A DNA stretch of 51,698 nucleotides, taken from NCBI RefSeq assembly GCF_022763525.1, contig NZ_JALEGG010000103.1, positions 1 through 51,698 of the forward strand, written 5' to 3'. The first letter of the stretch is position 1. Every line of letters starts with the position of its first letter. Of this stretch, positions 1 to 51,698 are shown piece after piece. This stretch comes from Acidovorax sp. (GTDB taxonomy: Bacteria > Pseudomonadota > Gammaproteobacteria > Burkholderiales > Burkholderiaceae_C). A program made the position numbers and the translations under genes. The notes below the pieces were generated by a model. It was not told the DNA's origin and searched no databases. It saw only the letters and a list, made by a program, of their open reading frames with translations.

Positions 1-299
1 AGCACCTCGCCTTCGGCATCACCAGTGGACGTGGTCACGCCCAGCAAGGCAATCGCCTCGTAGGTCTTGGGCGCATCGAGCTGCAGCTGGCTGAACTTGG
101 TGGCTGCGCCAAAGCACAACGGCAGCACGCCAGTCGCCAACGGGTCCAGCGTACCGGTGTGGCCGGCTTTTTCGGCGCGCAGCAGCCACTTCGCCTTTTG
201 CAAGGCGTCATTGCTGGACAGGCCCAGGGGTTTGTCGAGCAGCAGCACTCCGTGCACCGGGCGCCGCTGCACCCGGGTGCGGGGAGCGCGCTCGGTCAT
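1..299 (-). CDS. truB: tRNA pseudouridine(55) synthase TruB, N-terminal part (cut by window edge)
   Basis: TruB isomerises U55 to pseudouridine in the T-loop of elongator tRNAs. Only about the first 99 residues are inside the window; the rest lies beyond position 1. The translation carries the family's N-terminal block [18 protein letters not shown] and then [17 protein letters not shown], which includes the catalytic aspartate of the GTLDPLA motif. The ATG at 299 overlaps the rbfA stop in an ATGA arrangement, so the two are translationally coupled. It is the last visible gene of the rimP-nusA-infB-rbfA-truB operon. Identification is firm from the motif and gene order. Confidence 0.95.
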
Positions 300-676
300 G
301 TGTTCTCGTCGTCTTTGGAACGGGAAGCCACGGCGCGCGCAATCAGCGCGTTCATGTCGGCCGCACGCTCGGTGGTGCGGTCAAACACGAAATGCAGCGT
401 GGGCACCGTGTGGATGTGCAGGCGCTTGAACAGGCCGTTGCGCAGGAAGCCCGCAGCCTGGTTCAGCGCCGCCTGGGTTTCTTCAGGGTCGCCCGTGAGC
501 AAGCTGAAGAACACCTTGGCGTGCGCATAGTCCGGCGTCACTTCCACCCCCTGCAGCGTCACCATGCCTACGCGCGGGTCTTTCAACTCGCGCGCGATCA
601 GCTCCGTCAGATCGCGCTGGATCTGATCGGCCACCTTGAAGGAACGATTGGGCGTGGAGGACTTTTTCGCAGCCAT
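296..676 (-). CDS. rbfA: 30S ribosome-binding factor RbfA
   Basis: RbfA is a small KH-type protein that binds the 30S subunit during late 16S rRNA maturation and cold adaptation. The 126-residue product has the family pattern: an N-terminal basic stretch, [19 protein letters not shown], then [17 protein letters not shown] and a helical end. An in-frame TTG lies four codons upstream (688), but the ATG at 676 is preferred. The gene starts 18 bp after the infB stop and overlaps truB by 4 bp, so it depends on the rimP operon promoter. Confidence 0.94.
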
Positions 677-694
677 CGCGGTTCGCAAGACGCT

Positions 695-3556
695 TTACAG
701 CGTCCGAGCGATCTCCTTGATCTCGAAGAACTCGAGCTGGTCGCCTTCCTTGATGTCGTTGTAGTTGCGCAGCTTGATACCGCACTCGAAGCCTTCCTTG
801 ACTTCCTTGACATCGTCCTTGAGGCGCCGCACGGACTCGACTTCGCCGGTGTAGATGACCACGTTGTCGCGCAGCAGGCGGAACTTGCAGTTGCGCGTGA
901 CCTGGCCGGAGGTGACGTACGAACCCGCCACGGTACCGATCTTGGACGCCACGAACACAGTCCGGATCTCGGCCGTACCAATGGCTTCTTCGCGCTGCTC
1001 GGGAGCCAGCATGCCGGACATGGCCGCCTTCAACTCATCCACGGCGTCGTAAATGATGTTGTAGTAGTGCAGGTCCACATCGCTCGACTCGGCCAGCTTG
1101 CGCGCACCGGCATCGGCACGCACGTTGAAGCCGATCACGATGGCCTTGGAGGCAATCGCCAGATTCACGTCGGACTCGCTGATGCCGCCCACGCCGGCGT
1201 ACACCAGCTGCACGCGGATCTCGTCGGTGGAGAGCTTGAGCAGCGAGGCTGCCAGCGCTTCCTGCGAGCCCTGCACGTCCGCCTTGATGATGATGGGCAG
1301 GGTTTGCACCTCGCCTGCAGTCATCTCGGAGAACACGTTCTCCAGCTTGGCGGCCTGCTGCTTGGCCAGCTTGGTGTTGCGGAACTTGCCGGCACGGTAG
1401 GTCGCGATTTCGCGCGCACGGCGCTCGTCGGACAGCACCATGAACTCGTCGCCCGCCTGAGGCACATCCGACAGGCCCTGGATTTCCACCGGGATGGACG
1501 GGCCCGCCGTCTTGGCCGGCTTGCCGTTTTCGTCCAGCATGGCGCGCACGCGGCCGGAGGTCTGGCCGGCCAGCACCACATCGCCCACTTTCAGCGTACC
1601 GGACTGCACCAGCACCGTGGCCACCGGGCCGCGGCCCTTGTCCAGCTGCGCTTCGATCACCAGGCCCTTGGCCATGGCATCCACCGGAGCCTTCAGTTCC
1701 AGCACTTCGGCCTGCAGCAGCACTTGCTCGAGCAGCTCGTCGATGCCCATGCCGGTCTTGGACGAAACGGCCACAAAGGGCGAGTCGCCACCGTACTCTT
1801 CAGGCACCACCTCTTCCACCACCAGCTCCTGCTTGACGCGGTCGGGGTTGGCATCGGGCTTGTCGGCCTTGGTGATGGCCACCACGATCGGCACTTTGGC
1901 TGCCTTGGCGTGCTTGATGGCTTCCTTGGTCTGTGGCATGACGCCGTCGTCGGCGGCCACCACCAGGATCACGATGTCGGTGGCCTGGGCGCCACGGGCA
2001 CGCATGGCCGTGAAGGCCTCGTGGCCAGGGGTGTCGAGGAACGACACCATGCCGCGGGGTGTTTCCACATGGTAGGCACCGATGTGCTGCGTAATGCCGC
2101 CAGCTTCGCCCGCAGCCACCTTGGCGCGGCGGATGTAGTCCAGCAGCGAGGTCTTGCCGTGGTCCACGTGACCCATGACGGTGACCACCGGAGCGCGGGG
2201 CAGCAGTTCGGCGTCCTTCTGACCCGAATCCTCGTCGGTAAAGGCTTCCGGATCGTCCAGCGCCGCCACCACAGCCTTGTGGCCCATTTCCTCCACCACG
2301 ATCATGGCGGTGTCCTGGTCCAGCGGCTGGTTGATGGTGACCATCTGGCCCATCTTCATCAACGCCTTGATGACCTCAGACGCCTTGATCGACATCTTGT
2401 GCGCTAATTCGGCCACGGTGATGGTTTCGGGCACGTGGACTTCCAGCACGCGTGCCTCGATTGGGGCCGATGGCTGGTGATCGTCACGCTGGTCGCGGTT
2501 GTCACCGCGGCGGCCACGCGGGCCACCACGCCAGTTGTTGCGACCCACGCCGCCACTGCTGTCGCCGCGGGTCTTGATCTCTTTCTTCTTGGCCGTGTCG
2601 TTGGCCCAGCTGGAGGACAGCTTGGCCGATTTGACTTCCTTGCCTGCACCCGGTGCACCAGCGCCTGCAGCCGGAGCACCAGCGCGGGCCACACCCGTAC
2701 CCACCGCAGGCTTGTGCAGCGTGCCCTTCTTGGCGTCACCCGCAACGGCAGGCTTGGCCACCGGCTTGGGCTCCTCGGGCTTCTTCGCGACCATCACCGC
2801 CTTCTTGGGCGTGGCCATCATCGAGCGGATGGCGGCAGCTTCAGCCTCGGCCTTGCGGCGGCGGGCGTCCAGATCAGCCGCACGGGCCGCTTCTTCCTCA
2901 GAACGCGCCTTCGACTCGGCTGCGGCTTTTTCCCGAGCCTCGGCTTGCGCCGCGGCACGCGCGGCGGCTTCAGCCGCCTGCTCGCGGGTGGCCTCCTGCT
3001 TGACAGCGGATGCCTGGGCTTTTCTCTCGGCTTCCTGGGCGGCGTAAGCAGCCGCGCGCTCTTCTGCTTCGCGCTCGCGCTTCTCGCGGGCTTCCCGCTC
3101 CGCGCGCTTTTCCGCCAACTCGGCTTCCTGGCGGCGGATCAGCTCGGCCTGGCGGCGGGCTTCCTCCTCGCGGCGGGCCAGTTCCAGATCTTCACTGGAT
3201 GGCGCGGCCTGTTCAGGGACTTGCTCGCGGGTTTCCGAGACGGCTTCCGCACCTTCATCGCGCTGGATGACGGGGCGCTTCTTGCGCACTTCCACCTGGA
3301 TGGTGCGCGCCTTGCCCGTGGCATCGGCCTGCTTGATTTCGCTGGTGGACTTCTTCACCAGGGTGATCTTCTTGCGGTCAGCCGATGCTGTGCCGTGGCT
3401 GGCCTGCAGGTAGGCCAGCAGTTTTTGCTTGTCCGACTCGGTCAATGCGTCGGATGGCGCGGCCTTGCCCACCCCGGCAGCCTTGAGCTGGTCGAGCAGG
3501 ATTTCAGGCGATTTTTTGAGTTCGGTGGCGAACTCGGCGACAGTGTTACTGGACAT
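695..3556 (-). CDS. infB: translation initiation factor IF-2
   Basis: IF-2 is the GTPase that places fMet-tRNA on the 30S subunit and promotes subunit joining. The 953-residue product has the expected order. An N-terminal IF2_N helix bundle is followed by a long charged Ala/Glu/Arg-rich linker (about residues 120-250) and a Gly/Arg-rich stretch. The G domain has GHVDHGKTS (about residue 460), the switch-II DTPGHEA and the base-recognition motif TKAD. Domains II to IV follow and end in [11 protein letters not shown]. The length is normal for betaproteobacteria. It lies 24 bp downstream of nusA and 18 bp upstream of rbfA in the same operon. Confidence 0.97.
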
Positions 3557-3580
3557 ATGTGGTTCGTGCCTCCCTGACCC

Positions 3581-5068
3581 TTACTCTTGCTGCCCTGCGA
3601 ACCAATGTTCGCGCGCCTTCATGATCAAGGCTTTGGCATCCTCTGCAGACTGTCCGGTCAGGTCGGTCAGTTCATCAATGGCCAGATCGGCCAGGTCGTC
3701 ACGTGTATGCACTCCGCCTTCAGCCAACTTGGCAATCAGCTCGGGCGTGAGGCCTTCGAGGTCGCGCAGGTCCTGGGAGACCTCTTCCACGCTCTCCTCG
3801 CGGGCGATTTCCATGGTGAGCAGCGCGTCCTTGGCACGGGCACGCAGCTCGTTGACGGTGTCTTCGTCGAACGCTTCGATCTCCAGCATTTCCTGCAGCG
3901 GCACATAGGCCACTTCTTCCAGGCTGTTGAAGCCTTCGGAGATCAGGATGTCGGCGATTTCCTCGTCCACATCCAGCTTTTCCATGAACAGCTTGCGGGC
4001 CGTGTCGGTTTCGTTGGCCTGCTTCTGGGCGCTCTCGGCAGCGTCCATGATGTTGATCTTCCAGCCCGTGAGGTCCGAAGCCAGGCGCACGTTCTGGCCA
4101 CCCCGGCCGATGGCGATGGCGAGGTTTTCCTCGTCCACCACCACGTCCATGGCGTGTTTTTCCTCATCGACCACGATGGAGGACACATTCGCGGGAGCCA
4201 GCGCGCCGATCACGAACTGTGCGGGGTCTTCGGACCACAGCACGATGTCCACGCGCTCACCGGCGAGTTCGTTGGTCACCGCGTTCACACGCGTGCCGCG
4301 CACACCCACGCAGGTGCCGATGGGGTCCACACGCTTGTCGTGCGAGAGCACAGCGATCTTGGCGCGCGAGCCGGGGTCGCGGGCGCAGGACTTGATCTCC
4401 AGCAGGCCTTGCTCGATCTCGGGCACTTCGTTGCGGAAGAGCTCGATCATGAACTCGGGTGCGGAGCGCGACAGGATGATGGGCGCGCCACGCAGCGTCA
4501 GGTCCACTTCCATGATCATGGCCCGCACGCGGTCGCCGCTGCGCAGGTTTTCCTTGGGGATCATCTCGGAGCGGCGCAGGCGGCCTTCCACACGGCCGGA
4601 TTCGACAATGATGTCGCCCTTGTCCATGCGCTTGACGGTGCCCGTGAAGATCTTCTCACCGCGCGACATGAAGTCGTTGAGCAGCATTTCGCGCTCGGCG
4701 TCGCGGATCTTCTGCAGGATGACCTGCTTGGCGGCCATGGCACCGATGCGGCCGATGGGCACGGATTCGACACCTTCCTCGATGTACTCGCCGACCTCGA
4801 TGTCGGGGATGCGCTCCTTGGCATCCATGAGCAGCTCTTCTGCATCGGGGTTTTGCAGGCCGGCGTCGTCGGGCACCACCAGCCAGCGGCGGAAAGTCTC
4901 GTAGTTGCCGCTGTCGCGGTCGATGGACACGCGGATGTCCACCTCGCCCTGGTACAGCTTTTTGGTAGCCTGGGCCAGGGCCGACTCCACGGCGCCCAAG
5001 ACCACATCACGCTCCACGTTCTTTTCGCGCGAAATGGCCTCAACCAACATCAACAGTTCGCGATTCAT
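3581..5068 (-). CDS. nusA: transcription termination/antitermination factor NusA
   Basis: NusA binds RNA polymerase and modulates pausing, Rho-independent termination and antitermination. The 495-residue product opens with the N-terminal RNAP-binding domain ([18 protein letters not shown]). It continues with an S1 domain ([16 protein letters not shown]), KH1 and KH2 ([20 protein letters not shown] and [19 protein letters not shown]). It ends with two C-terminal helix-hairpin-helix repeats of the kind seen in E. coli NusA. It sits between rimP (77 bp gap) and infB (24 bp gap), the classic arrangement. Confidence 0.97.
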
Positions 5069-5145
5069 GCGAGGACTCTCCTATTTCAATCACCTGAGGA
5101 CGGACGCGCTGCGTGGCGGCCACCCCGTTCATTCAATTCAGCAAT

Positions 5146-5739
5146 TCAGGCAGGTGCTGAGCCAGCCTTGCCCGCACGCCCCTTGAAATCCACGATGGGC
5201 GCCAGGCGCACATCCCGCAACTCATCCAAGGTAAACCCCAGCGCCTGCAACGGGGCGGGGACGCGCTTCTTGCTCACTTTTTGACCTGGCTTGACCGGTG
5301 GCTCATCGCTCCAGACGATCTGCCAGCCTCCGGTTTCGGCACGCTCCAGCGTGCCGCGAAATTTCTTGCGGGTGGCATTGACCTGCCCCCCTGCTGCGGC
5401 ACCAATGGGCGCCTTCAAAGTGATGTCGATGACCGAGCCTTCGAAGCGCACGAAGTCCTGTTCGTGGCGCAAGGGGCGGTCGATGCCGGGGGATGAGACT
5501 TCCAGGCGCTTGTACTCAACCCCATCGACCTCCAGCGCAAACTGCAGCTGGCGTGTGACTTTTTCGCAGTCTTCGACCGTGACGAACTGTTCGACGGGGG
5601 GAACAGCCGCATCAACTGCGGGCGGCACCCAAGGCAAATCGATGGTGACGCGCAGCAGACCCCCGGCAGAGCGTTCGATCTCCACCAGGTCATAACCCAG
5701 ACCCGTCACTACTTGTTCAACGACTTGCTGCAATGCCAC
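5146..5739 (-). CDS. rimP: ribosome maturation factor RimP
   Basis: RimP assists assembly of the central domain of the 30S subunit. The 197-residue product carries the family N-terminus (VVEQVVTGLGYDLVEIE), the block CEKVTRQLQFALEVDG and the signature VSSPGIDRPLRHEQDFVRFEG. It is longer than the usual roughly 150 residues because of a proline-rich insert near residue 40 and an expanded C-terminal SH3-like part, as is common in this bacterial group. It is the first gene of the operon. The sigma70-type promoter and the hairpin about 100 bp upstream probably serve it. Confidence 0.94.
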   Translation of the reverse strand: MALQQVVEQVVTGLGYDLVEIERSAGGLLRVTIDLPWVPPAVDAAVPPVEQFVTVEDCEKVTRQLQFALEVDGVEYKRLEVSSPGIDRPLRHEQDFVRFEGSVIDITLKAPIGAAAGGQVNATRKKFRGTLERAETGGWQIVWSDEPPVKPGQKVSKKRVPAPLQALGFTLDELRDVRLAPIVDFKGRAGKAGSAPA

Positions 5740-5822
5740 GTGTTCAGTTCAATCCCGGAAAAACAAAAAACCCGATAACCCCCGGAGATCATTCCCCGAC
5801 AGCTTCGAGCTCCAAAAGCGTT

Positions 5823-5864
5823 CGACCAAAAAAAACGGGCGGTTGGTACCCGCCCGCTTGGTCG
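5823..5864 (-). terminator. intrinsic-terminator-like hairpin in the rimP leader
   Basis: On the minus strand a perfect 7-bp GC stem (arms 5836-5842 and 5850-5856, 7-nt loop) is followed directly by eight U residues (5828-5835). A further 5-bp outer helix (5823-5827 with 5860-5864) can close around the U-tract, so two alternative folds exist. The element lies 84 bp upstream of the rimP start and only about 10 nt downstream of the predicted transcription start. It may act as an attenuator of the operon, or end transcripts arriving from the thioredoxin gene. Confidence 0.7.
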
Positions 5865-5874
5865 TGAGGCTCTT

Positions 5875-5903
5875 ATTGTAGCGTGTAACGCGTTGATTTG
5901 CAA
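5875..5903 (-). promoter_or_regulatory. sigma70-type promoter of the rimP-nusA-infB operon
   Basis: Reading the minus strand there is a TTGCAA -35 box (5898-5903), a 17-bp spacer and a TACAAT -10 box (5875-5880). Both boxes are close to consensus with ideal spacing. The predicted start near 5868 places the terminator-like hairpin at the extreme 5' end of the RNA. Confidence 0.7.
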
Positions 5904-6058
5904 AGACAGTGCAGGCAGCGCCGTGAGCAGACTGTTGTTAATGCACCAGCGCGGGGCCACACGGCCGCCAACATTGAAATTAAAGCCGGGGCCTTGTTCA
6001 GCAAGCGCATGCAGCTACCAGGACGATAGCGATTGCAGCAGACCTATCGCTGCAGCGT

Positions 6059-6457
6059 TCACCGGCTGCGCGCGGCGCGCACCCGCTCGAAGACCTCCTG
6101 GGCCTGCGCATCCGCCCGGCCTGAGCTGGGCGCCGCCTGCAGGCTCGCCAGCAAGCGCGCCAGCACGGGCGCCTGGGGCAGCAGCGGCCCCAGGAACAGC
6201 GCGCGCTGGCCGTCGGCGATCAGCAGGGTGGGAAAGGTTTCCACGTCCAGGTCACCCGCGATCTCTGCATCGTCCTCGATGTCCACCCACTCAAAACGCA
6301 CGTCCGGATGTGCACGAGCCAACTCGTCGAACAGGGGGCGGTAAATGCCGCAGGTGCCGCACCAGGCTGCGCACAGACACACAGCCCACCAGCCACCGGG
6401 CGTGGCCGCCGCTGGGCTGGACGGAGTGGACGTGGGCAGTGCGGCGGGGCTGGACAT
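6059..6457 (-). CDS. thioredoxin-like fold protein (CGTC active site)
   Basis: The 132-residue product has a thioredoxin fold with the redox motif WCGTC (Cys33 and Cys36), then a long helix and the beta strand preceding the cis-proline (VETFPTLLIADG). This points to a thiol:disulfide exchange role. The ATG at 6457 is chosen because codons upstream are low-complexity Pro/Gly/Arg unlike the fold. There is no clear signal peptide, so it is probably cytoplasmic. It is the last gene of a run with two c-type cytochromes (47-bp gap), which suggests a redox link, though its partner is unknown. Confidence 0.85.
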   Translation of the reverse strand: MSSPAALPTSTPSSPAAATPGGWWAVCLCAAWCGTCGIYRPLFDELARAHPDVRFEWVDIEDDAEIAGDLDVETFPTLLIADGQRALFLGPLLPQAPVLARLLASLQAAPSSGRADAQAQEVFERVRAARSR

Positions 6458-6504
6458 CAAAAGGGCTCCTGGGGCTGGCGCGCGAGGCCCAGGCGCAGGC
6501 CCCG

Positions 6505-7785
6505 CTACAGACCGCGCCGTTCCCGGGCGCGGTAAACCTCGATGGTACCCACCCCGGGCGCCTGGTTGCCCCACTGGTTGCGCACAAAAGTGGTGACGGC
6601 TGCGATGTCTTCGTCTGACAGCACCTGCTGGAAGGGCGGCATGCCGTGCGGGCGCGGGTTGCCGGCCGTGGCGGGCAGGTAGCCGCCCTGCAGCACCACG
6701 CGCACCAGGTTGGTGGGGTCGGCCAGGGTCACGGCACGGTTGGCCGCCAGGGCGGGGAAGGCGCCGGGCTCGCCCTGGCCCTGGTCACCGTGGCAGGCGG
6801 CGCAGTGCTGCTCATACACCTTGGCGCCGCGCGCCATGGCGGCGGCGGGCGGTGCGGGCGGCGGGGCACGCTCCGCAGGCGGCTGCTGCGTCAGGCCCTG
6901 CAGGTACACGGCCATGGCGCGGGCATCGGCATCGCTCAGGTACTGCGTGCTGCGAAACACCACCTCGGCCATGGGGCCGAGCACCGAGCCCTGCGGCGCC
7001 ACGCCGGTCTGCAGCAATGCAGCCACGTCTTCGGTGCGCCATTCCTTGACGCCCGCTTCGTGCGCGGCATTGAGGGCCGGTGCATACCAGTTCTGCACAG
7101 GGATCAGCCCCCCGCTGAAGGCCCGGGCCTCCGTGGTGGCGCCCAGCGCGTTGCGTGGCGTGTGGCAGGCGGTGCAATGGCCCAGGCCGTTGACCAGGTA
7201 GGCGCCGCGGTTGTACTCGGCCGTTTGGGTTGGCTCGGCCAACGGCTCGCTAGGTGAGAAGAACAGGGCTCGCCACACGCCCAGCGCCGCCTGCGTGCTG
7301 TACGGAAAGCGCAGCGCATGCGGCCGGTTGGGCTCGGCCACGGCGGGCAGGCTTTGCAGGTAGGCAAAGATGGCATCGGAATCTGCGCGCGTGACCTGGG
7401 TGTAGTTGGGGTAAGGGAAGGCCGGGTAGAGCAGCCGCCCGTTCTTGCTGCGGCCATGGTGCAGGGCGCGCCAGAACTCGGCGGACGTCCAGGCGCCAAT
7501 GCCGCGCGCCTTGTCGGGCGTGAGGTTGGAGCTGTACACCACACCAAATGGTGTCTCGATGCCCCGCCCGCCTGCGTAGGAGGCCCCGCCCTGCGTGGTG
7601 TGGCAGGCCATGCAGTTGCCCACACGGGCCAGGTATTCCCCGCGCTGCACCAGCTCGGGCGTGGATTGCAGGGACTCAGTGGCGGGCAGCGGCTCCTCGC
7701 CGCGCAGGTTCAACGTGACCAGCACTGCCGCCAGGATGCCGATGGCCGCCAGCGCGGAAGAGATCGTCCAGAGGATGCGTTTCAT
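6505..7785 (-). CDS. membrane-anchored triheme cytochrome c (AdhB-like)
   Basis: The 426-residue product has an N-terminal membrane anchor (residues 5-25) and three CXXCH haem sites: CMACH at 58-62, CTACH at 204-208 and CAACH at 328-332. Size and three-domain layout match the cytochrome c subunits of membrane alcohol, gluconate or aldehyde dehydrogenases, which pass electrons to ubiquinone or an oxidase. The start at 7785 has AGGAGG about 8 bp upstream; the reading frame stays open further upstream but that stretch is the end of the preceding gene read in another frame. No dehydrogenase subunit lies nearby, so its electron donor is not evident. Confidence 0.9.
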   Translation of the reverse strand: MKRILWTISSALAAIGILAAVLVTLNLRGEEPLPATESLQSTPELVQRGEYLARVGNCMACHTTQGGASYAGGRGIETPFGVVYSSNLTPDKARGIGAWTSAEFWRALHHGRSKNGRLLYPAFPYPNYTQVTRADSDAIFAYLQSLPAVAEPNRPHALRFPYSTQAALGVWRALFFSPSEPLAEPTQTAEYNRGAYLVNGLGHCTACHTPRNALGATTEARAFSGGLIPVQNWYAPALNAAHEAGVKEWRTEDVAALLQTGVAPQGSVLGPMAEVVFRSTQYLSDADARAMAVYLQGLTQQPPAERAPPPAPPAAAMARGAKVYEQHCAACHGDQGQGEPGAFPALAANRAVTLADPTNLVRVVLQGGYLPATAGNPRPHGMPPFQQVLSDEDIAAVTTFVRNQWGNQAPGVGTIEVYRARERRGL

Positions 7786-7801
7786 CGGGGGCACCCTCCT
7801 T

Positions 7802-8578
7802 TCAGCGCGCCGCCACGGGCACTTCGGCCACGCCGCCGCAGCGGGCGGGCATGGCGGCGGGCAGGCTGTGCGCGGGTTTGCCGCCCGCCGCCACCGGCTG
7901 GGCGGCGAGCCAGGCGGACACGGCACTCACCTCCTGCGGTGTGAGCTGCCGCGCAATGGCAGCCATGCAGTCGGGCACCTGCGCGCGGCGCTGGCCGGTC
8001 TTCCAGGCGCCCAGCTGGCTGTTGAGGTAGTCGCGCGGCAGGCCCAGCAGGCCGGGGATGGAGGGTGCCACGCCGGTCATCGCCGTGCCATGGCAGGCCA
8101 CGCAGGCGGGGATGTTGCGGGCGGCGTCGCCCTGCTGCACCAGCTGGCGGCCCTGCTCCAGCACGGCGGGCGCGGCCTGAGGCGGGGGCGGCGGGGGGTA
8201 CGGCAGCTCCAGCGCGGCAAAGTGCTCGGCCATTTCGCGCAGGTAGTCGTCGGTGAGATGCTCGATGAGGTAGCTCATCTGCGGATAGCTGCGCCGCCCG
8301 TCCCGGAAGTTGAGCAGCTGGTTGGTCAGGTAGCCTGCCGGCTTGCCGGCGATGCGCGGAAAGTACCCGTCCGGCGTGGCCCGGCCTTCCTTGCCATGGC
8401 AGACGGTGCAGGCCAGCACACGCGAGGCCATGCCGGCGGCCTGCACGGAAGGTGTGGATGGCCGCGAGATGGCAGACGGTTCAACGGGCAGCGAAGGCGC
8501 TGGGGGCGCAGCCAGAGCCGCCGCACAGACCGTGGCCGCCCAGCCCAGGGCCAGCCAGCGGCGCAGGTATTGAATCAT
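7802..8578 (-). CDS. diheme cytochrome c4-like protein
   Basis: This 258-residue periplasmic protein has a cleavable signal (LALGWAATVCAAALAAPP) and two haem-binding sites, CTVCH at 57-61 and CVACH at 159-163. The sequences after each site (GKPAGYLTNQLLNFRDG and GLPRDYLNSQLGAWKTG) are the repeated halves of class I cytochromes c4. A Pro-rich hinge (about residues 127-133) joins the halves. It is the first gene of the cytochrome operon, 16 bp before the triheme cytochrome, and is divergent from the MocR regulator. It probably shuttles electrons between the triheme protein and a terminal oxidase. Confidence 0.9.
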   Translation of the reverse strand: MIQYLRRWLALGWAATVCAAALAAPPAPSLPVEPSAISRPSTPSVQAAGMASRVLACTVCHGKEGRATPDGYFPRIAGKPAGYLTNQLLNFRDGRRSYPQMSYLIEHLTDDYLREMAEHFAALELPYPPPPPPQAAPAVLEQGRQLVQQGDAARNIPACVACHGTAMTGVAPSIPGLLGLPRDYLNSQLGAWKTGQRRAQVPDCMAAIARQLTPQEVSAVSAWLAAQPVAAGGKPAHSLPAAMPARCGGVAEVPVAAR

Positions 8579-8651
8579 TGGCAAACGTGGGGATGGGGAG
8601 GAACACAAGAGGAAAACACAGTCCGCACTCTACGCCGCCCCTTCAATTCAG

Positions 8652-8688
8652 TACAGATTCAGTTTCAATCTAAAAATACAGATCAGTT
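8652..8688. promoter_or_regulatory. direct repeat, probable MocR-type operator
   Basis: TACAGATTCAGTT (8652-8664) and TACAGATCAGTT (8677-8688) repeat in the same orientation with a 25-bp period. They lie in the 133-bp gap between the cytochrome operon and the MocR gene. MocR dimers such as GabR and PdxR bind paired direct repeats, so this is a likely site for the adjacent regulator and could control both divergent genes. Confidence 0.55.
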
Positions 8689-8711
8689 AGCCAACCCAGC
8701 CAGCCGCCCCC

Positions 8712-10178
8712 ATGAAGCGCTACGAACGCCACGCCGACGTCCTCGCCCAGCTCATCCACAGCGGCGCCCTGCGCCCCGGCGACCGCATGCCCTCGGTGCG
8801 CGAGACCAGCCGCACGCGGGGCATCAGCCCATCCACCGTGTTCGCCGCCTACTACCTGCTGGAAGCCCAGGGCCTGATCCATGCGCGGCCACGCTCCGGC
8901 TACTACGTCAGCGGCGCCCGGCCCGCGGCCCCGGGCGGCGAACGCCCGGCCGAGCCCCTGCCCTCGCAGCCCGCCAGCACATCCACCGGCGTGGCCATCA
9001 GCGACCTGGTGTTCGAGGTGCTGGGCCAGACCCGCGACAGCACCCTGGTGCCGCTGGGCTCGGCCTTCCCAGGGCCAGAACTCTTTCCGCTGGAGCGGCT
9101 GGCGCGGTGCCTGTCGGGCGGCATGCGCCGGCTGGACCCGGCCAGCATCGTGCAGAGCCTGCCGCCCGGCGACGAACGCCTGCGCCAGCAGATCGCGCTG
9201 CGCTACGGCCTGCACGGCACGGCGGTGGATGTGGAAGAAATCCTCATCACCAACGGCGCCATGGAGGCGCTCAATCTGTGCCTCGAAGCCGTCACCCAGC
9301 CGGGCGACGTGGTGGTGGTCGAATCCCCAACCTTCTACGCCGCGCTGCAGGCGCTGGAGCGGCTGAACCTGCAGGCGCTGGAAATTGCGACCCACCCGCG
9401 CGACGGCATCGACCTGGCTGCGCTGGCCGAGGCGCTGGCCCGCCAGCCCCCCGGCCAGCCCGTCAAGGCCTGCTGGCTGATGCCCAGCTTTCAAAACCCG
9501 CTGGGCAGCCTGATGCCCGAAGCCAAGAAGCGCGAGCTGGTGGCCCTGCTGGCGCGTTACGGCGTGCCGCTGATCGAAGACGACGTGTATGGCGAGCTGC
9601 ACTACGGCCCGCAACGCCCGGTGCCCGCCAAGGCGTTCGACACGCAGGGGCTGGTGATGCACTGCAGCTCGTTCAGCAAAAACCTGGCGCCCGGCTACCG
9701 CGTGGGCTGGGTGGCGGCGGGCCGGTATGCCACGGCAGTGCAGCGGCTCAAGCTCATGACCACGCTCTCGGCGGCCACGCCGTCGCAACTGGCGCTTTCG
9801 GAATACCTGGCCCAGGGCGGCTACGACCGGCACCTGCGCCAGTTGCGCCGCGGCCTGGCCGAGCAGCAGGCCATCGCCCTGGACGCGGTGGCGGCGCACT
9901 TCCCGCCCGGCACGCGGGTGTCGCGGCCCGAAGGCGGCTACTTTCTGTGGGTGGAACTGCCGCCCGCCGTCAATGCGCTGGACGTGCACCGCCACGCACT
10001 GCAGCACGGCATCAGCCTGGCGCCGGGCCAGCTCTTTTCGGCCGACCGGCGCTTTGCCCACTGCGTGCGCATCAACTACGGCCACCCGGCCCAAGGGCGG
10101 CTGCTGCCCGCGCTGGAGTGTGTGGGGCGCCTGGCCACGGCGCTCCTGAAAAAGGAGCTTCCAGCGCTTTCTGGATAA
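8712..10178 (+). CDS. MocR-family regulator (GntR wHTH fused to aminotransferase-fold domain)
   Basis: The 488-residue product begins with a GntR-type winged helix (about residues 1-70, with RPGDRMPSVRETSRTRGISPSTV). A linker leads to a class-I aminotransferase fold (about residues 100-480). The PLP lysine is visible in SSFSKNLAPGYRVGW as Lys323, and the nucleotide-loop asparagine in MPSFQNPLGS. Such proteins sense PLP or amino-type ligands and regulate a nearby or divergent gene. The last nine codons (KKELPALSG) run into a copy of a dispersed hairpin repeat, so its C-terminus was shaped by that repeat. Confidence 0.92.
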   Translation: MKRYERHADVLAQLIHSGALRPGDRMPSVRETSRTRGISPSTVFAAYYLLEAQGLIHARPRSGYYVSGARPAAPGGERPAEPLPSQPASTSTGVAISDLVFEVLGQTRDSTLVPLGSAFPGPELFPLERLARCLSGGMRRLDPASIVQSLPPGDERLRQQIALRYGLHGTAVDVEEILITNGAMEALNLCLEAVTQPGDVVVVESPTFYAALQALERLNLQALEIATHPRDGIDLAALAEALARQPPGQPVKACWLMPSFQNPLGSLMPEAKKRELVALLARYGVPLIEDDVYGELHYGPQRPVPAKAFDTQGLVMHCSSFSKNLAPGYRVGWVAAGRYATAVQRLKLMTTLSAATPSQLALSEYLAQGGYDRHLRQLRRGLAEQQAIALDAVAAHFPPGTRVSRPEGGYFLWVELPPAVNALDVHRHALQHGISLAPGQLFSADRRFAHCVRINYGHPAQGRLLPALECVGRLATALLKKELPALSG

Positions 10179-10196
10179 GCGCCGAAGGCACTTTTA
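10148..10196 (+). repeat. dispersed AGCGCTT hairpin repeat, copy A
   Basis: The core CAGCGCTTTCTGGATAAGCG has the inverted AGCGCTT / AAGCGC arms shared with copies at 13.8, 23.5, 31.7 and 38.1 kb. Flanks resemble the others (AGCTTC before, GGC then a T-run after). It overlaps the 3' end of the MocR gene. Confidence 0.7.
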
Positions 10197-10335
10197 CCTA
10201 AGCATGACCGTCACGCGCCAGCACGCAGGAACCTGAACCTCCCGCCCTGTTGGAAGCACCCAACCTCGGGTTCTCCCGGCATTGGCATACAGCTTGCAAC
10301 GGCATACTGGCGCGCGCTCCTCCGCAGGAGACCTG

Positions 10336-10740
10336 GTGCACAACGCAGGCAACCCAACTTTCACTTTTCGCCCTGATCCCTCCATGGCCCACTTGCCCCG
10401 GCCCGTGCCGTTCCTGACTGTGGAAGACGAAGACGACTGGGTTGTCTCGTTCGCGCTGGGTCCGTTGGGCAGCCCCCGCCTCACGCTGACCCGGACGCCG
10501 CACCTGGAATTCATGCTGCGCCCCGAGCAGCGCGGGGTGTCAGTAGGCTGCGCGGAGGCAGGCCAGCGCCCCGCCCTGCTCGTGGCTGTGCAATGGGGAT
10601 CACACCGCGTGGACGTGGTGTCCACCGCCAAACGCTACAGCCTGGACATCAGCCGGGTGGACGGCGCCACGCGCGCCGCCGCGCTGCGGGTGCTGGGCAA
10701 GATGAATTTCGACCAACGGTTCCAGCTGGGCAGCGCCTGA
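10336..10740 (+). CDS. hypothetical protein, 134 aa
   Basis: I do not recognise the family. A GTG at 10336 is preceded by AGGAG at 5-bp spacing, better than the ATG at 10384, which has no ribosome-binding site. The product looks like a small soluble beta-rich protein (HLEFMLRPEQRGVSVGC, then VDVVSTAKRYSLDISRVDG), with no signal peptide or membrane segment. It lies between the MocR gene on the same strand and the convergent acetyltransferase. Codon usage looks like its neighbours, which supports a real gene. No function is proposed. Confidence 0.6.
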   Translation: MHNAGNPTFTFRPDPSMAHLPRPVPFLTVEDEDDWVVSFALGPLGSPRLTLTRTPHLEFMLRPEQRGVSVGCAEAGQRPALLVAVQWGSHRVDVVSTAKRYSLDISRVDGATRAAALRVLGKMNFDQRFQLGSA

Positions 10741-10762
10741 GCCAACACCAGCGCCGCTCCAT

Positions 10763-11332
10763 TCACACCACCAGCGGCTCCAGCGACCGGATCACCCGGC
10801 ACGGGCTGCCCGCCGCAAACACCCGCGCCGGCACATCGCGCGTGACCACGCTGCCCGCGCCGATCACCGCGCCATCGCCAATGGTCACGCCCGGGCACAC
10901 GATGGCGCCGCCGCCAATCCATACGTCGTCGCCAATCGTGATCGGCAGGCCCAGCTCCAGGCCCTGGGCCCGCACTTCGGCCGACATGGGGTGCGATGCG
11001 GTGTAGATCTGCACACCCGGCGCCATCAACGTGCGGGCGCCAATGCGCACCGGTGCCACATCGAGCACCACGCAGTTGAAGTTGAAGTACGCGCCCTCGC
11101 CCAGCGTGATGTTGTAGCCATAGTCACAGTGAAACGGCGGCGTGATGTACGCGCTGGCCGGAGCGCCGGGGATCAACTGGCCGATCAGGCCCTGCAGGTA
11201 GTCCGGCGAGTTGGCCCGCGCATGGTTGATGTCGTGGCACAGCTGGCGTGCGCGCAGGCGGTCGGCGATGAGTTCGGGATCATTGGCGTTGTACAGCTCG
11301 CCAGCGATCATCTTGGACTTCTCGGTGGTCAC
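10763..11332 (-). CDS. sugar O-acetyltransferase (maltose/galactoside acetyltransferase family)
   Basis: The 189-residue product matches the NodL/LacA/Maa family of acetyl-CoA-dependent sugar acetyltransferases. It has an N-terminal helical Mac domain (about residues 1-60) followed by left-handed beta-helix hexapeptide repeats (IGDDVWIGGGAIVCPGVTIG, then IGAGSVVTRDVPA). The catalytic histidine region FHCDYGYNITLGEGAY is present. It is the last gene of the sugar operon, after a gap of about 120 bp from the oxidoreductase. The acceptor is likely the sugar handled by that operon, or it detoxifies a non-metabolised analogue. Confidence 0.88.
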   Translation of the reverse strand: MTTEKSKMIAGELYNANDPELIADRLRARQLCHDINHARANSPDYLQGLIGQLIPGAPASAYITPPFHCDYGYNITLGEGAYFNFNCVVLDVAPVRIGARTLMAPGVQIYTASHPMSAEVRAQGLELGLPITIGDDVWIGGGAIVCPGVTIGDGAVIGAGSVVTRDVPARVFAAGSPCRVIRSLEPLVV

Positions 11333-11453
11333 AGGGCATTCCTTTCACGGTGCGAGGGAGGAAGTCTGAGCCCCGCACACCGGCTCTACCGTAGGACGCG
11401 GCCGCGGTCCCCGGCCCCCGGCCGCACGGCGCGACGCGGCATGAAGGCGAGCC

Positions 11454-12617
11454 CTAGTCGAGCAGCGTCCACTTGCGCTCGCTCGCGGCCGACTCCACCA
11501 CCTTCTCGATGAAGCGCACGCCCAGCGCGCCGTCTTCCACGCCGGGGTAGTCGGCCGCCAGCGTGTCTGCAGCCACCCCCGAGCGGCGGGCGCGGATGTC
11601 CGCCGCCACGCCCAGGTACACGTTGGCGAATGCTTCGATGAACGCCTCGGGATGCCCGGACGGAATGCGCCCCGCGCGCAGGGCCGCCGGGCTGAGCCAG
11701 GGCGAGCCGCGTGTGAGGATGCGGCGCGGCCCGTCCACCGGCGAATGCACCAGGTGGTTGGGGTCTTCCTGCCGCCAGGTCAGTGTGCCCAGCGTGCCAG
11801 ACACCTGCAGCCGCAGGTCGTTCTCCAGCCCCGCCGCCACTTGTGACGCCACGATCACGCCGCGCGCCCCGGTGGCGTAGCGCAGCAGCAGTTGCGCATC
11901 GTCGTCCAGCTGGCGGCCCGCGCCAAAGCGGGTGAGGTCGGCGCACAGGGCCTCGGGCCGCTGGCCGGTGACGGTGGCGGCCAGGTTCTCGGCGTGCGAG
12001 CCGATGTCGCCCATGGTGCCCACCGCGCCGCTGCGCGCGGGGTCCAGGCGCCAGTCGGCCTGCTTGTTGCCGCCGCCCTGCTCCACCGCCGTGGCCAACC
12101 AGCCCTGGTTGTACTCCACGGTCACTTTGCGCAGCACGCCCAGGGCGCCGATTTGCACCAGGTGGCGCGCCTCGCGCACCATCGGGTAGCCGGTGTAGTT
12201 GTAGGTCACGCCAAACACGGTGCCCGCCTTCTTCACGGCGGCCACCAGCTCGTCGGCCTGCGCGGTGGTGTGCACCAGCGGCTTGTCGCACACCACGTGG
12301 AAGCCTGCCTGCACAAACGCCAGCGCCACCGGGTGGTGCATGTGGTTGGGTGTGACGATGCTCACCAGGTCGATGCGCTCGTGCGCCGGGCGGCGCAGTT
12401 CGTCGGCCAGCAGGTCCTGCCAGCTGCCGTGGTTGCGGTCGTCCGCCAGGCCCAGCTCGGCGCCGGACGCGCGCGCCCGCTCGGGCGAGGATGACAGCGC
12501 GCCCGCCACCAGTTCAAACTGGCCGTCGAGCGCCATCGCCTTGCGGTGCACCGCGCCGATGAAGGCGCCGTGGCCGCCGCCGACCATGGCGTAGCGGAGC
12601 TTGCGTTCAGAAGACAT
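11454..12617 (-). CDS. Gfo/Idh/MocA family oxidoreductase
   Basis: This 387-residue NAD(P)-dependent sugar or inositol dehydrogenase type protein has an N-terminal Rossmann motif ([13 protein letters not shown]). The family lysine sits in [10 protein letters not shown] (the EKP-type motif, here DKP). A C-terminal alpha/beta substrate domain follows, with [11 protein letters not shown]. The ATG at 12617 was chosen because the Rossmann strand begins a few residues later; the open frame upstream is non-homologous. It lies downstream of the isomerase/epimerase, separated by a dispersed repeat. The pairing resembles YcjS/YcjR- or Iol-type keto-sugar pathways. Confidence 0.9.
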
Positions 12618-12676
12618 GGAGAGCCTTATTTCTTGGTTGTGGTTATCCATTGCGTTGCACGGGACCGACGAAACTG

Positions 12677-12766
12677 GCGCGACCCAGGCCAGGGCCGCCG
12701 CGCAAGGGCCGCCAAGCTGCGCAGGCAGCACTTCGCTTGCGTGCGCTGGCGGCCGCTCAGGGGGTT
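12677..12766 (-). repeat. dispersed CCCCCTGAG / GGCGGCCCTTGC repeat, copy 1
   Basis: On the minus strand this begins CCCCCTGAGCGGC and ends with GGCGGCCCTTGCGCGGCGGC and a GGGTCGCGCC tail. The same ends occur at 35531-35626 with a different middle. It fills most of the gap between the isomerase and oxidoreductase genes. Confidence 0.65.
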
Positions 12767-12771
12767 GCACT

Positions 12772-13776
12772 TCATCTATCCCGCGCGAACACGGCGTCGA
12801 ACGCACCGGCGGCGGGCTTGAAATCCAGCCGCTTGCAGAACGCCGCGCTCTCCGTGGCGCCGTGCACGCGGTCCATGCGGCTGTCTTCCCACTCCACCGA
12901 GAGCGGCCCCTGGTAACCAATGTCGTTGAGCGCAACGATGATGGACTCGAAATCGATCATCCCGCGCCCCACGCTGCGAAAGTCCCAGTTCCGACGCGCG
13001 TCGCCAAAGCTGGTGTGCCCGCCGAACACGCCCACCGTGCCATCGCCCTTGCCCCACCACACGTCCTTCATGTGGGCGTTGTAGATGCGATTGCCGAACT
13101 GGCGGATAAACCGGATGTAGTCCACGCCCTGGTAGGCCAGGTGGCTGGGGTCGAAGTTGAAGCCGAAGCGCTTGTTGCAGCCCACGGCTGCAATCGCGCG
13201 CTCGGCCGATGCGATGTCGAACGCGATCTCGGTGGGGTGCACTTCGAGTGCAAAGTTGATGTCGTGCTCTTCGAACACATCGAGGATGGGGCCAAAGCGC
13301 TTCGCAAAATCAGCAAAGCCCTTGTCCCAATACGCCTGCGTGGTGGGCGGAAAGGCATAGATCGAATGCCACACCGATGAGCCGGTGAAGCCCGTGACCG
13401 TCTTCACGCCAAACTTGGCGGCAGCGCGCGCTGTGTCCGACAGCTCGGCCGCTGCGCGCTGGCGCACGCCTTCGGGCTCGCCATCGCCCCACACATGGGG
13501 TGGCAGGATGGACTGGTGGCGCTCGTCGATCAGATCGCACACGGCCTGGCCCACCAGGTGATTGCCGATGGCAAAACACGCAAGGCCGTGCTGGGCCAGC
13601 AGTGCATGTTTGTCTTTGACGTACTGGGGCGACGACAGCGCCTCCTGCACGTTGAAATGGTCGCCCCAGCAGGCCAGCTCCAGGCCGTCGTAGCCCATGC
13701 TTTTGGCAAGCGGAGCAAGTTCTGCCAAAGGCAGGTCGGCCCACTGGCCGGTGAAGAGGGTGACGGGTCTTGGCAT
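12772..13776 (-). CDS. sugar phosphate isomerase/epimerase (xylose-isomerase-like TIM barrel)
   Basis: The 334-residue product has the AP-endonuclease-2/IolE-type TIM-barrel pattern. It includes [19 protein letters not shown] near the N-terminus, metal-ligand glutamate and histidine motifs ([29 protein letters not shown]) and [13 protein letters not shown] near the end. The ATG at 13776 has GGAG about 6 bp upstream. It lies between the binding-protein gene and the oxidoreductase on the same strand, so it probably acts on the imported or oxidised sugar. The exact substrate cannot be read from sequence. Confidence 0.9.
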
Positions 13777-13815
13777 GGCGGCTCCAAGGGGCGTGTGGTT
13801 GCGGATGTACAAGCG

Positions 13816-13885
13816 GCAAGCAGCTATCTTTTCAATAGCTGCTTGCGCTTGATGAATAAGCGCTACAGGCCTATTTGATTCAAAA
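13816..13885 (-). repeat. dispersed AGCGCTT hairpin repeat, copy B, with a 12-bp perfect stem
   Basis: A perfect 12-bp inverted repeat (13816-13827 with 13835-13846, 7-nt loop) adjoins the family core GCGCTTGATGAATAAGCGC and a tail TATTTGATTCAAA. It lies between the binding-protein gene and the isomerase gene. At that spot a strong hairpin could protect the binding-protein mRNA or reduce readthrough. Confidence 0.75.
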
Positions 13886-13890
13886 AACCA

Positions 13891-14868
13891 TCAGAACGGC
13901 GAGTCCGGGAAGTAGAAGTCCTTCGCCGTTTCCTTGGTGATCAGCACCGACGGAATGATGGTGTTGGCGGGCAGCTTCTCGCCCTTGATCCGCGCCTCGG
14001 CCGTGAGCTTGATCGAGTCATAAATGAACTTGGGGCTGTACGACACGTTGGCCTGGATCAGCGGGTTGCTGCCATCCATCAGCGTCTTGATCATGCCCTT
14101 GGCACCCGCGCCGCCGAACACCAGCTTGATGTCCTTGCGCTTGGCTTGCTCGATGGCCTTGAGCACGCCCACGGCCATGTCATCGTCGGCGGCCCACACG
14201 GCGTCGATCTGCGGGAAGCGGGTCAGGTAGTCCTGCATCACCTTGAAGGCATCGTCGCGGTTCCAGTTGGCGTATTTGGCGTCCAGCAGCTTGATGCCGG
14301 GGTGGTTCTTCAGCACGCTGTTGAACGCGTCCATGCGCTCGTTGTCCAGCGTGGTCGCAATACCGCGCATGGCCACCACGTTGCCCTTGCCGCCCAGCGC
14401 CTTGGCGATGTACTCGGCCGGAATCTTGCCGAACGCAGTGTTGTCACCCGCCACATACGCGTCCTGCGCGCTGGTGTCTGTCAGGCCCCGGTCCACCACC
14501 GTCACGTACACGCCCTTGGCCTTGACCTGGGCCACTGGCTTGGTCAGCGCCGCCGATTCGAACGGGAAGATCACCAGGGCATTGATCTTGTTCACCGTGA
14601 CCAGGTCTTGCAACTGGTTGGCCTGCTCGGGCGCGCCGCCTGCCGTCTTCACGATGACCTGCAGGCCAGGGTGGGCCTTTTCCAGGTCCTTCTTGGCCTG
14701 GTTGGCCCAGTACACGATGCCGCCGGTAAAGCCGTGCGTGGCCGACGGAATGGCCACCCCCACCACCGTCTTGTTGGCCTGCGCCATGGCGGGGGCGGCC
14801 AATGCCAAGGCGGCGGCGCCCACGGCCGAGAGGGCCAGGCGGCGGGTGAAAGAAAGTTGGCTGTTCAT
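13891..14868 (-). CDS. sugar ABC transporter periplasmic binding protein (RbsB-like)
   Basis: The 325-residue product carries a signal peptide ending near APAMAQA (about residue 29). A type-I periplasmic binding fold follows: [42 protein letters not shown], then [12 protein letters not shown]. This matches the peripla_BP_4 family that delivers pentoses, hexoses or inositol. AGGAG precedes the ATG at 14868. It follows the ATPase and permease genes instead of leading them, with a repeat-filled gap of about 190 bp from the permease, and is followed by a strong hairpin. Confidence 0.92.
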
Positions 14869-14958
14869 GCGTTGTCTCCTGTTGCTTTGGAATATGGCCA
14901 TGGAAGCTGGCCGGCTGGGGAACACCTTGAAAAACAAATGCACGCAAAGAGTGGCTGG

Positions 14959-15050
14959 AAAACTCAGCGAAGCGGTCCTGGCTAGGCGCTGTGTCGCAGA
15001 CAGTGCGAGTAGCACGGCAAGACACAGCAACAACGCCAGGAGAGTTGTTC
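14959..15050 (-). repeat. about 95-bp dispersed repeat, copy 1
   Basis: Its reverse complement matches 25055-25150 over almost the full length, including the exact stretch CGACACAGCGCCTAGCCAG. It sits between the permease and binding-protein genes. The two copies are in opposite orientation. Confidence 0.85.
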
Positions 15051-15061
15051 CAACCACTCCA

Positions 15062-16114
15062 TCACCGCTTGCCCCTCTGCATGAAGGCCACCGCAATGAT
15101 CACGAAGCCCTGCACGGCAGCATTCAGGTACACGCTGATGATGCTGGTGAGGTTGAGGATGTTGCTGATGACCGACAGCAGGATGGCACCCACCACCGTG
15201 CCGGTGATGCTGCCCGCCCCGCCCTTCAACACCGTGCCGCCCACGATGACGGCGGCAATCGCCTCTAGCTCCCACAGCAGGCCCGTAGTGGGCGATGCAG
15301 AGCCCAGGCGCGGCACATACAGCAGCGTGGCAATGCCCACGCACACCCCCAGCAGCATGTACGTGAGGATCTTGATCTTGTGCACATCCACCGCCGCGTA
15401 CTGCGCCACCTGCTCGTTGGAGCCGATGGCCTGCACATAGCGGCCATAGGCCGTGCGGTTCAGGATGACGCCGCCCACGATGGCGACCAGCAGAAAGACC
15501 CACACCGGAATCGGCACGCCCAGCAGGTTGGCGTAGTACACCGGGCTGTAGATGTCCGACAGATCGTTCTCCAGCGTGATGGCCCCGCCGTTCGAAAAAT
15601 ACGTGAGGTACGCGCGGAAGATGCCCAGCGTGCCCAGCGTCACGATGAAGGGCTCGATGCGGCCCTTGGTGATGAGCAGGCCATGCACCAGCCCGAACAC
15701 CGCACCCAGCACCACCGCCAGCAGCATGCCCACCACCACGGCCGCCATGGGCGAGCCCAGCACGGGCGCCATGGCGTTCATGAACAAGATGACCGAGCCC
15801 GCGATCAGCGCCGCCATCGACCCCACCGACAAATCGATGCCGCCCGAGATGATCACAAAGCACATGCCCACCGCGATGATGCCGATGAAGGCCGTGCGCG
15901 TGAGCACGTTCATCACGTTGTCGTAAGTGGCGAAGTTGCTGTTGAGCAGCGTGCCGACAATGCACAGCAGCACCAGGCCAATGACCGGGCCCAGGCCGTG
16001 CAGCTTGCCCCACCAGGCGCTGGCACCTGTGGCGGCCGCAGCGGCATGGCGGCTGCCGCCTGCCTGCGGGGCTGCGGCGTTTTCCGCCGGTGCGTTAACG
16101 GGTACCTGTGGCAT
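15062..16114 (-). CDS. sugar ABC transporter permease (RbsC-like)
   Basis: The 350-residue integral membrane protein has about eight to ten hydrophobic segments. It carries the BPD_transp_2 signatures: [19 protein letters not shown], then [20 protein letters not shown] and [19 protein letters not shown]. This is the channel subunit of a ribose/galactose-type importer. An Ala-rich cytoplasmic head of about 35 residues precedes the first segment. The start overlaps the ATPase 3' end by 20 bp, indicating translational coupling. Confidence 0.93.
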
Positions 16115-17585
16115 GTGCGATCAACTCCTCTTCGGTCAAATTTGGCTCTTGGAGCGTGGTCTGCAGCCGCCCGGCGCGCATCACCGCCACGCGGTGGCAC
16201 AGGCCGATCAGCTCCATCAGTTCGGACGAAATCACCACAACCGCCAGCCCCTGCTCTGCCAGGCGCTGCACCAGGTGGTAGATCTCGCGCTTGGCGCCCA
16301 CGTCCACGCCGCGCGTGGGCTCGTCCAGCACCACCACGCTGGGGCCGGGGTGCAGCACCTTGGCCAGCGCCAGCTTTTGCTGGTTGCCGCCCGACAGCGA
16401 CGACGCGCGCACCTCCAGCGACCCGGTGCGGATGCCGAACTCCTGCACCGCATCGCGCAGCGCGGCCTGCTCGGCCGCCGGGTCCAGCCAGGGCTTGGCA
16501 TAGCGCTCCAGCGCCATCAGCGTCAGGTTGGGCCGCAGGCCAAAGTGCACATGCAGGCCCTTGCCCTTGCGGTCTTCGCTCAGATACGTCAGGCCGTGGC
16601 GCGCCGCATCGCGCGGGCTTTTCAAATTCACCGGTTTGCCCGCCAGCTCCACCGTGCCGGCCGAACGCGGGCGCAGGCCCAGCAGGCCCTCGAACAGCTC
16701 GGTGCGGCCCGCGCCCACCAGCCCGGCAAAGCCCAGGATCTCGCCACGCCGCACGTCAAAGCTCACGTCCTCGGCCCAGCCCGGCACCGTGAGGCCGCGC
16801 ACTTTGATGGCGGGCTCTCCACCCGCAGGCGCAGGCAGCTTGGGCGGGAACAAATCCGCCAGCTCGCGGCCCACCATCAGGTTGGCCATCTGCCGCCGCG
16901 TCACGCTGGCCGTGGCCTCGCGCGCCACCAGTAGGCCGTCGCGCATCACCACCACCTCGTCGGTGGTGCGCTCCACCTCGTCGAGCTTGTGCGATATGTA
17001 GATGATGGTCACGCCCGCGGCCTTGAGCCCGGCCATCAGCGCAAACAGGCGCTCCGTCTCGCCGGGGGTCAGCGTGGCGGTGGGCTCGTCCATGATGAGC
17101 AGGCGCGCATTGCGGGCCAACGCGCGGGCAATCTCCACCAGCTGCTTTTCGGCCACGATGAGCTTGCGCACGCGCGTGTCGGGGTCCAGTGGCAAACCCA
17201 CCTGTGCCAGGGCAGCGCGCGTCTTCTCGCGCATCGCCTTGTCGTCGAGGAAGGGGCCGCGCTTGATCTCATGGCCCAGGAAGATGTTCTGCGCAATCGT
17301 CAGGTCGTCCGCCAGGTTGAACTCCTGGTGAATGAGCACAATGCCCTGCGCCTCCGCCGCGCGCGAGCCGCCGCCCGGGGCGCGCACCGCGCCATCCACC
17401 ACCACCTCGCCGGTGGTGGGGCTCTCGTACCCCGCCAGAATCTTCATCAGCGTGGACTTGCCCGCGCCGTTCTCGCCCAGCAGGCCATAGACGCGGCCCG
17501 GCTGCAGCGCAAAGCCCACGCCGTGCAGCACGCGCACGGGGCCAAACTCTTTGGTGACGTTGCGGAACTCGACGGCTACGCTCAT
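16095..17585 (-). CDS. sugar ABC transporter ATP-binding protein, two NBDs (RbsA/MglA-like)
   Basis: The 496-residue product holds two nucleotide-binding domains in one chain. The first has Walker [15 protein letters not shown] and Walker [11 protein letters not shown]. The second has a degenerate P-loop [13 protein letters not shown] but an intact signature [12 protein letters not shown] and Walker [15 protein letters not shown]. The asymmetry is normal for RbsA/MglA proteins. It overlaps the ROK gene by 4 bp (ATGA) upstream and the permease by 20 bp downstream, so regulator and transporter are co-transcribed. Confidence 0.94.
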
Positions 17586-18832
17586 CGCACAGCCCCCACA
17601 CCAACGCCCGCAGCCGACCCCGCCCCGGAGATCGAGCCCACGCGCGACAGGCTCTCTTGCATGGCCAGCACGCCCGCGCCCACCACACCGGCATCGTCGG
17701 CCAGCGGCGCGTATTGAATCTCCAGGTGCCGCGTAGAAAGCGCCAGCGACCGGTGGTACACGCTTTGCCGCACCGACGCGAGGAACAGCGGCCCCATGTC
17801 CGTCACCCGCCCCGCAATGAACACATGCGACGGGTTGAAGAAGTTGACGATGGACGCCAGCATCTGCCCCACCAGGCTGCCCGCGCGCTGGATGATGGCG
17901 TTGGCCGCCACATCGCCCGTGCGGCTGGCCTGGGCCACGTCTTCAATGGTCAGCGTGCCGGTGCTTTGCAACCGCTCGGCCAGCAGCGCGCTTTCGCCGC
18001 GCTGCGCCGCCTCCGTGGCCATGCGCGCCATGGCGGGCGCTGCGGCCATCGCCTCCACACAGCCCTGGTTGCCGCAGTGGCAGCGCGGGCCGTGCTGGTC
18101 CACACAGATGTGGCCCACGTCGCCCGCCGAGCCATTGGCGCCCCGGTACACCTGCCCGTGGCACACGATGCCGCAGCCAATGCCCGTGCCCACCTTGATG
18201 ACCAAGAAGTTGGGCAGATTCCGCTGCAGCCGGTACATCTCGCCCAGCGCCATCAGGTTCACGTCGTTGTCCACAAACACCGGCGCGGCAAACGCCTCGC
18301 GCAGGTAGTCGCGGATGGAAAAGCCGTCCCAGTCGGGCATCAGCGGCGGGTTGACGAGCTGCCCGCTTTCAAAATCCACCGGCCCCGGCACGCCCATGCC
18401 AATGGCAATCACCTGGTTAGGCGCCAGCCCGCAGCGCGCCAGCAGCTCGCGCATCAGCCCCCGCACCCGCGCCAGGATCACGCCCGGCCCCTGGCGCACA
18501 TCAATCGGCTCGCGGTGCCGCGCCAGCACCGTCATGTCGGGCCGCATCACCGCGATTTGCATGCTGGTGGCGCCCAGGTCGGCGCCAATCACCACGCCCA
18601 GGGTTTCGCTCAACCGGAGGGTTTCGGCACGCCGGCCGCCAGAGGATTCCTGCAGGCCCACCTCGTCGAGCAGGCCCTCATCGAGCAACGCCGCCACCAT
18701 GGCGTTGGCCTTGCTCTTGGAATAGGCCAGGCGCTGCGCCAGCGCATTGCGCGACGCGCCGGCAGACCAGAAGATCGTCTGCAAGACGCTCAGGTCTTCG
18801 GCGCCGCAGTGACTCCAGCGGGTGGATGGCAA
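17582..18832 (-). CDS. ROK-family transcriptional regulator (NagC/XylR type)
   Basis: The 416-residue product begins with a winged helix (about residues 10-75). The ROK sugar-kinase-like domain follows: GVVIGADLGATSMQIAVM, the zinc motif CHCGNQGCVEA, then VGQMLASIVNFFNPSHVFIAG. The GXGCG-type catalytic region is partly kept, but the N-terminal DNA-binding domain marks it as a repressor. The start appears to be TTG at 18832, preceded by GGAGAC. It is the first gene of the sugar operon and probably responds to the imported sugar. Confidence 0.9.
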   Translation of the reverse strand: MPSTRWSHCGAEDLSVLQTIFWSAGASRNALAQRLAYSKSKANAMVAALLDEGLLDEVGLQESSGGRRAETLRLSETLGVVIGADLGATSMQIAVMRPDMTVLARHREPIDVRQGPGVILARVRGLMRELLARCGLAPNQVIAIGMGVPGPVDFESGQLVNPPLMPDWDGFSIRDYLREAFAAPVFVDNDVNLMALGEMYRLQRNLPNFLVIKVGTGIGCGIVCHGQVYRGANGSAGDVGHICVDQHGPRCHCGNQGCVEAMAAAPAMARMATEAAQRGESALLAERLQSTGTLTIEDVAQASRTGDVAANAIIQRAGSLVGQMLASIVNFFNPSHVFIAGRVTDMGPLFLASVRQSVYHRSLALSTRHLEIQYAPLADDAGVVGAGVLAMQESLSRVGSISGAGSAAGVGVGAVR

Positions 18833-18889
18833 GCTTGTCTCCTGTCATGTTTTTGTGCAGCACCTCATGGGGGTGGGTGCTTGACAGGA

Positions 18890-18918
18890 ATGCTATGCGG
18901 TCTACTTTGGCCGGGCAA
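18890..18918 (-). promoter_or_regulatory. candidate promoter of the ROK-sugar transport operon
   Basis: On the minus strand TTGCCC (18913-18918), a 17-bp spacer and TAGCAT (18890-18895) give a moderate sigma70-like match. The predicted start lies about 50 bp before the ROK start codon. The -35 box touches the long palindrome at 18917-18957. Confidence 0.4.
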
Positions 18919-18957
18919 GACTGAACTTTGGACAATTAATGGTCAAAGTTCAGTCTT
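18917..18957. repeat. perfect 14-bp inverted repeat (operator or terminator hairpin)
   Basis: AAGACTGAACTTTG (18917-18930) is exactly mirrored by CAAAGTTCAGTCTT (18944-18957) around a 13-nt spacer. It overlaps the stop codon of the AT-rich gene and touches the candidate ROK promoter. There is no U-tract on either strand. It could be a hairpin ending the AT-rich gene, a repressor site, or the edge of the foreign segment. Confidence 0.8.
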
Positions 18958-20248
18958 CGCTTTGTTGAAATAACCCGCTGAACTCATCAGACCAAAAAGG
19001 GCTTTCTCGTTTTAGGAAGTGGTACGACGTGCTAGATGAACTAACCGCGTCGTTCGTGACGTGACGCAAATCACTGGAACTCAAAAAAACAGTTCCAACA
19101 AGATGATCTCTGCCCGGCGAGTCCAGGATACGGCTTGCATAAACGCGCAGCGCAGTAGGCAAATCCCCCCCATCTTTATCTTGCATTGCCAGACTTATTA
19201 ACTGATCAGGATTTAGCCCCTCGAGGCCAGCAACCATTACTCCAGCACGACTGCGACTAAACTGATTGGACGCAGAATCTTTTAATGTACGTTCGATACT
19301 ACTCATGAGGGTGTCATCCTCTTTGCTCTGCAACACAAACACCAGGGCACCATTTAAACCGGTAGACATCGCCACTATCTCCTTGTTTTCTGTGCCAGTG
19401 AGTTGATCAAGTAATCTACGATGCTCACTCTGTGTAGATTTTGCAATCAAGGCATTGAAGGGCGACGGTTCAAACCGAATTACATTTACAGTTACACCAT
19501 TAAATTCCGCAATCCCCGTTCTTCCTGACAATGCTAAAGAACTAACCAAATCAGACAAGGCGACCCGATCTTTATAAGCGACAGGCAGTCTCTTTTCGAC
19601 AGTAACCACGACAGCCACACCGTCAGGCGACAACTTCAATTTTTTCCAATTTTGGGAGCGAATTAACCAAAAGAAATCCAGAGCCTCACGTCGCGTTATT
19701 TTGCGTCCTTTGTCTTCCGAGAACGACTTGCACTCTAACTCCAGACCGTTGGGACCAATATCCTCAACTAGCAGATCGTAGATCCGCTGACCCTCCACAT
19801 AGGACTGCGCCATCTCAGGCCAGGACACCTTCTTACCCTGTCGCAAAAAATGGGTCGCCGTCGCCAACTCGAGGCGCAACGCACGAAGATCCGAAGGGTT
19901 ATTTTTTATGCAGGCTCGCACCCGGGAGCGAAATCTCTCAGCACCCAACCCATTTACCGCCTGGATTACTGACAATACTTGCGCCGCAAAGCTAGATGCT
20001 GAGTAGTGGCTGTGATCGTTGTACTGCTGGACCGCAACACCTCCGAAGCGCCCCTTCAAATCTCGAAGTTGCTCCAACTGAAAAGCGATTGAGCTCTCCT
20101 GTTGATGATATTCGTGCAAGAATGGATTTCCCTTGATCTCTTGCCGAATACTCGCAACACGCTCCTTCCAACAACCCTCTCCTATCTCTTTCGAGAAGCG
20201 GTCATATATCTCTGGAATGTCTTTAGTATGAAGTTCAATACTTAGCAT
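18950..20248 (-). CDS. unrecognised AT-rich gene; candidate PD-(D/E)XK nuclease-fold protein
   Basis: The family is not recognised. The 432-residue product is soluble and its gene is visibly richer in A and T than every neighbour, with different codon use, suggesting recent transfer. Residues 127-174 read like a restriction-nuclease core: a helix with Glu127 (LELATATHFLRQGKKVSWPE), a strand with Asp158 (YDLLVED) and then E172-C-K174 in GLELECKSF, i.e. D-X13-ExK. The N-terminal 110 residues are helical. The C-terminal half has alternating strands and helices without a motif I know. ATG 20248 is preferred to a TTG at 20281. It has no apparent methyltransferase or toxin partner nearby. Function is inference only. 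Confidence 0.6.
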   Translation of the reverse strand: MLSIELHTKDIPEIYDRFSKEIGEGCWKERVASIRQEIKGNPFLHEYHQQESSIAFQLEQLRDLKGRFGGVAVQQYNDHSHYSASSFAAQVLSVIQAVNGLGAERFRSRVRACIKNNPSDLRALRLELATATHFLRQGKKVSWPEMAQSYVEGQRIYDLLVEDIGPNGLELECKSFSEDKGRKITRREALDFFWLIRSQNWKKLKLSPDGVAVVVTVEKRLPVAYKDRVALSDLVSSLALSGRTGIAEFNGVTVNVIRFEPSPFNALIAKSTQSEHRRLLDQLTGTENKEIVAMSTGLNGALVFVLQSKEDDTLMSSIERTLKDSASNQFSRSRAGVMVAGLEGLNPDQLISLAMQDKDGGDLPTALRVYASRILDSPGRDHLVGTVFLSSSDLRHVTNDAVSSSSTSYHFLKRESPFWSDEFSGLFQQSED

Positions 20249-20328
20249 GATGTGACCAAGGAGAGGTCTCGCACTCCCCAATTTATTTAAATTGCACGAT
20301 ATTATCCCAGCAGTAACTCACCCGCCCC

Positions 20329-20515
20329 TTAATGCAAACCCCATATAAAACATCCGCACATCGCTGAGCCCGCCTCTCGCAAAATTGCCTCATCCTCCCC
20401 AGGCGTCAGCCGCTGCGCCGCCAGGTCCAGCATGGGCTGGCTGGGGCCCACGCCGTCAAAGCGCCAGCCGGGGTGCGTCAGCGCCATGTCTTCCAGCTCC
20501 GGCCCATCCGAGTCC
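20329..20515 (-). pseudogene. decayed copy of the SAM methyltransferase at 22662-23384
   Basis: The minus-strand translation contains ELEDMALTHPGWRFDGVGPS and QPMLDLAAQRL, joined directly to TPGEDEAILREAG. All three blocks occur in the intact methyltransferase, but there the last two are separated by 116 codons. The N-terminal part is gone, and a 1-base loss near 20370 shifts the frame of the C-terminus, although the DNA still matches the parent. The join lies at a CAG found at both ends of the missing segment. It is a relic with no expected product. Confidence 0.85.
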
Positions 20516-20557
20516 AGCCCCCAGCGCAACCGCGAGCGCGATATAGGAAGCACATCC

Positions 20558-21031
20558 TCAACGCAAATCTCGGGCCGGCACGTCCACCTGTTCGCACCAT
20601 CGGCGGTAGTCAGCCCGCCGATCCGCCGTAGTAATCCGCTGCAGCACCGCATGGTGCGGCCCCAGGTACTCCACGCTCCCCTTGACCACCACATGCACAA
20701 GCAGCGTTTCGGTACCCGTCGCCTCCCACCAGTCCACATTGCCGGCAGGCTCGTGGATGTAGTCGCCCGGCCGCACCACGCGGCCGTCGTTCAGGCGGCG
20801 CTCGCCCGCCAGCGTCAGGGCATGCACTTCGCCTGTGTGGCGGTGCAGGCCCAGCCGCGTGCCGGGCGACAGGCGCATCAGTTCCACCCAACCGGCATCG
20901 TCGGGCAAGAATTGAATGGGTAGGGACCACTTGCCTTCGCCTTCAGGAATCCAATCCGCCAGGCCCGCGCGCTCCAGCGTCTGGGCCACGATCACGTCGG
21001 TAAGGTGGTTGTTCGTTGTCGTCATCGTCAT
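20558..21031 (-). CDS. cupin-domain protein (2,4'-dihydroxyacetophenone dioxygenase-like)
   Basis: The 157-residue product is a single cupin. Motif 1 with metal-ligand histidines is seen as LGLHRHTGEVHALTLAGERR, motif 2 as GDYIHEPAGNVDWWEA, and the flanking strands as TGTETLLVHVVVKGSVEYLG. The pattern is closest in my memory to ChrR-like or dihydroxyacetophenone-dioxygenase cupins. ATG 21031 has AGGAG at good spacing. It follows the tautomerase by 53 bp, suggesting both act on a related small aromatic or keto substrate under the divergent LysR regulator. Confidence 0.82.
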   Translation of the reverse strand: MTMTTTNNHLTDVIVAQTLERAGLADWIPEGEGKWSLPIQFLPDDAGWVELMRLSPGTRLGLHRHTGEVHALTLAGERRLNDGRVVRPGDYIHEPAGNVDWWEATGTETLLVHVVVKGSVEYLGPHHAVLQRITTADRRADYRRWCEQVDVPARDLR

Positions 21032-21084
21032 GTCGGTGCTCCTGGGCAGTTGTTGGTTGGTGGATTGCTTGATTGCTTGACCGC

Positions 21085-21483
21085 TTATTGCTCGGGGTGC
21101 TGGTGGCGGTATTCCTGCGTGCGGCCGCCGAAGCCGTACGCGGTGGCGCGCACGTCCTGCACGTAGACATAGCTTTCGGGGTGCAGCGCGCCCAGCAGGC
21201 CCTCGAAGGCTGCGAACGCCTCGGCGATGTAGCGCGCCTTTTCGGCCTTGGTGTTGGTCTCGTCCACCACCTTGACGTCGAAGTAGAAGCTCGACTGTTT
21301 CAGGTCGGCCAGCGACCGGCCGGCGACGTACCAATCGGCCGGGTCGACAAAGGTGATGACCACAGCGGTGAGGTCGCGCCGCTTGCCGAGCACGCGGGTG
21401 GTCAGGTCCAGCAGGGTTTCTGCAATGCGGGCAGACAGCTCGGGCGTGCGTTGGGCAGACACTTTGACGTTGAGGATGGGCAT
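21085..21483 (-). CDS. tautomerase-family protein (4-oxalocrotonate tautomerase superfamily)
   Basis: The 132-residue product begins M-P-I-L, giving the N-terminal proline that serves as catalytic base in this superfamily. It continues with the beta-alpha-beta unit NVKVSAQRTPELSARIAETL and KRRDLTAVVITFVDPADWYV. It is about twice the length of 4-OT, so it contains two beta-alpha-beta units like MIF- or MSAD-type members. The start at 21483 is fixed by the required proline. It is divergent from the LysR gene and followed by the cupin. Confidence 0.85.
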   Translation of the reverse strand: MPILNVKVSAQRTPELSARIAETLLDLTTRVLGKRRDLTAVVITFVDPADWYVAGRSLADLKQSSFYFDVKVVDETNTKAEKARYIAEAFAAFEGLLGALHPESYVYVQDVRATAYGFGGRTQEYRHQHPEQ

Positions 21484-21601
21484 GGAGGGCTCCTGTAAAG
21501 ACTCATGGGGTTGAACGAGCCTTCACTGTAGAAATTGCACCCCGCCACGGAAACCGCCCGTGGCGATAATGGCTTTTGCTCCGCACGCAAAGGCGCGCAC
21601 G

Positions 21602-22540
21602 ATGAAAAAAGAACCCCGCTCCTTCCTCCCCGATCCGGCCGACCTGCGGTGGTTAGTGCGGTCGCTCGACCTGCGCTCGTTTTCTGCGGCGGCGCGTGAA
21701 ATGGATGTGGCGGTGTCAGTCGTCGCGCGTGGTGTGGACCGGCTGGAGGCCGGCTACGGCGTGCGCTTGCTGCGCCGGTCCACGCACGGCCTGTCGGCCA
21801 CGCCCGAGGGCGCAGAGCTGGCGCAGGAGGCGCGTGCCTTGCTGGCGCAGCTGGAGGACATTGGGGCTTCACTGTCGGACCAGCGCAGCCGCGTGGCGGG
21901 CACCTTGCGCCTGGCCTCCAGCCAGGAGATTTGCGAGGCGCTGGTGTTGCCCCACCTGGCGGACCTGCAGGCGCGCTACCCCGCGCTGCGGGTGGAGCTG
22001 CTGGCCGATGACCGTGTGGCCGACCTGGTGACGGAGGGCATCGACGTGGCGCTGCGCACCACCGTAGGCCACAGCGACCTGGTGGTGGCGCGCGAACTGG
22101 GCCGGTTCGAGCGGCGCCTGTACGCGGCCCCTGGATATTTGGAACAGCACGGCACGCCCGCCGAGCCTAGCGAGCTGCAGCAGCACCACACCGTGACGCA
22201 CACAGCGCAGGGGCCTGCCGTGACCTGGGCGTTTCGCAATGCACAAGGCAAGCCGCTGGAGGTGACCGTGCGCTCGCGTCTGGCCGCCAGCAGTTCGGCC
22301 CTGGTGCACCACGCGCTGGTGGGCGGCGCGGGGATTGGAATGTTGTCCAGCCCACTTGCGGCAGCCGATGTGGCGCAGGGCCAGTTGGTGGAGGTGCTGG
22401 CGCCTTTTGCGTCGCGCACCGTGCACACGCTGTACGCGGTGTCGTCACCGGGCCGGCGCAATGCGGCCAGGGTGAGGGCGGTGATTGATTTTCTGGTGAA
22501 GGCGTCGAAGGACCGGTGGGCGCTGGCGCCTGTGCGTTGA
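21602..22540 (+). CDS. LysR-family regulator
   Basis: The 312-residue product has an N-terminal winged helix (DLRWLVRSLDLRSFSAAAREM, then VARGVDRLEAGYGVRLLRRSTHG, residues about 12-70). A LysR_substrate effector domain follows (GTLRLASSQEICEALVLPHL onward). In this HTH Val-Ala-Arg-Gly replaces the usual Ser-X-X-Ser, a moderately divergent recognition helix. It lies divergent from the tautomerase-cupin pair with a 118-bp gap and probably controls that pair. Confidence 0.9.
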   Translation: MKKEPRSFLPDPADLRWLVRSLDLRSFSAAAREMDVAVSVVARGVDRLEAGYGVRLLRRSTHGLSATPEGAELAQEARALLAQLEDIGASLSDQRSRVAGTLRLASSQEICEALVLPHLADLQARYPALRVELLADDRVADLVTEGIDVALRTTVGHSDLVVARELGRFERRLYAAPGYLEQHGTPAEPSELQQHHTVTHTAQGPAVTWAFRNAQGKPLEVTVRSRLAASSSALVHHALVGGAGIGMLSSPLAAADVAQGQLVEVLAPFASRTVHTLYAVSSPGRRNAARVRAVIDFLVKASKDRWALAPVR

Positions 22541-22583
22541 GGGCGTTTTATGCACCACCCAGCTGGCTGGCCGGGGGCTGCTG

Positions 22584-22610
22584 ACCCCAGCTGCAAGACA
22601 GCCTGGGGGT
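22584..22610. terminator. hairpin between convergent LysR and methyltransferase genes
   Basis: ACCCCAG (22584-22590) can pair with CTGGGGGT (22603-22610), with one bulge, in the 121-bp convergent gap. There is no T-run, so termination is uncertain. Confidence 0.35.
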
Positions 22611-22661
22611 GAGCAAGGTGCGGGCATGTGGGTCAATGAGTTGGCCCGCTTTCGTTGGTTG

Positions 22662-23384
22662 CTAGCAGGCCGTTGCCACCCAGCCTCTGAACGCAAAGCC
22701 CATGTAAAACATCTGCACATCGGTGAACCCAGCCTCGCGCAGAATCGCCTCGTCTTCCTGCGGCGTCAGTACCGCCAGCTCTGCAGCCACCTTGTCCCGC
22801 GCCTTGGCCGCGTGCTCCGGCGGCACACCGGACGCCCCCTGAAACGCGGCGTAGCGTGACAGCCATAGGTCGCGCTCCCCTGCCCCGCCCTCGCCGCCAC
22901 GGCCTGCACCATCCGCCGCACTCAGATGCGCCAACACCAACGGCGCGCCGGGCTTGAGCCGCCGCCGGATCTCCGCCAGCATGGGCACACGGTCCTCGCG
23001 CGGCACAAAGTGAAAAGTCAGCAGACATGTGGCGCCATCGAACGGCCCGGCCGGTGCGCTCTGCACATAGCCGTGGTGCAGCGCCACACGGTCGCCGGGC
23101 ACGCCGGCGCTCTGCAGCCGCTGCGCCGCCAGGTCCAGCATGGGCTGGCTGGGGTCCACGCCGTCAAACCGCCAGCCGGGGTGCGCCAGCGCCATGTCTT
23201 CCAACTCCAGCCCGCCGCCCGCGCCCACCACCAGCACGCGACCATCGGCGGGCACATGCTCGGCCAAGAGGATGCGGGACATGCGCAGCAAGCTGTCGTA
23301 GCCGGGCACGTTGCGGTGGGGGCCATCGGCGTAGCGGGCGACGGCGGCGGGGTCGGTGAAGGGGGATGCGGTGGGATGAGACAT
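22662..23384 (-). CDS. class I SAM-dependent methyltransferase
   Basis: The 240-residue product has the SAM-binding motif I VLVVGAGGGLELEDMA, the motif-II acidic residue in WRFDGVDPS, and the post-motif segment CLLTFHFVPREDR. It is a small-molecule methyltransferase of unknown substrate. ATG 23384 precedes MSHPTAS; the open frame extends upstream but that part is encoded by a dispersed REP-like repeat and is unlikely to be translated. No Shine-Dalgarno is visible. A degenerate partial copy lies about 2.3 kb away at 20329-20515 in the same orientation. Confidence 0.88.
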   Translation of the reverse strand: MSHPTASPFTDPAAVARYADGPHRNVPGYDSLLRMSRILLAEHVPADGRVLVVGAGGGLELEDMALAHPGWRFDGVDPSQPMLDLAAQRLQSAGVPGDRVALHHGYVQSAPAGPFDGATCLLTFHFVPREDRVPMLAEIRRRLKPGAPLVLAHLSAADGAGRGGEGGAGERDLWLSRYAAFQGASGVPPEHAAKARDKVAAELAVLTPQEDEAILREAGFTDVQMFYMGFAFRGWVATAC

Positions 23385-23458
23385 GGGGGGGTCTGGTGTG
23401 CGGTGGGTGCGACGGTTGGCGATGGGCTGGGTCCGCCGGTTTGCCAAGCCCGCGCAAG

Positions 23459-23484
23459 GTTTCGACAGGCTCAGCCCGAACGGT
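23459..23484. repeat. REP-like imperfect palindrome
   Basis: TTTCGACAGGCTCAGCCCGAA with its following CGG is a short imperfect palindrome (TTCG at one end, CGAA at the other). It is of a type found scattered in proteobacterial intergenic DNA. It lies between the methyltransferase and Rrf2 genes. One copy was seen in this window. Confidence 0.55.
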
Positions 23485-23519
23485 TGGGGTGGGCAACGTA
23501 TCAAAGAAATCAAGCCAAA

Positions 23520-23566
23520 TTGGCCTCTAGCGCTTATCCCTCAAGCGCTAGCAGCTATCAATTCAG
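23520..23566 (-). repeat. dispersed AGCGCTT hairpin repeat, copy C
   Basis: TAGCGCTTATCCCTCAAGCG continues CTA, giving 8-bp arms TAGCGCTT / AAGCGCTA. Flanks TTGGCCT and AGCAGCTATCAATT match the reverse complement of copy B at most positions. Confidence 0.75.
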
Positions 23567-23600
23567 TAGTTGTCTGTTCGTGCGCCAGCACTGTTTCTGG

Positions 23601-23629
23601 TTGCATGCTAGCATCACGCAACTTTAAAT
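23601..23629 (+). promoter_or_regulatory. promoter of the Rrf2/flavoprotein operon with a dyad
   Basis: TTGCAT (23601-23606), a 17-bp spacer and TTAAAT (23624-23629) form a sigma70-like promoter. The -10 box lies inside a near-perfect dyad, GCAACTTTAAATGTTGC, suited to autorepression by a dimeric Rrf2 protein. The predicted start is at or within a base or two of the ATG at 23635, so the mRNA may be leaderless. Confidence 0.5.
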
Positions 23630-23634
23630 GTTGC

Positions 23635-24123
23635 ATGAAACGAGATAGCCGCCTTTCCAATGTCCTCCACGCACTGCTGCACATGGCAGAGATGGAGGGG
23701 CCCGCCACGTCCGAGGCGATGGCGCAGGCCATGCAGACCAACCCCGTTGTGGTGCGCCGCCTGATGGCGGGGCTGCGGTATGCGGGCTTTGTGTCGTCGG
23801 CCAAGGGGCATGGCGGCGGGTGGGTGCTGTCGTGCCCGCTCACCGACATCACGCTGCGCGACATCTACGAGGCGCTGGGCGCGCCCACGCTGCTGGCGGT
23901 GGGCAACCGCGTGGAGAGCCCCGGCTGCATCGTGGAGCAGGCGGTGAACCGCGCGCTGACCGACGCCTACCAGGCGGCCGAAGAAGCGCTGCTGGCGCGG
24001 CTGGGCGAGGTGACGCTGGCGCAGCTGTCGGCCGAGTTTCATGAACGCATGGTGGCCGGGTGCCACGGTCACAAGGAGATTGAGCATGGCGACGGCAGCA
24101 ATGACAACCACCCAGGCGTATGA
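23635..24123 (+). CDS. Rrf2-family transcriptional regulator
   Basis: The 162-residue product has the Rrf2 winged helix: RDSRLSNVLHALLHMAEMEG, then SEAMAQAMQTNPVVVRRLMAGL and AKGHGGGWVLSCPLTDITL. The wing and dimerisation helix follow (RDIYEALGAP). It keeps SPGCIVEQAVNRAL but not the three-cysteine cluster of IscR, so an iron-sulfur cluster is not expected. It resembles the YwnA-like redox or electrophile-sensing group. The 3' end overlaps the flavoprotein gene by 38 bp. The likely target is this operon. Confidence 0.88.
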   Translation: MKRDSRLSNVLHALLHMAEMEGPATSEAMAQAMQTNPVVVRRLMAGLRYAGFVSSAKGHGGGWVLSCPLTDITLRDIYEALGAPTLLAVGNRVESPGCIVEQAVNRALTDAYQAAEEALLARLGEVTLAQLSAEFHERMVAGCHGHKEIEHGDGSNDNHPGV

Positions 24124-25048
24124 GGTGATCGTGATAGGCGGCAGCTTTGCCGGCCTGTCGGCCGCAATGCAGCTGGCGCGTGCCCGGCGGCGGGTGTGTG
24201 TGGTGGATGCAGGCCAGCCGCGCAACCGGTTTGCGGCAGCGTCGCACGGCTTCTTCGGGCAAGACGGCGAGCCGCCGCTGGCGATGCTCGAGCAGGCCCG
24301 CCGCAAGCTGGCGGCCTACCCTACGGTGGGTTTTGTGCAGGGCACGGCGGTGTCGGCCACGGCGCAGCAACGCGCCGGGTCACCAGAGAACGGGTTTGAA
24401 GTGGTGCTGGACGATGGAGCAACCCTGGAGGCCCACAAGCTGGTGCTGGCCTTTGGCGTGCAGGATGGTTTGCCCGAGATTGCCGGCCTGCGCGAGCGCT
24501 GGGGCGCATCGGTCTTGCACTGCCCGTATTGCCACGGCTATGAATTTGCAGGTCAGCGGCTGGGCGTGCTGTACCACTCGGCAGGCTCGGCCATGCACGC
24601 GCAGCTGATTGCCGACTGGGGCCCGACCACCCTCTTCCTGAATGGCGACACCACGCTGGAAAGCACCGAGCGCAAGCGGCTGCTGGCGCTGGGCATCACC
24701 ATCGAGCCCGCGCCCATCGCCGCGTTGGAAGGCCCAGGCCAGGTTCTGCAGGGCGTGCGGCTGCAGACTATAGGCGGCGGCGATGCTCGGCTGGTGCCGC
24801 TGGATGCGCTGTATGTGGCCGCCACCACCCGCCCCGCCAGCCCGCTGGCCGAGCAACTGGGTTGCGCGTTCGACGATGGGCCCATGGGGCCTTGCATCCG
24901 CACCGACGCAAACACCCGGATGACCACCGTGCCCGGCGTGTATGCGGCGGGCGACCTGACGCTGATGCGGCACAACGCCACGCTGGCCTCGGCCGAAGGG
25001 GTGCTGGCGGGCGTGGGGGCGCACCACGCGCTGGTGTTTGGGCAATAA
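24086..25048 (+). CDS. thioredoxin-reductase-like FAD/NAD(P) oxidoreductase
   Basis: The 320-residue product is a two-dinucleotide-domain flavoprotein. It has the FAD motif EVIVIGGSFAGLSAAMQLARA at the N-terminus, a redox disulfide C146-P-Y-C149 in LHCPYCHGYEF, and the C-terminal FAD block PGVYAAGDLTLM. This layout is that of low-molecular-weight thioredoxin reductases and their relatives. ATG 24086 has AGGAG at 8-bp spacing. The overlap with Rrf2 indicates co-expression under redox control. Its thiol partner could be a thioredoxin elsewhere. Confidence 0.9.
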   Translation: MATAAMTTTQAYEVIVIGGSFAGLSAAMQLARARRRVCVVDAGQPRNRFAAASHGFFGQDGEPPLAMLEQARRKLAAYPTVGFVQGTAVSATAQQRAGSPENGFEVVLDDGATLEAHKLVLAFGVQDGLPEIAGLRERWGASVLHCPYCHGYEFAGQRLGVLYHSAGSAMHAQLIADWGPTTLFLNGDTTLESTERKRLLALGITIEPAPIAALEGPGQVLQGVRLQTIGGGDARLVPLDALYVAATTRPASPLAEQLGCAFDDGPMGPCIRTDANTRMTTVPGVYAAGDLTLMRHNATLASAEGVLAGVGAHHALVFGQ

Positions 25049-25054
25049 GAGCAG

Positions 25055-25150
25055 CTAACAAAACTCTTCTGGCGTTGTTGCCGCGTCTTGTCGTACTGCT
25101 CGTACTGCGTGCGACACAGCGCCTAGCCAGAACCGCTTCGCTGATTTTTG
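25055..25150 (+). repeat. about 95-bp dispersed repeat, copy 2
   Basis: It matches the reverse complement of 14959-15050 with scattered mismatches only. It begins 7 bp after the flavoprotein stop codon and occupies about half of the gap before the AraC gene; nothing else was seen in that gap. Confidence 0.85.
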
Positions 25151-25249
25151 TCAGCCGCTCCAAGTAGCGCGGCGCTGCCGCCGCACCAGGCCACAAACTA
25201 GCAAGATCGGCTAAGTACCGGCGCGCAAGCTGCGGCACACTCTGCGGCC

Positions 25250-26113
25250 ATGAGCCTGGACCAGAGCGCCGATCAGCACTACCGCGATCGCGTGGCCCGC
25301 GTGGTCGCCCACATCGTGGCGCACCCGCTGGCAGCGCATCGGCTGGAGGACCTTGCCGCCATTGCCCACTTTCCCCCTTTCCACTTCCACCGCGTCTACA
25401 GCAGCATTGCGGGTGAAACCGTGGCCGCCACGGTGCGCCGCGTGCGCTTGGCTTTAGCCACGCGGCTGCTGGAGCAAGGCGGGCAGAGCATCACGCAGGT
25501 GGCGCTGGAGGTGGGCTACGACAGCCCGCAGGCCTTCACCCGCGCGTTCAGCCAGTTCACCGGGCAGTCGCCACGGGCGTTCCAGCGGGACATGCACCGC
25601 CTCATCCTTGATCCCGGCGCCGCAAACGCGCATGCAAAGGCCGAGCAAACGCTGGCCGTGCAGATCGTCGAGCGCCCGGCGCAGCGCCTGCATGCATTGC
25701 GCCACCAGGGGCCGCCATCCACCATCCCCCACACGCAGCGGCGGCTGTACCTGCAGTGCGGCCAGCGCGCAGTCCACCGGCTGGGCGCATCGTGCGGAGA
25801 CCCGCAGGACCTGGGCGGCAGCTTTCGCTACTACGCGGCCGTGGTGCTCCCCGAAGCGCCCTCAGCGGCAGACAACGGGCTGGAACGGCTGGACATCCCG
25901 GCAGGCCTGTATGCACGCCACACGCTCACCGGCCCCTACTCGCGCATCAACGCTGCACTGGCGGCCATCCACACGCGCTGGCTCCCCGCCAGCGGCTACG
26001 AGCCGGACGACCGCCCCACGCTGGAGCACTACCTCAACTCCCCGCGCAACGCCGCGCAGGCGGACCTGCGCACCGACCTGCTGATTCCCATCCGCCCCAC
26101 CACCTCCCTATGA
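25250..26113 (+). CDS. AraC-family regulator with GyrI-like effector domain
   Basis: The 287-residue product has two N-terminal AraC helix-turn-helix units: HRLEDLAAIAHFPPFHFHRV, then SITQVALEVGYDSPQAFTRAF with the conserved FSQFTGQSPRAFQ end. A C-terminal GyrI-like ligand pocket follows (VQIVERPAQRLHALRHQGPP onward to about residue 280). This Rob/SoxS-plus-GyrI layout senses hydrophobic drugs or similar ligands. The stop overlaps the next gene's start (ATGA at 26110-26113), so it probably co-regulates the hydrolase. Confidence 0.9.
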   Translation: MSLDQSADQHYRDRVARVVAHIVAHPLAAHRLEDLAAIAHFPPFHFHRVYSSIAGETVAATVRRVRLALATRLLEQGGQSITQVALEVGYDSPQAFTRAFSQFTGQSPRAFQRDMHRLILDPGAANAHAKAEQTLAVQIVERPAQRLHALRHQGPPSTIPHTQRRLYLQCGQRAVHRLGASCGDPQDLGGSFRYYAAVVLPEAPSAADNGLERLDIPAGLYARHTLTGPYSRINAALAAIHTRWLPASGYEPDDRPTLEHYLNSPRNAAQADLRTDLLIPIRPTTSL

Positions 26114-27096
26114 CCCGTTTTCGCCGGCTCTTTCGTTCCCTTTTGCCCGCAGCGCTGTGCTGCGCCGCCACCCTGGCCCACGCTGCAGGCTTTGCCTTCA
26201 TCGAGGTGCCTGCAGACAAGGACGGGCCCGCGCTGCGCGGCGCCGTGTGGTCGCCCTGCAGCACGCCGCCGGGCCGCATTGACCTGGCGCCGCTGGTGCT
26301 GCAAGGCACGCGTGACTGCCCCGTAGCTGGCCAGGGCCTGCCGCTGGTTGTGGTGTCGCACGGCGCCGGCGGATCGGCCCTGGGGCACCACGACACGGCG
26401 GCCACGCTGGCCGATGCGGGCTATGTGGTGGCCGCCATCAGCCACCCGGGTGACAACTTTCAGGATCTGAGCCGCCAGGGCTACCTGTCGGCCTTTGCCA
26501 CGCGGCCAGTGGACATGAAGCGGCTGACGGATTACATGCTGGGCGCTTGGCCCCAGCGCGCGCAGCTGGACGCGGGCAAGGTCGGTTTCTTTGGCTTTTC
26601 ACGCGGCGGCTACACGGGCCTGGTGGCCATCGGCGCCGTGCCGGACTGGACGTCACGGCAAGACTTGTGCTCGCCGCTATCCACCCGGCCCTTGTGCGGC
26701 GAGATCCGGCGCAAAGAAATCCCCGCCACGCCCGCGCCGGACCCGCGCATTCGGGCGGCAGTCATCGTCGACCCCTTGAGCGTCTTCGATGCCAAGGGCC
26801 TGAGGCACGTCAAAACCCCCATCCAGTTGTGGGCCTCGGCGCTGGGTGGTGATGGCGTCACGCTGCAAAGCGTGGAGACGGTGCGCCAGGGTCTGCCCAG
26901 CGCGCCCGACTGGCAGCTGGCGGCCAACGCCGGGCACTTCGCCTTTCTGGCGCCCTGCTCGCCAGCGCTGGCCGAGGCAGCGCCGGACATTTGCCGCGAT
27001 GCACCGGGGTTTGACCGGGTGGCCTTTCACCAGAAGTTCAACGCGCAGGTGCTGGCCTTTTTTCAGCGGCACATCGCGGCATCCAAAGCGCCCTGA
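26110..27096 (+). CDS. exported alpha/beta hydrolase (dienelactone-hydrolase-like)
   Basis: The 328-residue product has a signal peptide (about residues 1-26, ending LAHAA). An alpha/beta hydrolase fold follows with the oxyanion strand LPLVVVSHGAGGSALGHHD, the nucleophile elbow GFSRGGY (Ser164) and a C-terminal histidine in ANAGHFAFLAPC. Several paired cysteines (SPC, RDC, LC, APC) fit a periplasmic location. It resembles predicted dienelactone hydrolases (COG4188). It is translationally coupled to the AraC/GyrI regulator, and a strong terminator follows. Confidence 0.87.
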   Translation: MTRFRRLFRSLLPAALCCAATLAHAAGFAFIEVPADKDGPALRGAVWSPCSTPPGRIDLAPLVLQGTRDCPVAGQGLPLVVVSHGAGGSALGHHDTAATLADAGYVVAAISHPGDNFQDLSRQGYLSAFATRPVDMKRLTDYMLGAWPQRAQLDAGKVGFFGFSRGGYTGLVAIGAVPDWTSRQDLCSPLSTRPLCGEIRRKEIPATPAPDPRIRAAVIVDPLSVFDAKGLRHVKTPIQLWASALGGDGVTLQSVETVRQGLPSAPDWQLAANAGHFAFLAPCSPALAEAAPDICRDAPGFDRVAFHQKFNAQVLAFFQRHIAASKAP

Positions 27097-27134
27097 GCGC
27101 TGTTCCGCAATCCCCACGCCGCAGGACCCTTGGG

Positions 27135-27164
27135 TTGACGCAACCCGCAGCGGGCACCTACACT
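27135..27164 (+). promoter_or_regulatory. candidate promoter upstream of tandem terminators
   Basis: TTGACG (27135-27140), an 18-bp spacer and TACACT (27159-27164) give a good sigma70-like promoter. The predicted start is near 27171, about 130 nt before the kinase start codon. Confidence 0.55.
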
Positions 27165-27204
27165 GCCTCATCGCGTCTGATCCCTTGGGTCGGAGCGAAC
27201 CACC

Positions 27205-27235
27205 AAGCCCTCCACCACCGTCGAGGGCTTTTTTT
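27205..27235 (+). terminator. intrinsic terminator 1
   Basis: AAGCCCTC (27205-27212) pairs with GAGGGCTT (27223-27230) and the T-run extends to 27235. It ends the hydrolase transcript, or a short RNA from the promoter at 27135. Confidence 0.8.
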
Positions 27236-27250
27236 CGCCCTTCGTTTGAA

Positions 27251-27280
27251 AGCTCTCCCTGCTTGCAGAGAGGGCTTTTT
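27251..27280 (+). terminator. intrinsic terminator 2, close to the kinase start codon
   Basis: AGCTCTC (27251-27257) pairs with GAGGGCT (27270-27276) with one G-U pair and an inner CTG/CAG helix, then T5 (27276-27280). Only 21 nt remain before the ATG at 27302, so the kinase mRNA must read through it. Confidence 0.7.
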
Positions 27281-27301
27281 GCATTTCTGGAGCCGTTTCT
27301 C

Positions 27302-27880
27302 ATGCCCACGTCCTTCACGCAACCCGCCGCTGCAAGCGTTGCCAGCGCCACCCCGCCCCGCATTCACCTGGTCATTGGCCCGGTCGGCGCGGGTAAATCG
27401 ACTTTTGTGCGTCAACTGGTGCAGCAGCACCGCGCTGTGCCATTGAACCTGGACGACTGGATGGCCACGCTGTTTTCGCCGGACCGGCCCAGCAGCCCAG
27501 ACACGGCGGACGTGATGGCCTGGTACGTGCCGCGCACGCTGCGCTGCCTTGCGCAGATCTGGAAAACGGCAGAGGCCGTGCTGAATGCGGGGGGCGATGT
27601 GGTGCTGGAGGTGGGCCTGATTCAGCAGGCACAACGCGACGCCTTCTATGCACGCATGGGACCATGGGCGGATGCCGTGGTGGTGTACGTGCTGGACGCC
27701 CCGCGCGAGCTGCGGCGCGAGCGTGTGTTGCGGCGAAATACTCAGCAGGGCGCAACGTTTTCGATGGTGGTGCCACCGCACATCTTTGAGTTGGCGAGCG
27801 ATTTGTGGCAACCGCCCGACGAAGCGGAGTGCGCAGAGCGGAAGGTCGTTATCGTGCCACCGGGAGCACTGCGGCGCTGA
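27302..27880 (+). CDS. P-loop ATP-binding protein / predicted small kinase (AAA_33 type)
   Basis: The 192-residue product has a Walker A loop GPVGAGKS at 26-33 and a zeta-toxin/AAA_33-like continuation (VPLNLDDWMATLF). It also has a strand before a glutamate (GGDVVLEVGLIQQAQRDAF) and an arginine-rich lid (APRELRRERVLRRN). Members phosphorylate small molecules, RNA ends or sugar nucleotides; the substrate here is unknown. TGGAG precedes the ATG. Two terminator hairpins upstream imply regulated readthrough. Confidence 0.85.
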   Translation: MPTSFTQPAAASVASATPPRIHLVIGPVGAGKSTFVRQLVQQHRAVPLNLDDWMATLFSPDRPSSPDTADVMAWYVPRTLRCLAQIWKTAEAVLNAGGDVVLEVGLIQQAQRDAFYARMGPWADAVVVYVLDAPRELRRERVLRRNTQQGATFSMVVPPHIFELASDLWQPPDEAECAERKVVIVPPGALRR

Positions 27881-28028
27881 AATCAGCAAAGACTCTGGCA
27901 GGCACCGCATCCGACGGATGGCCCGCATCCGCGCCGACGACGGGCTCCAAGGCGTACACCCAGCTGCTGTACAAACACCAGGCCGACAGCGGCCTCGCTC
28001 ATCATGTTCAATCCAGCAGGAGAAAAAC

Positions 28029-28352
28029 GTGTCCCTTCGAATCACCGTTGATAACCATGGCGCCTTTGTTGCGCACTGCCGCCTGAGCTGGCTTCAGGAT
28101 GACGTGCAGCAGCAGTTGGACGAGCAGCGCATGACCAGCGGCATGACCTGGTCTTTCACCTTGCCGGAAGGCAACATCCGGAATCTGCAGCTGCAGGTAC
28201 AACACGAAACGAACTTGGTTTGGCAACCCCGGCGCGACACTGGGACGCTGCTTTGGCCGCAACCGGCTGTGGAGTTCAATGGCGGGGAGGCAAAAGTCGA
28301 GATCCGTGGAACCGCATTGCTCCTTTACGCAGTGAGATGGACAAACCACTGA
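28029..28352 (+). CDS. stand-alone domain-4-like protein of the cholesterol-dependent cytolysin family
   Basis: The 107-residue product aligns by eye with the membrane-binding domain 4 of cholesterol-dependent cytolysins. ITVDNHGAFVAHCRLSW matches the domain's first strands. IRNLQLQVQ precedes HETNLVWQPRR (59-69), in the place of the undecapeptide ECTGLAWEWWR, and VEIRGTALL (90-98) replaces the IWGTTLYP loop. Thr, Leu, first Trp and Arg of the undecapeptide are kept; the Cys and two Trp are lost. The Thr of the Thr-Leu cholesterol pair is Ala96. The start is GTG at 28029 with AGGAG upstream. There is no signal peptide or pore-forming region. Confidence 0.7.
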   Translation: MSLRITVDNHGAFVAHCRLSWLQDDVQQQLDEQRMTSGMTWSFTLPEGNIRNLQLQVQHETNLVWQPRRDTGTLLWPQPAVEFNGGEAKVEIRGTALLLYAVRWTNH

Positions 28353-28418
28353 CGTGCGGTGACCGTCGGCCGGTGGTGGTGCGGCCGGTGGTCCCATGGC
28401 CCGGATGATCTGAAGCCT

Positions 28419-29375
28419 TCAGCCTGCCTGCCGGGGCCGCCGCAGCGTCCACAGCGCAGCAGCCATCAGCGCCACCCCGGCCAGCTGCACAGGGCTGAGC
28501 GTGCGGCCGTACACGGCCCAGTCCACCAGCACCGCCGTGAGCGGGTACACAAACTGCAGCACCGCAATGCGCCCCAGCCCCAGGCGCGCCATGCCCGCAA
28601 ACAGCACCACATAGGCCAGGCCCGTGTGCAGCACGCCCAGGCCCAGCAGCCAGCCCCAGGCGGCGCCCAGCGGAGGCCAGCCCAGCGCCCAGGGCGCCCA
28701 CGCCAGCGCCACCGCGCCCACCAGGCATTGCCACATGGCCATGGCGAAAGGGCTGATGGCCTTTTGCGTGTTGGCCAGCAGCGTAACGCCCGCGTAGCAC
28801 AGCGAGCCGCCCAGGCACAGCAGCACGCCAGCCAGGTAGCTGCCGTTGCTGGCGTGGGCGTCTTCCGGCGTGGCCGCCGCGCCATCCAGCAGCCCGGTGG
28901 TCAGCACCAAGCCGCCCAGCGCGACCAGCGTGGCCAGCCACTGCGTGCGCGAGATGGCCTCGCGCAGAAAGAGCGCGCCGATCACGATGACCCAGATGGG
29001 CTGGATGTGGAACACCACCGTGGCCACGCCAATGGATGTGCGCGGGATGGCCGCAAAGAACATGGCCCAGTTCATCACCATGAGCACGCCCGTGGCGCAG
29101 GCCACCCAGCGCGCCTTGCCGCTGAGCAACAGCTCGCGCCCCCGCCCTGTGGCCAGGCACCACGCCAGCAGCGCCAGCGCGCCAAAGGCGCAGCGGAACC
29201 ACACGGTGACCAGCGGGTGCTGGCCCGCCTCCTCCACAAACACGCCGATGGTGCCCAGCAGCACGCCGCCAGCGATCAGCAGCCACTGGCCGTCGCGCTC
29301 GCGGGCCGGTGGGGGTAGCGGTGACGCGGCGGCAACGGGCTCAGTAGTGACTGCGCTGGCTTGGGAAGAAGTCAT
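28419..29375 (-). CDS. EamA/DMT-family transporter
   Basis: The 318-residue integral membrane protein has ten predicted hydrophobic helices in two EamA repeats. The first repeat holds VFVEEAGQHPLVTVWFRCAF and ends with GGLVLTT; the second holds LAGVLLCLGGSLCYAG and ends with LVDWAVYGRTLSP. Such proteins export metabolites or amino acids. It is divergent from a LysR gene with a 89-bp shared gap containing a dyad, the usual arrangement for LysR control of an exporter. The substrate is unknown. Confidence 0.9.
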   Translation of the reverse strand: MTSSQASAVTTEPVAAASPLPPPARERDGQWLLIAGGVLLGTIGVFVEEAGQHPLVTVWFRCAFGALALLAWCLATGRGRELLLSGKARWVACATGVLMVMNWAMFFAAIPRTSIGVATVVFHIQPIWVIVIGALFLREAISRTQWLATLVALGGLVLTTGLLDGAAATPEDAHASNGSYLAGVLLCLGGSLCYAGVTLLANTQKAISPFAMAMWQCLVGAVALAWAPWALGWPPLGAAWGWLLGLGVLHTGLAYVVLFAGMARLGLGRIAVLQFVYPLTAVLVDWAVYGRTLSPVQLAGVALMAAALWTLRRPRQAG

Positions 29376-29419
29376 GGCGTCGATGCTCGGGCATCTGGGC
29401 CATGGTGTAAAACGGATAA

Positions 29420-29440
29420 ATCGAACGGATACCATTCGAT
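29420..29440. promoter_or_regulatory. dyad in the EamA-LysR divergent gap, probable LysR site
   Basis: ATCGAA (29420-29425) and TTCGAT (29435-29440) are perfect inverted arms 9 bp apart, 25 bp before the LysR start codon. Placement and size fit a LysR autoregulatory box. Confidence 0.5.
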
Positions 29441-29464
29441 AAACGAATTCACTTCAACGCGCGC

Positions 29465-30364
29465 ATGAACTACCCGGATTTCCAGATCGACTGGCTGCGC
29501 GCCTTTGTGGCCGTGGTGGATGCGGGCTCGCTCTCGGGCGCGGCGCCGCTGGTGCACCGCTCGCAGTCGGCAGTAAGCATGCAGATCAAGAAGCTGGAGA
29601 CCGCGCTGGGCCGGCCTGTGCTGCTGCGCGGGCCGCGCCACCTGGAGGTGACGCCCGCCGGGGCCGAGCTGCTGTCGTACGCGCGCCGTGTGCTCGATCT
29701 GCAGGCTGAGGCGCACGCTGCCCTGTTCGGCCCCAAGCTGGCGGGCCGGGTGCGGCTGGGGGTGCCGGACGACTATGCGTCGGCTTACCTCACGCCGGTG
29801 CTGCGCAGCTTTGCCCACCGCTACCAGGGGGTGGAGATTGAGCTGACGTGCGAGCAGTCCACCTCGCTGATTCCGCGCATCACGCGCGGCGAACTGGACC
29901 TGGCCCTGGTCTCGCAGGACAAGCCGCAGCGTGGACGCTTTCTGTTTGACGAGCCGCTGGTGTGGGTGGGCTCTCCGCAGTTTGAGGTGTGGCGGCGCGA
30001 CCCGCTGCCGATTGCGGTGTACGAGTCAACCAGCATGGCGCGGCAGGCCACCCTGGCCGCGCTGGGCACACGCCGGCGCGGCTACCACCTCGTGTACCAC
30101 AGCCCCAGCCTGGCGGGCCAGCTGGCCGCGGTGGAAAGCGGACTGGCCGTGGCCGTGCTCACGCGCTGCAGCGTGCCGGCGCATTTGCAGATTTTGCAGA
30201 ACCTGCCGGCGGAGTTTGAGCTGCCGCCGCTGGATGCCATGCACGTGGCGGTGCTGCGCAGCAAGGTGTCGCAGCGGCAGCCGGCGGTGGATGCGATGTA
30301 TGAACAGGTGGTGCGGACGCTGGGAAGAGGTGCGCACGTTGACGGCGGGTTAAGGCAACGCTGA
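29465..30364 (+). CDS. LysR-family regulator
   Basis: The 299-residue product has a standard LysR HTH (DWLRAFVAVVDAGSLSGAAPL, then SQSAVSMQIKKLETALGRPVL, residues about 7-65). The effector-binding domain follows (GRVRLGVPDDYASAYLTPVL). It is divergent from the EamA exporter and probably activates it in response to the exported compound. The MDR dehydrogenase gene 129 bp downstream on the same strand could be a further target. Confidence 0.92.
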   Translation: MNYPDFQIDWLRAFVAVVDAGSLSGAAPLVHRSQSAVSMQIKKLETALGRPVLLRGPRHLEVTPAGAELLSYARRVLDLQAEAHAALFGPKLAGRVRLGVPDDYASAYLTPVLRSFAHRYQGVEIELTCEQSTSLIPRITRGELDLALVSQDKPQRGRFLFDEPLVWVGSPQFEVWRRDPLPIAVYESTSMARQATLAALGTRRRGYHLVYHSPSLAGQLAAVESGLAVAVLTRCSVPAHLQILQNLPAEFELPPLDAMHVAVLRSKVSQRQPAVDAMYEQVVRTLGRGAHVDGGLRQR

Positions 30365-30493
30365 CAACCACAGCAATCCTGCGGCCACAAGGCACTTGCG
30401 CGACCGCAGTGGCGACCCGGTCGCGTTCTAATGACCGGCATCAGCCGCGCCGGGCCAAGCCAGGCGCTCCCGCCGTCCTACCGAAAGCCAGCC

Positions 30494-31645
30494 ATGACCA
30501 CCACTGCCAACATCCCCAACACCGCCCTGCAACTGCGCTCCCTGGTCCAGCCCGACGGCACGCTGCAGCTCAGCCTGGAGCCCACGCCCGTGCCCGCGCC
30601 CGCGCCGGGGCCTGGTGAGGTGCTGATCCAGGTGCAGGCCACGCCAATCAACCCGTCGGACATCGGCCTGCTGCTGGGCTCGGCCGATCTGTCGACCGTG
30701 GAGGTCAGCGGCACGGCCGAGCGGCCGGTGGCCACGGCCCGCATCCCCGAGCGCGCCATGCCCAACATGGCCGCCCGCCTGGGCCAAAGCATGCCGGTGG
30801 GCAACGAAGGCGCGGGCCTGGTGGTGGCGGCAGGTTCGTCGCCCGCTGCACAGGCGCTGCTGGGCCGCACGGTGGCCGTGATCGGCGGCGCCATGTATTC
30901 GCAATACCGCGCCATGCCCGCGGCGCAGTGCCTGCCGCTGCCGCCCGGCACCACGGCGGCCGAGGGCGCATCGTGTTTTGTGAACCCGCTCACGGCGTTG
31001 AGCATGGTGGAGGCGATGAAGCGCGAGGGCCATACCGCGCTGGTGCATACCGCTGCGGCCAGCAACCTGGGCCAGATGCTGAACCGGATCTGCCAGAAGG
31101 ACGGCATCGGCCTGGTCAACATCGTGCGCAAGCCCGAGCAGGCGGCGCTGCTGCGCGGCATGGGCGCGCAATACGTTTGCGACAGCAGCGCACCCACGTT
31201 CATGGCCGACCTGACGGACGCGCTGGCCGCCACCGGCGCCACCATCGCGTTCGACGCCACGGGCGGCGGCACGCTGGCCGGGCAGATCCTGCAGTGCATG
31301 GAGGCCGCCATCAACCGCAACGCCAAGGAGTACAGCCGGTATGGATCGGCGGTGCACAAGCAGGTGTACCTGTACGGCCACCTGGACACGCGCCCGACCG
31401 AGATCCACCGCACCTTCGGCATGGCCTGGGGCGTGGGCGGCTGGCTGCTGTTTCCGTTTCTGGCCAAGATCGGCGAGCCTGCAGCCCAGGCACTGCGCGC
31501 GCGCGTGGCGGCCGAGCTGAAGACGACCTTTGCCAGCCACTATGCGCGCACGGTGTCGCTGGCGGGGGCGCTCAGCGCTGATGCGATTGCGTTCTACGGC
31601 GCGCGGAACACCGGGGCGAAGGTGTTGATTGATCCGTCCAAATAG
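30494..31645 (+). CDS. zinc-independent MDR-type alcohol dehydrogenase / quinone reductase
   Basis: The 383-residue product has the GroES-like N-terminal fold (PGEVLIQVQATPINPSDIGLLLG) and a Rossmann domain. The helix pattern around HTAAASNLGQMLNRICQKDG and the glycine-rich ATGGGTLAGQIL are seen. The structural zinc cysteines are absent. This fits the quinone-oxidoreductase side of the medium-chain dehydrogenase superfamily. ATG 30494 is chosen over an upstream ATG that lies outside the fold. A dispersed hairpin repeat follows the stop. Confidence 0.86.
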   Translation: MTTTANIPNTALQLRSLVQPDGTLQLSLEPTPVPAPAPGPGEVLIQVQATPINPSDIGLLLGSADLSTVEVSGTAERPVATARIPERAMPNMAARLGQSMPVGNEGAGLVVAAGSSPAAQALLGRTVAVIGGAMYSQYRAMPAAQCLPLPPGTTAAEGASCFVNPLTALSMVEAMKREGHTALVHTAAASNLGQMLNRICQKDGIGLVNIVRKPEQAALLRGMGAQYVCDSSAPTFMADLTDALAATGATIAFDATGGGTLAGQILQCMEAAINRNAKEYSRYGSAVHKQVYLYGHLDTRPTEIHRTFGMAWGVGGWLLFPFLAKIGEPAAQALRARVAAELKTTFASHYARTVSLAGALSADAIAFYGARNTGAKVLIDPSK

Positions 31646-31702
31646 CGCGTGCCAAGGACTGGGGGCGTGGACAGCCGATGTTCTCGTCGCCTGCTTCCGT
31701 GG

Positions 31703-31771
31703 CAAAAGCTTCGCTTTTGATAGCTGCCAGCGCTTGTCGGTAAAGCGCTGGAGGCCATTTTGCATTCAAAC
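31703..31771 (+). repeat. dispersed AGCGCTT hairpin repeat, copy D
   Basis: A 9-bp perfect stem CCAGCGCTT / AAGCGCTGG is preceded by a small AAAAGC / GCTTTT hairpin and TGATAGCTG, and followed by GAGGCCATTTTGCATTCAAA. It lies in the convergent gap after the MDR gene and probably terminates or insulates transcription. Confidence 0.75.
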
Positions 31772-31838
31772 CTGCGTTCGATGAGAACGTGAAGCGGATC
31801 AAAGCCGGGACCGCCTGAATCGGCGGCCCCACCTCTCC

Positions 31839-33959
31839 TCAAGGCAGCATGGCCGTCGCCTTGGCGCGCGCAATCTGCAGGTCCGCATCGCGCTGCAGCA
31901 GCAGGCGCTGGGCCACCAGGTCGTTGGCGGCCTGGGTCACCGCAGCGACGTAGCCGTCCTGGGTGCCGTACAGCTCCTCCAGCGACGGCCGTGCATCGCC
32001 CGCAGCCAGCCGCGCGGCGCGCGTCTTGTGGAAGGGGATGAAGCTGCCTGTGAGATTGGCTAGGTCGGTGATGCCGGGTGTGGCCACGTAGTTGAACTCG
32101 ATGCTGGTACCGAGCGGCGCACGCGCTTCCACGCTGCGAATGCCGGCGCGGGTGAGGCCGGTGGAGGCATCGACCTGCGGCACCAGGATGGCGTAGTCGC
32201 GGCCCAGGTTGCGCGGGGGCAGCACGGTGGCAATGCCGGCCTCGTCCTGCGGGATGTACTGCGGGCCAAAGTCGAACAGCGGGAAGTTGTTGTACAGGCC
32301 GCGGTAGCTGAAGTCCGGAATGGGCGTCTGCACACCGTTCACCGCCCAGGTCAGGCCCTTCATGGCTGGGAAGGTCAGCGCCTCCGGTCGCACCAGCGTG
32401 CCGTTGTCGATGCGCGGCACCTGGCTCTCAGGCGGCATCGTGCCGCGCACCACCCAGTCTTCCAGGCTCAAAAACAGCGCGCGGAAGGTGTCGTTGAAGT
32501 GCACCACCGTGCCCGTGGGGTACGTGGCGCGCGTGGGCGCATAGGCAATGCTGGCCGTGCCCCCTGCCCCGCCGTGCTGGGTGCTGGCGTAGTAGTAGAT
32601 GCGGGCGTTGTCGGGCTGCGCCAGGTCCTTGGTGCCGTTGGCGTCGGTCAGCACGGGCGAGCCCTGCAGCTGCCAGAACTCGGTGCCCGACAAGCCCAGG
32701 AAGAACTTGGGGCAGGTGTTGGTGGCGGCGCAACGCTTCATCACGCCGCCCTGGCGGCCGCTGATGTCGTCCTGGTAGTCCTTGTCCAGCCCGCGCGGTG
32801 CCGTCTGGCCAAAGGCGGTGTGGTCGGTGCGGAGGCCACCGCCACCACCGGGCACGGCAAAGCGCGTGTTGATGTTGGTCTGGCGCGCGGCGACGTGGGC
32901 ATACATGCCGTCAAACACCTTGCCACCATCCAGCGCCTGGTTGAAGCCCAGGTGCAGGAAGGTCTTCATGGCGTTGCCCGACTGCGAGGTGCCCTGCCCC
33001 AGCGTGTGTGTGATGCGGCCTGCGAGCGGGTTGGGGGTGCCGCTGGAATCGGCCGCCTTGCTGCGGAAGAAGCTGACGGTGTCGCGCAGCGCAGCCAGGC
33101 CCACGCCCATCACTTTGGGGTCTTTGGCGACATAGACCAGCTCGTACAGATACGCTGGGTCAAACCCGCCCTTCAGGCACACGCTGGTGGGGCTGGGCGT
33201 GCCGGGGAAGGCGTTGGTGCCCGTGTCGCAGGTGGCGAACTTCCAGTCGCTCGCGGGCACGGGCACGCGCGCATCCGTCTCGTTGGCACGGCGGGTGAGC
33301 GAGTAGCCAGGCTGGGTGTTGTCCAGGCTGGCGGGTTCGTACGGAATCATGGTGCCGTTGAACACGCCGCCGGGCAGCGTCATTGCGGGGCTGGCGGCCG
33401 TGGGCACCAGCTCAGCGCGGTAGGGGCCGGTGATGCTGCTGCCGTCCTTGTTCTTGGCCACGGGCACCGTCACCGTCAGGCGCGCGGCGGTGCTCTTGGG
33501 CACATCGCCCTGCCAGGCGGAATACAGCATCACATAGCCGCGCTCCAGGTACACCGCATCGCTGGGCGTGGCCGTGGGGTTGAGCATGGTGAGGATGTTG
33601 CCCCGGTTGGGTGCGTCGTAGCGCAGCACGCCGCTGGCCTTGGCCATGTTCTTGGGCTTGAGCATGACGAAGTCGGCCTGGTACTCGACCATGCCGTTGG
33701 CGTTGGTGGGCGCCAGGGCCAGGTCCTGGATGACGGCGTTCTTGGGGTCCTTGGGGTCGACCTCGCCGCTGATGGTGCCGGTCACTCGCTCGTATTCACC
33801 CACATCGCCGTAGGTGCCGGGGAAGGCTTCGGTAGCGGCAATGGCCAGCTTGAGGGCCGGGCCCTTGGGCTCATCGTTGCTGCTGCCCCCGCAGGCGGTG
33901 ATGGCGGCTGCGGCGGCGGCCGTGAACGCGAGTTTGGTGAATGCACGAAGCGGTTTCAT
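31839..33959 (-). CDS. large lipoprotein with Abhydrolase_10-type alpha/beta hydrolase domain
   Basis: The 706-residue product has a lipoprotein signal with the lipobox ITAC (Cys23), so it is predicted to be membrane-tethered. Around residue 323 the motif GQGTSQSGNAMKTFLHLGFN gives the nucleophile-elbow pattern of the alpha/beta hydrolase domain family (PF20091), with GGKVFDGMY next. An N-terminal beta-rich domain of about 250 residues precedes it. AAGGAG precedes ATG 33959. It lies 182 bp downstream of the binding-protein gene on the same strand. Ester or lactone hydrolysis of an imported compound is likely. Confidence 0.8.
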   Translation of the reverse strand: MKPLRAFTKLAFTAAAAAAITACGGSSNDEPKGPALKLAIAATEAFPGTYGDVGEYERVTGTISGEVDPKDPKNAVIQDLALAPTNANGMVEYQADFVMLKPKNMAKASGVLRYDAPNRGNILTMLNPTATPSDAVYLERGYVMLYSAWQGDVPKSTAARLTVTVPVAKNKDGSSITGPYRAELVPTAASPAMTLPGGVFNGTMIPYEPASLDNTQPGYSLTRRANETDARVPVPASDWKFATCDTGTNAFPGTPSPTSVCLKGGFDPAYLYELVYVAKDPKVMGVGLAALRDTVSFFRSKAADSSGTPNPLAGRITHTLGQGTSQSGNAMKTFLHLGFNQALDGGKVFDGMYAHVAARQTNINTRFAVPGGGGGLRTDHTAFGQTAPRGLDKDYQDDISGRQGGVMKRCAATNTCPKFFLGLSGTEFWQLQGSPVLTDANGTKDLAQPDNARIYYYASTQHGGAGGTASIAYAPTRATYPTGTVVHFNDTFRALFLSLEDWVVRGTMPPESQVPRIDNGTLVRPEALTFPAMKGLTWAVNGVQTPIPDFSYRGLYNNFPLFDFGPQYIPQDEAGIATVLPPRNLGRDYAILVPQVDASTGLTRAGIRSVEARAPLGTSIEFNYVATPGITDLANLTGSFIPFHKTRAARLAAGDARPSLEELYGTQDGYVAAVTQAANDLVAQRLLLQRDADLQIARAKATAMLP

Positions 33960-34141
33960 GGTGTCTGTCTCCTTGGATGGTGGTGGCGTGGGCCGCTTGG
34001 GCGGCTCTGGAACAAAGCGGCAGCGTCTGTTGCGCTGCGCGCGGGCAAGGCTTCGCCCAGACCTGCCGGTAAAGGCAGGCTGCGAGAAGCAAAACGGGAA
34101 TGAAACGGCCCGGTGGGTGGGCTTGTGGGTGGGCCGGTGGC

Positions 34142-35134
34142 TTATTCGGCCTCGATGCCAGCGGCCTTGATCACCTTGCCCCACTTCTGGGTTTCAGCGG
34201 CCTGGAACTTGGCGAGTTCATCGGGTGTGGTGGTCCAGGCTTCGGAGCCGGCGTTGTCATAGAAGCTCTTGGCCGCAGCGCTCTTGGTGGCGGCGGTCAG
34301 CAGCTCGTTCAGGCGCGCCACCACCGGCGCGGGTGTACCCGCCGGCACGTAGGCCGCAAACCAGTAGCCCATGTCGTAGCCCTTCACGCCCGCTTCGTCC
34401 AGCGTGGGCACATCGGGCAATTGCGCGCTGCGCTTTTGCGTGGAGTAGCCCAGCGCACGCAGCTTGCCCGCCTTGACCTGCGGCACGCCGGTGGAGGTGT
34501 CGGTGATCATCAAATCGATCTGCCCGCCCAGCAGGTCGGTGATGGCCAGCGGGTTGCTCTTGTAGGGCACATGCAGGATGTTCACGGTCGCCAGCTGCTT
34601 GAGCATCTCGCCCGCCATGCGGCTCGACGAGCTGCCGCTGCCAAAGCTGAGCTTGCCGGGGTTCTTCTTGGCAAAAGCCAGCAGCTCGCCCACGTTCTTG
34701 TACGGCGCGCTGGCGTTGACCACGAGCACCTGCCCGCCCTTGCCCAGGCCGGTGACGGGTGCAAAGTCCTTCACCGGGTCGTACGAGAGCTTTTTGTACA
34801 GGTGCTCGTTGGCGGCGTGTGTGGTGTTGGTGGTGATGAGCACGCTGTAGCCATCGGCCGCCGACTTGGCCACGGCCGACGCGGCGATCATGCCGCTGGC
34901 GCCCGCCTTGTTGTCGATGACCACGGGCTGCTTGGTGTCGTTGGTGATGGACTGGCCCAGCGCTCGGGCCAGCTGGTCGGTGGCGCTGCCTGCGGCAAAG
35001 GGCACGACAAAGGTGATGGCCTTGGCGGGGTAGGCACCGGCCGCCTGGGCCAGGGCGGCGGGGGCCTGCAGTGTGCCGAGCGCCAGCACGGCAGCGGTGG
35101 CGAGCAGAGCGCGGCGGGGGGATGAATGGGTCAT
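34142..35134 (-). CDS. tripartite tricarboxylate transporter substrate-binding protein (Bug family)
   Basis: The 330-residue product has a signal peptide (about residues 1-30, ending AALAQA) and the Bug/TctC pattern. This includes YPAKAITFVVPFAAGSATDQLARALGQ, VVIDNKAGASGMIAASAVAKS and DVPTLDEAGVKGYDMGYWFA. Such proteins bind carboxylates or aromatic acids and are very numerous in this bacterial group. No TctA/TctB membrane subunits are in the window. AGGAG precedes the ATG. It follows the AtuA pair by about 40 bp, so it probably captures that pathway's substrate. Confidence 0.92.
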   Translation of the reverse strand: MTHSSPRRALLATAAVLALGTLQAPAALAQAAGAYPAKAITFVVPFAAGSATDQLARALGQSITNDTKQPVVIDNKAGASGMIAASAVAKSAADGYSVLITTNTTHAANEHLYKKLSYDPVKDFAPVTGLGKGGQVLVVNASAPYKNVGELLAFAKKNPGKLSFGSGSSSSRMAGEMLKQLATVNILHVPYKSNPLAITDLLGGQIDLMITDTSTGVPQVKAGKLRALGYSTQKRSAQLPDVPTLDEAGVKGYDMGYWFAAYVPAGTPAPVVARLNELLTAATKSAAAKSFYDNAGSEAWTTTPDELAKFQAAETQKWGKVIKAAGIEAE

Positions 35135-35176
35135 GTTGTCTCCTGGTGTTGGTATGGATAGGAAAGAAAAAACGGG

Positions 35177-35674
35177 CTACACGGAAGGGCCGCCGAAGTA
35201 CGTCGACAGGTGTGCGGGCACGGTGACAGGCATATCGAGCAGCAGGTAGCTCAGCGCCTTGCCATGGCTGTCGAGGTTGAGCGAGTCGTTCACGCCGCCG
35301 TCGAGCACATCGTCCAGCACGATGTTCATGGCCTGCAACTGGGGCAGCAGGTAGCGCGTGACCTGGCGCGGGCGGCGCTGCGCAAACTGCTGTGCCACGG
35401 CGGTCTCGGTGACTTGTTCGACTAGCACATCCCACAGCGCGGGATGCCAGGCGATGACGCTGATGTTGGAGCGGTTGCCTTTGTCGCCGGTGCGGCTGTG
35501 GGCAAGGCGGTAGAGGGGAACAGACAGGAAGCCCCCCCTGAGACGCTGCGCGTCTTCCCCCTCGAGGGGGACGCCGCCCGTGCGGCGGGGCGGCCCTTGC
35601 ACGGCGGCCGCTGGCACGGGCTGCGCCATGTTGGAGGGCTGTGGGCTCGGGGATTCGCTTTTTACGTCGGTCAA
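35177..35674 (-). CDS. AtuA-partner small protein (AtuA C-terminal-like domain)
   Basis: The 165-residue product carries the conserved block VPLYRLAHSRTGDKGNRSNISVI, typical of the small domain found at the C-terminus of, or next to, AtuA/DUF1446 proteins. The start overlaps the AtuA stop (ATGA at 35671-35674), so it is translationally coupled and likely forms a complex with AtuA. Residues 17-48 (Pro/Gly/Arg-rich) are encoded by a copy of a dispersed repeat, so the functional domain starts near residue 50. Confidence 0.85.
   Translation of the reverse strand: MTDVKSESPSPQPSNMAQPVPAAAVQGPPRRTGGVPLEGEDAQRLRGGFLSVPLYRLAHSRTGDKGNRSNISVIAWHPALWDVLVEQVTETAVAQQFAQRRPRQVTRYLLPQLQAMNIVLDDVLDGGVNDSLNLDSHGKALSYLLLDMPVTVPAHLSTYFGGPSV
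35531..35626 (-). repeat. dispersed CCCCCTGAG / GGCGGCCCTTGC repeat, copy 2, inside a coding sequence
   Basis: On the plus strand it runs from CCCCCCCTGAGACGCTGCGC through CTCGAGGGGG to GGCGGCCCTTGCACGGCGGC and GGGCTGCGCC. The ends match the copy at 12677-12766. It lies within the first third of the AtuA-partner gene and keeps that frame open. Confidence 0.65.
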
Positions 35675-37065
35675 GGTGATACCTCCAGTGGCTGCAGTGC
35701 GGGCTCCACCATCTCAAAACGCACGGCCACAGCTTCGCGCGGCACCAGGCACGACACGGTGCCCAGGCGCGGGCGCATGGCGGTGCGTACGCCGCCGCCG
35801 CCCGCGGGCCCGCAGGTGTAGAGCGCGGTCACCTCGCGTACCAGCTGCTGGGCGCTTGCGTGGTCGCGGTGCTGCAGGGCCACGCGCAGGCGCACATCGC
35901 GGGCTTCGTCGTTGCCGTGGGCGGATGCATTCAGCCAGCGGCTGGTGTCGTCGCCAAAGATGCTGGTCACGCCAATCAGGTCGATGCGCAGCGGGCCCAG
36001 GCCGTGCAAGCGCTCGCGCAGCACCTCGCCCGCCAGGCGGGCGCGGGCATCTGCGCGCGGGCCGGCGTAGGAGATTTCGCCCTCGGCAAACCAGCCCGAT
36101 TCAAAGCACACATTGACCTTGAGCGTGGCGGGCCGCGCATGGCCCTGCACGCCCTCCAGCCGTACCGCGTCGGCACCCACCGTGGTCACGCGGGCGGTGG
36201 TGATGTCGGCCACCACATCGGGCGTGAGGTAGGCCGCCGGGTCGTGCAGCTCGTACAGCAGTTGTTCTTTCACCGTGCGTTCGGTGATGCAGCCGCCCGT
36301 CCCCTGGGGCTTGGTGATGACGCAGTGGCCGTCGGCGTCGATCTCGGCGATGGGGTAGCCCAGGTGCGCCAGGCCCGCCACATCCTTATAGCCAGGGTCG
36401 GCAAAGTAGCCGCCTGTGACCTGTGCGCCGCATTCCAGCAGATGCCCCGCCATGGTGGCGCGGGCCAGCCGGTCCCAGTCGTCCAGCGCCCACCCGTAGT
36501 GCGCCAGCGCCGGGCCCAGCACCAGCGACGGATCGGCCACGCGGCCACACACCACGATGTCGGCGCCCGCGCGCAATGCATCGGCAATGGCCTGAGCACC
36601 GACATAGGCGTTGGCACTCACGATGGGCTCGGTGGGCATGGCGCTGCCCAGTGCGCCCCGCAGCAGCGCGCGGTGTTCGGGGCCGCTCAGGTCGTCGCCC
36701 TGCAGCACGGCAATGCGCGGGCGGGCCAGGCCCAGTTCGGCCGCCAGCGCGTGGATGCGGCGCGCGGCACCGTGCGGGTTGGCCGCGCCAAAGTTGCTGA
36801 CGATGCGCACACCGTGCGCCAGGCACTGCGCCAGCACGGGGCGCAGCAGGTCCACCAGCAGCGGCTCATATCCAGCATCGGGGTCAGTGCGGCGCGCCAG
36901 CTGGGCCAGCGCCAGCGTGCGCTCGGCCAGCGTCTCGAAGATGAGCACCGCAGGCTGGCCGCTGGCGATGAGCGCCTGCACCACGGGCAGGGCCGCGTCG
37001 GTGCGGTCGCCTGAGAAGCCGGCGGCGCAGCCCACCAGCAGGTTGGTTTTTTGGTCGTTCGGCAT
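35671..37065 (-). CDS. AtuA/DUF1446-family protein (acyclic terpene utilisation type)
   Basis: The 464-residue product begins LLVGCAAGFSGDRTDAALPV, the DUF1446 N-terminal pattern. It continues with VRIVSNFGAANPHGAARRIH, GADIVVCGRVADPSLVLGPA and GTGGCITERTVKEQLLYEL. AtuA is required for citronellol/geraniol catabolism in Pseudomonas, but most homologues belong to undefined acyl-CoA or hydroxy-acid pathways. None of the other atu genes is here, so that specific pathway is not supported. ATG 37065 has AGGAG upstream. It is divergent from a LysR gene. Confidence 0.88.
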   Translation of the reverse strand: MPNDQKTNLLVGCAAGFSGDRTDAALPVVQALIASGQPAVLIFETLAERTLALAQLARRTDPDAGYEPLLVDLLRPVLAQCLAHGVRIVSNFGAANPHGAARRIHALAAELGLARPRIAVLQGDDLSGPEHRALLRGALGSAMPTEPIVSANAYVGAQAIADALRAGADIVVCGRVADPSLVLGPALAHYGWALDDWDRLARATMAGHLLECGAQVTGGYFADPGYKDVAGLAHLGYPIAEIDADGHCVITKPQGTGGCITERTVKEQLLYELHDPAAYLTPDVVADITTARVTTVGADAVRLEGVQGHARPATLKVNVCFESGWFAEGEISYAGPRADARARLAGEVLRERLHGLGPLRIDLIGVTSIFGDDTSRWLNASAHGNDEARDVRLRVALQHRDHASAQQLVREVTALYTCGPAGGGGVRTAMRPRLGTVSCLVPREAVAVRFEMVEPALQPLEVSP

Positions 37066-37137
37066 GAATCCGTTGTCTCCTGAGCGTGACTGTAGGAACA
37101 TGGCGGTATTCTGTGAAATCGATTGTTACGATGAATC

Positions 37138-37154
37138 CATCTGAAATGCAGATG
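37138..37154. promoter_or_regulatory. LysR-type operator dyad in the AtuA-LysR gap
   Basis: CATCTG (37138-37143) and CAGATG (37149-37154) are perfect arms around 5 bp and contain the canonical ATC-N9-GAT (T-N11-A) pattern. The dyad lies 18 bp before the LysR start codon. Confidence 0.55.
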
Positions 37155-37171
37155 AATAAGAGAAGCCCCGG

Positions 37172-38065
37172 ATGAGCGCCCCCCACCTCTCCAGCCGCCA
37201 GCTCGACGCCTTCCTCGCGCTGGCCGAGCAGCGCAGCTTCACGCGCGCCGCCACGCTGTGCCACCTGTCGCAGCCCGCGTTCAGCGCCCTCATCCGCGCG
37301 CTGGAGGAAGACCTGGGCCTGCGCCTGTTCGACCGCAGCACGCGGCATGTGGATCTCACGCCCGAGGGACAGAACTTTCTGGAGTCGGCCCGCCGCATCC
37401 GCGCCGAGATCACCAACGCCTTGTCGGCCGTGCGCGATGCCGCCACGCTGCAGCGCGGGCGTGTGGCCGTGGCGCTGCTGCCGTCACTGGCGGCGGGCTG
37501 GCTGCCGGGCGTGCTGGCGCAGTACCGCACCGCACATCCAGGCATCGAGATCGACATTGCCGATGTGCTGTCCGAGCCCTGCATCGACCGCGTGGCCAGC
37601 GGCCATGCCGACTTTGCACTGGCCGCCATCCGCGCCGACACGCCCGCGTTGCAGGCCGAGCCGTTTTGCAGCGACAACTTCTACCTGGTGTGCCCGCCCG
37701 ACCACCCGCTGGCACGCCGCCGCAAGGCCATCTCCGCGCAGGATCTGGCCGCCTGGCCCTTCATTCACCTGGCGCGCACCAGCAGCGTGCGCCAGTACCT
37801 GGAGGCCGCCCTGCACCCGCAGGCCATGCACACGCTGATGGAGGTGGAGCAGCTGGCCACCGTGATGGGCATGGTGCGCGCCGGGCTGGGCATCAGCGTG
37901 GTGCCTGCACTCACGCTGTTCCACTTCGAGCAGCCGGGGCTGGTCACACGACCGCTGTCGCTGCCAGGGCTGACGCGGCAGATCTACCTAGTGCGGCGGC
38001 GGGACGAGAGCTTGTCGGTGGCGGCGCAGGCGCTGTATGCGCTGGTGATGGCGCAGCGGCCATGA
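37172..38065 (+). CDS. LysR-family regulator
   Basis: The 297-residue product has a well conserved LysR HTH (SSRQLDAFLALAEQRSFTRAA, then SQPAFSALIRALEEDLGLRLFD, residues about 5-65). The effector domain follows (GRVAVALLPSLAAGWLPGVL). It is divergent from the AtuA - partner - binding protein - hydrolase run and probably governs it. The dyad at 37138-37154 is a likely binding site. Confidence 0.93.
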   Translation: MSAPHLSSRQLDAFLALAEQRSFTRAATLCHLSQPAFSALIRALEEDLGLRLFDRSTRHVDLTPEGQNFLESARRIRAEITNALSAVRDAATLQRGRVAVALLPSLAAGWLPGVLAQYRTAHPGIEIDIADVLSEPCIDRVASGHADFALAAIRADTPALQAEPFCSDNFYLVCPPDHPLARRRKAISAQDLAAWPFIHLARTSSVRQYLEAALHPQAMHTLMEVEQLATVMGMVRAGLGISVVPALTLFHFEQPGLVTRPLSLPGLTRQIYLVRRRDESLSVAAQALYALVMAQRP

Positions 38066-38089
38066 TGGGAACCGGACAACTTTGCTACT

Positions 38090-38147
38090 CTACTGATAGC
38101 TTCTAGCGCTTACTGGCAAAGCGCCACAGGCGAATTTGGCTCAAATT
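38090..38147 (+). repeat. dispersed AGCGCTT hairpin repeat, copy E
   Basis: TGATAGCTTCTAGCGCTTAC is followed by TGGCAAAGCGCCACAGGC and AATTTGGCTCAAA, the same order as copies B and D. It fills the convergent gap between the LysR gene and the ankyrin gene. Confidence 0.75.
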
Positions 38148-39792
38148 AAGGCCGCAAGCAGCTTCTGGGCCGCCTTGTTGCGCTTGACCACCGCCAGCTG
38201 CAGCGGTGTGCGGCCTTCGCGGTCGCACTGGGTGCGGTCCGCCCCCGCCTGCAGCAGCAGGGGAATGCAACCGTTCGCCTTGTGCAGCACCGCCTCGTGC
38301 AAGGTATTGCCACCGTGGTACAGCGCCCTGTTGGGGTTGGCGCCGTGGGCCAGCAGCAGCGCCACCTTGGATTCGGACAGGGCCTTTATCGCCCCCTCCA
38401 AGGGAGTGCGCTGCGCATCGGCGGGGGGATCGGCGGGCAAGCCCAGCGCCAGCACCATCTTCAGCAACGCCTCAGGCCGCTCCACGATGCGGCTGGTGAA
38501 ATCCTTCAGGCAGCTGTTGGCGGCATTCAGCCAGACGGCGTCGCGCGCAGGAAATGCCTCGGGGGCGCTGCGCAGCACCAGGTTTCGCAGCGTGGCCACG
38601 TCCGTGCCTTCGTGCTTCGTGATGCCCTCCACCAGCAAGCGAGGTTCCGGGATTTTTTCGATGCACATCAGTGCGTGGTCCCCCGGCCGCCACAGGCGGT
38701 CCAGCACATGTCCATTCCCTGCATCCACAGCACTGCTCAGTAACTGATGCCGGTAGGCCTCGTCTGGCGGGGTTTGCGCCAACAGCTCATCAAGGCGTAC
38801 ATGGTCGTGGTAACAGATCGCGCTGCGTTGCTGCCGCGGGGTGTCGTACTCCAGCGCGTAGTGCGGCCAGATCACCCGGCCATCGTGTGCCACCAGCAGT
38901 TCGCGCAATGCCTGGTGCACCCCCCGGCCAGGGCCGAATCCCCGTGCTGGCTTACGGCGTTGACCTCCGCGCCCCGATCCAGCAACCACTGCGCGGCCTG
39001 CACCGTCATGGAGACTGGCTTGCTCAAATAGTGCGTTGCTTCGGCCAGTTGCATCAAGGGCGTGTGCCCCTCATCGTCCACGGCGTTCACATCCACGCCC
39101 GCGTCCACCAGCGCCTGCATCAGTGCAATGTCAAACGCGTGGGCCGCGCAATGCAGCGGAAACACGGGCAGGGTGAAGCTGGGCATGCGGGTGAACAATG
39201 CCAGCGGGTCGGGCCGCGCCCCGGCTTGCAGCAGGGCGATGATGGCGTCGGTGGGCAACACGCCGCTGGCCTTGCCCGCCTGCGGCGTGAGCAAATGCAC
39301 GATGAGCGGCCGGTGGTACAGCACCGTGTTGGGGTCCAGGCCGTGGTGGTGCACCAGGTTCAAGACCTCGCCGTATTGTTCTTTGGAGAGCAACTGGTGC
39401 ACTTCCTCCAGCGGGTCCAGCTTGCGCACGGCAGCCTCAAACTGCTTGCGCGTGACGGATTTGGAAGCGTTGAGAAAAATACCTTTCGCCTTCGGGCCGT
39501 CGTGCCATTCGCAGCTCAGCAGCTTGGCGCCCTGCTCCATCAGCCCGGGCGGCCAGTCTTCATCAGGCAGCAGGTTCCACGGCCCCAGCACGGCCAGCTC
39601 AGCGCACAACTGCGCGGCCCCCGCAAACTCAAAAGAGATCCCGGAGTCCTCGCCCAGGCCCAGCATGGCGCCCAGCAAGCGGGCCTGCTCCTTGGGCGGA
39701 AGATCCGCAGTGGCCTGCGCTTCGGCAGCCCAGGCAGCCGCTTGCGCGCGGGACGAGAAGTAGACGGTGTAGCGAAGAAGGGACTCGGACAT
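38141..39792 (-). pseudogene. ankyrin-repeat protein split by a frameshift in a G6 run
   Basis: Two overlapping frames encode one ankyrin protein of about 550 residues. The first frame runs from ATG 39792 through repeat units such as VDAGVDVNAVDDEGHTPLMQ and LLDRGAEVNAVSQHGDSALA. The second continues from about 38920 with VHQALRELLVAHDGRVIWP and ends with units LLLAHGANPNRALYHGGNTL and LLLQAGADRTQCDREGRTPL. The switch lies at six consecutive G residues (38920-38925, minus strand); seven would restore one frame. It could be a sequencing error, a slipped-strand switch or true decay. It is the last gene of the ankyrin/LRR/ATPase run. Confidence 0.8.
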
Positions 39793-39852
39793 GGGGAGAA
39801 TGCAGCGCAAGGATGAAAACACGGGGGCGCCCGGCCGCCCGCGAGCACGGGG

Positions 39853-41262
39853 TCAGGCCTTTTTCTTTTCAAGCTTCTTCAGGGTGGCCAGGCAAGCCTC
39901 GGCCACATCAGGCCGCGCCTCGGCCGCCGCATCAAATCGGCTGGCCAGCAGGGCCGCGTCAGCCCGGCTGCCCAGCTGACCGACGGCCTTGAAGATCTTC
40001 TTCATGAAGGCTGCGTCCCCGCCCAGGATGTGCTTTTCAAAGCGCAGCAGATCGATGAGTGGCTCCACCAGCGCGGGCGACTGCGTTTTACCCACCGCGT
40101 CCAGCAGCCCCTTGTACAAGTCCAGGTGCAGTTGCGAAAAGCCCGCGCGCTGCGCGAAGAAGGCCTCGAACAGCCCGGCAAATGCCGGGCCAGCCACCTG
40201 CTGCAGGATGCGCGCCAGCGTGAAGTGCTCTTGCTTGAACTTGCCCGCGTAGAACACCGGGTCATGCACGTAGCCTTGGGCCAGAAGATCCTCAAACGCC
40301 TGGGCCAGCGGCGGCACCAGCCGCTCGCCATGGGCGCTGAGCACCTCCACCAGCTGCTCGCGCACCGAGACGTAGTGCGGCCGCAGGCCCTGTGCCACCA
40401 TGGCCTCAAACGCGCCAGGGGCAGGATGCGCCAGTGCACCGCGCATCATGTCGGCGTTGGCATGCCCGTGGACGAGGTTGGCGAACGCCCGGCCCAGCAC
40501 CGCCGATGAAGTGATGGCGTACAGCTGTGGCCAGTCCTGAGCTTCCATCAACTGTGCCACGAGCCAAGCCTCGCTGCTCTCGGCGTCCTGCTCGTACGAG
40601 GCCTCCGGCAGCTCCAGCTGCAGCGCGGCGCGCTCGGCCGACAAGGCGTTGTCCACGTGCAGGCGCTCAAAGTGCCGCCCCGCCAACGGCGCCAAGGAGC
40701 TCAGCGGGTTGTCGTCCACCCACAGCCGCGTCAGCCCGGTGCAGGCGGCCAGGGGGGAGAGGTCGGCCACCTGGTTGCCGTTGATGTGCAGCTGGGTGAG
40801 TGACGGGTAGCTTGCGGCGAACGCCACGTCGGCGATGCGGTTGTGCGACAGGTACAGGCTCTCCAGACGTGGCAGGTCCAGTCCGGGCGGAAACGCCTTG
40901 AGCTTGTTGTTCCACAGGAACAGCGTTTCGATCTGCAGGCCGTTCAACGCCTCGAAGTCCTGGAATTCGCAGTGCGCAATCTGCAGCGACTGCAGACGAG
41001 GCAGCGCCCGCAGCGCCTGCAGGTTGGTGAACTTCACCCGTTCCAGGCTCAGGTGCCGCAGTCCGGTGATGTGCGTCAGGCGCGCCAGGTCCACCGGCTG
41101 CGCGGTGCGGTTGCTGCGCAGGTCGATCTCCAGCACGTCGTCACAGGCTGCGATCTGGGCCAGGTCGGCGTCGGTGAATTTTTCAAGATGCAGGCCATCT
41201 GCGTGGTTCAGCACGCGGATGGGGCCATAGATTCGGTTGGTCCACTTGGGTTTGGCGGTCAT
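39853..41262 (-). CDS. leucine-rich-repeat protein with helical C-terminal domain
   Basis: The 469-residue product has about seven leucine-rich repeats of the short bacterial type (residues about 30-220). Units include LEIDLRSNRTAQPVDLARL, LRHLSLERVKFTNLQALRAL, IETLFLWNNKLKAFPPG, LESLYLSHNRIADVA and LTRLWVDDNPLSSLAPL. The remaining 240 residues look alpha-helical, like an ARM/HEAT-type solenoid. There is no signal peptide, so it is cytoplasmic. ATG 41262 is preceded by TCTCCCC, the same string as before the next gene's start at 39792; ATG 41295 is an alternative. It is probably a protein-binding or sensor part of the surrounding cluster. Confidence 0.82.
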   Translation of the reverse strand: MTAKPKWTNRIYGPIRVLNHADGLHLEKFTDADLAQIAACDDVLEIDLRSNRTAQPVDLARLTHITGLRHLSLERVKFTNLQALRALPRLQSLQIAHCEFQDFEALNGLQIETLFLWNNKLKAFPPGLDLPRLESLYLSHNRIADVAFAASYPSLTQLHINGNQVADLSPLAACTGLTRLWVDDNPLSSLAPLAGRHFERLHVDNALSAERAALQLELPEASYEQDAESSEAWLVAQLMEAQDWPQLYAITSSAVLGRAFANLVHGHANADMMRGALAHPAPGAFEAMVAQGLRPHYVSVREQLVEVLSAHGERLVPPLAQAFEDLLAQGYVHDPVFYAGKFKQEHFTLARILQQVAGPAFAGLFEAFFAQRAGFSQLHLDLYKGLLDAVGKTQSPALVEPLIDLLRFEKHILGGDAAFMKKIFKAVGQLGSRADAALLASRFDAAAEARPDVAEACLATLKKLEKKKA

Positions 41263-41341
41263 GGGGAGATTCGGCGGCAAGGTGGATGCGGGCATGGTTC
41301 GGTGAAGGCAGCTGAAGCTTGGCGGGAGGCCCTCCTGGCAG

Positions 41342-42772
41342 TCACGCTCCGGTGGGGAAGTAGCGCGCACACAGTTGGCCGATGGCGTCGCACAGTAGAT
41401 CGGTGGCGGGAGGAACGCCGGGCTCCATGGGAAAGTCGATTTCCTCGCGGCGCACCCAGTCGTCACCGTCCAGCTGGGCGAAGCGCACGGTCATCTTTTT
41501 CCAGTCAACAACCTGCGCCTCCATTTCCACGGCACCGCTGCGACTCAGGTACGACTTGGTGCGCGAAAGGCGCAGGCTGCGGAAGTGCCCGTCGTACTCC
41601 AGGTACAACAGGTCTGGCGGAACACGCTGGTCTGCGCCGGAAGCCAGCTTCTCGACCGCAGACCTCAGGCAGTCGCGCAACCACTGCGGGTACTGGCGGG
41701 GCTGCCAATCGGTGAGGCCGTCGATCAGGCCGGGCGCCCGCGCCCAGGTGGCGCGCTGGGCGGCACCACCGGCCGCGGGCTTGGGTGTGCTGGCTTTTTT
41801 GGGGGGCGCACTTGCGCCCAGAGCGGCCACAGCGTCGTGCTGAGGCGTGCCGCGGAACAGGCGCACATCTGCTGCGAGCAGTTGGCCGCGCGCGGCCAGC
41901 GCCTCGGCCAGCACGACCGCGACGTCGAAGTTGCCGGCGCTCACCGCCAGGCGCAGCGGAGTGCGGCCGCGCGCATTGGCGGCGGCGGGGTCCAGCCCCC
42001 ACTCCAGCAGCTGGCGGGTGGCGGCGACCGGGTCGCCCTCGCGCTGCCATGCCACCGAGATGCCCGCACGGCTCTGGTTCAGCCCGGCAACGTCGCCAGC
42101 GCAGTGCATCAGCGCATTGGTGCCTGCGGGCGTGGTGAACTGCACATTGGCGCCGCGGTCCTTCAAGAAGCGCAACAGCGGCACGCTGCCCATGGAGGCG
42201 GCCATGAGCACCGGGTTGAACATTTCACGGTGGTCCATGGCTTCGATATAGGCCCCCGCTTTGAGCAGCAGGTCGATGGCCTGATAGATCGCCTCCGCAT
42301 GCCTGACTGGGGCGTCGTCGCGAAAGGGCATGCTGAAAATTTCGCCGCGCATGTCCCCCAGCCCGAGGACCAGGCACAGCGCCGCGTCCTTGGTCTTGCG
42401 CGGGTCACCGCCAGCTGCCAGGACCAGCGCCAGCCGCTCCAGCGCGCGGTGTTCGGCATAGCTTGAAAACTCCGTGCAGCACTCGGCCAAGGGGGTGGAA
42501 TTGCGGTTTTTTCGCCGGTTGGGGTCGCCGCCCTTCTCCAGTAACAGACGCAGCAGCGCGAACTGGGTGTCTACCCGCAGGGGCACGCAGGCATCGTCCT
42601 GACGGTCGTAATAGGCCCAGCGCGCCGAGCACGCCCACTGCATTGCAGACTGTTGGGAGACACTGATGCGGTCTGGGTGCACGCCGGAGCGGACCAGGCG
42701 CTCTATCTCTGCAATGAGCATGTCGAATCCGATGTCGTGTTCTAGGGTGACGGAGGAAGATGCGGTGGCCAT
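41342..42772 (-). CDS. ankyrin-repeat protein with unique C-terminal domain
   Basis: The 476-residue product has ankyrin-type repeats over about residues 60-310. Examples are ALLRLLLEKGGDPNRRKNRN, MFNPVLMAASMGSVPLLRFL and LLEWGLDPAAANARGRTPLR. An Ala/Pro/Lys hinge follows, then a C-terminal domain of about 140 residues rich in tryptophan and aromatic strands (YLEYDGHFRSLRLSRTKSY, MTVRFAQLDGDDWVRREEID) that I do not recognise. There is no signal peptide. It starts 11 bp after the ATPase stop codon and is therefore very likely in its operon. Confidence 0.82.
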   Translation of the reverse strand: MATASSSVTLEHDIGFDMLIAEIERLVRSGVHPDRISVSQQSAMQWACSARWAYYDRQDDACVPLRVDTQFALLRLLLEKGGDPNRRKNRNSTPLAECCTEFSSYAEHRALERLALVLAAGGDPRKTKDAALCLVLGLGDMRGEIFSMPFRDDAPVRHAEAIYQAIDLLLKAGAYIEAMDHREMFNPVLMAASMGSVPLLRFLKDRGANVQFTTPAGTNALMHCAGDVAGLNQSRAGISVAWQREGDPVAATRQLLEWGLDPAAANARGRTPLRLAVSAGNFDVAVVLAEALAARGQLLAADVRLFRGTPQHDAVAALGASAPPKKASTPKPAAGGAAQRATWARAPGLIDGLTDWQPRQYPQWLRDCLRSAVEKLASGADQRVPPDLLYLEYDGHFRSLRLSRTKSYLSRSGAVEMEAQVVDWKKMTVRFAQLDGDDWVRREEIDFPMEPGVPPATDLLCDAIGQLCARYFPTGA

Positions 42773-42782
42773 GAAAAAAGAT

Positions 42783-44999
42783 TCAATCGGATGACGGAGC
42801 GGAGCCTGGCCGGGCCTGGGCCGCGACGGCGAGTTCCTGGTGCAGCAACAGCTCCACCTCGCTGGGCTCGAACTGGTCCTGCAGCAGCGGGATTGCAAAG
42901 CGGTATTCGCCGCCTTCGTGCTTGCGCAGCACATAAGCCAGCTGCAGGCGCGCCAGCGACTGGCGCAGGGCCTGCGCGTCGGCCATGACGCCATGGCTTT
43001 GCAGCAGTTGGGCCAGGCTGGCCAAGCTGCTCTGCCCGGCCTGGGCCGTGTGGTACACCACGATGCGGTCGAGCCGGCAGGCGGCGTCGTCCTGGCTCAG
43101 GCGCGCCCAGCCGGCCAGCGCGTCTTGCACGGCCTGCGAGGCCAGCGCCTGATCCAGATGGCGCTGCTCGATGGCGCGCTCGCCCGGCTGCAGCGCCTCC
43201 AGGCATTCCTGGCACAGGATGGCGACCAGGTTGGCGCGCTGGCCGCTGGCGTCCACCAGCTTTTCCACCAGCGCGTCGCTGGCAAAGCCCAGGCGCAGGC
43301 GGCGCAGGGGCTCGGTGGCCAACTCACGGCAGGCGGTGCGCTCCAGGCCGCCAATGGCCAGCACCTCTCCAAAATTGCGCAGAGGGCTCTGGTAGTCCAG
43401 CACGGCGGTGGCGTACAGATCCCAGAAGCCGGCCAGCATGAACCAGCAGCGGCCTTCTTCGCTGAGCGAGCGCAGGGTGGAAAGCTGCGCATAGCCGCCG
43501 CCCGATTCGGCGCGGAAGAACAGGTCGGCCTCGTCGATCAGCAGCACCAGACGCTTGCCCTGGTACTGCGCCTGCAGATGGTCCACGATGGCTTCGAGCG
43601 GAGTGTCGGCCGGCAGGCCGAACTGCAGCGCCATGCGCGGCGCCAGGCGGTGGTCGCGCAGCGAGACGTAGTGGCACACGGTGTGCGGGTGGCCCTGCAG
43701 GCGGCGCTGCACGGCCTTGAGCAGGCTGCTCTTGCCCAACTGGCGCCCGCCCACCACCAAGTAGTTGGCGGGCTCGCGGCTGACCACGCGGGCCAGCAGC
43801 TGCGCGCGGCCAAAGAACGAGCCTTCGCGCGTGATGCCGCCGCGCGTCTGGTAGGGCGAGATGCGGGTGATGCGCAGCTGCGCCGCCAGCAGGCGCAGCA
43901 GCACCTGCAGCGCCTGGCCGCTCACCAGCCATTCGGTCTGGCTGGCGCTGTCGACCAGCACGTGCAGGTTGGCGCGGTCGTCGCCATGCGCCTGCAGCAG
44001 CGGCTCGGGCGTTTCCACGCTGTGCTGACCCAGGACGAGCAGCACGTCGCTGCCCGTCTGCGCGGCGCGCAGCTGGCGCACCAGGGTGGCCTCGTCCACG
44101 CCGGGCGTGGGCGCAAAGACCAGGCACCGGTCCAGTGACACGGGCAGATCGGGCGGAAACTGCCACTCGAACACCAGCCCCGGCAGCGACCAGCCGGTGC
44201 TGGTCTGGCTGCGGGCGGACACGCGCTCGGCGAGCGCGCGCACCAGCTCCGCGGCCGCATCGCGCGCGCCGGGCTGGGCGCATTGCACCGCGCGCCGCCA
44301 GTCCACCAGGCGGATGTCGGCGGCCAGCAGCGTGGATTCGCGCCGCCCCGTCCACGCGAGCAGGCGGTCCAGCCGCGGCAGGCGCGCGAGCGGCGTGCGA
44401 CGCAGGCGCGCAGGCTGCAGCTGCGCGGGCCCGAGCAACGGGTGGCGCGCCACCCAGACCACGGCGCCCGCCGCGAAGATCGCGGCGCACCAGTAAATGA
44501 GCTTGCGCAGGCCGTCGAACGGGTCGCGCTCGGACCCTGGCACTGGCGCGAAGTCGTCGCTCTGGCCTTCCAGGCAGTTGATGGGGAGGTAGCCGCTCGG
44601 GATGGGCGGGCGCCCGGGTCGGCAGCTCCAGGTAGTGGTGCCGGGTTTCAGCTGCACCACCACCTGCGTGCCAGCGAGCTTGCCCAGCTCCGGGTTGGCC
44701 GCGATGTCGGCCTGCAGCACATACGGCCGCGGGGAGCTGACCCGCAGCTGCGGGTTGCCAATGGGCGGCGCGTATTGGCGAATGTCCTCGGGCCAACCGT
44801 CCAGCTCGTTGTGGGCCTGCATCATCGCCACGCGCCACTGCACCAGCTCGCCCCACACGACGCCCGCGTTCTCCGAGCCCAGCACGGCTTCGCGCGTGAA
44901 GGGATTGAGCTTGGGCGTGAGCAGAGCGCTCGCCACGAACAGCGTGACAACTGCGATCAACACCGCGCGGACCACGGCTTTGGAGGGCAGCGCGCTCAT
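42783..44999 (-). CDS. membrane-anchored STAND/AAA-type ATPase with type IV pilin-like ectodomain
   Basis: The 738-residue product has TM1 (about 10-27), an ectodomain (about 30-160), TM2 (about 166-184) and a large cytoplasmic part. The ectodomain ends LAGTQVVVQLKPGTTTWSCR and GYLPINC, the L-x-G ... W-x-C ... Y-L-P-x-x-C pattern of PilA-type major pilins; its two cysteines (126 and 142) would form the pilin disulfide loop, and HNELDGWPED matches the pilin alpha1 end. The prepilin peptidase motif is absent. The cytoplasmic ATPase shows FFGR at 395-398, Walker A GGRQLGKSS (417-425) and Walker B LVLLIDEAD (484-492), then a winged-helix-like end. The start overlaps the HTH gene stop (ATGA). Confidence 0.82.
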   Translation of the reverse strand: MSALPSKAVVRAVLIAVVTLFVASALLTPKLNPFTREAVLGSENAGVVWGELVQWRVAMMQAHNELDGWPEDIRQYAPPIGNPQLRVSSPRPYVLQADIAANPELGKLAGTQVVVQLKPGTTTWSCRPGRPPIPSGYLPINCLEGQSDDFAPVPGSERDPFDGLRKLIYWCAAIFAAGAVVWVARHPLLGPAQLQPARLRRTPLARLPRLDRLLAWTGRRESTLLAADIRLVDWRRAVQCAQPGARDAAAELVRALAERVSARSQTSTGWSLPGLVFEWQFPPDLPVSLDRCLVFAPTPGVDEATLVRQLRAAQTGSDVLLVLGQHSVETPEPLLQAHGDDRANLHVLVDSASQTEWLVSGQALQVLLRLLAAQLRITRISPYQTRGGITREGSFFGRAQLLARVVSREPANYLVVGGRQLGKSSLLKAVQRRLQGHPHTVCHYVSLRDHRLAPRMALQFGLPADTPLEAIVDHLQAQYQGKRLVLLIDEADLFFRAESGGGYAQLSTLRSLSEEGRCWFMLAGFWDLYATAVLDYQSPLRNFGEVLAIGGLERTACRELATEPLRRLRLGFASDALVEKLVDASGQRANLVAILCQECLEALQPGERAIEQRHLDQALASQAVQDALAGWARLSQDDAACRLDRIVVYHTAQAGQSSLASLAQLLQSHGVMADAQALRQSLARLQLAYVLRKHEGGEYRFAIPLLQDQFEPSEVELLLHQELAVAAQARPGSAPSSD

Positions 45000-46222
45000 G
45001 CAGCCGGGCACGAGTCCAGCACCATCCGGCCTGCCTCGCGGATGGTGGCGCTGCGCCAATGCAGCCGTGCCGCTTCGCCCGAGCCCCGCACCTGCAACAG
45101 GTTGCCCCAGAACAGGCGGCGCAGTTCGTCGTCCTGCAGGTAGGGGCGCGCGCGGCCCAGCTCGTCGGCCTGCAGCAGCTGGGCCAGGCGCTCGCGCGTG
45201 GCCGGCGCCTGGGCCAGCGGCAAGAAGGTCTGCCACAGGCGAGCGCTGCTGGCCAAGTGGCTGCGCAGCGCGGGGGAGCGGGCCTGCGCCTCGTCCGCCC
45301 CCTGGTCGACCAGCCACTGCAGCCCCTCCTCGAACAACGCTGGATGGCCACCGCTGAGATCCTGCAGCGCGGCCAGCACGGGCTGCGCCCAGGGCTGCTC
45401 GGGCCAGCGCTGGCGGGCCAGTGCGGTGAGGTCCTCCAGCGACGGGTCGGGCCAGTGGTTGACCTGCGCGATGTTGAGCAGCGACAGATCACCACTGCGG
45501 TATTTGAGGTCGGCCAGCGCCTCGCCGCCGCACAGCAGCAGGTGCAGGCGGCCGCTGTGCATTTCGCTCAGGCTGCGCAGGATGCCGGCCAGGGTCTCGC
45601 GCAACGCGGGTGTGCCCTGCTCGAAGCGGCTGACCAGGCAGAACAGGCGCTCGCCTCCGAGCAGGCGGCGCTCCAGCGCGGACTCGAACTCGTAGTCAGA
45701 GGCCACGTCGCCCAGCCCGCACTGGCGGCCGATGGCGGCGAAGTACTCGGCCGGCACGGTGCTCACGCTGTACGGCGGCTGGATGTGCAGCACCGCGCCG
45801 TCGCCGTACTGCGCCCGGGCACGCTGCAGGAGTTCCTGACGGAACGGTGGCTGCCCCCAGTGCGCGGGCGAGAGCAGCAGCGAGATGGGGTACGGCACGG
45901 CCTGCGCCAGTTGGGCGAACAGCCGGTCCTGGAACGCCGCAAAGGGCTGCTGCGCCACACCGGAGGATTCGGCCTGCAGAGGGAACTCGGGCTCGAAGCC
46001 CGCAGCGCTGAGCAGCCGGTTGGCTTCGCCCTCGGTCAGGCGCAGGTATCGCGTGCAGGCCACTACCTTGTCGCGCGAGCGGGGATTGGGCACCGACACG
46101 CCGTTGCGCCAGTTGTTGACGGCCTCGCGGCTCAGGCCGATCTCGGTAGCGACACCGGAGGCGCTGGCGCGGATGCGCCGCATGTACAGCGAAAGCAAGT
46201 CGGAGAAGAAATCTTTGGCCAT
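44996..46222 (-). CDS. XRE-type HTH protein with P-loop-less ATPase-like body
   Basis: The 408-residue product starts with an XRE-like HTH (about residues 12-60, ASGVATEIGLSREAVNNWRNG). A region follows that threads like a STAND ATPase: a strand-turn-helix at PISLLLSPAHWGQPPFRQELL in the P-loop place but without Gly-Lys-Ser, ERLFCLVSRFEQGT in the Walker B place without Asp-Glu, and LQDLSGGHPALFEEGLQWLV as the sensor/lid helix. It looks like an inactive partner of the downstream ATPase, with which it overlaps by 4 bp. It could be regulator, adaptor or both. It is the first gene of the run. Confidence 0.75.
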   Translation of the reverse strand: MAKDFFSDLLSLYMRRIRASASGVATEIGLSREAVNNWRNGVSVPNPRSRDKVVACTRYLRLTEGEANRLLSAAGFEPEFPLQAESSGVAQQPFAAFQDRLFAQLAQAVPYPISLLLSPAHWGQPPFRQELLQRARAQYGDGAVLHIQPPYSVSTVPAEYFAAIGRQCGLGDVASDYEFESALERRLLGGERLFCLVSRFEQGTPALRETLAGILRSLSEMHSGRLHLLLCGGEALADLKYRSGDLSLLNIAQVNHWPDPSLEDLTALARQRWPEQPWAQPVLAALQDLSGGHPALFEEGLQWLVDQGADEAQARSPALRSHLASSARLWQTFLPLAQAPATRERLAQLLQADELGRARPYLQDDELRRLFWGNLLQVRGSGEAARLHWRSATIREAGRMVLDSCPAA

Positions 46223-46425
46223 GGACTGGGAAAGGTGGCGCACAGCGGCGCCGGACGATATGAAAGTCAAGAAAAAAGGAAACAGGGCTGGCCGGTCGGC
46301 GTCGGGTACCCAGTTGCCATCTGCAATGGCCAAGTTACCAAATGTTCACTGACACCATTGTGATCCGCATTCGAGCGGCCGCCGAAAGGCCCCAGGGCCA
46401 CCAAACGCGAGTTGAACCACAGACG

Positions 46426-46878
46426 TCACAGCAGCTGCTGCACCAGGGGCCAGGCCTTGGTACAACCCAGGCCGCACGCCGCCAGCACGGGGCTGTAGAG
46501 CACCACCGCGCCAACCAGCGTCATCAGCCCGTCTGTTTCCTCACCCGCATCGTGGTCGTGGGCCTGCGGCGTCTTCTGCTTTGTTGCCACCTCCTCTGGC
46601 CCCGCACCGTTGCCCGAGATCTCCTGCACCAGCATGACCGCGACGATCAGCAGCGACGCGCCCAGCACGCCCAAATAGCCGTACTGCAGCCATGGGGCCT
46701 GTAGCGGATAGAAGGATGCGGCCAGCACCACGGCGGGCAGCACGAAGAAGGCGTGCATGAACCCGCGGTACCAGGAGATGCCCTCGTCGTTCTTCTCGAG
46801 CGCGCCCATCACCAGCTTGTAGGCGGCCGCGCCCAGCACGAAGATCAGCCCACCCCACCATTCGATTGGCGTCAGCAT
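46426..46878 (-). CDS. small multi-pass membrane protein, unknown
   Basis: The family is not recognised. The 150-residue product has about four hydrophobic segments (LIFVLGAAAYKLVMGAL, FMHAFFVLPAVVLAASF, YGYLGVLGASLLIVAVML and, after a hydrophilic loop, LMTLVGAVVLYSPVLAACGL). The loop (about 93-118) is rich in Glu, His and Asp. The gene starts 30 bp after the stop of the upstream membrane-protein gene on the same strand, so they are probably one unit. It ends 203 bp before the HTH gene. Any link to the ATPase cluster is positional only. Confidence 0.65.
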   Translation of the reverse strand: MLTPIEWWGGLIFVLGAAAYKLVMGALEKNDEGISWYRGFMHAFFVLPAVVLAASFYPLQAPWLQYGYLGVLGASLLIVAVMLVQEISGNGAGPEEVATKQKTPQAHDHDAGEETDGLMTLVGAVVLYSPVLAACGLGCTKAWPLVQQLL

Positions 46879-46908
46879 GTCGTCTGCTCCTTGCTGGCGT
46901 GCACCGGT

Positions 46909-47862
46909 TCAGCGGCCGGCAGGATCGGCAGTGGGTGCGCCGAGGGCGGCGGGCTTGCCGTGGTCGGGGGCTGGGTTGGCGCTGGTGTCGCCGTCGCCTG
47001 CATCGCCGCCGTCATTGCCCTCGCCCTTGTCGTCCTCGTCCTCGTCATCGTCGCCGTGGATGTCCTTGTACTCGCTCAGCATGTAGTACAGCGGGAGCAC
47101 GATGGCCAGCACCAGGCCGAGGCCCAGCCACAGCCAAAAGCCCTTGAACAGCAGGATGGTGGCGACCGCGAAGACGATGGCCTGGAGCAGCCCCTTGAAC
47201 CCGGCACGCAGCAGCAGGACGGCGACGAGCCCCTGCACGGGCGACTTGCCGGCCTTGCCCATGGTGCGGGCCATGTTGATGAAGGCCTGGGCGGCCTCCT
47301 CGGCTTCTTTCTTGCGACGGGCCGCATCCTTGCGCAGCTGGGCCACGCTGGTGGGCTTGGCGGGGTCCTTGGAGCAGGCGTAGCGGTCGCCCTCCTCTTC
47401 ACCCTGGGCAGCGCCGCTGACGCCCTCGCCCGGCGTGCTGTGCTCCTCCATAGGCTCCACCACGGTGCGCCACTGCGGGTGGGCGCTGAAGAAGTCCTTG
47501 CGCGACACCCAGCGGCCCTGGTCGAAGTGCATCCGTTCGGTTTCGCCGACCTGGTCGTAGAAGACTTCGAGCACAGCGGACTGCAGGCCATGCGCGAACA
47601 GTGCTTCAAGTGCGCGCAGGGGCAGATCGCCGCTCGTGCCGGTATCGAAGCACAGCAGCAGATGGGTGCGGGCGGCCGTCACCTGCTGGTTGAACCACTC
47701 TGGGTCCCACAGAGCTTCCAGGTCTTCGACACCGAGCATGGCGGCCCAGCGCCGCGCTTCTTCGGTGTTGTCAGCGGCCAGGTACTGGAAGGCCAGCTGG
47801 GCCATCTTGAGCTTGATGGCGTCTTCGAAGAACAGGTGCAGGGTATGAGCGTTTTGCGACAT
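46909..47862 (-). CDS. hypothetical membrane protein with acidic C-terminal tail
   Basis: The family is not recognised. The 317-residue product has a soluble N-terminal domain of about 160 residues (TLHLFFEDAIKLKMAQLAF, then ARTHLLLCFDTGTSGDLPL). A short coiled-coil-like basic helix rich in Arg and Lys follows, then two adjacent membrane segments (LLQAIVFAVATILLFKGFW, LWLGLGLVLAIVLPLYYML). A very acidic Asp/Glu/Gly tail (about 270-300) ends it. This is a cytoplasm-facing sensor-like layout. It leads a two-gene unit with the small membrane protein. Confidence 0.65.
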   Translation of the reverse strand: MSQNAHTLHLFFEDAIKLKMAQLAFQYLAADNTEEARRWAAMLGVEDLEALWDPEWFNQQVTAARTHLLLCFDTGTSGDLPLRALEALFAHGLQSAVLEVFYDQVGETERMHFDQGRWVSRKDFFSAHPQWRTVVEPMEEHSTPGEGVSGAAQGEEEGDRYACSKDPAKPTSVAQLRKDAARRKKEAEEAAQAFINMARTMGKAGKSPVQGLVAVLLLRAGFKGLLQAIVFAVATILLFKGFWLWLGLGLVLAIVLPLYYMLSEYKDIHGDDDEDEDDKGEGNDGGDAGDGDTSANPAPDHGKPAALGAPTADPAGR

Positions 47863-48018
47863 GGTTCGGCGATCAGGGTGTTCGCGTTGAAGTGCACGAA
47901 TTGTTGCGACTTCAACCGAGCTTCGCCCTCACCAGCTTGTCCATTGCCCGACCTCGTTCCGGTTGACACGCCGTCAACCGGCTTGACCCTCAGACCACCG
48001 CGAAATGCCATGCCGCCG

Positions 48019-48447
48019 CTAAGGTCCATTGACCGCATCGCTTGACGCTTCAGGTGCGCGCCGCGGTGGACGCGCATAGCTCACCGTCAGCATCTCCCAC
48101 TGGTGGCCATCTGGCTCGTTCCAGTACACGATGCGTCCACCATGGGTCGTATCCACCTGCCTGTCCACCGGGCCATGCACAGCGCTGCGGTACGGAATGC
48201 CTGCCGCCTGGATGCGCGCCAGGATGGCGTGAAACTCTGCCTCGCTCACTCGAAAGCAGTAGTGGATGCGCGGGATGGGCTCGGGCCACTCATCGAAGTC
48301 GATGGTGAAGCCGTCGTTCACGAACACGGGCGCAAAAGGTCCGACTCCGGTGGCGGACCAGGGCACGCCCAGCAGTTCAGCCAGAAGACGGGCCGCGGCG
48401 ATCTTGTCACGCGCGGGCACCATGAGGTGATCGAGATGGATGGACAT
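48019..48447 (-). CDS. VOC/glyoxalase-family protein
   Basis: The 142-residue product has the two beta-alpha-beta-beta-beta units of the vicinal oxygen chelate fold. HLDHLMVPARDKIAAARLLAE opens the first, with a metal-ligand histidine near the start, and RIVYWNEPDGHQWEMLTVSY closes the second with His and Glu ligands. It fits dioxygenase-like or glyoxalase-like small enzymes; the substrate is unknown. ATG 48447 has AGGAGG at 7-bp spacing, better than a GTG two codons upstream. Confidence 0.88.
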   Translation of the reverse strand: MSIHLDHLMVPARDKIAAARLLAELLGVPWSATGVGPFAPVFVNDGFTIDFDEWPEPIPRIHYCFRVSEAEFHAILARIQAAGIPYRSAVHGPVDRQVDTTHGGRIVYWNEPDGHQWEMLTVSYARPPRRAPEASSDAVNGP

Positions 48448-48493
48448 CAACACTCCTCCTGCAACAAAGCGCGTGGCGTCGAAAAGGGCGCAA

Positions 48494-48516
48494 CTGCAGC
48501 TGCAGCTGCAGCTGCA
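48494..48516. repeat. short CTGCAG tandem repeat
   Basis: Nearly four copies of CTGCAG lie between the VOC gene and the divergent FlxA-like gene. Such a short hexamer array can change length by slippage, and it lies in the region that must hold the VOC promoter. Confidence 0.8.
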
Positions 48517-48618
48517 TTCTCTCTTCGCCTGCCGCGGTCACCGCGTCATGCGGGTTTTGACCACGGCGCTGCCAGGTGCCAACCCTTGAGTTCTCCGCCA
48601 GATTGCCGATAACGCTGC

Positions 48619-48993
48619 ATGCAGATCACCAGCGCCACCTCATCTTCGTCCAACGCCGGGGCCGGCGCGGGCAATGCCAGCAACATCAACCGCCTGCAGA
48701 AGCAGCTGCGCGACCTGACCGAGGAACTGCGCGGCGTGGCCAGCTCCGATATGGACGCGAAGGCCAAGCAGGAGAAGGCCAAGCTGCTCCAAAGCCAGAT
48801 CCAGATGGTGCAGCAGCAGATTACCGCCTTGCAGCGCCAGATGCAGCAGGAGCAGATGGACAAGGCGCAGGCCCAGCTGCAGCAGCAGCAAGACGCACGG
48901 GCAGCGCGGGAAAGGACAGGCAGTGCCACGGTGCAGCCGCGCCGCGCCGGAGCGCAGCCGGGCCTGGGAAAGTCGGTCGATACCTTTGCCTGA
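48619..48993 (+). CDS. FlxA-like coiled-coil protein
   Basis: The 124-residue product has a Ser/Ala/Gly-rich head. A long heptad-patterned helix (about residues 22-95, NINRLQKQLRDLTEELRGVA, then LLQSQIQMVQQQITALQRQM) extends into a Gln-rich stretch and a disordered basic tail. This is the FlxA-like family layout. The role is not established; in enterobacteria flxA is under flagellar control. No ribosome-binding site stands out. It is divergent from the VOC gene. Confidence 0.78.
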   Translation: MQITSATSSSSNAGAGAGNASNINRLQKQLRDLTEELRGVASSDMDAKAKQEKAKLLQSQIQMVQQQITALQRQMQQEQMDKAQAQLQQQQDARAARERTGSATVQPRRAGAQPGLGKSVDTFA

Positions 48994-49275
48994 GGGGCGC
49001 ACGGCGCTGGTCCTCGCGCCAGAACCGGCCTGAGCACCGAACCGACAACCCCTGCCAGCGCGCACCTACAGGTGCCAGCCGCGGGTGCTGCGACATTGGG
49101 CGCACCACAGCTCCACAGAAAGCGAGCCCCCATGTCCACCCCCTCCAGCCGCCATTCCCCTTGGCTTCTTGTCGTGGGAGCCTGCACTGCCGACGACCGC
49201 AGCGCCGCTGTCCCGGCCGACTCTCGCACCGCCAGCCCAGCATCACCGGCCACGCCAGTTGGCAAGCAAACCCGC

Positions 49276-49863
49276 ATGCTGGTGTCACTGTGGCGAGTAC
49301 TGCCACGGGGGCTGCTGTGGCTGGCGGCGCTGGCTGCGCTGTGGGCCCTGGCCGCATGCTCCACACCACGCACGCCTGATGGCATCCAGCCTGTCACGGG
49401 ATTTGACGTGAATCGCTACACCGGCCATTGGTATGAGGTCGCCCGCGTCGACAACACGTTCGAGCGCGGTCTCACCCAAGCCAGCGCCACCTACACGCGC
49501 AGCGCAGACAACACCGTGAAGGTGGTGAACCGAGGCTACGACCCGGTGCGCAAGGAATGGAAGGAAGCCGAAGGCGTAGCCCGATTTGTGGACGAACCCA
49601 CGCGCGCGGCACTCAAGGTCTCCTTCTTCGGGCCCTTTTATGGCGGCTACAACGTGGTGGCGCTGGACGAGAACTACCAATGGGCCATGGTGGTGGGCTC
49701 CAGCAAGGATTACGTGTGGATCCTGTCGCGTACCCCCACTCTGCCAGGGCATGTGCAGGAGCACCTGCTGGAGCGCGCACAGGCCATGGGCATCGATGTG
49801 CATCGGATTCAGTGGGCACCGCCGGCTGGCGAGCAACTCGCGCGCCGTGCGGTCATGACCTGA
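49276..49863 (+). CDS. blc: outer-membrane lipocalin Blc-like lipoprotein
   Basis: The 195-residue product has a lipoprotein signal with lipobox LAAC (ALWALAACSTP, Cys about residue 28). The bacterial lipocalin signature follows: FDVNRYTGHWYEVARVDNTF, then GLTQASATY, LKVSFFGPFYGGYNVVALDE and VWILSRTPTLP. Blc binds fatty acids or lysophospholipids in the envelope. ATG 49276 is chosen because it begins the signal peptide; an upstream ATG at 49132 would add 48 residues lacking this feature. Confidence 0.88.
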   Translation: MLVSLWRVLPRGLLWLAALAALWALAACSTPRTPDGIQPVTGFDVNRYTGHWYEVARVDNTFERGLTQASATYTRSADNTVKVVNRGYDPVRKEWKEAEGVARFVDEPTRAALKVSFFGPFYGGYNVVALDENYQWAMVVGSSKDYVWILSRTPTLPGHVQEHLLERAQAMGIDVHRIQWAPPAGEQLARRAVMT

Positions 49864-49984
49864 AGACGGGGGATGGCCCGCCCAACCCTCGCGAGTCGGC
49901 GGTAGTGCGGATTTTTCCGGCCGCGCCATCGCCGACCGCAGGGAGTTATGCGGGCCACCCCTGGTACCAAGCCTGAGATATTCA

Positions 49985-50045
49985 ATAGCAACCCGGCGTT
50001 TGCTACAAGTTAAATAGCAAAATGCGCTTTATTCTCAAGCGCCAG
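49985..50045 (+). repeat. possible degenerate AGCGCTT-family repeat, copy F
   Basis: AAATAGCAAAATGCGCTTTA and TTCTCAAGCGCCAGG keep the GCGCTT / AAGCGC arms and the ATAGC lead of the family, but the flanks have drifted. It lies in the 370-bp gene-free stretch 49864-50233, which otherwise holds only the hairpin at 50117-50136. Confidence 0.45.
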
Positions 50046-50116
50046 GGACCCTCTGCACGAATCACCGCGCCGCGTGCATCTGCGGCTTCGGGCGGTCTGC
50101 AGCGTTGCAACTTCTC

Positions 50117-50136
50117 GCAATAGCTACGGCTATTGC
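50117..50136. repeat. perfect 8-bp hairpin with a TACG loop
   Basis: GCAATAGC and GCTATTGC flank a TACG loop closed by a C-G pair, a UNCG-type tetraloop that would be very stable as RNA. It lies 98 bp beyond the stop codon of the ABC ATPase gene. Without a U-tract it is not a classical terminator. Confidence 0.6.
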
Positions 50137-50233
50137 TGGGTTTGCGCCTTGCAGCCCATCCGCAGCGCACACTGGTGTCCAGTGGGATTCGCGCAGGGGA
50201 TCCGTAGACCATTTCACCCCATCCATCCGAACT

Positions 50234-51698
50234 TCACGCGCCGTCCGCCACACCAGCAGCCGCCACCAGGCGCTGGGTGTAGGGGTGCTCTGGCGCGTCC
50301 AGCACGGCATCGACCCTGCCGTTCTCCAGCACCACGCCGTCCTTCATCACGAGCACGTTGTGCGCCATGGCCCGGATGACTTGAACGTCGTGGGTGATGA
50401 GCAGGTAGGAAAGGCCCTTTTCCTTTTGCAGCCGCTGCAGTAAGCCCAGCACTTGCTGCTGGATGGTGACGTCCAGCGCACTCGTGGGCTCGTCGAGAAC
50501 CAGCACCTGCGGCTGCACGATGAGTGCGCGCGCAATGGCCAGGCGCTGGCGCTGGCCGCCCGAAAACTCGTGGGGATAGCGCTCCAGCAAGCGCGGGTAC
50601 TGCGCTTCGGTCAGGCCCACCTCGGCGAGCACGGCCTCCACCCGGGCGCGCCGCTCGGCCGTGCCCAGGGCGGGCTGGTGGACCTTCAGGCCCTCGCCCA
50701 CGATCTCCTCCACCGTGAGGCGTGGCGAGAGCGAGGAGAACGGGTCCTGGAACACCACCTGCACACGGCGCCGCAACTGCTGGTTGGCCGGGGTATTGCG
50801 CATGGCGGGTTGCTGCCACGCCTGTCCGCCCACCTGCAGGTGGCCCGCACAAGGCAGCAGGCCCAGGATGGCCTGCGCCAGCGTGGACTTTCCCGAGCCG
50901 GACTCACCCACCACGCCCAGCGTCTCGCCCGGAAGCAGCGAAAGCGTGGCGCCATGCACCGCCACGAATTCACCTTTTTTGAACCAACCGCGAATGCCAG
51001 GCAGGGGCGTGGGATAGACCACGCGCAGATCCTGCGCCTTCACCACCGGAGGCGCGCCGGCTGGCGCATGGGCTGGCGCCACTTCGCGGCGCGGCTGGCT
51101 GGCGATCAGGCGCCGGGTGTAGTCATGCTGCGGCGCGCCGAACACTTCGCTCACGGGCCCCTGCTCCACCAGCACGCCCTGCTCCATCACAGCCACGCGG
51201 TCGGCAAAGCGGCGCACCAGGTTCAGGTCGTGGGTGATCAGCAGCACGGCCATGCCGCTCTTGCGCTGCAACTCGGACAGCAGGTCGAGAATCTGGCCGC
51301 GCAGCGTCACATCGAGTGCGGTGGTGGGCTCGTCGGCCAGCAGCAGCTGGGGCTCACTGGCCAGGGCCATGGCGATCATGGCGCGCTGGCGCTGCCCGCC
51401 CGAGAGCTGGTGCGGAAAACTGTTCGCCCGCCGCGCGGGTTCGGGGATGCCCGTCTTGGCCAGCAACTCGATGGCCGCCTGGGCGCACTGTGCCCCCGTG
51501 AGGCCCTTCTTGAGCTGCAGGATCTCTGCGATCTGTGCGCCGATGGTCATCAACGGGTTGAGTGCTGTCATGGGCTCCTGGAACACCATGGCGATGTCGC
51601 CGCCGCGCACACCACGCATTTCGCGCTCGCTCAAAGCCAGCAAGTCACCACGGCCCTGCAGGTGTGCTTGGCCGGTGATGGCTGCATCTCCCGCCAGA
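50234..51698 (-). CDS. oligopeptide/dipeptide-type ABC ATPase with two NBDs (cut by window edge)
   Basis: About 487 residues are visible; the N-terminus with the first Walker A lies beyond the right edge. The first NBD shows LSGGQRQRAMIAMALASEP and Walker B LLLADEPTTALDVT. The second has Walker A VGESGSGKSTLAQAILGLL, signature FSGGQRQRLAIARALIVQP and Walker B VLVLDEPTSALDVT. Fused DppD/DppF-type ATPases of the YejF group have this form and energise peptide or microcin-type importers. The other transporter genes must lie to the right. Confidence 0.93.
   Translation of the reverse strand, partial: LAGDAAITGQAHLQGRGDLLALSEREMRGVRGGDIAMVFQEPMTALNPLMTIGAQIAEILQLKKGLTGAQCAQAAIELLAKTGIPEPARRANSFPHQLSGGQRQRAMIAMALASEPQLLLADEPTTALDVTLRGQILDLLSELQRKSGMAVLLITHDLNLVRRFADRVAVMEQGVLVEQGPVSEVFGAPQHDYTRRLIASQPRREVAPAHAPAGAPPVVKAQDLRVVYPTPLPGIRGWFKKGEFVAVHGATLSLLPGETLGVVGESGSGKSTLAQAILGLLPCAGHLQVGGQAWQQPAMRNTPANQQLRRRVQVVFQDPFSSLSPRLTVEEIVGEGLKVHQPALGTAERRARVEAVLAEVGLTEAQYPRLLERYPHEFSGGQRQRLAIARALIVQPQVLVLDEPTSALDVTIQQQVLGLLQRLQKEKGLSYLLITHDVQVIRAMAHNVLVMKDGVVLENGRVDAVLDAPEHPYTQRLVAAAGVADGA

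Follow-up and report, generated by a model that had tools for sequence, protein, structure and literature searches.

Type IV pilins have so far been known as filament subunits and pseudopilins, and the major pilins (Pfam PF00114; PilE, PilA) combine a long helix with four strands and a W-x-C ... YLP-xx-C end. Pili are coupled to gene expression by Chp-type chemosensing and by PilSR. PilS-PilR consists of a histidine kinase and a response regulator, and PilS contacts PilA directly. Bacterial immune systems often employ STAND ATPases. In the available text of PMC6058289, the level of pilin in the inner membrane is one cue among others for PilS-PilR and the answer is given by transcription. nSTAND1 is named in the accessible part of PMC8195603 in the context of predicted conflict systems, and the word pilin is absent from the accessible parts of that paper and of PMC7159879, also on conflict systems. 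One paper that joins type IV pilins with NACHT concerns effectors of a plant pathogen. Within the accessible portions of the open literature, no switch ATPase was found that uses a pilin fold as its sensor, and the statement of the initial annotation that no described protein joins a pilin to a STAND ATPase holds there as well, both provisionally.

Such a protein, here called F0, is encoded in a stretch of 51,698 nucleotides from Acidovorax sp. (the window; Table 1). The list of open reading frames places its ATG at 44999 and its stop at 42783, exactly as first annotated, and the motifs quoted at that time are present: DGWPED (residues 67–72), L-A-G (108–110), WSC (124–126), YLPINC (137–142), GKSS (422–425) and IDEAD (488–492). 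The two membrane segments are seen both by hydropathy and in the structure model, and the distribution of lysines and arginines (two among residues 1–11, one among 147–162 and five among 186–210) predicts that the head lies outside and the ATPase inside. The architecture originally described, a pilin-type ectodomain with no prepilin peptidase site and an intact STAND-type P-loop ATPase, is backed by profiles, by the model and by relatives. These relatives come from 39 genome loci (L010–L048), which alone are used for all locus counts; counts out of 40 refer to the aligned relatives including the window protein. Alignment A2 holds all 39 loci and alignment A1 holds 38 (without L014). The window itself is L001, and L002, L003, L005 and L007 resemble repeats of L036, L010, L023 and L039. 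We propose, tentatively and at somewhat less than an even chance, that F0 is a type IV pilin turned into a sensor within a relay that would carry the state of the pili or of the surface from the membrane to the genes.

Table 1. Features of the F0 operon and its downstream neighbour, in window coordinates
Feature	Position	Strand	Basis or remark
F0 (738 aa), ATPase of the inner membrane carrying a pilin-type ectodomain	42783..44999	(-)	ORF, relatives, alignment A2
TM1 of F0, residues about 7-27	44919..44981	(-)	hydropathy, model helix 7-27, charges
Pilin-fold head of F0, residues about 33-146	44562..44903	(-)	profile comparison, structure model
TM2 of F0, residues about 162-185	44445..44516	(-)	hydropathy, model helix 162-185, charges
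Cytosolic part of F0	42783..44417	(-)	AAA_22/nSTAND1-type ATPase behind a linker domain (about 195-380)
F2, 408-aa partner	44996..46222	(-)	4-base overlap with F0
F4, 150-aa hydrophobic, membrane-like protein	46426..46878	(-)	28/39 loci
F1, 317-aa protein, hydrophobic C-terminal part	46909..47862	(-)	34/39 loci
Ankyrin-repeat protein downstream of F0	41342..42745	(-)	11/39 loci, one as 29-aa fragment only

The model of the head has a helix at residues 36–66 followed by strands at 85–88, 94–99, 112–117 and 124–128, which are the long helix and four strands whose absence would, by the initial annotation, have refuted the pilin reading, and the helix lies against the sheet as in a pilin fold. Profile comparison of the head likewise returned pilins: against 32 pilins hhalign gave a score of 50.3 (probability 95.6; E 1.2e-8, for a single pair), while 100 column shuffles gave a mean score of 10.0 (sd 2.1) and a maximum of 16.0. 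The A1 profile matches a genuine pilin at E 1.9e-5 for a single genome, or about 0.007 over the 369 genomes searched. The Pfam Pilin family was matched weakly, by four of the 39 members at an E of 0.0041 or more and not by the window member; it nevertheless has the lowest E of any family matched (DUF2474, also 4 of 39, reached at best E 4.6). Searches of PDB sequences with the ectodomain profile and with the full F0 profile gave no match. The pilin likeness of the head exceeds chance; homology is detectable by profile, and weak from single sequences. A chance reading of the motifs was ruled out by the hhalign score against the shuffles, by the fold and by the A1 match to a pilin.

Two cysteines of the head, Cys126 and Cys142, are kept in 39 of 39 relatives and correspond to the D-region pair, with a putative bond between them. 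In contrast to the pilins, a prepilin peptidase site with Glu5 occurs in 0 of 40 relatives by strict or loose pattern, window included, in agreement with the initial annotation, and a conserved P-x-x-N-P-x-x-R break sits between TM1 and the head helix. Since F0 has neither cleavage site nor Glu5, normal processing or assembly as a pilus subunit is not expected. The host's own PilA ranks 23rd of the 32 pilins in likeness to the head (profile score, E 0.58), and the head was on this ground rejected as a mimic of the host's major pilin. This rank, and the distance of the head from known pilins in sequence (12% identity over 91 columns; 7–18% in pilin rows), would suit a sensor of something unrelated to pili, with the pilin fold as no more than a periplasmic scaffold for a small ligand, a peptide or a component of the envelope and with an unchanged relay to F2. 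We consider such a scaffold rather unlikely, as TM1, the long helix and the C-terminal cysteine pair are retained and would give a geometry suited to docking with pilus parts.

The P-loop ATPase is intact, as the initial annotation had it: Walker A (VGGRQLGKSSL) is found in 40 of 40 relatives and the LLIDEAD columns are invariant. Its assignment to the STAND kind carries for the family, in which Pfam AAA_22 matched 40 of 40 relatives and nSTAND1 11 of 40 (best E 1e-7), and less so for the window protein, which by itself passes no other cut-off than that of AAA_22 and has no nSTAND1 match. Together with the nSTAND1 match (7e-12) of a far relative at 33–35% identity (L091), these results make STAND a fair family name; judged by its profile matches, F0 is a predicted P-loop NTPase with a STAND-type module. 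No effector domain was found in F0 by Pfam. AAA_22 also occurs in ExeA-type secretion ATPases, and this, with the pilin fold of the head and the presence of pilins in the genomes, would be consistent with an accessory of the pilus or of type II secretion, in which F0 moves or gates a pseudopilin-like part by ATP in the manner of ExeA/GspA and F2 is a regulator only. We hold this to be quite improbable, given the nSTAND1 matches and given that none of the 25 commonest Pfam families of 82 flank proteins concerns pili or secretion.

The upstream partner, F2, has an N-terminal HTH (weak HTH_3 matches in 31 of 31 sequences) followed by an NLR/CED-4-like NTPase fold that has no P-loop; AAA_35 was matched in 18 of the 31. 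Its model matches chain C of 8bob, which we take to be MalT, with a Foldseek E of 0.0016. Among PDB sequences the F2 profile gave one weak HTH match (2kpj, E 0.44), NCBIfam likewise gave one weak match, and a search of the viral fold library reached at best E 0.28. In an hhalign comparison based on shallow alignments, the second half of F2 scored 16.8 against the F0 ATPase (probability 0.27%), while 40 shuffles gave a mean of 16.3 and a maximum of 24.7; as this is no better than the shuffles, contact between F0 and F2 is conjectured from their adjacency. A search of the region before F2 found no conserved operator, and a promoter and terminator scan gave scores no better than shuffles. At one locus (L031, 4658–5887) the F2 match is interrupted in frame by a stop that follows codon 85, and F0 there is open almost to its end, which reflects either a broken partner or a sequence error; at another (L006, 286–1456; genome G003) F2 was matched in three pieces in different frames.

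Two further genes of the operon, upstream of F2, encode F4, with a weak match to FxsA (E 0.029), and F1, with a weak match to DUF3742 (E 0.0062). Their presence was counted by tblastn; the gene caller gave some shadow ORFs opposite F2. Downstream ankyrin genes and LRR genes (5 of 39 loci) are optional neighbours, and in the window ankyrin, LRR, ankyrin and ankyrin genes stand in a row behind F0 on its strand (38141–42745). The operon showed no gene for a pilus component, and histidine kinase or receiver domains had no Pfam match in F0, F2, F1 or F4.

The frequency of STAND ATPases in bacterial immunity suggests a further role, that of an immune receptor or decoy whose pilin-like head is bound by a protein of a pilus-dependent phage or of conjugation and which gives a STAND response, possibly via F1 and F4. 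We regard this as improbable, and evidence from the surrounding genes falls on both sides. A scan of 82 of the 114 flank representatives for defence functions matched 82 PADLOC models at E 0.001, of which the best 25 were each matched by one or two proteins; strong matches, not tied to a locus, were to PDC-M05A (9.7e-71) and mad3 (1.5e-59). Three of 10 flank proteins followed up had PADLOC matches, namely a NERD+UvrD-type defence protein about 4.5 kb behind F0 (L028, 12596–14151; C3a187, E 4.3e-156), a DrmC-like protein (L032, 3.2e-17) and a PDC-S04/Fic-like protein (L017, 2.9e-12). Defence genes near homologues, a question raised in the initial annotation, are seen in some flanks, in raw counts that speak neither for nor against an enrichment. 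Against an immune function, F0 itself has a single weak match in PADLOC (library of 2023; 75 positions of PDC-S01, E 0.0019), F2 has none at E 1 or better, and neither gave a full-length match to a known anti-phage system protein.

Within the genus, 27 of 47 genomes have the fusion, 25 of them with a single match; in G1095 one frame is split into two neighbouring pieces, and G1086 has a second, weak match holding stops. It was found in 9 of 299 family genomes, a patchiness that would suit immunity, and in at least 2 of 369 class genomes, and its records come from Acidovorax, Giesbergeria, Hydrogenophaga, Delftia and Pseudomonas. The class search scored up to eight candidates per genome and the phylum search four, so that their counts are lower bounds. 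Genes flanking F0 in the window have counterparts of at least 60% identity in 17 or more of the 39 loci, itself a lower bound because no locus is longer than about 14 kb, and in much of Acidovorax the locus thus appears to be chromosomal and inherited at one site. The shared flanks and the mostly single matches in the genus both argue against an immune receptor, as do two further searches: the annotated phage collection held no F0 match, and nine plasmid records match F0 from residue 377 onward as other AAA proteins, none over more than 80% of the query. Mobile defence cargo was rejected on the grounds of the phage collection, the distant plasmid ATPases and the shared flanks. Pilins are present in 11 of 11 genomes with the fusion, in 3 of 3 far relatives and also where the family lacks the fusion (21 of 22 genomes), so co-occurrence gives no pointer to pili.

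Over 780 pairs, mean identity is 62% in the head and 79% in the cytosolic part, and the head is the lower in 764. Pairwise dN/dS (Nei-Gojobori) has medians of 0.20 in the head and 0.12 in the cytosolic part (47 pairs) and, in the same order, of 0.29 and 0.21 (438 pairs) in the two closest classes, and of 0.68 and 0.36 (281 pairs) and 0.63 and 0.26 (14 pairs) in the two distant ones, where saturation may have an effect; such averages can mask single fast sites. The head is constrained in close pairs and evolves faster than the rest with no overall excess of replacements, and its medians below 1 in the four classes speak against an immune receptor. To our knowledge, phages bind pili outside the cell and not heads at the inner membrane, where that of F0 is predicted to sit. 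The decoy for pilus-binding phage or conjugation that was suggested initially is thus weakly supported, with the constrained head, the shared flanks, the rank of PilA and the phage collection all against it; the other suggestion, that F0 may sense pilin or secretion state, agrees better with the constant HTH partner, of which the initial annotation says nothing.

Three IMG/VR contigs (L103, L104, L105; also L106, L107) carry a Delftia F0 with filamentous-phage-like genes (Rep-like, ssDNA-binding-like and coat-like, by eye) directly behind it, an adjacency that would favour an immune receptor. The phage border is ATTTAACATAATATACA, which resembles half a dif site. A dif-like site with 7 of 28 mismatches to E. 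coli dif lies about 70–80 bases behind F0 where the phage is absent (L037, 8222–8249; L039, 8256–8283). Since the site is there without phage, dif integration best explains the adjacency, which then no longer argues for immunity. At 2332 of L105 (also in L107), F0 lacks about 950 bases relative to L039, corresponding to head, TM2 and linker; the ATPase part is left in L105 as a separate ORF.

The ATPase part was matched in at least 8 of 349 phylum genomes, one of these, in G949 (E 3e-4), judged spurious and set aside, since its frame reads by eye as a carbohydrate enzyme. Among 48 genomes of the class to which G806 belongs, five match (G806, G850, G872 and, weakly, G921 and G810). The G806 relative is cut at the contig start and its sensor end is missing. 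In G850 and G872, whose proteins share the ATPase family of F0 at 33–36% identity, a WD40 propeller precedes the ATPase, between an N-terminal hydrophobic stretch and a TM-like one (by eye). With a propeller in the same slot, the pilin takes a sensor's place; that an unrelated fold can fill it also speaks for a ligand scaffold. A CHAT-NACHT-TPR gene (Pfam) lies directly before the WD40-AAA_22 gene in L090 (5103–11049), and by eye a similar sequence does so in L091 (4307–10287), with a gene that by eye holds a nucleotide-cyclase-like stretch in front of the pair in both. The two genes look like a signalling or conflict pair, and the conflict-type partner in L090 counts in favour of an immune role. 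No matches to F1, F4 or F2 were found in L090, L091 or L092.

The computations support the topology, the fold, the lost processing site, the intact ATPase, the constant HTH partner and an exchangeable sensor slot; that the head senses pilins is suggested by kinship only. For the sensor relay we would venture, with a little less confidence than for its outline, that the pilin is the input of a transmembrane STAND switch, which uses pseudo-assembly to read type IV pilins or the pilus machine and relays the signal via an HTH-STAND partner lacking a P-loop to DNA. In the inner membrane the head would dock on the pilus machine or on pilins, either free or minor ones, and docking or its loss could alter how the ATPase binds nucleotide or oligomerises. 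Such a switch might then capture or free F2, which in turn would act on DNA, that is, on transcription.

Compared with type IV major pilins, F0 shares the helix, the strands and the C-terminal pattern, and differs in having no prepilin site or Glu5, in the break after TM1, in a second TM segment and in a large ATPase. With the nSTAND1/AAA_22 STAND NTPases of predicted conflict systems it has Pfam matches and intact Walker motifs in common; unlike them, it is a membrane protein with an extracytoplasmic pilin head. If the proposal is true, STAND switches take signals across the inner membrane, and an active ATPase with a P-loop-less HTH partner makes a two-part relay in a compact operon. The WD40-AAA_22 proteins share the ATPase family, the hydrophobic N-terminus, a sensor and the TM-like stretch seen by eye, and differ in the kind of sensor, in their CHAT-NACHT-TPR neighbour (L090) and in having no F2-like gene (L090, L091); together they would form a receptor family with an exchanged sensor, pilin or WD40. 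F2 resembles MalT-type STAND regulators through its match to the presumed MalT chain, from which it differs in an N-terminal XRE-like HTH, the missing P-loop and the adjacent membrane ATPase. The proposed relay would be a new logic by which bacteria read their own pili, and a further coupling of pili to gene expression besides PilSR and Chp. Its likeness to PilS-PilR of Pseudomonas aeruginosa lies, as far as the available text of PMC6058289 goes, in a pilin-level cue and a transcriptional answer, whereas on the F0 side the signal would pass through an ATPase of STAND type that bears a pilin head itself, and through its HTH-NTPase partner.
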